DNA of 28,976 nt from a virus, in the IMG/VR virus record IMGVR_UViG_3300046463_000103, positions 1-28,976 of that record. The stretch is one strand, 5' to 3'. Shown one piece after another: positions 1-28,976 of this stretch. Positions within the stretch are counted from its first letter, which is position 1. Each line of letters opens with the position of its first letter. A program made the position numbers and the translations under genes. The notes below the pieces were generated by a model. That model ran no database searches. It saw only the letters and a list, made by a program, of their open reading frames with translations, and was not told the origin of the DNA.

Positions 1-890
1 GCGTGGTCGCGTCGAAGGGTTTCCAGACCCGTTCGTTCAAGCCCGCCTATGTCAAGCCGAAGCACGTTATCGACCCGGCACGGACGATCCCGCGCCGTGC
101 CGGTGAACTCGGCAGCATCCTCGGCGGTGGCATGTCGCTGCAACAGAAGTTCGACCTCATCATGGCCGACAATCTGCGGCGCGAGCGAGCCATGATCGAA
201 AACCGGTGGGACTGGATGGCGTGCCACGCCATCGTGGACGGCAAGATCACGGTGTCCGGTGAGGACTACCCGACGACCACGGTGGACTTCGGACGCAACC
301 CTGGTCTGACCACGTCGCTGACCGGTGCCGCGCTTTGGTCCGCTTCGACGGCGACACCAATGGCCGACATTCAGGCCAAGCGGACATTGGCATTCAAGCT
401 GTCCCGCTCGCCGGTCAACACGCTGATTTTCGGCATCGACGCCTGGACGGCGTTCACCCAGGAAGATCACCCCGACGTTCAGACCTTGCTCAACGTGTTG
501 CGTCGCGGTGGCGAGTCCACCTTCAACGCGCCGAACATCAGCGACGGCTCGCCCTACAACTACCAGGGCTATATCGCCGGGGCGAACACCGGTCGGCTCG
601 ACCTCTGGACGTACTCGAATTTCTACGAGAGCGACGGCACGGACGGCAACACGGCGGGCGTCGGGATCAACTACCTCGATCCGTCGTACGTCGTGGGTGT
701 CGGCGGCGCGATCAACGGCATCTCCTGCTTCGGCGCGATCATGGATCGTCGGGCGCAGCTTCAGGCGCTTTCGATGTTCCCGAAGGTGTGGGACGAGGAA
801 GACCCGAGTGTGACCTACTCGATGACGCAATCGGCTCCGCTCATGGTGCCGCTGCGCCCGAACAACTCGTTTCGTCTGAAGGTGGTTTAA
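1..890 (+). CDS. Major capsid protein, lambda gpE-like (5' partial)
   Basis: This is the shell-forming coat protein. The reading frame is open to the first base of the window (first full codon at 3), so the N-terminus is missing. The 295 visible residues carry typical features of the phage major capsid protein E family: the VKPKHVIDPARTIPRRAGE segment near the start, a DGKITVSGEDYPTTTVDFGR stretch at about 76-95, an NTLIFGIDAW segment near 138, and the C-terminal FPKVWDEEDPSVTYSMTQSAP block followed by a hydrophobic RPNNSFRLKVV end. In lambda the block ending in TQSAP is also close to the C-terminus. It is the first gene of the visible structural operon, and the next gene starts 11 bp downstream with a strong ribosome binding site. 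The family call is from recognised sequence patterns; no search was run. Confidence 0.9.
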   Translation, partial: VVASKGFQTRSFKPAYVKPKHVIDPARTIPRRAGELGSILGGGMSLQQKFDLIMADNLRRERAMIENRWDWMACHAIVDGKITVSGEDYPTTTVDFGRNPGLTTSLTGAALWSASTATPMADIQAKRTLAFKLSRSPVNTLIFGIDAWTAFTQEDHPDVQTLLNVLRRGGESTFNAPNISDGSPYNYQGYIAGANTGRLDLWTYSNFYESDGTDGNTAGVGINYLDPSYVVGVGGAINGISCFGAIMDRRAQLQALSMFPKVWDEEDPSVTYSMTQSAPLMVPLRPNNSFRLKVV

Positions 891-901
891 GGAGGACTGT
901 C

Positions 902-1267
902 ATGCCGCGTTTAATTCCGATGGTTTCCGTTGGCGTCAGCCGGAAAGCGGGTACCCGCAATCAGACCATCTATCCGGCCATCGGTGAGATGTTCGACTTC
1001 ACCGACGAAGAGGTCAAGCAAATCCGCGCCGAATATCCGGAAGGTTTGCGGCGTCCGATCAACGAGACGGCTGGCGGTTCGGGTCGAAGGGAGTCACAGC
1101 CGGAAGTAACTTCCGAGGAAGATCATTCGGGAGAAGAGAACGTTGAAGTCACCGAGGAAGAGACTTCGACGGTGCAATCGGCTGGGCGTATGACGCCGCA
1201 ACAGCAGCGGCAGCAAGCCGCGCGACGGGCTGGTGGACGCCGCACCAACGAGGACGAAGATCTGTGA
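902..1267 (+). CDS. Hypothetical protein between capsid and head-tail joining genes
   Basis: A 121-residue protein of unknown function. The ATG at 902 was chosen because AAGGAGG lies at 889-895 with ideal spacing; the frame is open far upstream into the capsid gene, but that part is a shadow. The N-terminal 55 residues look folded (IPMVSVGVSRKAG, EMFDFTDEEVKQIRAEYPEG). The rest is a highly charged, low-complexity tail: Glu-rich, then Gln/Arg-rich, probably disordered. The position after the capsid gene is where lambda encodes gpFI, but no sequence similarity to gpFI is claimed. A copy of the GGAAGTAACTTCC palindrome at 1102 encodes EVTS inside the disordered part. The stop overlaps the next start (GTGA). 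Confidence 0.75.
   Translation: MPRLIPMVSVGVSRKAGTRNQTIYPAIGEMFDFTDEEVKQIRAEYPEGLRRPINETAGGSGRRESQPEVTSEEDHSGEENVEVTEEETSTVQSAGRMTPQQQRQQAARRAGGRRTNEDEDL
1102..1114. repeat. Dispersed palindrome, perfect
   Basis: GGAAGTAACTTCC, flanked by C and G. Encodes EVTS in the hypothetical gene after the capsid gene. Confidence 0.95.
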
Positions 1268-1683
1268 GTTTTCTCGATATCAAAGCCATGACGCGAAGGC
1301 AGGTTCACGCGACCTTCGCGGTTCCGTGCGTGCTTACCACGGGAGACGGGTCGTATGCTCTCACGGCTCGTCTCCACGGTAAGCAGATGGTCGGCGGCGA
1401 TATCGAGTCACAGGGTTATTCCGTTACCATCGAAGGCGTCTTTCGCGTGGTGTTCAACCGTGAAGAACTGATCGCGTTGCTTCTCAAGCCCGTTCGCGGA
1501 GATCAGGTTGTCTTCCCCGACTACATCGGTCCCGGCCAGGACATGGCGGTTGAACTGGACGCCCGCGATGAATACGACGGGCCGATAGACGAGAAGTGGT
1601 CCGTGGCGTCGTTCATGTCCACCGCGACGGCGACGGCTTCAAGCGCGGCGGGTGTCGGTGACGCGGAAGGCGACGAATTATGA
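1264..1683 (+). CDS. Putative head-tail joining protein, gpFII-like
   Basis: A 139-residue protein starting at GTG 1264, overlapping the upstream stop by 4 bp, and ending in an ATGA overlap with the gpZ-like gene. The central part (residues about 15-95) reads as a small beta-rich domain with IEGVFRVVFNREELIALL followed by a turn and RGDQVVFPDY. This resembles the 'defined-value, rule on rounding parameters' layout of lambda gpFII-type head-completion proteins, which bind the connector and form the tail attachment site. The C-terminal 25 residues are Ala/Thr/Ser-rich and probably flexible. The assignment rests mostly on size and on position between the capsid gene and the gpZ-like gene; the sequence evidence is weak. 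Confidence 0.55.
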   Translation: MSFLDIKAMTRRQVHATFAVPCVLTTGDGSYALTARLHGKQMVGGDIESQGYSVTIEGVFRVVFNREELIALLLKPVRGDQVVFPDYIGPGQDMAVELDARDEYDGPIDEKWSVASFMSTATATASSAAGVGDAEGDEL

Positions 1684-2285
1684 GCGTCGATATCGACAGC
1701 AGCGGGATAGAAGACCTTGAACATCTGTTCGAGAGTTTTCCGGACAAGGCGCGTCAGGCGATGAGCATCGCGCTCAACGAGACGGCGCGTGGCCCCGCGT
1801 TGAAAGCCGCGAAGCGCAACATCATGGCGCAGATCAATTTCCCAGAGGGCTATCTCGATACTCGTGTGGAATTCAAACAAGCCGCCACGCCCTACAATCT
1901 GGAAGCGCGCATCGTGGGTCGTGACCGGCCAACTTCGCTGGCCCGCTTCACGCCAGCCGGGACGCCGGTCGGTCGCGCCGCCGTGGCCAACCGGGGCCTC
2001 ACAGTCGTCGTCAAGCGCGGCTCGCCGCAGCGCATTCCGCAAGGTTTCCTGGTCAACCTCCGTAATTCCAACATCGGCCTCGCCATCCGGCTGAAACCCG
2101 GCGAGACTGTCAAGGGCGTGCAACGGTTCAATCCGGTGCGTCTGTTCCCCAACGTCTACTTGCTGTACGGGCCTTCGGTGGATCAGGTTTTGACCGACGT
2201 TGGCGACCAGATAGCCGAGGAAGTAACTTCCGATGTCGCGACCGAGTTCCATCGGCAGTTCGCCCGTCTCACGGGATTGGGCTGA
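1680..2285 (+). CDS. Minor tail protein Z-like (tail completion)
   Basis: A 201-residue protein of the prophage minor tail protein Z type, needed in lambda to finish the tail end that joins the head. The N-terminal half has the typical helix (ALNETARGPALKAAKRNIMAQ) followed by INFPEGYLDTRVEF, and a middle stretch with TSLARFTPAGTP, both recognisable in gpZ relatives. Lambda gpZ is about the same length (192 residues). It starts at ATG 1680 in a 4-bp overlap with the previous stop and ends in TGATG shared with the next gene, so translation is probably coupled. Near its 3' end the palindrome at 2219 encodes EVTS. Confidence 0.8.
   Translation: MSVDIDSSGIEDLEHLFESFPDKARQAMSIALNETARGPALKAAKRNIMAQINFPEGYLDTRVEFKQAATPYNLEARIVGRDRPTSLARFTPAGTPVGRAAVANRGLTVVVKRGSPQRIPQGFLVNLRNSNIGLAIRLKPGETVKGVQRFNPVRLFPNVYLLYGPSVDQVLTDVGDQIAEEVTSDVATEFHRQFARLTGLG
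2219..2231. repeat. Dispersed palindrome, perfect
   Basis: GGAAGTAACTTCC near the 3' end of the gpZ-like gene; encodes EVTS. Confidence 0.95.
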
Positions 2286-2788
2286 TGGCGTTCGGAGGCG
2301 ACACCAAACAGTTCGTGATCCTGAAGCGTCTGACGACGCTGCTTGAAGGCGTCACTCCGGCCAATGGATATGACTTCAACCTGACCGGCAAGGTCTTCCG
2401 AGGCAAGCTGGTGTTCGGCGCGCAAGAGTCCACGCCATTCGTTTCGATTGTCGAGTTTCCGCGACCCGATACCGCGCCAATAGAGGGAGGGACAGAAAGG
2501 CTTCGTCGGCTTGAAGAATGGGAGTTACAGGTACAGGGATGGACGAAGACGACCCAGGCCAATCCGACCGATGAACTCTATGGGTTGAAAGGCGCGATTG
2601 AACACAGGCTGGCGCGGATCATGGACCCAGACGTTAGCGACTACAGACTTGGGCGCATACTTGATCGTGCGCGTATCGGACCCGGCGTGGTGCGGGCGGC
2701 TACTCCACAAGTGGCGGGAACAGAAGCCCTATACCTCCCGTTGATTATCCACTACACTTACAACGTCGCGGACCCTTGGGCGGTCTGA
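2285..2788 (+). CDS. Tail terminator protein, gpU-like position
   Basis: A 167-residue protein placed exactly where lambda-like phages encode the tail terminator (gpU), the ring that caps the tail tube. It begins at ATG 2285, which shares a base with the upstream TGA. The sequence is mixed alpha/beta: a central WELQVQGWTKTTQANPTDELYGLKGAIEHRLARIMD segment combines a beta strand with a long helix, as in gpU-type folds, and the C-terminus LYLPLIIHYTYNVADPWAV is a plausible final strand. Direct similarity to lambda gpU is low by eye, so the call depends on gene order. No palindrome copy is found in this gene. Confidence 0.65.
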   Translation: MAFGGDTKQFVILKRLTTLLEGVTPANGYDFNLTGKVFRGKLVFGAQESTPFVSIVEFPRPDTAPIEGGTERLRRLEEWELQVQGWTKTTQANPTDELYGLKGAIEHRLARIMDPDVSDYRLGRILDRARIGPGVVRAATPQVAGTEALYLPLIIHYTYNVADPWAV

Positions 2789-2818
2789 TAACCAAACCAG
2801 TGTGAAAGGCAACAGGCC

Positions 2819-3706
2819 ATGGCTGACAATCTTGTTCTGGGACGCGGCAAAGTATTCATCGCACCCTATCCGAAAGGCGAAACGACCGGCGGCACCAAGG
2901 GTTATCTCGGAGCCACGCCATCGTTCGCCCTGGCGCAGTCCAACACCAAGCTGGATCACTTCAGTGCCGAAGGCGGGCTGAAGGTGAAAGATCGTTCCGT
3001 CATTCTGACCCAGGACATGACGATCACGCTTGAAGTCGATAACATCATGGAGGCTAATCTCGCGCTGTGGTTCGGTGGCAATAACACCGACGCGGAACCG
3101 AGTGACGCTCCGGGTGATCTCGGCACCATCGCCATCATCGGTGCCGCCGATGCCATCTTCGGCGCGGTGTTCTTCGAAGCCGATAACGCCGAGGGCACCA
3201 ACACCAACTACTGGTTCCCATATTGCAACATCTCGCCCAGCGGCACCTTCGCTTTGAAGGGTGATACGTGGCAAGTGATGACGTTCAATATCGAGGCGCT
3301 GAAGCGCGACAGTTCCACCGAACGTGTCTACCTCTACACGCCTGATCCTGGCACCAGCGCGGCTGACGATGATACCCCGCTTCTCGACATTGATGACGTG
3401 GCGGTGGCGGGTGGCGGCGGTAGCAGCGCGGTGGCGGCTACGGGAGGAACGGTCACGGCTCCGGGGACAGCGACGGTGGGCGGAGCGTTCACCGTTGGAT
3501 ATACCCTCACAGGCGGCACGTCTGGCTACATCATACTACATAACGGCACGGCGAATTACGGCAGTTCCAAGCATGTGACCGGTACCGCCGGTAGCACTTC
3601 GCCCTTCACCGTCGCGGTGGCCGGTAGTTACACGGCGAAGCTGTTCGACAATTCGGCGGCGACCGGAACGGCGCTCGCCACTTCCGGGGCTATCGTCGTC
3701 AGTTAA
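2819..3706 (+). CDS. Major tail tube protein with C-terminal Ig-like domain
   Basis: A 295-residue tail tube subunit. Residues 1-190 form the tube domain: it starts MADNLVLGRGKVFIAPYPKG, contains LKVKDRSVILTQDMTITLEV, and ends near STERVYLYTP, a pattern seen in tail tube proteins of siphoviruses. After a glycine-rich linker (about 196-203) there is a roughly 90-residue Thr/Gly/Ser-rich beta domain (ATGGTVTAPGTATVGGAFTV onward), comparable in position to the Ig-like extension on lambda gpV. Such domains decorate the tail surface and may bind carbohydrate. A GAAAGG ribosome binding site precedes ATG 2819. Two hairpins follow the stop. Confidence 0.85.
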   Translation: MADNLVLGRGKVFIAPYPKGETTGGTKGYLGATPSFALAQSNTKLDHFSAEGGLKVKDRSVILTQDMTITLEVDNIMEANLALWFGGNNTDAEPSDAPGDLGTIAIIGAADAIFGAVFFEADNAEGTNTNYWFPYCNISPSGTFALKGDTWQVMTFNIEALKRDSSTERVYLYTPDPGTSAADDDTPLLDIDDVAVAGGGGSSAVAATGGTVTAPGTATVGGAFTVGYTLTGGTSGYIILHNGTANYGSSKHVTGTAGSTSPFTVAVAGSYTAKLFDNSAATGTALATSGAIVVS

Positions 3707-3763
3707 GGCCCGCCGTCTCGGGAGACGCGGTGGAGGGCGGGGCCGTGAGGTTCCCGCCCTCTT
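3707..3763 (+). terminator. Tandem hairpins after the tail tube gene
   Basis: Two perfect stem-loops lie between the tail tube stop and the next gene: CGTCTC-gg-GAGACG at 3714-3727, and GAGGGCGGG paired with CCCGCCCTC (3733-3741 with 3753-3761) around an 11-nt loop. Only two T residues follow, so this is more likely a partial terminator or mRNA-stabilising structure than a strong terminator. It would help give the tail tube more transcript than downstream genes. Confidence 0.5.
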
Positions 3764-3780
3764 GGTATCAGGAGATTGAA

Positions 3781-4233
3781 ATGGCTCTCGCGGACTACAT
3801 CGTGCAGAAGCGCGGTATCACGGACTTCACCGGCAAGATGATCGCCACCGTACGCGGCCTCAACTTCGAAGACATCTCGCGGCTGGTGCGGAACCACCTG
3901 ACCGAGTTGACGATGGTGTTCAACGGCGCGGCGACAAATGGGAAGTTACTTCCAGAGGATTTGGACATCCATTCGTTGTTGTTCAGCCTTGTCGTCAAGG
4001 CTCCCGATACGGCGGCTTTGATGCTGACGCTTGGTTGTGACGAGCCGGACGAGATTGAGAAGGCGAAGCTACTTCCGGCTCCGCTCCAATTGAAGATACT
4101 CGGTGAAATCATCAACCTCACATTCGAGGATGTCGGTGGCCCTTTGGCATTTCTGGAAATGGTAAAGATCGCGGTAGCCTCACAGCGTCCGCTTTTGGTC
4201 GAGCCGGTAAATTCGATGCCGAGGAAGCAATAG
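3781..4233 (+). CDS. Tail assembly chaperone, gpG-like
   Basis: A 150-residue acidic helical protein located between the tail tube and tape measure genes, the standard place of tail assembly chaperones that coat the tape measure protein before tube polymerisation. GGAGATTGAA precedes ATG 3781. The protein contains ADYIVQKRGITDFTGKMIAT at the N-terminus and helical stretches such as IHSLLFSLVVKAPDTAALML. A second open frame, shifted by -1, overlaps its end and runs to 4463, with a canonical-form slippery heptamer at 4140. The gene therefore probably makes both gpG and a longer gpGT-like product. Palindrome copies at 3941 (encodes KLLP) and a degenerate one at 4064 (also KLLP) lie inside it. 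Confidence 0.8.
   Translation: MALADYIVQKRGITDFTGKMIATVRGLNFEDISRLVRNHLTELTMVFNGAATNGKLLPEDLDIHSLLFSLVVKAPDTAALMLTLGCDEPDEIEKAKLLPAPLQLKILGEIINLTFEDVGGPLAFLEMVKIAVASQRPLLVEPVNSMPRKQ
3941..3953. repeat. Dispersed palindrome, perfect
   Basis: GGAAGTTACTTCC in the gpG-like gene; read in another frame as KLLP. Confidence 0.95.
4064..4076. repeat. Dispersed palindrome, degenerate
   Basis: CGAAGCTACTTCC; one core mismatch. Encodes KLLP, 123 bp from the previous copy in the same gene. Confidence 0.5.
4140..4146 (+). other. Candidate -1 slippery heptamer CCCTTTG
   Basis: CCCTTTG has the X XXY YYZ form in the zero frame of the gpG-like gene (Gly-Pro-Leu codons GGC CCT TTG). It lies inside the only window (4107-4231) where a -1 shift can join both frames. 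Z = G is not the most efficient choice, so other slip positions in this window remain possible. Confidence 0.55.
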
Positions 4234-4463
4234 TTTCGTGGTATCGTAATCTCCGCGAGTGCATTGGCTTATTGCTTTCCCAAGGGCATACCGGCGCGAC
4301 GCGGTATCCTATCGCCTATCTCTGGAACGAAGTAAGGTTCACCAGGGAACGCATGAACGCCACGATGACTTCCGAGGCCGTCGTCATGAAGGCCACGATT
4401 AGTCAGGCCATATGGGGCGGTAAGGAACTGAGAGAACTGTTGGAGACGTTAAATGGCCACTGA
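4140..4463 (+). CDS. gpT-like extension read by -1 frameshift (gpGT)
   Basis: The -1 frame relative to the gpG-like gene is open from 4107 to 4463. It encodes a convincing continuation after the 0-frame stop: KFDAEEAIVSWYRNLRECIG, then a segment ending RELLETLNGH. No good start codon or ribosome binding site exists for it alone; the first candidates (TTG 4272) would cut a conserved-looking helix. In lambda and most long-tailed phages the second chaperone is made by -1 slippage near the end of gpG. Here CCCTTTG at 4140-4146 is in the correct zero frame (C CCT TTG) for slippage. The fusion would be about 227 residues. The last 11 bp overlap the tape measure start. Confidence 0.7.
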   Translation, partial: PFGISGNGKDRGSLTASAFGRAGKFDAEEAIVSWYRNLRECIGLLLSQGHTGATRYPIAYLWNEVRFTRERMNATMTSEAVVMKATISQAIWGGKELRELLETLNGH

Positions 4464-7400
4464 ACGCACTACCGACATCGTTCTACGGGCACAGGTAGAC
4501 AAGGCTCTCCAACCGCTCGATCAGGTCTTACAACGGGTCAAGCAACTCACGACGGTACTCGACCAGCAGCGCGATGCCGCCAAGACCGGCGACACCACGC
4601 TGGGCGAGTACGCGAAGGCGCTCCGCGACGTTGAGAACGCCGCCAAGGATCTGTTACGCGCTCGTGTCGCTCTGAACTCGTATCAAGATAAGCAGGAGAC
4701 GCTCGCCGCGAAACAGGCGGCGGTCGCCACCGCGCGTCAGGCCCGTGACACCTTCGCGGCGCAACTGCCCGACGACCGGACCAAGGCGCAGGAGCGCCAG
4801 CTAGGTTCGTTGGAGAAGGCGCTACAGAGGTCCGAGGCCCAGGCCAACACCGCGTCACGCGCGTTCGAAAAAGCCGCTGCCGAAATGGAGCGGATGCAGA
4901 TCGCCGTCGATAAGCTGGACGAGACGCATCAGCAGATCACGCTGTTCCGCGACATGGCCAGCGATGCCCTCTCGGCTGGCAACGCGGTCAACGACACCCT
5001 GATCGCCACTCTGAAAGTGGCGCGTGCCGAGAAGGAAGCGACCGAGCAACGGATCGCGGCGCGTGAGAAGTTACTTCAGGCGATAGCCAAGACCAACGCC
5101 GGTCTTCGCGCCGAGGCCGAAGCCGCCGAGAGCGCGGCTCTGAAGGACACCGAAACCAAGCAACAGGCCGAGGACGCGGCGGAAGTCGCGCGGGTACGGG
5201 AAGCCTCCGAAAAGCGAGAGGCCGTTGCCGCGCAGACGGCGCAGGACAAGGCCAAGCTGCTCGCCCAGGCCAACGTGGGCTTCGCCCGGTTGGAAGCCGC
5301 CGAACGCGAGAAGGCGCTACAGGCCGAAGCGGCGTTACAGGAAGCCGCCGACAAGCAACGAGTGGCCGCGCTTCAGGACGCGGAGAACAAAGCCAGAACA
5401 TTACGAAGGGCCAATGTCGGCCTCGCGCAGATCGAGGCGCAGGAGCGCGAGCGCGCCATCGCGGACGAAGCCGCGCTACAGGCGGCGGCCGACAAGCAGC
5501 GGGTGGCCGACGCGCAGACCACCGCGAAGGCGGAAGCCGCCGCCGAGAAGAACCGCAATGAGATCGTCCAGGCGGTACGCAACGCCGAAACCGCCGCCAT
5601 GCGCGAGGATCACAAGGCCGCGCTGGCCGCTGACGCCGAACTCGCGCGGCAGCGTATCGCCAACGCGAAGGCGTTTCAGGACAGTCAGGCGCGCTTGCGA
5701 GAGGCCGTGGCGGCGGTATGGCAGGCGGAAGCCGAGGACGCCCGCAAGGCTTTCGAGGCGATGGACGCCTACGCCGCGTCCGTGGCGAAGGTCCAGGCCC
5801 AGGCCGCTGAAGCCCTGGCCCGTGCCAGGGCTGCGGTGGGGGCTGTGGGCACTCCGCTGGCCACCCCCGCTACCCCATTGGCTGAAACTGTCCGCACGGC
5901 GCTGGGGACCGGTCCAGGGTCGCTGGCAGGCGGGGGCACTTTGGGCGGGTTGCAATCGGAGATTGCGGCCATCACGGCTTCGGTCGATACCGGGGCTGGT
6001 GCGATCAAGCATTACTCGGATGAGTTGAAACGCCTCGACGCGGTTTCGCGTGAAGTCGTACGCCAGTCTCAAATTATAGATTCGTTTCAGAAACAGAAGG
6101 AGGCTTCTCGGGCCGCGCTCACCGCGTTTCACGATCTGGCGGAAGAGATCAAGAAACTCGAAGCCGAAGCCGGGAAGGCGGAAACGCCGGATCAACTCGC
6201 GGAAGTAACTTCCAAGATCGCTGACGCCCGCCGTCGTCTCGGATCGGTGGAGGGCGGCACTGGACTTGCCGCCGCCGCCAGGGAAGAGGTCGAGGCGTTC
6301 ACCAAGGAAGAGGTCGCGCTGAACGCCATTGGCGTCACGGCGGATCGTGTCAGCGCGGCCATGCGGGCATTGACGGCGGTCGCGGTGTCCACGTCGGCGG
6401 AACGCCAGACGATCATGGCGCATGAGAAGGCCAATCTCGACGCCAACGTGGACGCCATCCTCGCCAGGACGGCGGCTCTGGCGCGTACCGGCACCGCGCC
6501 GGTGGCGACGGCGACCTCGCTGGTGGCTGATGTCGCCGGTCCCGCTCGGGGCCGTCAGTCAATCGACGACGTGACGGAGGCCACCGACAAGCTGGAGAAG
6601 TCGATAGGCCGTGGCCGTCTCACGGCGCAATCGTACAACCGGACGATGGACGAACTGTTCGCGATCCAAAGCCAGATCGCGTCCGACGCCTCGTCCATCG
6701 ACCACTACAACAAACAAACCGACGCGCTCATCAGGGCGAACGATGCGTTCGTCAAGGCCGAGGCCGAGGTCCACCGGCTGGCTGTGGCGGTCAAGGCCGG
6801 TACGGCCAGCCTGAATGAACTGCAACAAGCCGAGGCCAAGATGGCTTCGACTTCGGCTGAATTGCAGAAACAGGCCACCGCGCACGCCGCCATCGACGCC
6901 CAACTCGTCAAGCGCAAGATCGATACGACCGCTCTTGTCGCCGAGACGGATAAGCTGGTCAGCGCATCGGCGCGGCTCGCCCAGGTGCAGAACGCCGTCC
7001 AGCAATCCAGCGGCAAGATATTCGGCCTGTCGTCCTATCAGTTCCAGAACCTACAGTTTCAGGTCAACGACGTTATCACGCAGTTGTCCCTTGGCCAGGG
7101 GCTTATGCGGACGTTCGAAAGTCAGGCCGGTCAGATCTTTCAGATCTTCGATCTGTCGGCGGCGGCGCTCGGTAGGCTGGTACTCATCGGTGGGCCAGCC
7201 ATCGCCGTGATCCTGGCCATCGCGGCGGCGCTGTTGCGGCTGAAGGAGGGCGTTGACGCGCAACGCGAGTTCAACCGCCAACTGGCGTTGAGCGCGGATG
7301 GCGGCGCGTACACGTCGAAGTCACTTCTCGAAACCGCGCGGACCATCGAAAAGATGGGCGTGGCGTTCAGCGACGCGAAGACGCTTGTTCAGGAGTTCGC

Positions 7401-10284
7401 GCGAGACGGACTGAACACCGACGCGATGTTGCGCTTCGGCAAAGCCGCGCGTGATCTCTCCGACAGTACCGGTGTGTCGTTCGCGGATGCGCTCAAGCAG
7501 GTCAAGGTCATCGCGACCGGCACGCTTGCCGAGATCATGAAGTTGAACGAGCAGTACGACTTCCTGCACGACGCCACGGCTCAGGCTGTCGAGGACTCGT
7601 TCAAGTTCGGCAACGGCACTGAGGGTCGCGTCATTGCCATGCGGGCGTTGGAGAACGGTCTGGGTGCCGCGGTTAAACAAGGCATCGACCCGTTCACCGC
7701 GTCTATGCGCGAACTAACCCAGGCGTGGCATGACTTCCTCGATGCTATCGCCAGTGTCGGGCTGTTCAACGCGATAGCCGCCACGCTGCGCGGCACGGCG
7801 GCGCTGGCCAAAGAGATCGCCGCCGACATGCGGTACATCTTTGGCGACAATCGCGAAGAACAGACGAAGCAACTGGACGCGCGCATCAAGTCGCTCAACG
7901 ATCAGTTGACGCGGGTACAGTCGGTCATCAAAACGCTGCGCGACCAGGGCACGCCTGAAGGCGACGCGACACTGAAGCTGATGACCGAGGAAGCGGTCAC
8001 GCTGCGTGAGAAGTTGGATGAAGCCCGTATCGCCAAATACAATCTGGCGGCACCGGTACCGGGCGCTTCCGGCACGCCCGGTTCGGTCGGTGGCACCATG
8101 CCAGCCGGGGGACCACTACCGGCACCGTTCACTAATCTTCCGTCACCGGATAGCCGGGTGGCCCGCGAGGTTCCCGGCGATATCCAGGCGGTCATCGCCG
8201 CCGTGTCGTCGCTGACGGCGGTCAGCGAGAACTCGCTGTCCGCGATTTACCGGCTTGAGGCGGCGCGTAACGCGGATGGATCGTACAAGACCAGTGCCGC
8301 CGGAGCGCGCGGGCCGTTTCAGGTCATGCCCGGTACGTTCGATGATATCGCCACCGAGTTCAAGGGGCTGTTCGATCAACTGGCGATCGTACTCGGCAAG
8401 AAGATCAGCATCGACACGCCGGAGTTCAATGCGCTGGCCGGGGCGCTCTACTTCAAGAAACAGTCTCAGGCATTTGGTAGCGAGGCGCTTGGAGCCGCCG
8501 CCTACAACGCGGGACCGGCTGGTCTGCGGAGTATCCTGGCCGGGACCAAGCCGCTTCCCGGCGAGACGGCGCAATACGTCTCCAACTTCCAGGCACCCAA
8601 CCAGGGTCCGGCTGGAAGTACCTTCCAAAATCCTGACATGACGAACCAGAACGCGATCAAACAGCGTCAGGTTCTCGAAGACCTCGTTCGTGAGCGCATC
8701 AATCGGGTCAACGCGCAGCTACGCGGCGACGAGCGTATTAAGTCCGATCAGGATCGGCTGACGCAGTTCTATCAGGACGAACGTAAGAAGTTGATCGACT
8801 CGCTTGGCGGTAAGGAGCCTGGACCGGAGGTCGAGAAGGAGTTCAACGCCAAGGTTGACGCTTTCCGCAAGCAGCTTGAAGACCTGCGCCTGAAGGAAAT
8901 TCAGGACGCCAACAAGGCGGCGAGCGATATCCTCAAATCCGCCCAGGACGCGGTGGACAAATCGAACAAGACCGATCCCGCCGCCCAGCGGCGCGTCGTG
9001 GATCGTGCCTACGATCAGCAACTCGAAGCCATCGAAATTCAAATCCGTCAGGGTGCCACCGACATCGCCAAGCAGTCGCTTGAAGGCGCAAAGGCGGCGC
9101 TGCTGAAGGCGCGTGATGACGCCCGCGAGAAGGCGACGATTGACACCGACCGGGCCATTGTCGATATCATCGTCAAGGCGCGCGATGAAGCCATCGCCAA
9201 GATACAGGCTGACTTCAAGAACGGCGCGATTACCGTCGCGGAGATGTACAAGCGGCTCACGGAAACGACCGGAGCGTTCGCCGGTAAGATCAAGGAAGCC
9301 CTGGCTCGGTCCAACGCCGACCTCGCACGCCAGCCGCAGACCCCGGCCATTCAGGAACAACTCGCCAGGAACGCCAAGATTGATCCGAATGCCGCCGGTA
9401 CCGGATTGTCGGCGGATCAGGCGACGGCGGCGCGGCGCGATCAGCTTCTCTCTACTCGAAACGAGATAGAGAAGGCCAATCAGAACTTGGTCACGCAGGG
9501 GGCGATCAGTCAGGATGAAGCGAACAAGAGAATTGAGAAATCGTATGCGGATATCAAACCGCAGATCATAGCGATCAATGAAGAGTTGCTGAAGCAACTT
9601 GAAATCCAGAAAGACCTCGGGAAAGTAGCGCCCGAAACCTACGACCTGATGAAGGCGAAGATCGAAGAGACGACCGCCGCCGCGACAGGTCTGACGGCGG
9701 AACAGACGAAGTTCCGGCAACAGGTTGAAGGCACGATCGCATCCGCCGCCGTCACGGCCTTCGACAGCATCGCCCAATCCATCGGTAACGTGATCGCCGG
9801 GACTGAGAAGCTGGGTGATCTGTGGAAGGATGTCGGCCTCGCGTTCGCCAAGTTCGCGGCTGACGTGCTGAAGGGCATCGCCGAGATCATCATCAAGGAA
9901 GAAGTCCTGGCGCTCATCAAGATGGCCTTCGCGGCGGCGCATGGCGGCGGTATCGCCGGGTCAACCGGCATGACGCGATCCGGCATCAGTCCGTTGGTGT
10001 TCCTAGGCGCGCCGCGTATGCACAACGGCGGGCTGGCCGGTGATGAGGTCGCGACGATCCTGAAGCGCGGCGAGGAAGTTCTACCAGCCAACGATCCGCG
10101 TCACCGGAACAATCTCGCCAACCGATCCCCGGAAGTAACTTCCATGCCCAACATCCGGCAGGTATTGGTCATGGACCCGGCTCAGACAAGCGCGGCCTTG
10201 GCTGGCTCTCACGGCGAAAAAGTGATAATAACGCACATCAAGAACAACGCTGGTGCCATACGCGGCATCCTGAACCAGAGGTAG
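4453..10284 (+). CDS. Tape measure protein with embedded lytic transglycosylase-like domain
   Basis: A 1943-residue tail length ruler. Residues 1 to about 480 are almost pure Ala/Glu/Lys/Arg coiled coil, including a 47-residue repeat starting at 273 and 320. More coiled coil follows to about 870, then one hydrophobic helix (VLIGGPAIAVILAIAAALL, about 910-928). Residues about 1259-1385 resemble the SLT/goose-lysozyme fold: candidate catalytic Glu1269 in YRLEAARNADG, then GARGPFQVMPGTF and AAYNAGPAGL. This would open the peptidoglycan during DNA entry. The C-terminal 200 residues contain further helices, a GGGIAGSTG stretch and HNGGLAGDEVATILKRGEEV, typical of tape measure C-termini. At about 1.5 angstrom per residue it predicts a tail near 290 nm. 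Five palindrome copies lie inside, two of them degenerate. Confidence 0.93.
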   Translation: MATERTTDIVLRAQVDKALQPLDQVLQRVKQLTTVLDQQRDAAKTGDTTLGEYAKALRDVENAAKDLLRARVALNSYQDKQETLAAKQAAVATARQARDTFAAQLPDDRTKAQERQLGSLEKALQRSEAQANTASRAFEKAAAEMERMQIAVDKLDETHQQITLFRDMASDALSAGNAVNDTLIATLKVARAEKEATEQRIAAREKLLQAIAKTNAGLRAEAEAAESAALKDTETKQQAEDAAEVARVREASEKREAVAAQTAQDKAKLLAQANVGFARLEAAEREKALQAEAALQEAADKQRVAALQDAENKARTLRRANVGLAQIEAQERERAIADEAALQAAADKQRVADAQTTAKAEAAAEKNRNEIVQAVRNAETAAMREDHKAALAADAELARQRIANAKAFQDSQARLREAVAAVWQAEAEDARKAFEAMDAYAASVAKVQAQAAEALARARAAVGAVGTPLATPATPLAETVRTALGTGPGSLAGGGTLGGLQSEIAAITASVDTGAGAIKHYSDELKRLDAVSREVVRQSQIIDSFQKQKEASRAALTAFHDLAEEIKKLEAEAGKAETPDQLAEVTSKIADARRRLGSVEGGTGLAAAAREEVEAFTKEEVALNAIGVTADRVSAAMRALTAVAVSTSAERQTIMAHEKANLDANVDAILARTAALARTGTAPVATATSLVADVAGPARGRQSIDDVTEATDKLEKSIGRGRLTAQSYNRTMDELFAIQSQIASDASSIDHYNKQTDALIRANDAFVKAEAEVHRLAVAVKAGTASLNELQQAEAKMASTSAELQKQATAHAAIDAQLVKRKIDTTALVAETDKLVSASARLAQVQNAVQQSSGKIFGLSSYQFQNLQFQVNDVITQLSLGQGLMRTFESQAGQIFQIFDLSAAALGRLVLIGGPAIAVILAIAAALLRLKEGVDAQREFNRQLALSADGGAYTSKSLLETARTIEKMGVAFSDAKTLVQEFARDGLNTDAMLRFGKAARDLSDSTGVSFADALKQVKVIATGTLAEIMKLNEQYDFLHDATAQAVEDSFKFGNGTEGRVIAMRALENGLGAAVKQGIDPFTASMRELTQAWHDFLDAIASVGLFNAIAATLRGTAALAKEIAADMRYIFGDNREEQTKQLDARIKSLNDQLTRVQSVIKTLRDQGTPEGDATLKLMTEEAVTLREKLDEARIAKYNLAAPVPGASGTPGSVGGTMPAGGPLPAPFTNLPSPDSRVAREVPGDIQAVIAAVSSLTAVSENSLSAIYRLEAARNADGSYKTSAAGARGPFQVMPGTFDDIATEFKGLFDQLAIVLGKKISIDTPEFNALAGALYFKKQSQAFGSEALGAAAYNAGPAGLRSILAGTKPLPGETAQYVSNFQAPNQGPAGSTFQNPDMTNQNAIKQRQVLEDLVRERINRVNAQLRGDERIKSDQDRLTQFYQDERKKLIDSLGGKEPGPEVEKEFNAKVDAFRKQLEDLRLKEIQDANKAASDILKSAQDAVDKSNKTDPAAQRRVVDRAYDQQLEAIEIQIRQGATDIAKQSLEGAKAALLKARDDAREKATIDTDRAIVDIIVKARDEAIAKIQADFKNGAITVAEMYKRLTETTGAFAGKIKEALARSNADLARQPQTPAIQEQLARNAKIDPNAAGTGLSADQATAARRDQLLSTRNEIEKANQNLVTQGAISQDEANKRIEKSYADIKPQIIAINEELLKQLEIQKDLGKVAPETYDLMKAKIEETTAAATGLTAEQTKFRQQVEGTIASAAVTAFDSIAQSIGNVIAGTEKLGDLWKDVGLAFAKFAADVLKGIAEIIIKEEVLALIKMAFAAAHGGGIAGSTGMTRSGISPLVFLGAPRMHNGGLAGDEVATILKRGEEVLPANDPRHRNNLANRSPEVTSMPNIRQVLVMDPAQTSAALAGSHGEKVIITHIKNNAGAIRGILNQR
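5066..5078. repeat. Dispersed palindrome, intact 11-bp core
   Basis: AGAAGTTACTTCA in the tape measure gene; encodes KLLQ. Confidence 0.85.
5269..5550 (+). repeat. Two-copy 141-bp coding repeat in tape measure gene
   Basis: Residues 273-319 and 320-366 are tandem copies of a 47-residue coiled-coil unit (ANVGFARLEAAEREKALQAE versus ANVGLAQIEAQERERAIADE). The second half of the unit shares DKQRVA. A weaker related stretch precedes them. Such duplications lengthen the ruler. Confidence 0.7.
6201..6213. repeat. Dispersed palindrome, perfect
   Basis: GGAAGTAACTTCC in the tape measure gene; encodes EVTS. Confidence 0.95.
7317..7327. repeat. Dispersed palindrome, variant centre
   Basis: GAAGTCACTTC: both arms intact, centre base C instead of A/T. 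It lies about 1.1 kb after the previous copy. Encodes KSLL. Confidence 0.5.
8614..8626. repeat. Dispersed palindrome, degenerate
   Basis: GGAAGTACCTTCC: one mismatch. Encodes GSTF just after the transglycosylase-like domain. Confidence 0.5.
10131..10143. repeat. Dispersed palindrome, perfect
   Basis: GGAAGTAACTTCC near the 3' end of the tape measure gene; encodes EVTS. Confidence 0.95.
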
Positions 10285-10288
10285 GATC

Positions 10289-12634
10289 ATGGTGTCGCGC
10301 GTCCCAATCGCCATCAACGATATCCTCGGGCACCTGGATGTCTGCGCGGGTTTTGGATATGGCATCGCGCCTTATGGTCCTTCTGGCAGTTTCGACGAGT
10401 ACATGCAGCCGTATCGTTTTCACGGAGATACCAGTACGGATGGTACCGGAGGGACACGTGGCAATCGTAGTTTCTATTCTACCGGTCCAGATCAGATTGT
10501 CGTGATATGGTTCACGAACGCCGAGTTCGCTGATACCAAACATATCGAAAGCATAACCTGTGAAGATTTGGTCTTCCAGAAGCGCGCCGAGAAGGAGGGC
10601 TATACCACCGGCGCTGTTAACGAATGGAGCAACACCGGCGGGGTCTTGCGGCTGGAAGTCTGGTGGGCGAAAACGAACCGAGCGATGAATTTTCCTGAAC
10701 TGACTTTCAGGTTTCGAGGCGGTGAAGACGCCTTCTTCCTGATCGCGGGCATCTCCGTATTCTCGGATGTCAGAGTGCCGGAAGCCCCGTGGGATACCTC
10801 CCCGCCAGACATAATTTTCAGCACGGTACCGACCTCAAACACCGACCGTACCAACTTCGGCCACATCGCGGATACCTACTACTACAAGTGTCTGCCGTAC
10901 GAGTTCATAAGTTATGGTGATGCTCTGATTGGGCTTGATACCAATCATCCGCTGCTGATCGACCTCACCACGTTTCCCCATTACTTGGTCGTTGGCGAAT
11001 TGTTCTTTCCGACCAGTATTTCAGATGGACAGTGGTGGCTTGGCCTCGCGGGCACGTATCTCATAGGTCTTGATTACGGTGTCAACGGGACCGGCGGCGG
11101 GTTAAATCTGGTATCGTGGCTTTCCTATAAGGTCGGATCGCCAGACCCGATACCGCCCGGTTGCGTGGCACCGATCCCTATCGAAGTGCCGGTACCGCCG
11201 ATCACCCCGGCGGTCATTACGGCCTGGACCCTGGAGCCTGATTGGCTCAACGGTGTCACGGAACGGCTGCTATGGAAGACAGACGTACTCACGTCGCAGA
11301 CCGGCTACGAGCAACGTCGCCGGTTACGCAACGCACCGCGTCGGCAGATCGACGCGGGCTTCACCCTCATCGGCATGGACCGACGGCTGTACGACAGCTT
11401 GATGGTAGGTGATCCGGCCGCGCACAACTGGCACTACCCGCTATGGTGGGAGAAGTACCGACTTGTCGCGCCCGCGCATACGGGTGGCACCGGCTTGGCG
11501 ATGGACGATCTCAGCTATACGGAAGTTACTTCCGGCAGCGTCCTTATGTTGCGCGGCACGCTGCCGTTCGTGTCCGAGATCGTCACGGTGACGGGGGTCG
11601 CTGGTGGCTTGGTATCGCTCGCCGCTCCGCTAACACGAGACTGGCCGAAGGGATCGACCGTCTATTTGACCAAGCTGTGCCGGATGACCGGCACCCAGGC
11701 CGGATCGCGGCGGGCGGATGACGCGGCCCAGGTCACGTTGACGTTCGATACGATTGAACCGAACGAGCATCCCGGACTTCCACCGGCTGACATGGGTCTG
11801 GATTATTTGGTACTCGACTGGACGCCCAACGAGGCCGACGATCTCACGACGGAATACAAGCGGCTCATGCAGGAGTTCGACAATCAAACGACCTCGGTGC
11901 CGATACGGCGCGACCTCGCTGGCCTGTCGTTCATGCTGCAACAGTTCACCTACATGGTGGTCGGCCGGAAACAACTCGATGAGTTGCGCGGTCTGCTGCA
12001 CTTCCTCCAAGGGAAGTTACTTCCGCTCTACGTGCCCACCTACTTCCGGGACGTTGAGTTAATGCCGGGGTTCTGGGCCGGTCCCGACGACACGATCCTC
12101 GCTGTCAGCCGATCCGGCTACACCGATTTCGTGAACATGGTTCCGCAGTCGCGCCGGATGTTGCTGTTCACGTTCCGCGACGGCACCAGTAGTGTACACA
12201 CGGTTCTGGAAGCCGCTGTCGTCAGCGATGGACAAGAGTCGTTGACGATGGCGGAACCGTTCTATCGCCCGATCAGCAATACCCTGATTTCGCGCATCTG
12301 TTGGCTTGCGCTCAGTCGGCAGGATCAGGATGAGATCGAGATACTGCATCATGCCGACGGCACGGGACCGGCGACCGTAACGACCACGTTCGCCACGATC
12401 GAGGACGGTCGAGACGCGCAACCGTACTCTCTGGCCGTGTTCAACGGCTCGTATGAACAGGTGGCGGGAGAGCCGATCCCGCCGCCGCCAGACGGCCCGG
12501 CACCCGCCGCTGTCGTGGAACAGGTTCCATTGACGCAAGGCGACGTGGGCGGCGTGGGCGGCGCGGGCGGAGGCACTGACGGCGGCGGTGAAGGGGGCGA
12601 CGGCGGTGGTGGTAGCGAGGGGGGAGAAAGGTAA
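10289..12634 (+). CDS. Tail tip / distal tail protein
   Basis: A 781-residue protein directly after the tape measure gene, with GAGGTAGG upstream of ATG 10289. Residues about 325-705 resemble a family of siphovirus distal tail proteins: WKTDVLTSQTGYEQRRRLRN APRR, the W-rich PLWWEKYRLV, and repeated beta-strand segments. The N-terminal 300 residues are unrecognised but Trp/Tyr-rich and beta-like, possibly a carbohydrate-binding or receptor-facing addition. The last 45 residues are Pro-rich then almost pure Gly (GGVGGAGGGTDGGGEGGDGG), a flexible tail. Role inferred: joins the tube to the tip hub. Palindromes at 11521 (EVTS) and 12012 (KLLP) are inside. The stop overlaps the next ATG (TAATG). 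Confidence 0.7.
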   Translation: MVSRVPIAINDILGHLDVCAGFGYGIAPYGPSGSFDEYMQPYRFHGDTSTDGTGGTRGNRSFYSTGPDQIVVIWFTNAEFADTKHIESITCEDLVFQKRAEKEGYTTGAVNEWSNTGGVLRLEVWWAKTNRAMNFPELTFRFRGGEDAFFLIAGISVFSDVRVPEAPWDTSPPDIIFSTVPTSNTDRTNFGHIADTYYYKCLPYEFISYGDALIGLDTNHPLLIDLTTFPHYLVVGELFFPTSISDGQWWLGLAGTYLIGLDYGVNGTGGGLNLVSWLSYKVGSPDPIPPGCVAPIPIEVPVPPITPAVITAWTLEPDWLNGVTERLLWKTDVLTSQTGYEQRRRLRNAPRRQIDAGFTLIGMDRRLYDSLMVGDPAAHNWHYPLWWEKYRLVAPAHTGGTGLAMDDLSYTEVTSGSVLMLRGTLPFVSEIVTVTGVAGGLVSLAAPLTRDWPKGSTVYLTKLCRMTGTQAGSRRADDAAQVTLTFDTIEPNEHPGLPPADMGLDYLVLDWTPNEADDLTTEYKRLMQEFDNQTTSVPIRRDLAGLSFMLQQFTYMVVGRKQLDELRGLLHFLQGKLLPLYVPTYFRDVELMPGFWAGPDDTILAVSRSGYTDFVNMVPQSRRMLLFTFRDGTSSVHTVLEAAVVSDGQESLTMAEPFYRPISNTLISRICWLALSRQDQDEIEILHHADGTGPATVTTTFATIEDGRDAQPYSLAVFNGSYEQVAGEPIPPPPDGPAPAAVVEQVPLTQGDVGGVGGAGGGTDGGGEGGDGGGGSEGGER
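11521..11533. repeat. Dispersed palindrome, perfect
   Basis: GGAAGTTACTTCC in the distal tail gene; encodes EVTS. Confidence 0.95.
12012..12024. repeat. Dispersed palindrome, perfect
   Basis: GGAAGTTACTTCC in the distal tail gene; encodes KLLP, a different frame from the copy at 11521 in the same gene. Confidence 0.95.
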
Positions 12635-13488
12635 TGTCGGGTAGTTCATACGATCTCGCGGAGATCGGCACCTACACCGGACAAGAGGTTCGGCTGTACC
12701 GGTTTCAACGTGGCGGCGCGTCTTGGTTCTTCAACACGGGCGACCGTAATGTCGTTTGGGACGGCGCGACGTGGCTCGCGACTTCCATTCAGGACGACGG
12801 GCTGAAGCAGAAAGGGGAAGCTACTTCCGACGACTTCATCATAACCGTGCCGTCAGGGTTGACCATCGTGCAAATGTTTCGCGGCACGCCGCCATCAGAT
12901 CCGATCAAGGTCACGGTGAGGCAGCTTCAGTACGGCGATGACGTGGCTCCGCTCGTTTGGGTCGGCTACGTCGCCTCGGTCAAGTACCACGACGAAGTAA
13001 CTTCCGACATCGTGGCCAACACGCAGACCGCCTACCTCAACAAGAAGGGGCTTCGTTTGTCGTGGACGCGCGGCTGTCCCTACGCGCTGTATGATCGGGA
13101 CTGCGGCGTGGATCATTGCGATTGGGCCGAGCCGGTTCAGTTGACCGGCATTCACGGGAACGGTTTTCACTGGCAGCACATCGGCTATTTCAATCCGAAG
13201 ATTTGGAACGGTCGTTTCACCAACGGCTATGTCGAATGGCGTCCTTCCGCGAACTATTTCGAACGTCGCGCCATCCTTGTGGACCTCAACAGTAATACAG
13301 GCACCGACAACGGAGATGTGCTGATAATAGGCCAAACAGACGGCATGGTTGAAAATATGGACGCGGTGCTGTATCCTGGCTGTACTCGCGATCCAGCGGG
13401 CTGTAAGCGGTTCAACAATCTACCCAGATACGGCGGCTTCGGCTTCATGTCAGGCAAGTCGCCGTTCGATGGTGCCAGAATTTTCTGA
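12634..13488 (+). CDS. Tail-tip protein, gpL / BR0599-like, with putative Fe-S cysteines
   Basis: A 284-residue tail-tip protein of the phage BR0599/minor tail protein L type. The N-terminal half is beta-rich (VRLYRFQRGGASWFFNTGDR, then IQDDGLKQKGEATSDDFIIT). The C-terminal half has the signature RGCPYALYDRDCGVDHC and PGCTRDPAGCKRFNN, ending GGFGFMSGKSPFDG. Cysteines 148 and 157 (spacing x8) and 250 and 257 (spacing x6) match the ligand spacing recalled for the [4Fe-4S] site of lambda gpL (C-x8-C, C-x6-C). A cluster is therefore likely but not shown. Cys162 is extra. It sits between the distal tail gene and the hub, as gpL does. Palindromes at 12816 (degenerate, EATS) and 12993 (EVTS) are inside. 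Confidence 0.82.
   Translation: MSGSSYDLAEIGTYTGQEVRLYRFQRGGASWFFNTGDRNVVWDGATWLATSIQDDGLKQKGEATSDDFIITVPSGLTIVQMFRGTPPSDPIKVTVRQLQYGDDVAPLVWVGYVASVKYHDEVTSDIVANTQTAYLNKKGLRLSWTRGCPYALYDRDCGVDHCDWAEPVQLTGIHGNGFHWQHIGYFNPKIWNGRFTNGYVEWRPSANYFERRAILVDLNSNTGTDNGDVLIIGQTDGMVENMDAVLYPGCTRDPAGCKRFNNLPRYGGFGFMSGKSPFDGARIF
12816..12828. repeat. Dispersed palindrome, degenerate
   Basis: GGAAGCTACTTCC: one mismatch. Encodes EATS in the gpL-like gene. Confidence 0.6.
12993..13005. repeat. Dispersed palindrome, intact 11-bp core
   Basis: CGAAGTAACTTCC in the gpL-like gene; encodes EVTS. Confidence 0.85.
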
Positions 13489-13502
13489 GGGGGCCGCGTT
13501 CG

Positions 13503-13763
13503 ATGAATTTCGTCTGGGCCATCGCGCTACTCGTCGTCTCCTTCATCATCACGGCGCTCATCACGCCGAGAGCGAAGACGCCAGCCAATCAAGATGCCCT
13601 CGCGAGCATGTTCAAAGACATCAACATTCCCATCCCCGATGAAGGCGCGGCGCAAGCGGTGGTGTTCGGAGATTGCTGGACGCCCGACTGGCAAGTGATC
13701 TGGTACGGCAACATGAGTACCACGCCGATCACGGTTACGAGTGGCGGCGGCGGCAAGAAGTGA
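13503..13763 (+). CDS. Small membrane-anchored tail assembly protein
   Basis: An 86-residue protein starting at ATG 13503 after a GAGGGGG ribosome binding site. It has one N-terminal hydrophobic helix (AIALLVVSFIITALI, about 6-20). After it comes a stretch (INIPIPDEGAAQAVVFGDCW, then WQVIWYGNMSTTPI) like short phage proteins placed before the tip hub, which usually read 'PxAxEGxPIPVVFG...WYGDxxxxPI'. It ends with GGGGKK. It probably helps assemble the hub. The stop shares a base with the following ATG. Confidence 0.6.
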   Translation: MNFVWAIALLVVSFIITALITPRAKTPANQDALASMFKDINIPIPDEGAAQAVVFGDCWTPDWQVIWYGNMSTTPITVTSGGGGKK

Positions 13764-13972
13764 TGGAAGTAACTTCCGAACTGCGTTGCTTCCTGCGTGA
13801 CGTTCGCGCCGCCGGGTTGTGCCATCGCGGTTCTCGGGAGTGGTGCGCCGCCCACGACATCGATTGGAATGACTTCATCACCAACGGCATCCCCGCCAAA
13901 GTCCTGCTTGATACGAACGATCCCATCGTGGCTCGCGTCGTGGCGGCGCGTCGCGCCGCACTGGCGCGATAA
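13763..13972 (+). CDS. Small conserved tail-region protein
   Basis: A 69-residue protein beginning at ATG 13763 (TGATG overlap with the upstream stop). Its first codons ATG GAA GTA ACT TCC are formed by the palindrome at 13765-13777. The body (RDVRAAGLCHRGSREWCAAH, DWNDFITNGIPAKVLLDTND) resembles small proteins often encoded just before the hub in related phages, probably helical and cytoplasmic. Function unknown. The hub gene starts 2 bp after its stop. Confidence 0.65.
   Translation: MEVTSELRCFLRDVRAAGLCHRGSREWCAAHDIDWNDFITNGIPAKVLLDTNDPIVARVVAARRAALAR
13765..13777. repeat. Dispersed palindrome, perfect, at a start codon
   Basis: GGAAGTAACTTCC begins with the last base of the ATG of the 69-residue gene and encodes its residues 2-5. 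Confidence 0.95.
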
Positions 13973-13974
13973 CC

Positions 13975-16900
13975 GTGGCCAAGAAAAATAAAACAGTAAC
14001 ACAGATCGTAGGCTACCGGTATTATCTCGATTTCCTGATGGGCATATGCCGGGGCAGCGTCGATCAGTTGGTCGCGTTGCGGGCTGGCGACCTTCCGTTC
14101 TGGTCTGGGACGCAAGGCGGCAACGGCGTCATCCACATCGACCAGGGAGACTTGTTCGGCGGCGACAAAGGCGAGGGCGGGCTGGTTGGCGACCTCACGT
14201 TCATGCTCGGCGGTCCCGGTCAGACCATCGGTGACGGCATCAAGAATGCCATCGCGAGCGGTTCCAACAGTTCGAACGAAGGCAACTGGACTTTTCAGGA
14301 CGGCGTTGGCGTGTCGGACGAAGGCGCGACCTCTGAGAGCGCGGGAGACATTTCCGAGTTCATAGGCGTCACGACGATGTACTGGTCCGGCCAGATCATG
14401 TCGAACAACCCGTACCCCAAGCCGTGGAAAGCACGCACTCGACGGGCCTTGAACGGTTGGGGCACGCAGGGTTGCTGGTACCCCGAGAAGGCGGTCATCA
14501 GCTACGCGCCGCAGATCAGCGCGGGCACCGTTGGGGCGTGGGACGCCTCGGCCAACCTGCCGAAGCTGACAAGCGGCGTGGGCTTCGGCGGGCAGACCTT
14601 CAACGTGTCCGTGGCCGGTACTACCAATCTCGACGGGATCACCAATTGGAACTTCGGGGAGATGGCGAGTTTCAATGGCGACACCGTCAAGTGGGAGAAA
14701 GTAACTTCCGGCGAAACCGTCATCAAGGCGATGAACCCGGCGCATATCCTTTACCAGTGCATCACCGATCCATCCTGGGGTCGCGGCATGGACCGGGCGG
14801 AACTGGATAATGACGCCTGGGTCTACGCGGCCAACTACCTGTTTAACGAGCAATTCGGTCTGTGCATTCGCTGGTCGAAGGACGGCGACATCAACGATTT
14901 CATCCAGACGATCATCGACCACATCGGCGGCGCGTTGTACATCGACCGCGGTACTGGCCTCATGGTGCTGCGGCTGATCCGCAAGGATTACGATCTCGAC
15001 AAGCTGCCGGTGTTCACGTACTCGTCGGGGCTGCTGTCGGTCGATACCCAGGAAACCGGCGCGACCCTGGTCATCGCCAATGAGGTCGTGGTGAAGTGGC
15101 ACGATCCGATCCGCGATCAGGACCGGCAGACCAGGGTTCACAACCTCGCCTCGATGCAGTCGCTTGGCTACCCCATCTCCATGACGCGGGACTTCCCCGG
15201 CATTCCCGATCCCGATCTGGCGCAGCGGATAGCCTTGCGGGAACTGGAAGTTGGTTCCGCTGGCATCAAGCGGTTGAAGCTGCGGTTTGACCGGCGCGCG
15301 TGGCGGATGCAGCCCGGCATGGTCATGCGTATCCAGGCTCCCGACAAAGGCATCACCGACATGGTGCTGCGGGTCGTCACGTACGACGACGGCACCATGA
15401 TCGACGGCACGATCTCGATGGATTGCCTTCAGGACGTGTTCGGTATGCCGTCCACGGTCTACACCACGCCGGTCGATAACCCCACGACGGAGCGGCCATC
15501 GGGGGCCGCGCCGCCGATCAAGTACGAAGCCGTGCAAGAGGCGACGTACCTCGACATGCAACGTGGGCTGAACGCCGCCGACTTCGCCGCTGTCGGGGAT
15601 ACCGAGGGCGGCTTGATCGGGATGGCGGGGCGACCGAACACCGTCAGCCAGTACCCGGTCATGCTGGCGACACCAGTCGGCGGCAAGCAGGAACGCGATC
15701 CCGGCATCTTCGCTCCGACCGCCGTCTCGGGCCGTCCGCTGGGCTTCTACGACATCAACATCTTCGTCAGTAACGGCGCGGACCTCGACAAGCTGACAGT
15801 GGGCATGACCGGCGTGTTGGGAGGCGTGGAACTCGTACGGGTGGCGACGTTCACGCCAGCGAGCGGCACGATTGTCATCGACCGTGGCGGCGGCGACACC
15901 GTGCCGGTGCAGCATGTCGGCGGCGAGGTCGCGTTCTTCAATGACGTGACGATGAGCATGGCGTCCGAGGCGTACGAAACCGGCGACGTGCTTCACGCGC
16001 AGCTTCAGAACGTCGGGTCAGGCGCGGCGAGCGACATAAACCTGTCGCCGGTCCATGTCGTGCCTATCGTCGCACGGCACTTCATGCCGTACGTGATGGG
16101 CGACCTGCGGCTCAACGGTACCCCGGCGCTGTCGCCCACGACCATCGGTGTCAGCACTGGCAGCGCGGCGTTCACCTGGGCTTCGCGCAACCGTCTCCTG
16201 CAATCCGATCAGTTCATCCCGCACGATGGCGGGCCGGTGTCGGCTGAAGCCGGGACCACCTACACCGTTGAGGTCTGGGACACGGCGGCGGGCACGATCA
16301 TCCGCTCGCACGCCGGGTTGACCACCAGCAACTACACTTACAACGACGCCGAGAAGGCCAGTGGCGCACCGGACCCGGTGGCATTGACGTTTGTGTTCTA
16401 CACGATGCGTTCGGGCACTCGCAGCTTCAACATCTACCGCATACCGATCTACTACGTCTCGCATGGCGAGGGCGTCGGCCACGCCATGGGTGTCGGTCAG
16501 GCTGCGGCTGTCGGAAGTAACTTCCAACTGTCGGTCGGTCATGCGACGGGAACCTCGATGACGACAAACGCCGTTGGTTCGGCGGCTGGACACTTCATAG
16601 CAGTCGGTCACGCGGCTGGCTTCGGCGGTGTCCGCGTCGAGGCACGCGGCCTGTCCATGACAAACGGCGATGCGCTTGGCGTCGGCGCTCCGGTCGGCAT
16701 CATCACGAGCGATGAAAGCACGGCTAAGGGTGTCGGTGACGCGAACGCGCCAAACGTCTCCACCGGCTTCCTGACCGGCACTGGCAACGCTGTTGGACGT
16801 AGCGACGCCAGAGGTCTGCAAGGCTACGCTGGCAGCGCGGTGGGTCACGGTGTGGCCACGGGACGCGGTTCGTCCATCGTGTCCATAAGAGGTTCGGCCA

Positions 16901-17226
16901 TCGGTATCGGCGGCGCTGTCGCCATCCATCCTGAAACTGACGCGGGTATTGGCGAGGCCACCGGCACGGGTACCGCGGATGGTATTGGCTCGATAGTGCT
17001 TAGTAGTGTTGGCGTGGCGGCTGGTGTGGGCGCGGCGACTGGCGTGCCGGTGACGACGGTGGTAATCTCCGGCACCGGAGCGGCCAGCGGCACTGGCGCG
17101 ATGAGCGGTATCGGCGTTGGTGCTTTCGTGGCTGTCGGGTCAGCTAGTGGCGTCGGTTCCGCGAACGGAGTTGTACCATTCGACCACACTTACATGATCG
17201 CCGGTATCGGGGCGGTGATACCATGA
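13975..17226 (+). CDS. Tail tip hub / host-specificity protein, gpJ-like
   Basis: A 1083-residue central tip protein, the counterpart of lambda gpJ. The GTG at 13975 is chosen: it lies 2 bp after the previous stop and yields MAKKNKTVTQIVGYRYYLDF. Residues 1 to about 520 are the hub (MGICRGSVDQLVALRAGDLP, WSGTQGG, NNPYPKPWKAR, IQTIIDHIGGALYIDRGTGL, a common hub motif, and LRELEVGSAGIKRLKLRFDR). Residues about 530-820 are beta-rich, fibronectin-like (SAEAGTTYTVEVWDTAAG). Residues about 829-1083 are Gly/Ala/Val repeats of the form VGxAxGxG. Such glycine-rich arrays can build polyglycine-II receptor-binding tips in other phages; here that is inference. The palindrome at 16513 inserts GSNF into the repeat array; a degenerate copy is at 14697. 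Confidence 0.87.
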   Translation: MAKKNKTVTQIVGYRYYLDFLMGICRGSVDQLVALRAGDLPFWSGTQGGNGVIHIDQGDLFGGDKGEGGLVGDLTFMLGGPGQTIGDGIKNAIASGSNSSNEGNWTFQDGVGVSDEGATSESAGDISEFIGVTTMYWSGQIMSNNPYPKPWKARTRRALNGWGTQGCWYPEKAVISYAPQISAGTVGAWDASANLPKLTSGVGFGGQTFNVSVAGTTNLDGITNWNFGEMASFNGDTVKWEKVTSGETVIKAMNPAHILYQCITDPSWGRGMDRAELDNDAWVYAANYLFNEQFGLCIRWSKDGDINDFIQTIIDHIGGALYIDRGTGLMVLRLIRKDYDLDKLPVFTYSSGLLSVDTQETGATLVIANEVVVKWHDPIRDQDRQTRVHNLASMQSLGYPISMTRDFPGIPDPDLAQRIALRELEVGSAGIKRLKLRFDRRAWRMQPGMVMRIQAPDKGITDMVLRVVTYDDGTMIDGTISMDCLQDVFGMPSTVYTTPVDNPTTERPSGAAPPIKYEAVQEATYLDMQRGLNAADFAAVGDTEGGLIGMAGRPNTVSQYPVMLATPVGGKQERDPGIFAPTAVSGRPLGFYDINIFVSNGADLDKLTVGMTGVLGGVELVRVATFTPASGTIVIDRGGGDTVPVQHVGGEVAFFNDVTMSMASEAYETGDVLHAQLQNVGSGAASDINLSPVHVVPIVARHFMPYVMGDLRLNGTPALSPTTIGVSTGSAAFTWASRNRLLQSDQFIPHDGGPVSAEAGTTYTVEVWDTAAGTIIRSHAGLTTSNYTYNDAEKASGAPDPVALTFVFYTMRSGTRSFNIYRIPIYYVSHGEGVGHAMGVGQAAAVGSNFQLSVGHATGTSMTTNAVGSAAGHFIAVGHAAGFGGVRVEARGLSMTNGDALGVGAPVGIITSDESTAKGVGDANAPNVSTGFLTGTGNAVGRSDARGLQGYAGSAVGHGVATGRGSSIVSIRGSAIGIGGAVAIHPETDAGIGEATGTGTADGIGSIVLSSVGVAAGVGAATGVPVTTVVISGTGAASGTGAMSGIGVGAFVAVGSASGVGSANGVVPFDHTYMIAGIGAVIP
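14697..14709. repeat. Dispersed palindrome, degenerate
   Basis: GAAAGTAACTTCC: one mismatch. Encodes KVTS in the hub gene. Confidence 0.55.
16459..17208 (+). repeat. Glycine-rich degenerate repeat array in hub C-terminus
   Basis: About 250 residues built from short units such as GVGHAMGVGQAA, VGSAAGHFIAVGHAAG, ASGTGAMSGIGVGA and VGSASGVGSANGV. The consensus is roughly V/I-G-x-A-x-G-x-G with variable bulky residues between. DNA copies are diverged, so the array is not a recent slippage product. Confidence 0.8.
16513..16525. repeat. Dispersed palindrome, perfect
   Basis: GGAAGTAACTTCC inside the glycine-rich array of the hub; read as GSNF, the third possible frame. Confidence 0.95.
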
Positions 17227-17241
17227 ACGGGAGAGATCATC

Positions 17242-18792
17242 GTGGCTGATTGGTACGCAAGCAGCGCGGCCTATGCCCTCATTCCGGCGTTCGTGCCCAG
17301 CGCGGTTTACACGCTTGGCCAGTTCGTCAAGCCAACCGCGCCCACGTTCAAATCACTATGGGCGTTTCGTTGTACGACAGCGGGTACGGCTTCTACAGAA
17401 CCCTCGTGGCCCAACACGAACAATGCCACGATAACCACGGGGGGCGCGACTTTTACAAATATAACCGGGCAATCAACTTACGGTTGGAGCGCGGCGGCGG
17501 GTGATCTTCAGACGTTGCTTGGCGGTGTCGGTCCCAATCGTTTCGCGGCTGGCGATCGTATGTTCGTTTCCAGCGATCATAGTGAAACGCAGATATCAAA
17601 CACGACTTATGGCAGTAGCGCGTTTATCGTCGCCAGTTACACGGTTTGTCAGGTTTTGAGCGTCAATCGCGCTGGCAGCGTGCCGCCGGTCGCCGCCGAT
17701 CTGCTACCCGGCGCGACAGTTGCCGTGGGCGGCAGCGGCGTCGCGATGGTTATCGATGCTCTTTGCCCGGTCTATTATTACGGTATGAATTTTGTTTTCA
17801 CCGGAACCATTGTCAACGGGATATCTTTCAGTTCCGGCGGATCGAAGTCGCATTATTTTGATACCTGTCAGATATACATCAACACGACAGTAGCGTCAGC
17901 CGCCATATTCGCGAATAATCCAGCCGTGATTACGCTTTATAATTCATCGATCCGTTTTGGCCACACCAGCCAGTTTATTCGTGGCGGGGGCAACAATCAA
18001 AGTTTTGAGATAAACTGGCTCAACACGTCATCTCCTTTTGGCGGCGGCGTGGTGCCAGCCGTTTTGTTCAATCCACAGGCGGCTAAATTTCTGGTGACGG
18101 CGAGGGGCGTGGATTTCAGCGCATTGAATACGATTATGGTTCAAGAGCAAACTTCTTCAACCGTAGGCCAGGGCGGTAAATTTCTGTTTGATAGTTGCCG
18201 GATAGCCAGCGGGGTAACACGCTATAGTACCGCGAACATGGGTAATTGTACGGCCGTGGTGGAACTGGTGAACTGCTATGATGGGACCAGTTTTCTCAGC
18301 GAAACACATCAACCGACCGGCGACGTGACCACCGAGTTCACCATCACACTGTCCGGTGGGGCGCAGGACAACGTGGGCACGTTTTCTCATAAGATGGTCA
18401 GCAATACCAACATCGACAAATACGCCAACACGCTGACCAGTTTTTGGATGGACACCAACAACGCGACCATCGGCGGACCTCGCACCGCCACGGTTGAGTT
18501 CATATCCAGCGCATCGCTCAACAACGACGAGATCAGTCTGTTGCTGGAATACGAGGGCACCGCCGGATCGTCACTGGCCTCAATCGTCACCACCATGCCC
18601 GCCACGGTACTGACCACGCCGACTGCCGTCCCGACCTCGACGGCGACGTGGAACAGCAGCCCGGCGACACCCGTGCGGCAGCATCTTCAGGTCACGTTCA
18701 CGCCGCAGGTCTTGGGCCGCGTGCGAGGTCAGATCCGATTGGGTAAACCGAGTACGACTGTCTATGTCGATCCTCGGTTGATTTTAACCTGA
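17242..18792 (+). CDS. Tail fibre / decoration protein, beta-rich
   Basis: A 516-residue protein starting at GTG 17242 with GGGAGAG just upstream. The N-terminus (FVPSAVYTLGQFVKPTAPTF, LWAFRCTTAGTASTEPSW, ATFTNITGQSTYGW) is a module seen in phage structural and fibre proteins and resembles a carbohydrate-binding-like repeat. The middle (about 130-370) has repeating short strands with Asn and Thr (YFDTCQIYINTTV, LYNSSIRFGHTSQFIRGG), which suggests a right-handed beta-helix. The C-terminal 110 residues form a separate beta-sandwich-like part ending VYVDPRLILT. It is placed after the hub, so it is likely a side fibre or receptor-binding subunit. AT content is visibly higher here than in the tail genes. 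Confidence 0.6.
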   Translation: MADWYASSAAYALIPAFVPSAVYTLGQFVKPTAPTFKSLWAFRCTTAGTASTEPSWPNTNNATITTGGATFTNITGQSTYGWSAAAGDLQTLLGGVGPNRFAAGDRMFVSSDHSETQISNTTYGSSAFIVASYTVCQVLSVNRAGSVPPVAADLLPGATVAVGGSGVAMVIDALCPVYYYGMNFVFTGTIVNGISFSSGGSKSHYFDTCQIYINTTVASAAIFANNPAVITLYNSSIRFGHTSQFIRGGGNNQSFEINWLNTSSPFGGGVVPAVLFNPQAAKFLVTARGVDFSALNTIMVQEQTSSTVGQGGKFLFDSCRIASGVTRYSTANMGNCTAVVELVNCYDGTSFLSETHQPTGDVTTEFTITLSGGAQDNVGTFSHKMVSNTNIDKYANTLTSFWMDTNNATIGGPRTATVEFISSASLNNDEISLLLEYEGTAGSSLASIVTTMPATVLTTPTAVPTSTATWNSSPATPVRQHLQVTFTPQVLGRVRGQIRLGKPSTTVYVDPRLILT

Positions 18793-18793
18793 T

Positions 18794-18806
18794 GGAAGTT
18801 ACTTCC
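18794..18806. repeat. Dispersed palindrome, perfect, intergenic
   Basis: GGAAGTTACTTCC between the stop at 18792 and the ribosome binding site of paralogue A. Confidence 0.95.
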
Positions 18807-18820
18807 AAAGGAGATTGGTG

Positions 18821-20323
18821 ATGGCATATTCGTTTGGCGACTCGTTTGATCTGTACGCAACGGTGAACGATTTCGCCAATGGCTATTGGGACAGTTATGC
18901 CGCGAACACTTTTAGTCTGACCACCGGACGTTTCGCTGGTAGTTTGGCGTTGAATACTTCGTTTGCAGGGACCGGATTAACGAAGTCGTCCGGCGTCAAC
19001 GATGCCGCGCATCATATTGTTTGCGCGGTTCGTACGACCTCGACGCTCTCGGGTTCGACCGTATGTATGTATCTACAGTTGCTCGATGGAGTAACCGCGC
19101 AATGCTCGATCGGATTTAGGTCGGACGGAGCGATTTTGTTGATATCAGGAGGCCCGACGGGAACCACGTTGGCGACCTACACCGGCGCGATCACGGCGAT
19201 CAATACGTGGTACGCATTTGAGTTCGAAGTGTTCATCTCAGGCACCGCCGGATACATGAATGTCCGTAAGAACGGAAATACCAGCAACGACTTTTCATCG
19301 GCGACCAATTTGGCGACCCGTGTCAGCGCGAACAATTACGCCAACAAACTTTTGCTCGGGTTAAACAATTCCGTCGCGGTGCATCAGATCGACGATCTGT
19401 TCTGGCGTTCCGACGCGACGAGCGTGTCTTGGCTTGGCGATGTCAGATGTTACGTCAGAATGCCAGCGAATGATGTGAGTGTTCAGTTTTCGCGGACCCC
19501 ATTGGGTGTGTTGACGCAGACGGTACCGACGGTCGCGGGCACCATTAACGGTATTACCGCTAACCGAACGCAATTCACCGCGTTCACCGCCGCCTACGGC
19601 GGCGTTGTCAGCAGCGCGTCTGTATCCGTCAACACGGGCAACGCCGGAAGCGCGAAGTGCGCCATTTACGCCGATAACGGGAGTGGATTGCAACCCAGCA
19701 CAATATTGGCCACGGCCACGGCGTCTGTGACGCCGGTCCCAACGGGAACCATGACATTCACGTTTTCCCCCGGATTGACGGTTACGAAAGGCACGCTTTA
19801 TTGGATCGCCGTCAATACGGATACCGGCGGCGGATTTTTCAGTATTCCAGGTGGAAACTTTCTCACCGGGGCATTCGCCGCCGCCGCGTATTCTACTTTC
19901 CCGACAGCGAACCCGGTAGTAACAACGAACTCCAATCTTGTTCAAATGTCATGGACCTTCGCATCCACACCGGCGAACTGGCAAGCGGTGGCCGAGCCGC
20001 AGCAGGACGATGTCGCTTCCTATGTCTACGACAACACTCCCGGCCATGCCGACGCTTATGGCATCGCCACCATCACCGCCGTGCCCTCGACGGTCTACGC
20101 CGTCACCACGCGCGGCTACGTGCAGAAGAACGACGTTGGGAGCCGCACCATGGCCGTGCAGTTGAAGAGCGGCGGTACGACGGTGGCGACACCAACAGTC
20201 GTGCCCCAGGTCGGCCTCTGGACCTGGGCGTGGCGTACCGACGTGACCGATCCCAATACCGGAGTGGCCTGGACGCCAGCGGCGGTCAACGCCGTCAATG
20301 TCGGCCCGACGATACTAACCTGA
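18821..20323 (+). CDS. Putative fibre protein, LamG-like (paralogue A)
   Basis: A 500-residue protein. ATG 18821 is preferred over GTG 18818 and TTG 18815 because AAAGGAG (18807-18813) is well spaced for it. It begins MAYSFGDSFDLYATVNDFAN and continues with a concanavalin/LamG-like jelly-roll to about residue 210 (NTWYAFEFEVFISGTAGYMN, IDDLFWRSDATSVSWLGDV). A second beta domain of about 150 residues follows, then a C-terminal domain beginning EPQQDDVASYVYDNTPGHAD and ending GPTILT. The next gene is a full-length paralogue with the same domain order, so the pair arose by tandem duplication. A palindrome copy (18794-18806) lies directly before the ribosome binding site. Role as fibre or receptor-binding protein is inferred from position and fold class. 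Confidence 0.65.
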   Translation: MAYSFGDSFDLYATVNDFANGYWDSYAANTFSLTTGRFAGSLALNTSFAGTGLTKSSGVNDAAHHIVCAVRTTSTLSGSTVCMYLQLLDGVTAQCSIGFRSDGAILLISGGPTGTTLATYTGAITAINTWYAFEFEVFISGTAGYMNVRKNGNTSNDFSSATNLATRVSANNYANKLLLGLNNSVAVHQIDDLFWRSDATSVSWLGDVRCYVRMPANDVSVQFSRTPLGVLTQTVPTVAGTINGITANRTQFTAFTAAYGGVVSSASVSVNTGNAGSAKCAIYADNGSGLQPSTILATATASVTPVPTGTMTFTFSPGLTVTKGTLYWIAVNTDTGGGFFSIPGGNFLTGAFAAAAYSTFPTANPVVTTNSNLVQMSWTFASTPANWQAVAEPQQDDVASYVYDNTPGHADAYGIATITAVPSTVYAVTTRGYVQKNDVGSRTMAVQLKSGGTTVATPTVVPQVGLWTWAWRTDVTDPNTGVAWTPAAVNAVNVGPTILT

Positions 20324-20324
20324 A

Positions 20325-20337
20325 GGAAGTAACTTCC
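20325..20337. repeat. Dispersed palindrome, perfect, intergenic
   Basis: GGAAGTAACTTCC directly against the ATG of paralogue B, doubling as its ribosome binding sequence. Confidence 0.95.
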
Positions 20338-21840
20338 ATGGCATTTTCATTCGCCGACGGGTTCGATCTCTACGCGACAGGCACCATGGCCGAGGCGTAC
20401 AACGGTTATTGGGACAGCAGCCCAGGCACCAATCTCGCCGGTCCCATCGCAGGTAGGTTCGCGGGAAGCCGAGCCATGCAACCGGGTACCCAATCCACCA
20501 ACCCAGCCCTGGTCAAAGCCAGCAATGTCAACGACGCCGTGCATCATGTTGTCCTGGCCTACTATCAAACCAACGCGATCAGCGGTGTCGCCAATGGGTT
20601 TTTTATCACCTTACGCGATGGAGCAACCGCTCAATGCACCATCACGTTCCAATCCAACGGCAACATCGTCCTGACTTCGGGCGTTTCGATCGGCACGGTT
20701 CTGGCCACGTATGTCGGCGCGTTCAGCGTGACGACCACATGGTATGCCTTTGAGTTCGAGGTCGTTATCAACAACACCACAGGGTCTTTCGCCGTCCGCA
20801 AAAACGGCAATCCAGCGAACGATTTCACGGCCACCGGACTTAACACGCGCGGCGGTACGGCCAACAACTACGCGAACGCGATTGGTGTCGGATGGTATAG
20901 CACGTCAAATTCCTATATCGACGATTTCTTCTGGCGCAGCGACGCCACCAGCGTCGCGTGGATGGGCGATCTGCGGTGCGTGACGCGGATGCCCGTGACC
21001 GATGCGAGCGTGACATTCGGCGTGGCCGGAACAAGGACACAGGTCGGCACTGGAAGCACTGCATATTTCACCGCGGCGGGCACGCCGTCGGTTTATTTTC
21101 CGTTCGTCATGACAATCGCCGGATCGTTGGTGTCGATTTCCGAGTTCATTTACGCTTTCACCGGCACGGTCAAATGCGCGCTCTTCAACGATAACGGGTC
21201 GAACGCGCCGGGGACAGTGATAGCCACGTCGTCCACGGTAGTAACCAATCCGACGGGGGTTAGTTACATTTTCGCGTTTACCGGCGTGACTCTCGCCGTT
21301 GGGCAGAAAGTCTGGCTCGGCTTCTGCCCGAGTACCGCATCAACCAATTTCGTGCCATTTCAAAATGGTCTTACCCCTGTCGTCAGTGCCACCGTATCTT
21401 ACGCCAGCTTCCCGGTGGCGAACCCGACCGTGAACGCCGTTACCGCCGCCTTGACCTCGCCTACCGCCGCGACCTTCACCATCACGCCGATCAATAGCAG
21501 CGCGGTCAATGATCCCCAGCAGGACGCCACGACCAGCTACGTCTACGACAGCACGCCCGGTGATGCCGACTTCTACAACATCGGCACCATCGCCACGTCC
21601 GCTCCGATCACTCTCGCCGTCACGACACGGGGCTACATGCAAAAGAGCGATGTGGGCGGCAGAACGGCGGCGGTGCAGATCAAGAGCGGTGCGACAACCG
21701 TGGCCAGTCCGACGCTGACGCTGACCACGAGCGGCTGGCAGTGGGCGTATCGCACGGACATTGTCGATCCCAACACCGGCTCGGCCTGGACGGCTGCGGC
21801 GGTAGCAGCGGCCCAGGTCGGGCCGGTAACGGTGTCGTAG
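20338..21840 (+). CDS. Putative fibre protein, LamG-like (paralogue B)
   Basis: A 500-residue paralogue of the preceding gene, starting at ATG 20338. The start reads MAFSFADGFDLYAT, and both share WYAFEFEV, the VRKNGN-xx-NDF motif, DDxFWRSDATSV-W-GD, then QQDxxxSYVYDxTPGxAD and TTRGYxQKxDVG near the C-terminus. The middle domain (about 215-385) is much more diverged than the ends, as expected if it contacts a receptor. The palindrome at 20325-20337 directly abuts the ATG and also supplies the AAGGAAG ribosome binding sequence, so a protein bound to the DNA there, or an RNA hairpin, could influence expression. Confidence 0.65.
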   Translation: MAFSFADGFDLYATGTMAEAYNGYWDSSPGTNLAGPIAGRFAGSRAMQPGTQSTNPALVKASNVNDAVHHVVLAYYQTNAISGVANGFFITLRDGATAQCTITFQSNGNIVLTSGVSIGTVLATYVGAFSVTTTWYAFEFEVVINNTTGSFAVRKNGNPANDFTATGLNTRGGTANNYANAIGVGWYSTSNSYIDDFFWRSDATSVAWMGDLRCVTRMPVTDASVTFGVAGTRTQVGTGSTAYFTAAGTPSVYFPFVMTIAGSLVSISEFIYAFTGTVKCALFNDNGSNAPGTVIATSSTVVTNPTGVSYIFAFTGVTLAVGQKVWLGFCPSTASTNFVPFQNGLTPVVSATVSYASFPVANPTVNAVTAALTSPTAATFTITPINSSAVNDPQQDATTSYVYDSTPGDADFYNIGTIATSAPITLAVTTRGYMQKSDVGGRTAAVQIKSGATTVASPTLTLTTSGWQWAYRTDIVDPNTGSAWTAAAVAAAQVGPVTVS

Positions 21841-21842
21841 CG

Positions 21843-22727
21843 ATGGCCAACACCGCATGGAGTCCGACCGACAAGAGCGCCAATATCACGCTGACCGGCG
21901 GCAACCTTATCGCGACGGTGACAGCGGGCGGCGGTTTGGGTCTTCGCGCCGCCGACAAGCAACTTACCGGCAAGTTCTATTGGGAAATCACCGTCGGTAC
22001 GGCGGGAGGCACCGCGACCGGCGTCGGTATCGCCGGAGCCGCGTGGTCATTAACCGCGGGCTATAGCAGTCCAGGAGTATCCGCGCCTTCATCTGGCGTT
22101 ACTCGTTTCAACGGCACCATCTACACCGATGGTGTCACTTCCGGCTTTACGCTTGGCGCGTGGACCGGCGGACAACTAATCTGCATCGCGGTCGATTGTG
22201 TCGCTCGCCTGATCTGGTACCGTCTCGGCGCGGCTGGCAACTGGAATGGTTCCGCTTCAGCGAACCCCGCCACCGGGGTGGGCGGCGTCCCGACCAGCCT
22301 CAGTGGCGGTATCGCGCTTTATCCAAACGCATCCCTGTTCGGCAACGGCGATCAGGCGACCGCCAATTTCGGTGACGGCGCGTTCACCGGCACCGTGCCC
22401 AGCGGGTTCACGTCGGGCTTTACCGCTGGCGCGACAGCGCCGACCAACACGCTCGCCACTCAGGTCGCCGCAGAACACTGGCTGACGACGAACCCACAGG
22501 CCCAGGTCACTCAGGTCGCCGCCGAACACTGGTTCACCACTTCACCGACGGGCTTCGTCACGCAGGTAGCCGTAGAGGAATGGGCCACGACCAATGCCCT
22601 CGGCATGGTCACGCAGGTAGCGGTCGAGGAATGGGCCAGCGTCCAGGCGACGTATCCACGACCCGCCAACCCCACGACCGTTCTCAGCGCGTCACGCGCC
22701 GGGATTGGTTCGGTCGTGGTCAGATGA
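21843..22727 (+). CDS. SPRY-domain-like structural protein with 17-residue repeats
   Basis: A 294-residue protein starting at ATG 21843, 2 bp after the previous stop. Residues 1 to about 195 read as a SPRY/B30.2-like beta sandwich: ANITLTGGNLIATV, LTGKFYWEITVGT, VGIAGAAW, then CIAVDCVARLIWYRLG, NGSASANPATGVGG and ANFGDGAFTG-VPSGF. Phages use such domains in decoration or fibre proteins. Residues 206-273 are four tandem 17-residue units (TQVAAEHWLTTNPQAQV and relatives), and the C-terminus is short and hydrophobic. Cellular binding partner unknown. Confidence 0.65.
   Translation: MANTAWSPTDKSANITLTGGNLIATVTAGGGLGLRAADKQLTGKFYWEITVGTAGGTATGVGIAGAAWSLTAGYSSPGVSAPSSGVTRFNGTIYTDGVTSGFTLGAWTGGQLICIAVDCVARLIWYRLGAAGNWNGSASANPATGVGGVPTSLSGGIALYPNASLFGNGDQATANFGDGAFTGTVPSGFTSGFTAGATAPTNTLATQVAAEHWLTTNPQAQVTQVAAEHWFTTSPTGFVTQVAVEEWATTNALGMVTQVAVEEWASVQATYPRPANPTTVLSASRAGIGSVVVR
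22458..22661 (+). repeat. Four 51-bp tandem coding repeats
   Basis: Units at 22458-22508, 22509-22559, 22560-22610 and 22611-22661 encode TQVA[AV]E[HE]W plus nine variable residues. Units 1-2 and 3-4 are most alike, suggesting two rounds of duplication; the last unit has diverged at its end. Confidence 0.85.
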
Positions 22728-22735
22728 CACGTCTC

Positions 22736-22764
22736 TGGCCTTGGAAGTAACTTCCGGCTATAAT
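22736..22764 (+). promoter_or_regulatory. Predicted promoter with palindrome in the spacer
   Basis: TATAAT at 22759-22764 is a perfect -10. The -35 at the 17-bp position (TGGCCT, 22736-22741) matches only three of six bases. GGAAGTAACTTCC fills 22743-22755, inside the spacer. The geometry matches the promoter at 24083. It would drive the gene starting at 22788. Confidence 0.5.
22743..22755. repeat. Dispersed palindrome, perfect, in a promoter spacer
   Basis: GGAAGTAACTTCC, three bases before a perfect TATAAT. Confidence 0.95.
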
Positions 22765-22787
22765 CACTCACCCGAAAGGAATACGTC

Positions 22788-23216
22788 ATGTCCATTTCCG
22801 ACACCACCGAAAGCGCCATCCTCGCCCTGGTCTACACCGCCGTCGCGTGGGCTAACTACGCCGACAACGCGGCATCAGTACCGCAGACCAACATCGCGGT
22901 CGCGCTGCATCTCGCGGACCCAGGCGATGCCGGTAATCAGGCGACTTCGCCAGCCACGTACACGTCCTACGCGCCGGTCAACGTGGCGCGTTCGGCATTG
23001 GGCTGGACCGTGACCGGCGGCTCGGTGTCGCCGGTCAATAACATCGACTTCCCGGCTGGCACCGGCGGCACCGGCACGGTGTCGTACTTCTCGACGTGCA
23101 AGACCGGCGGCGGCTCGGCTCCGATCCTTTGGTCGGGCACGGTCACGCCTAACATCGTCACCGGGTCGGGCGTCACGCCACGGCTCTCAACGGCGACCAC
23201 GATCACGCTGGACTGA
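22788..23216 (+). CDS. Conserved phage structural protein, fibre-associated
   Basis: A 142-residue protein with AAAGGAA before ATG 22788. The sequence SAILALVYTAVAWANYADNA, ALHLADPGDAG, ARSALGWTVTGG and ILWSGTVTPNIVTGSGVTPR follows a pattern found in a family of small phage proteins encoded near tail fibres. Exact function is not established; it may be a virion decoration or fibre adapter. A perfect TATAAT lies 23 bp upstream of the start, so it may be transcribed separately from the main operon. The next gene begins 3 bp after the stop. Confidence 0.7.
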   Translation: MSISDTTESAILALVYTAVAWANYADNAASVPQTNIAVALHLADPGDAGNQATSPATYTSYAPVNVARSALGWTVTGGSVSPVNNIDFPAGTGGTGTVSYFSTCKTGGGSAPILWSGTVTPNIVTGSGVTPRLSTATTITLD

Positions 23217-23219
23217 CCC

Positions 23220-23630
23220 ATGGAACACGATGCCCTGTTCCGGCAATGCCTGATCGACATCGACGTGCCGACGATGCGCCGGTTATGGGGGCATGTCGCG
23301 CCGCATCTGTCGCAGCCCCGGTCGGACGACGAGTGCCTTGAAACGATCCACCGGGCGCGCGTACAGATGACCACGCTCAGAGAGGAACAACGGGCGTACT
23401 CCGAGGCGTGGCTGAAGGAGCGCGCCGCGCCGCGTGATGCGTTTGGCGTCGGGATCGCCGTCAAGGCGGCGTCCTCGCCTGACCCGTACCGGCGGCGGCG
23501 TGGCGTCTCCGTCCAGCATGAGATGTCGTACGCGGTGGAACAGGCGCTTCGATCCGGCATCGGCCTCGAAGACCCGAAGGACGCGGCGGAAGTGAAGCGC
23601 CGGATCATGGCGGCGCGGGACCGTGCCTGA
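23220..23630 (+). CDS. Hypothetical helical protein
   Basis: A 136-residue, Arg/Glu-rich, mostly helical and soluble protein starting at ATG 23220, 3 bp after the preceding stop. Visible stretches are RVQMTTLREEQRAYSEAWLK and YAVEQALRSGIGLEDPKDAA, with no transmembrane segment or catalytic motif. It is not recognised. The position after the fibre genes and before a membrane-anchored coiled-coil gene is where fibre-assembly or lysis-related accessory genes often lie. The stop overlaps the next gene by 8 bp, and the palindrome at 23629 starts within the stop codon. Confidence 0.65.
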   Translation: MEHDALFRQCLIDIDVPTMRRLWGHVAPHLSQPRSDDECLETIHRARVQMTTLREEQRAYSEAWLKERAAPRDAFGVGIAVKAASSPDPYRRRRGVSVQHEMSYAVEQALRSGIGLEDPKDAAEVKRRIMAARDRA

Positions 23631-23892
23631 AGTTACTTCCACGTCGAGCATAGTTCGAACGGTGGTGATCGCCATGATCCCGTTGAGCGTCGGCGCGCTG
23701 ACGACGGTCGCGTGGCAGAACAGTCATGCGCTGATTGCCATCACGGCCAAACTTGAGCATATGAGTGTGGACCTTGAACGAACCAAGGCCAGCCTGGAAC
23801 CCGGTAGGACGTTCATGTTGCGGCTCGATAAGAACGAGGACGAGTTGAAGCATCAACGAGAGTTGATCGAACAGAGACTCAACTGCAAGTGA
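23623..23892 (+). CDS. Membrane-anchored coiled-coil protein (i-spanin- or holin-like)
   Basis: An 89-residue protein with one N-terminal transmembrane helix (VVIAMIPLSVGALTTVAW, about 14-31) followed by a coiled coil to the end (LEHMSVDLERTKASL, DKNEDELKHQRELIEQRL). This topology fits an inner-membrane spanin (Rz-like) or another small lysis accessory, but no family was identified. The GTG at 23623 gives MPEVTS from the palindrome at 23629-23640. ATG 23674 is an alternative start but would remove residues before the membrane helix. The next small gene encodes a secreted peptide, which strengthens a spanin-pair reading somewhat. Confidence 0.55.
   Translation: MPEVTSTSSIVRTVVIAMIPLSVGALTTVAWQNSHALIAITAKLEHMSVDLERTKASLEPGRTFMLRLDKNEDELKHQRELIEQRLNCK
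23629..23640. repeat. Dispersed palindrome, intact 11-bp core, at a gene junction
   Basis: GAAGTTACTTCC overlaps the stop of one gene and codons 3-6 of the next. Confidence 0.85.
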
Positions 23893-23897
23893 GGACC

Positions 23898-24032
23898 ATG
23901 AACGTGATGAAGCTATTGGTTAACGCCGTGATGGTGCTGGTGACTCTTGTCGCCGTCGCCCGATGCGCGCCCATACCCTGCGCGGGCGGCGGGACGTGGT
24001 GTCAGAACGCTGGACCTGAGGGAGGTAATTGA
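23898..24032 (+). CDS. 44-residue secreted or membrane peptide
   Basis: A short gene with GAGG before ATG 23898. The product begins MNVMKLLVNAVMVLVTLVAV, a signal-like hydrophobic helix, followed by ARCAPIPCAGGGTWCQNAGP, which carries three cysteines. The residue before the first Cys is Arg, which does not fit a bacterial lipobox, so an outer-membrane spanin lipoprotein is possible but unsupported. It follows the coiled-coil membrane protein by 5 bp. Disulphide formation in the periplasm is plausible. Confidence 0.5.
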   Translation: MNVMKLLVNAVMVLVTLVAVARCAPIPCAGGGTWCQNAGPEGGN

Positions 24033-24082
24033 ACGGTAGCGCACAGTAGAAAATGTCCGGTATCGTACGTTGTGGATAACAC

Positions 24083-24111
24083 TGGACAGGAAGTTACTTC
24101 TTCGGTATTAT
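24083..24111 (+). promoter_or_regulatory. Strong promoter with palindrome as operator in the spacer
   Basis: TGGACA at 24083-24088 and TATTAT at 24106-24111 are separated by exactly 17 bp; each differs from consensus at one base. The spacer begins with the palindrome GGAAGTTACTTCT (24089-24101). A protein bound there would block RNA polymerase. A perfect DnaA-box sequence (TGTGGATAA, 24071-24079) lies just upstream. Confidence 0.7.
24089..24101. repeat. Dispersed palindrome, intact 11-bp core, in a promoter spacer
   Basis: GGAAGTTACTTCT starts right after the -35 and ends four bases before the -10. Confidence 0.9.
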
Positions 24112-24117
24112 ACGAAA

Positions 24118-24195
24118 CTGTTCGACGCTTGGTTTTTTGACGCGGATAAAACTCTTGGCCCCTCGGTAGTTGCTCACCGCCGAGGGGCCATTTTT
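24118..24195 (+). ncRNA. Predicted short RNA between promoter and terminator
   Basis: Transcription from the promoter at 24083-24111 should start near 24118 and stop at the terminator ending near 24195, giving an RNA of roughly 78 nt with no ATG-initiated reading frame. It could be a regulatory RNA, an attenuated leader for the PEP-CTERM operon, or a polymerase-modifying element. Only the promoter-terminator pairing supports it. Confidence 0.45.
24157..24195 (+). terminator. Rho-independent terminator ending the structural operon
   Basis: A perfect 10-bp stem, GGCCCCTCGG (24157-24166) with CCGAGGGGCC (24180-24189), has a 13-nt loop and is followed by ATTTTT. It terminates rightward transcription from the tail and fibre genes and also the short RNA starting near 24118. 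Confidence 0.9.
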
Positions 24196-24419
24196 ATGAG
24201 ACAAGTCTCAGGCCGTGAAACACACGAATGCCGGGGCTTGGAGGGGTCGCCAGCGGCTTTTGGCTTCTGACCGCACCTACCCTAGCCGGAGATCGGCTGG
24301 ACGCCGCCCTACCCCCCTGGAATTTGTCGGAACAAAGGGGTTGACAACCCACTTTGACATACGTCGTGGATTAGTGTTAATGTTTCGATGCTACATCCAC
24401 GTCAACCAGGGAGTTCGAA
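24196..24419. other. Non-coding stretch before the PEP-CTERM operon
   Basis: No supported gene is seen between the terminator and the ATG at 24420. An open frame of 66 codons overlaps the region but has no ribosome binding site and runs through the terminator. The 3' part carries two TTGACA motifs 13 bp apart (24341 and 24354) and the promoter described separately. Confidence 0.6.
24354..24381 (+). promoter_or_regulatory. Predicted promoter for the PEP-CTERM operon
   Basis: A perfect -35 TTGACA (24354-24359) is followed after 16 bp by GTTAAT (24376-24381, four of six). A second TTGACA sits at 24341. AGGGAG precedes the ATG at 24420. No palindrome copy lies in this promoter. Confidence 0.5.
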
Positions 24420-25163
24420 ATGAGAAATCTCTTCCTCGCCGCCACGGCTCTTACAGCAGCGGCTCTCGCGACACCGGCTCATGCCGTCCTACAGATCAGC
24501 GCGGACATCAACGGAACCACCTTCTCCTGCTTCGATCAGGAGGCGTCGTGCGATACCAACGCCGCCGTGGGTCAGTTGGCCATCGCTGACCAGACCATCG
24601 CCGGGGTACAGTTCCTCGGCTCGGCGCAGACCCAGGTGGTCGGCCCGACCAACTCGCTGAACACGTCCTCGTTTCAGGTGATTAATAACAACGCGGGCAC
24701 CGTGCAGCTTCAGCTTGCTGTCAGCGGCACGTCTTTCCAGGGGCCGGTCGCGGACTTCTCGGCGTCCTCGTCGGGCACCTTCCAGAGCGCCATCGGATCG
24801 TCGGCCAACTTCACCTACTTCGCTGACAACGCCAACGGTCAGGGCGCGGACAACCCGAACGACTTCCCCGGCACCAATCTGGTACCGGGCGGCGACACCA
24901 AGAACGTGACGCTCGCGACGGACGGCTTCGGGTTCAACCATACCGGGACGTTCGCAGATCCCGATCTCTATTCGATGTCACTCGGCACTTCCGTATTCCT
25001 GACCGCTGGCGGCTCGCTGGTAGGTCGGTCACAGGCCATCGTGACGGAGCAAGTGCCGGTCGCGGAACCGGCCTCTCTCGCCATCATGGGAGCGGGCTTG
25101 GTAGGGCTGGGACTGGTGTCCCGGCGTAAGAAGACTGAAACCAACGGAGAACACTACGCATGA
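24420..25163 (+). CDS. Secreted PEP-CTERM protein 1
   Basis: A 247-residue exported protein. Residues 1-22 are a clear signal peptide (MRNLFLAATALTAAALATPAHA, positions 1-22 with AHA before the cut). The mature part is a Ser/Thr/Asn-rich beta domain with an early Cys pair (CFDQEASC). The C-terminus is a PEP-CTERM sorting tail: VPVAEPASLAIMGAG, a hydrophobic helix, then SRRKK, followed by a short hydrophilic extension. In bacteria such proteins are cut and anchored by exosortase and are linked to extracellular polysaccharide. No exosortase is encoded here, so the host enzyme would be needed. It overlaps the next gene by ATGA. PEP-CTERM proteins are not usual phage cargo. Confidence 0.85.
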   Translation: MRNLFLAATALTAAALATPAHAVLQISADINGTTFSCFDQEASCDTNAAVGQLAIADQTIAGVQFLGSAQTQVVGPTNSLNTSSFQVINNNAGTVQLQLAVSGTSFQGPVADFSASSSGTFQSAIGSSANFTYFADNANGQGADNPNDFPGTNLVPGGDTKNVTLATDGFGFNHTGTFADPDLYSMSLGTSVFLTAGGSLVGRSQAIVTEQVPVAEPASLAIMGAGLVGLGLVSRRKKTETNGEHYA

Positions 25164-25834
25164 AGAAGTTACTTCTCGGCGCGTCGGCCATCGTGGCTGG
25201 CGCGATCTACTTCGCCCCCGTGGCGAAGGCCGACCTCATCGTCGGCAATGACGACTTCTGCCAGTCCAACGGCAATGCGTGCCTGTTGGGCGGCGAGCAG
25301 AAGGTGTTTCTCGAAGCCCAGACCCACACCATGCACGGCATTGGAGATGTCGGTGCCCAGGACAGCGCGATCAAGATGCAGATTAATTCCGATGGCGGAA
25401 TGTTGGACACGTTCATCGACCTCAAGAACGGGTTCAGCACGATCAAGCCGTCGAATGGTGTCTCGTTCAACGGCCTTGACATCAGTATCGCCGGTTATAC
25501 CTTCACCGAATTGATCTTCCACACGCAGTTGACGACGGCGACGCAGTTCGACGTGCAGGGGTTCGCCTCGGCATTGCGGACTTCGGGTCTGGGGCTTGGC
25601 CTTCTCGACTTCGCCGGGGCCAACAGCGATGACGAGTACCGCATCACGGCATTGAACGGCTCTCGGTTCCATGACGTGGATATCTCGGCGCTCGGTGGCT
25701 TCGACGAGATCAAGCAGATCGAGGTAGGTGGACTGGTCGCTGACGCGGTTCCCGCACCGGAGCCGATGTCCATCGCGATGCTTGGGATGGGACTGATGGG
25801 GATGGTGGCGGTACGCCGTCGTCGCCAGACCTGA
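25160..25834 (+). CDS. Secreted PEP-CTERM protein 2
   Basis: A 224-residue exported protein, translationally coupled to the previous gene. Residues 1-24 are a signal peptide ending VAKA before the cut; codons 2-6 (KKLLL) are formed by the palindrome at 25164-25176. The mature domain (about 25-195) has one Cys pair (CQSNGNACLLGG) and repeated beta strands (GISLDISIA-like segments such as GLDISIAGYTF and DVDISALGGF). The tail is VPAPEPMSIAMLGMGLMGMV followed by RRRR, a good PEP-CTERM sorting signal. The two proteins share the tail but little else, so they are not recent duplicates. The stop codon overlaps another palindrome, and a strong terminator follows. Confidence 0.85.
   Translation: MKKLLLGASAIVAGAIYFAPVAKADLIVGNDDFCQSNGNACLLGGEQKVFLEAQTHTMHGIGDVGAQDSAIKMQINSDGGMLDTFIDLKNGFSTIKPSNGVSFNGLDISIAGYTFTELIFHTQLTTATQFDVQGFASALRTSGLGLGLLDFAGANSDDEYRITALNGSRFHDVDISALGGFDEIKQIEVGGLVADAVPAPEPMSIAMLGMGLMGMVAVRRRRQT
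25164..25176. repeat. Dispersed palindrome, intact 11-bp core, at a start codon
   Basis: AGAAGTTACTTCT in the first codons of PEP-CTERM gene 2. Confidence 0.85.
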
Positions 25835-25844
25835 AGTAACTTCC
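25832..25844. repeat. Dispersed palindrome, intact 11-bp core, at a stop codon
   Basis: TGAAGTAACTTCC includes the stop of PEP-CTERM gene 2 and precedes the terminator by 6 bp. Confidence 0.85.
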
Positions 25845-25850
25845 AAGAGA

Positions 25851-25878
25851 AAGGCCCCGCCTCGGCGGGGCCTTTTTT
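25851..25878. terminator. Strong terminator between convergent gene sets
   Basis: A stem of 10 bp including AA/TT ends (AAGGCCCCGC with GCGGGGCCTT), a CTCG loop and six T residues, 16 bp after the PEP-CTERM operon. It also lies just past the end of the leftward genes and could act on both strands, less well leftward (TTTCTC tail). Confidence 0.92.
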
Positions 25879-25890
25879 GTGCCTTCAAGT

Positions 25891-26034
25891 CTACATCTGT
25901 TCCGCTTGCGTGAGTTCCGCCTGAGCGGCGTTCTTCTGCTCCTGCGTCTGCGCCTCGGAGAGTTTCTGCCGGGCCTTGGCGATGGCTTCCTGCTTCTTCT
26001 TCTGGGCGTCGTTCTGCTGCGTGGTTCCGGACAT
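25891..26034 (-). CDS. 47-residue charged coiled-coil protein
   Basis: A small leftward gene starting at the ATG at 26034-26032, preceded by a purine-rich AAGGAAGGAA ribosome binding sequence. The product is Gln/Lys/Glu/Ala-rich (QKKKQEAIAKARQKLSEAQT, then QEQKNAAQAELTQAEQM), predicted to be a single long helix, soluble, with no cysteine. It is the last gene before the convergent terminator. Function unknown; the strong start signal and codon use suggest it is real. Confidence 0.6.
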   Translation of the reverse strand: MSGTTQQNDAQKKKQEAIAKARQKLSEAQTQEQKNAAQAELTQAEQM

Positions 26035-26102
26035 GACGTACGTTCCTTCCTTCGCTATCGCGAGGACAAAACTTCCCCCGCGCCGGGGTAACGCTTTAGC
26101 TG
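26035..26102 (-). terminator. Weak leftward terminator
   Basis: On the - strand, downstream of the proline-rich gene, CCCCG-GCG-CGGGG (26076-26088) is followed by GGAAGTTTTG. The stem is short and the T run is interrupted, so only partial termination before the 47-residue gene is expected. Confidence 0.35.
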
Positions 26103-26540
26103 TTACTTCGGTTCCGGCGTGGGCGGCAGCGGTGTCCCGACCACCAGGGACGGGTCAACGGCCACGTACTTCCAGCCGAGAGACGGACAATAGGCCAGCA
26201 TCCAGTAGGTGCGGCTTGGCAGACCGTTGTCGATCTGACCGCCGCCACCACCGGGAAGACCCTGGTCAGGCCGGTTCGGGCGTCCAGGCGTGGGCCAGAT
26301 CGTCCCAGGCTCGACCGGCAGGGAGTTGTCGGGATGGATGGGTACGATCGGGCGTGAAGGAGAAGGCGGGGGCCACACACCGGGCGGCGGGACCGGGAGG
26401 TTCCCTGCCGTGGGCGGCACGCCAGGAGGTAGTGAGTTGTCGATCTCGCCGCCGCTACCACCGGGCAGTTCGTTGTCGATCTCTCCGTCATCCGGCATCG
26501 TGATGTTGAGGTAGCCGCCTGTCACGCGTACGCGGGCCAT
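26103..26540 (-). CDS. Proline-rich protein with DNxLP repeats
   Basis: A 145-residue protein with AGGAGAG 5 bp before its ATG (26540). It starts MARVRVTGGYLNITMPD. The middle is a low-complexity Pro/Gly array with repeated acidic units: GEIDNELPGG, GEIDNSLPPG, HPDNSLPVEP, GQIDNGLPS. It ends with a small folded piece (YWMLAYCPSLGWKYVAVDPS, then PTPEPK). Proteins of this style, with DNxLPG units and a final WKYVAVDPSL-like segment, occur in alphaproteobacterial phages, where function is unknown. It may be a virion-associated or host-surface-directed protein. It has its own well-formed promoter at 26570-26598, unlike most genes here. Confidence 0.75.
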   Translation of the reverse strand: MARVRVTGGYLNITMPDDGEIDNELPGGSGGEIDNSLPPGVPPTAGNLPVPPPGVWPPPSPSRPIVPIHPDNSLPVEPGTIWPTPGRPNRPDQGLPGGGGGQIDNGLPSRTYWMLAYCPSLGWKYVAVDPSLVVGTPLPPTPEPK

Positions 26541-26561
26541 GAGTTCTCTCCTGGGTGTGGG

Positions 26562-26587
26562 GAGCCGGTCTTATAGCATACCGGCTC
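26562..26587. promoter_or_regulatory. Separate operator-like palindrome over the -10
   Basis: GAGCCGGT (26562-26569) and ACCGGCTC (26580-26587) form a perfect 8-bp inverted repeat around 10 bp that contain most of the -10 element of the leftward promoter. Most of it lies upstream of the expected transcription start, so it is more likely a DNA site than an RNA hairpin. Confidence 0.5.
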
Positions 26588-26598
26588 GACCATCTCAA
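26570..26598 (-). promoter_or_regulatory. Leftward promoter for the proline-rich gene
   Basis: Reading the - strand, TTGAGA (26598-26593), a 17-bp spacer, and TATAAG (26575-26570) each match consensus at five of six bases. The start would be near 26563, about 23 bp before the gene. Confidence 0.7.
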
Positions 26599-26599
26599 C

Positions 26600-26617
26600 T
26601 GTTCACATTTTGTTCAC
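26600..26617. repeat. Direct repeat TGTTCAC x2, 11 bp apart
   Basis: TGTTCAC occurs at 26600-26606 and 26611-26617 (GTGAACA on the - strand), one helical turn apart and directly upstream of the leftward -35. The spacing is that of an activator site with two half-sites on one DNA face. Confidence 0.45.
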
Positions 26618-26619
26618 TG

Positions 26620-27774
26620 TCATAAAATTGACCAATGATCTCCATGGATGATGCCGAGGACAGTCGTGGAAGTAACTTCCGTATGCAGCACGCCGAGTGT
26701 CTTCGCCATCGTCGCGAGTTTCGGATGGGTCACGGCCCATGTGTTGAAGTCGTTCTGAACGTCAAGGTGGTACTGATCCAAGGGTGAAAGGGGTGGCGGC
26801 GATGTGGACGGTGGTTCTGTGGGTGGCGGCGGGCTACTTGTGGGTGGCGGGGGTGGTGATCCTGGCGGCGGTGTTGACCCGGCTAAGAATGCGATCGGAG
26901 ACAGGTCAAGAGTCGGACGTGTCACGAGGACTGTCGCCCCAAGAGGGTTCGTCAGATTGAACTCCGAGTTGTTGGCGAAGCTGGTAAGGCCGACGCCGGT
27001 CGGGTTGAGGATGCTGGTGTCGCCTGACCGGTCGTTGACGATGGTGTTGGAGTTGAAATTCACGGCATTCGACGGATAGGCCAGACCTTCTTCGCCATAG
27101 GCGAAGATGTTCCGGTTCTCCGAGTTGGGGCCTTGCTCCAAGACGTTGCCGGTCGCGACAAGGTTCCCGCCGTTGGGTAGATCTATCGTGTACGAGGCGG
27201 TACCCTGGTTGTCGAATATGCGATTGTCTGTGATGGTATTGCTCGCGGCGCGTGATTTGACTTCGTGGCCCACAACAGCATCATGGATATAGCTGTGGCT
27301 GAGAGTGAAGGCCGCGATGGCACCAACGTAGATATCGTGGGTAGAACCACTCCCATCGCCATTAAAGGCGAACTCGGAATGGTCGATGCTGATTGTCCCG
27401 TTTGGATCGGCGGCACCTAGCAGTCCCTCCTGATTGTCGTGGAAATACACGTCTTCGAGGACGAGGTTGCCGCCCTGGTAACGAATGGCCGCGCCGTTGT
27501 TGTCCGGCACGCTCACGCCCGAGACATCGAAGCCAGAGATCGTCACGTTGCCCGACTCGGTGATGTAGGCTTTGCCGTCTGGCGGCTGCGCGCCGTCAGT
27601 GACCAGCTTGGTCCAGCCGCCGACAGAGGTCAGCGTCAGGTCGTGGTCGATGGAAAGCCAGTCGTCGGTGTAGGTGCCAGCCTGGACCTCGATGGTATCT
27701 CCCGTGCCGGATGCGTTGACGGCGGCGGCTATGGTCGCGTACTGCTGGCCGGAGCCAACGGTTAACGTGGTCAT
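26620..27774 (-). CDS. Parallel beta-helix protein with proline-rich linker
   Basis: A 384-residue protein with AGGGGGA before its ATG (27774). Residues 1 to about 290 form a right-handed parallel beta-helix of the pectate-lyase/NosD type: it starts TVGSGQQYATIAAAVNASGT and IEVQAGTY, then repeats of the type ITESGNVTISGFDV, LVLEDVYFHDNQEG, ISIDHSEFAFNGDG and NTITDNRIFDNQG. Residues about 300-330 are a proline-rich linker, and the last 55 residues form a helical domain (FNTWAVTHPKLATMAKTLGV). No catalytic residues can be named. It could be a depolymerase-like or surface protein, but it lies outside the tail operon on the opposite strand and has no signal peptide. The palindrome at 26668 encodes EVTS in the last domain. 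Confidence 0.75.
   Translation of the reverse strand: MTTLTVGSGQQYATIAAAVNASGTGDTIEVQAGTYTDDWLSIDHDLTLTSVGGWTKLVTDGAQPPDGKAYITESGNVTISGFDVSGVSVPDNNGAAIRYQGGNLVLEDVYFHDNQEGLLGAADPNGTISIDHSEFAFNGDGSGSTHDIYVGAIAAFTLSHSYIHDAVVGHEVKSRAASNTITDNRIFDNQGTASYTIDLPNGGNLVATGNVLEQGPNSENRNIFAYGEEGLAYPSNAVNFNSNTIVNDRSGDTSILNPTGVGLTSFANNSEFNLTNPLGATVLVTRPTLDLSPIAFLAGSTPPPGSPPPPPTSSPPPPTEPPSTSPPPLSPLDQYHLDVQNDFNTWAVTHPKLATMAKTLGVLHTEVTSTTVLGIIHGDHWSIL
26668..26680. repeat. Dispersed palindrome, perfect
   Basis: GGAAGTAACTTCC near the 3' end of the leftward beta-helix gene; encodes EVTS. Confidence 0.95.
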
Positions 27775-27798
27775 GATGATCCCCCTGAGTGCGACGGC

Positions 27799-27827
27799 AT
27801 CCTAGCACATCGAAAAAGCCCCGCCAA
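27799..27827 (-). promoter_or_regulatory. Possible leftward promoter for the beta-helix gene
   Basis: On the - strand TTGGCG, 17 bp, then TAGGAT with an extended TGC just before it. Both hexamers match four of six bases. The -35 lies in the terminator stem, so the upstream transcript ends where the new one begins. Confidence 0.4.
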
Positions 27828-27846
27828 CCGGCGGGGCTTTTCTTTT
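27813..27846. terminator. Bidirectional terminator
   Basis: GCCCCGCC-aacc-GGCGGGGC (27818-27837) is flanked by five A on the left and TTTTCTTTT on the right. Leftward it follows the stop of the 121-residue gene at once, with a CTTTTT tail. It separates that gene from the beta-helix gene. Confidence 0.9.
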
Positions 27847-28210
27847 AGATGCCGAGTTCTTTGGCCCGGTCGCGGGCACTTGATCGGTTGTGCCATTTGA
27901 TCTTGGAAGTTACTTCTTCGACTGTTGACTCCGGCGGGCGCGTTCGGTCGGTGTCGTCGATCTCCGTGCCGACGATCAGCGCGGGACCGGCGAACAGGCC
28001 CTGGCCGCAACCCGGCAGTTCGAAGAAGGTGTCGAAGCAGTACAGGCCGTCGTCATTGACGAAGACCGTATCGTACTTGTGATATCCGGCGAGACAGAAG
28101 GTGGTGTGGCCATTGCCGTCGGAGACGGCTTGTTGGATGCTGCGGAAACCGTCGGGATACTCGACCTCAAGTACGGTGCGGGCGGCTGGATTGATGCGTA
28201 TCGCTTTCAT
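27845..28210 (-). CDS. Hypothetical protein, possibly DUF3846-like
   Basis: A 121-residue soluble protein with AAAGGAAAGGA before its ATG (28210). It starts MKAIRINPAARTVLEVEYPD, continues IQQAVSDGNGHTTFCLAG and DTVFVNDDGLYCFDTFFELP, then FAGPALIVGTEIDD. The order (MKAI-N-term strand, IQ-x-AV helix, VNDDGL, GPALIVG) resembles the DUF3846 family of small phage and plasmid proteins of unknown function. The last 30 residues are charged and helical and contain EVTS from the palindrome at 27905. It is driven by a near-consensus promoter at 28241-28269 and ends at a strong terminator. Confidence 0.65.
   Translation of the reverse strand: MKAIRINPAARTVLEVEYPDGFRSIQQAVSDGNGHTTFCLAGYHKYDTVFVNDDGLYCFDTFFELPGCGQGLFAGPALIVGTEIDDTDRTRPPESTVEEVTSKIKWHNRSSARDRAKELGI
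27905..27917. repeat. Dispersed palindrome, intact 11-bp core
   Basis: GGAAGTTACTTCT in the leftward 121-residue gene; encodes EVTS. Confidence 0.85.
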
Positions 28211-28237
28211 GCTGATGTCCTTTCCTTTTTCAGCATG
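28208..28237 (-). promoter_or_regulatory. Inverted repeat holding start codon and ribosome binding site
   Basis: CATGCTGA (28208-28215) and TCAGCATG (28230-28237) form a perfect 8-bp inverted repeat. In the leftward mRNA the ribosome binding site falls in the 14-nt loop and the start codon in the stem. A nine-codon leader frame (MLKKERTSA) begins in the first arm and stops over the start codon. Confidence 0.45.
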
Positions 28238-28240
28238 TCC

Positions 28241-28269
28241 ATTATCTCACAACGCACCGCGTATGTCAA
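28241..28269 (-). promoter_or_regulatory. Near-consensus leftward promoter
   Basis: On the - strand a perfect TTGACA (28269-28264), exactly 17 bp, and GATAAT (28246-28241, five of six). The -35 overlaps the stop codon of the 26-residue peptide gene. Start expected near 28234. Confidence 0.8.
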
Positions 28270-28346
28270 CTCAACCACCATAGCAGAAGCGCCAGGAGAC
28301 TCCACACGGGGATGGCGAACAGGATACCGAAGGCGATCCCTCGCAT
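28266..28346 (-). CDS. 26-residue membrane peptide
   Basis: A very small leftward reading frame starting 4 bp after the previous stop. The product is MRGIAFGILFAIPVWSLLAL followed by LLWWLS: one hydrophobic helix with an Arg at the N-terminus. Such peptides in phages may be membrane-active or anti-host factors, but no family is recognised and no strong ribosome binding site is visible. Coupling to the upstream gene is the main support. Confidence 0.35.
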   Translation of the reverse strand: MRGIAFGILFAIPVWSLLALLLWWLS

Positions 28347-28350
28347 TGGT

Positions 28351-28650
28351 TCACAGTTTTTCATTTGCCGCATCCAGTATCGGCGGAACAGGCGGCGGCA
28401 GTTGATGATCCATCAGCGGGAAGTTACTTCCGAGCCACGCGATCCGCAACTGCTCGACGGCGGAACACATGACCCAGAGGTCGAGGCCAACTCCCGGCCC
28501 GCCGTAGTGGTTCACGGCATCCGCGTAGGAGACATCCAGTGGCGGGGAGTTCTTCATCCAATGCCGCTGGCCATGGTCCGCGATCAGAACCCGTTCAATC
28601 GCTTTCGCCAGGGCGTACAACCGTTCCGGCATGTTGTTGGGATCGGCCAT
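28351..28650 (-). CDS. Hypothetical phage protein (99 residues)
   Basis: A soluble helical protein. ATG at 28650 is preferred over the adjacent ATG at 28653 because AGGAGG then has 5-bp spacing; the ATG also overlaps the stop of the methyltransferase-like gene (TGATG). The sequence MADPNNMPERLYALAKAIER, ADAVNHYGGPGVGLDLWVMC and EQLRIAWLGSNF shows two or three helices and no clear active site. The N-terminal helix and size resemble small accessory proteins in phage replication regions. The palindrome at 28419 encodes GSNF (read leftward). Confidence 0.65.
   Translation of the reverse strand: MADPNNMPERLYALAKAIERVLIADHGQRHWMKNSPPLDVSYADAVNHYGGPGVGLDLWVMCSAVEQLRIAWLGSNFPLMDHQLPPPVPPILDAANEKL
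28419..28431. repeat. Dispersed palindrome, perfect
   Basis: GGAAGTTACTTCC in the leftward 99-residue gene; read as GSNF. Confidence 0.95.
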
Positions 28651-28976
28651 CATTTCCTCCTGAAGATGCACATGACGCGGAAGCGGTGATTAGTTGACTT
28701 GACGATCCCGACGCAGCCCGCGAGATCGAAGGTATCCTTGCGCCACATCGGTAAGACCTGATCGAGCCATACGACATGCGCTCCGGCGGGCAACCGGGCC
28801 AGTGCCCTCATCACTACGTTTCGTTTGATCGTCGAGGTCATGTAGTGATCCGCGTCCTCTTGCGAGTAAGGTGGATCAGCCAGTACCAAATCGTAGTCTT
28901 CCAGCGGCACACGCTCCAGGGTTTGCGCGTCGTCCACGTAGGTCGGGTTGAGATCGTCGTTGATGTCCACCGTGTC
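28650..28976 (-). CDS. Putative DNA methyltransferase-like protein (5' partial)
   Basis: The frame is open to the right edge, so the N-terminus lies outside the window; the GTG at 28970 is probably internal. About 108 visible residues contain YDLVLADPPYSQEDADHY, which includes the DPPY motif of amino-methyltransferases acting on DNA (motif IV), followed by helices and strands (ARLPAGAHVVWLDQVLPMW) and a C-terminal strand (HRFRVMCIFRRK). The SAM-binding motif I is not visible and may be beyond the edge. Family members in phages modify adenine or cytosine, but the target cannot be read from this piece. It is the first gene visible in the leftward cluster. Confidence 0.65.
   Translation of the reverse strand, partial: DTVDINDDLNPTYVDDAQTLERVPLEDYDLVLADPPYSQEDADHYMTSTIKRNVVMRALARLPAGAHVVWLDQVLPMWRKDTFDLAGCVGIVKSTNHRFRVMCIFRRK

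Follow-up and report, generated by a model that had tools for sequence, protein, structure and literature searches.

Two phage genes with PEP-CTERM sorting tails: a possible system for displaying proteins on the surface of the infected host

Exosortase/PEP-CTERM systems occur widely among environmental bacteria, and little is known either of their roles or of the interplay between their surface proteins and viruses. The DNA considered here comes from an IMG/VR virus record and is referred to as the window, meaning the whole stretch of 28,976 bases that was analyzed. It raises the question of why a phage would carry two adjacent genes whose products both end in a signal of this kind. PEP-CTERM proteins also have a signal peptide, and they are thought to be sorted by an exosortase in those outer-membrane bacteria that produce exopolysaccharide (EPS) (Haft et al. 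2006, PMC1569441). In Nostoc, exosortase is required for trafficking and for biofilm traits (PMC12188702), and PEP-CTERM genes have been found to be needed for flocs (PMC9850573). On the viral side, the Llp protein of phage T5 provides superinfection exclusion and prevents adsorption to debris (PMC9586334).

The operon and the phage that carries it

The two open reading frames, P1 (24420-25163, 247 aa) and P2 (25160-25834, 224 aa), lie on the + strand and overlap by an ATGA, so that the start of P2 falls within the end of P1. Each product begins with what inspection and alignment indicate is a classic signal peptide, MRNLFLAATALTAAALATPAHA in P1 (24420-24485, predicted cleavage between AHA and V) and MKKLLLGASAIVAGAIYFAPVAKA in P2 (25160-25231, predicted cleavage between AKA and D). 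Neither has a lipoprotein signal, there being no Cys at +1 of either predicted site. Both C-termini run from (A/P)EP through a hydrophobic stretch to a cluster of Arg/Lys (25065-25127 in P1 and 25751-25822 in P2); the motif is AEP in the P1 of the window and PEP in its close relatives. In a search of the record, PF07589 matches P1 and P2 at an E value of about 2e-6 (23.9 and 24.1 bits against a cut-off of 20.7), the whole-protein scores of 19.6 and 19.9 bits being just below the Pfam cut-off. Both proteins also exceed the TIGR02595 cut-off of 16, with 16.6 bits for P1 and 23.6 bits for P2, and PF07589 has no hit in any of the 14 control genomes. Apart from the tail model, neither protein scores above the cut-off of any named NCBIfam PEP-CTERM family. 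These matches bear out the first-pass annotation of the locus, which had described two coupled genes, each encoding a signal peptide and an (A/P)EP-type sorting tail.

The same annotation had credited the operon with its own promoter and terminator, and of these the terminator holds. An intrinsic terminator (25851-25878, + strand) is seen after P2 in both the scan, with a core at 25859-25871, and the sequence. Upstream, a terminator hairpin with a T-run (24156-24195, + strand, z -3.3) would serve as an insulator; it aligns in the related phages G004 and G005, with changes on both stem arms. Thus, the operon is bracketed by terminators. In contrast, a sigma-70-like promoter of its own is only plausible. 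The candidate, TTGACA-16-GTTAAT (24354-24381, + strand), agrees at 10/12 positions, a score matched by 1% of shuffles, and its TTGACA region aligns in G004 and G005, but it is absent from the list of a stricter promoter scan. Across carriers, no common sigma-70 promoter was seen before P1 (mean of 7.8 versus 7.5 of 12 in shuffles), and consequently the promoter claim is limited to this window. Most proteobacterial PEP-CTERM genes have a sigma-54-type site, which is frequent rather than obligatory; here, a search of 24100-24420 for TGGCACG-N4-TTGCW, allowing up to 3 mismatches, gave no match. Just upstream, the region 24083-24195 contains a promoter-like TGGACA-17-TATTAT with a copy of the palindrome described below in its spacer, then a short stretch, and then the strong insulator hairpin. 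This arrangement makes it a candidate for a small RNA of about 80 nt that would end at the hairpin; no Rfam family was found in the window, this candidate included.

In the left 23 kb of the window lie genes for a major head protein, a neck protein, the tape measure, and the assembly of the tail. Both operon genes are also present, with their order and location unchanged, in G004 (54.5 kb) and G005 (64.5 kb), two diverged phages that show about 78% DNA identity to the window across their head and tape-measure genes. Furthermore, a palindrome, GAAGTNACTTC, is present at 22 sites from end to end of the window, where 0.01 would be expected, and it is found inside the start of P2 and just past the P2 stop as well. 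The conserved position of the operon together with this phage-specific palindrome indicates that the record is phage and not host DNA, and the genes are phage-borne, as first proposed. One arrangement that had been named as contrary to that proposal, a right half made of host chromosome beyond a prophage border, is ruled out by the same synteny and by the window-wide palindrome. G005 starts and ends with an identical 12 bases, AGGGCGCAGAGC, and from this may be a complete cos-type genome. Another P1 carrier, G006, has an exact 123-base terminal repeat and is therefore probably complete; P1 spans its junction. The kin of other genes gave no clear host, since the nearest cultured phages differ (Pseudomonas, Microcystis, Burkholderia/Bordetella).

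The palindrome has features of its own. It is mostly present in the form GGAAGTNACTTCC. Its sites in the window include 1103, 24090, 25165, 25833, and 28420, and there are 59 sites in G004, 71 in G005, and 33 in G002. The 71 copies in G005 are perfect, and just 1 copy with a single mismatch accompanies them. Sites are spaced more evenly than random (CV 0.69 versus 0.98), are also found inside genes, and in 49/51 cases occupy the same aligned position between relatives; none of the other P1 carriers examined has the palindrome. It may be a genome-wide repressor site (stoperator-like) or a DNA-organizing site. Before a gp80-like fiber gene it lies between promoter-like hexamers (22744-22766 in the window and 43312 in G005), and this placement favors an operator function for some of the sites.

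Three genes or gene ends follow the operon on the opposite strand. The first, just downstream (26620-27774, - strand), encodes a protein weakly similar to NosD-type beta-helix proteins; it is conserved in G004, G005, L062, L089, and L090, and its products share a C-terminal motif like TVLGxIxGDxWS. It is followed by a gene for a DUF3846-like protein (27845-28210, - strand, a sub-threshold match) and, at the right edge, by the end of a phage DNA methyltransferase-like gene (28650-28976, - strand).

A phage family with exchangeable ectodomains

When PEP-CTERM genes are sought in phage databases, as had been suggested for this locus, they recur as cargo in many phages, and P1 itself is present in 30 viral contigs found by profile-guided scans. 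Two scans of 84,980 prokaryote species genomes gave no P1; each was built on two degenerate peptide patterns and so could miss distant homologues, and the patterns of the second differ very little from the ones that had recovered the 30 viral loci. Nor was P1 detected in cultured phages or plasmids. A search with the tail alone carries little weight, as the low-complexity filter may mask the tail.

Hallmark genes differ greatly among the carriers. The window group has a siphovirus-type tail with major head and tail genes, while elsewhere the hallmarks are a portal (phrog_1216) and head protein (phrog_1328) in G006, a head-tail adaptor (phrog_332) in G007, a tail sheath (phrog_205) in G008/G009, a head protein (phrog_617) in G014, and TerL proteins in G015 (phrog_2), L061 (phrog_9), and L078 (phrog_38). 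Judged by these genes, the carriers are several unrelated backbones. The P1 tree groups the window with L059, of the same phage group, and L007, of another backbone, with support of 98/98. Two myovirus copies of P1 are about 89% identical in protein, and many other genes are 25-70% identical between those genomes. Every pair of P1 genes gives a dN/dS far under 1, ranging from about 0.07 to 0.45 with most values at 0.1-0.3, indicating that P1 is under purifying selection. By its distribution in these scans, P1 founds a new, phage-restricted family.

The mature P1 ectodomain (24486-25061, + strand) comprises 192 aa with two conserved Cys. AlphaFold2 models it as all-beta with high confidence (pLDDT 94.4, pTM 0.88), and the predicted fold is a beta-sandwich. 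Its weak structural neighbors in the PDB and among viral structures include carbohydrate-binding modules and tailspike domains, and all have a TM-score under 0.5; thus, the class of fold is known, but these matches give no functional assignment. Nor does the P1 ectodomain fit any NCBIfam family. For P2, the AlphaFold model is not usable (pLDDT 35).

Many carriers have a second PEP-CTERM gene after P1, often with overlapping ends, and PF07589 matches all 10 of the second-slot proteins compared. Once the signal and tail have been removed, BLAST finds similar pairs among these 10 only in G005/G009 and L062/L063. At the DNA level, the alignment of the window with G004 and G005 covers the P2 signal peptide, breaks off, and resumes at the tail, so that the P2 ectodomain (25232-25750, + strand) is without alignment to the same slot of its sister phages. 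The first slot shows the same behavior in the pair L089 and L090: DNA identity is 87% over the slot-1 tail, slot 2, and the sequence that follows, and about 80% around the slot-1 signal peptide, while the slot-1 ectodomain does not align. Because alignment is broken in the ectodomains only, the signal and tail can be taken as the constant parts and the ectodomain as cargo. On these alignments, ectodomain swaps between a constant signal and a constant tail are a property of both slots; like the phage restriction of P1, this lay beyond what the first-pass annotation could see. Some phages (L086, L088) have a slot-2-type protein alone.

Sorting tails of this kind are not confined to P1. When viral contigs were scanned with a narrow DNA pattern of the tail (PEPASLA-hydrophobic-G), 116 of them matched (L091-L206), and in 109 of these an open reading frame ends in a true PEP tail; only 16 such frames are P1. 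At 50 loci scanned, the longest open reading frames near the tail gene match portals, terminases, helicases, and other phage families of several lineages. Several PEP-CTERM families besides P1 are seen in contigs L091-L206. The recovery of 109 contigs with a single narrow pattern indicates that the phenomenon is wider than this window.

Surface display and competing explanations

As the first-pass annotation had stated, the partner enzyme is missing: a search for exosortase (PF09721) found none in the window, and none in any of the 16 phage records tested. Processing of the tails would then rely on the enzyme of the host. A tyrosine integrase is present in just 1/25 carrier records (G007), no resolvase scores above the cut-off in 19 records, and the apparently complete G005 and G006 have neither above cut-off. 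Many carriers are fragments, so a missing integrase or exosortase is not absolute. Given how few integrases there are, most carriers are probably virulent, and an effect of the operon would be expected within the lytic cycle.

These findings have led to a model in which the operon displays one or both proteins on the host surface by means of the host exosortase, for the purpose of exclusion or masking. We give this joint statement a probability of about one half; its second part, the purpose, is what we infer. Taken by itself, surface display of P1 and P2 appears quite probable from the signals that they carry, and if display does occur, exclusion is, set against the alternatives, about as likely as not to be what it serves. 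In this model, the phage would make both pre-proteins during infection, and Sec would export them. The known pathway suggests that the host exosortase would then recognize and remove the PEP-CTERM tail and pass the ectodomains to the outer surface or to the exopolysaccharide layer. Once displayed, the ectodomains would most likely mask or jam a surface receptor or glycan, which would block superinfection by competitors and would also prevent the adsorption of progeny to debris and to cells already infected. Masking is suggested by the precedent of T5 Llp and by the combination of constant targeting with variable ectodomains. Such a combination fits an arms race over receptors, but the variable ectodomains could also reflect adhesion or decoy roles. 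A broader version, which we advance tentatively and with somewhat less confidence, is that of a mobile two-slot display system of mostly virulent soil phages, in which one slot with the conserved, phage-only P1 and another with exchangeable ectodomains would together shield the progeny and the infected cell against competing phages.

Display might instead alter host aggregation or biofilm, through flocs or EPS binding, and thereby aid the spread of the phage or the survival of the infected cell. Cellular PEP-CTERM proteins are needed for flocs (PMC9850573; Gao et al. 2018 as cited in PMC12642866), and they correlate with EPS (PMC1569441). In addition, carbohydrate-binding modules are among the fold neighbors of P1, and P2 has a weak match to the flocculation protein PepA (NF033554), sharing its PEP-CTERM tail and aligning with part of the model beyond the tail. 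However, this match, at 37.6 bits, is far under the cut-off of 80, and P2 is not a member of that family. The swapping of ectodomains speaks against a single structural role, and carriers that are mostly virulent would have little time to gain from a changed lifestyle. We therefore regard this explanation as unlikely.

It is quite unlikely that the genes serve lysogenic conversion in temperate phages. The locus does have terminators of its own and a plausible promoter, and G007 has a tyrosine integrase, but that integrase is absent from the other 24/25 records, resolvases above cut-off number 0/19, and the peptide-pattern scans detect no P1 in the 84,980 species genomes, a set in which prophages would be visible. 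This bears on the term moron, which had been applied to the operon at the outset: the part of the term that stands is that of a separate unit, extra to the phage core and sporadic across unrelated backbones, while the part that implies lysogenic conversion looks doubtful for most carriers.

A further idea, which we consider very unlikely, is that the tails act as a decoy, abundant enough to saturate the host exosortase and strip the host's own PEP-CTERM proteins from the surface. This would explain why the tail is common to all members while the second-slot ectodomain can be almost anything. Yet a decoy has no need of the P1 ectodomain, which is strongly conserved, under purifying selection, and confidently folded. 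Finally, PEP-CTERM is a bacterial sorting signal, but the notion of chance host genes or host contamination of virus contigs, with no phage function, can be given next to no weight in view of the synteny in diverged phages, the purifying selection on P1, the many hallmark-bearing backbones, and the lack of any detected cellular P1.

Relation to known systems

The display model brings together elements that are known separately. With the PEP-CTERM/EpsH exosortase system (PMC1569441), the phage proteins share the signal peptide, the near-invariant PEP-type motif, the transmembrane stretch, and the basic end, as well as diverse ectodomains and soil habitats; they differ in that they are phage-encoded, in a coupled two-gene operon, without exosortase or EPS genes nearby. 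The exclusion lipoproteins of the T5 Llp type (PMC9586334) are likewise small exported proteins of a virulent phage with a proposed action at the host surface, but Llp is a lipoprotein, whereas P1 and P2 have PEP-CTERM tails and no lipobox. No description of such a phage PEP-CTERM operon was found in open-access full text, the scope of the search. Within that scope, exosortase-type domains in viral contigs came up in just one other place, a one-line entry, in a list of horizontal transfers, for TIGR03118 putative exosortase-interaction proteins on virus contigs from hot springs (PMC11003980); this is a different named family, with no operon and no analysis of function. PEP-CTERM proteins and phage exclusion proteins were known already, and what is new is a phage-restricted PEP-CTERM family with swapped ectodomains.

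The presence of such a family across unrelated, mostly virulent carriers suggests that phages make routine use of the exosortase pathway and that they redecorate the surface of the host cell by a route undescribed in the searchable literature. If the two-slot model is correct, this hijacking of exosortase for display would mark the first time that viruses are seen to exploit the pathway. The tails also provide a handle for host prediction, since the hosts should be exosortase-positive, and they offer a simple way of testing what exosortase does, starting from the virus. P1 and its relatives may possibly represent a new class of superinfection-exclusion proteins.
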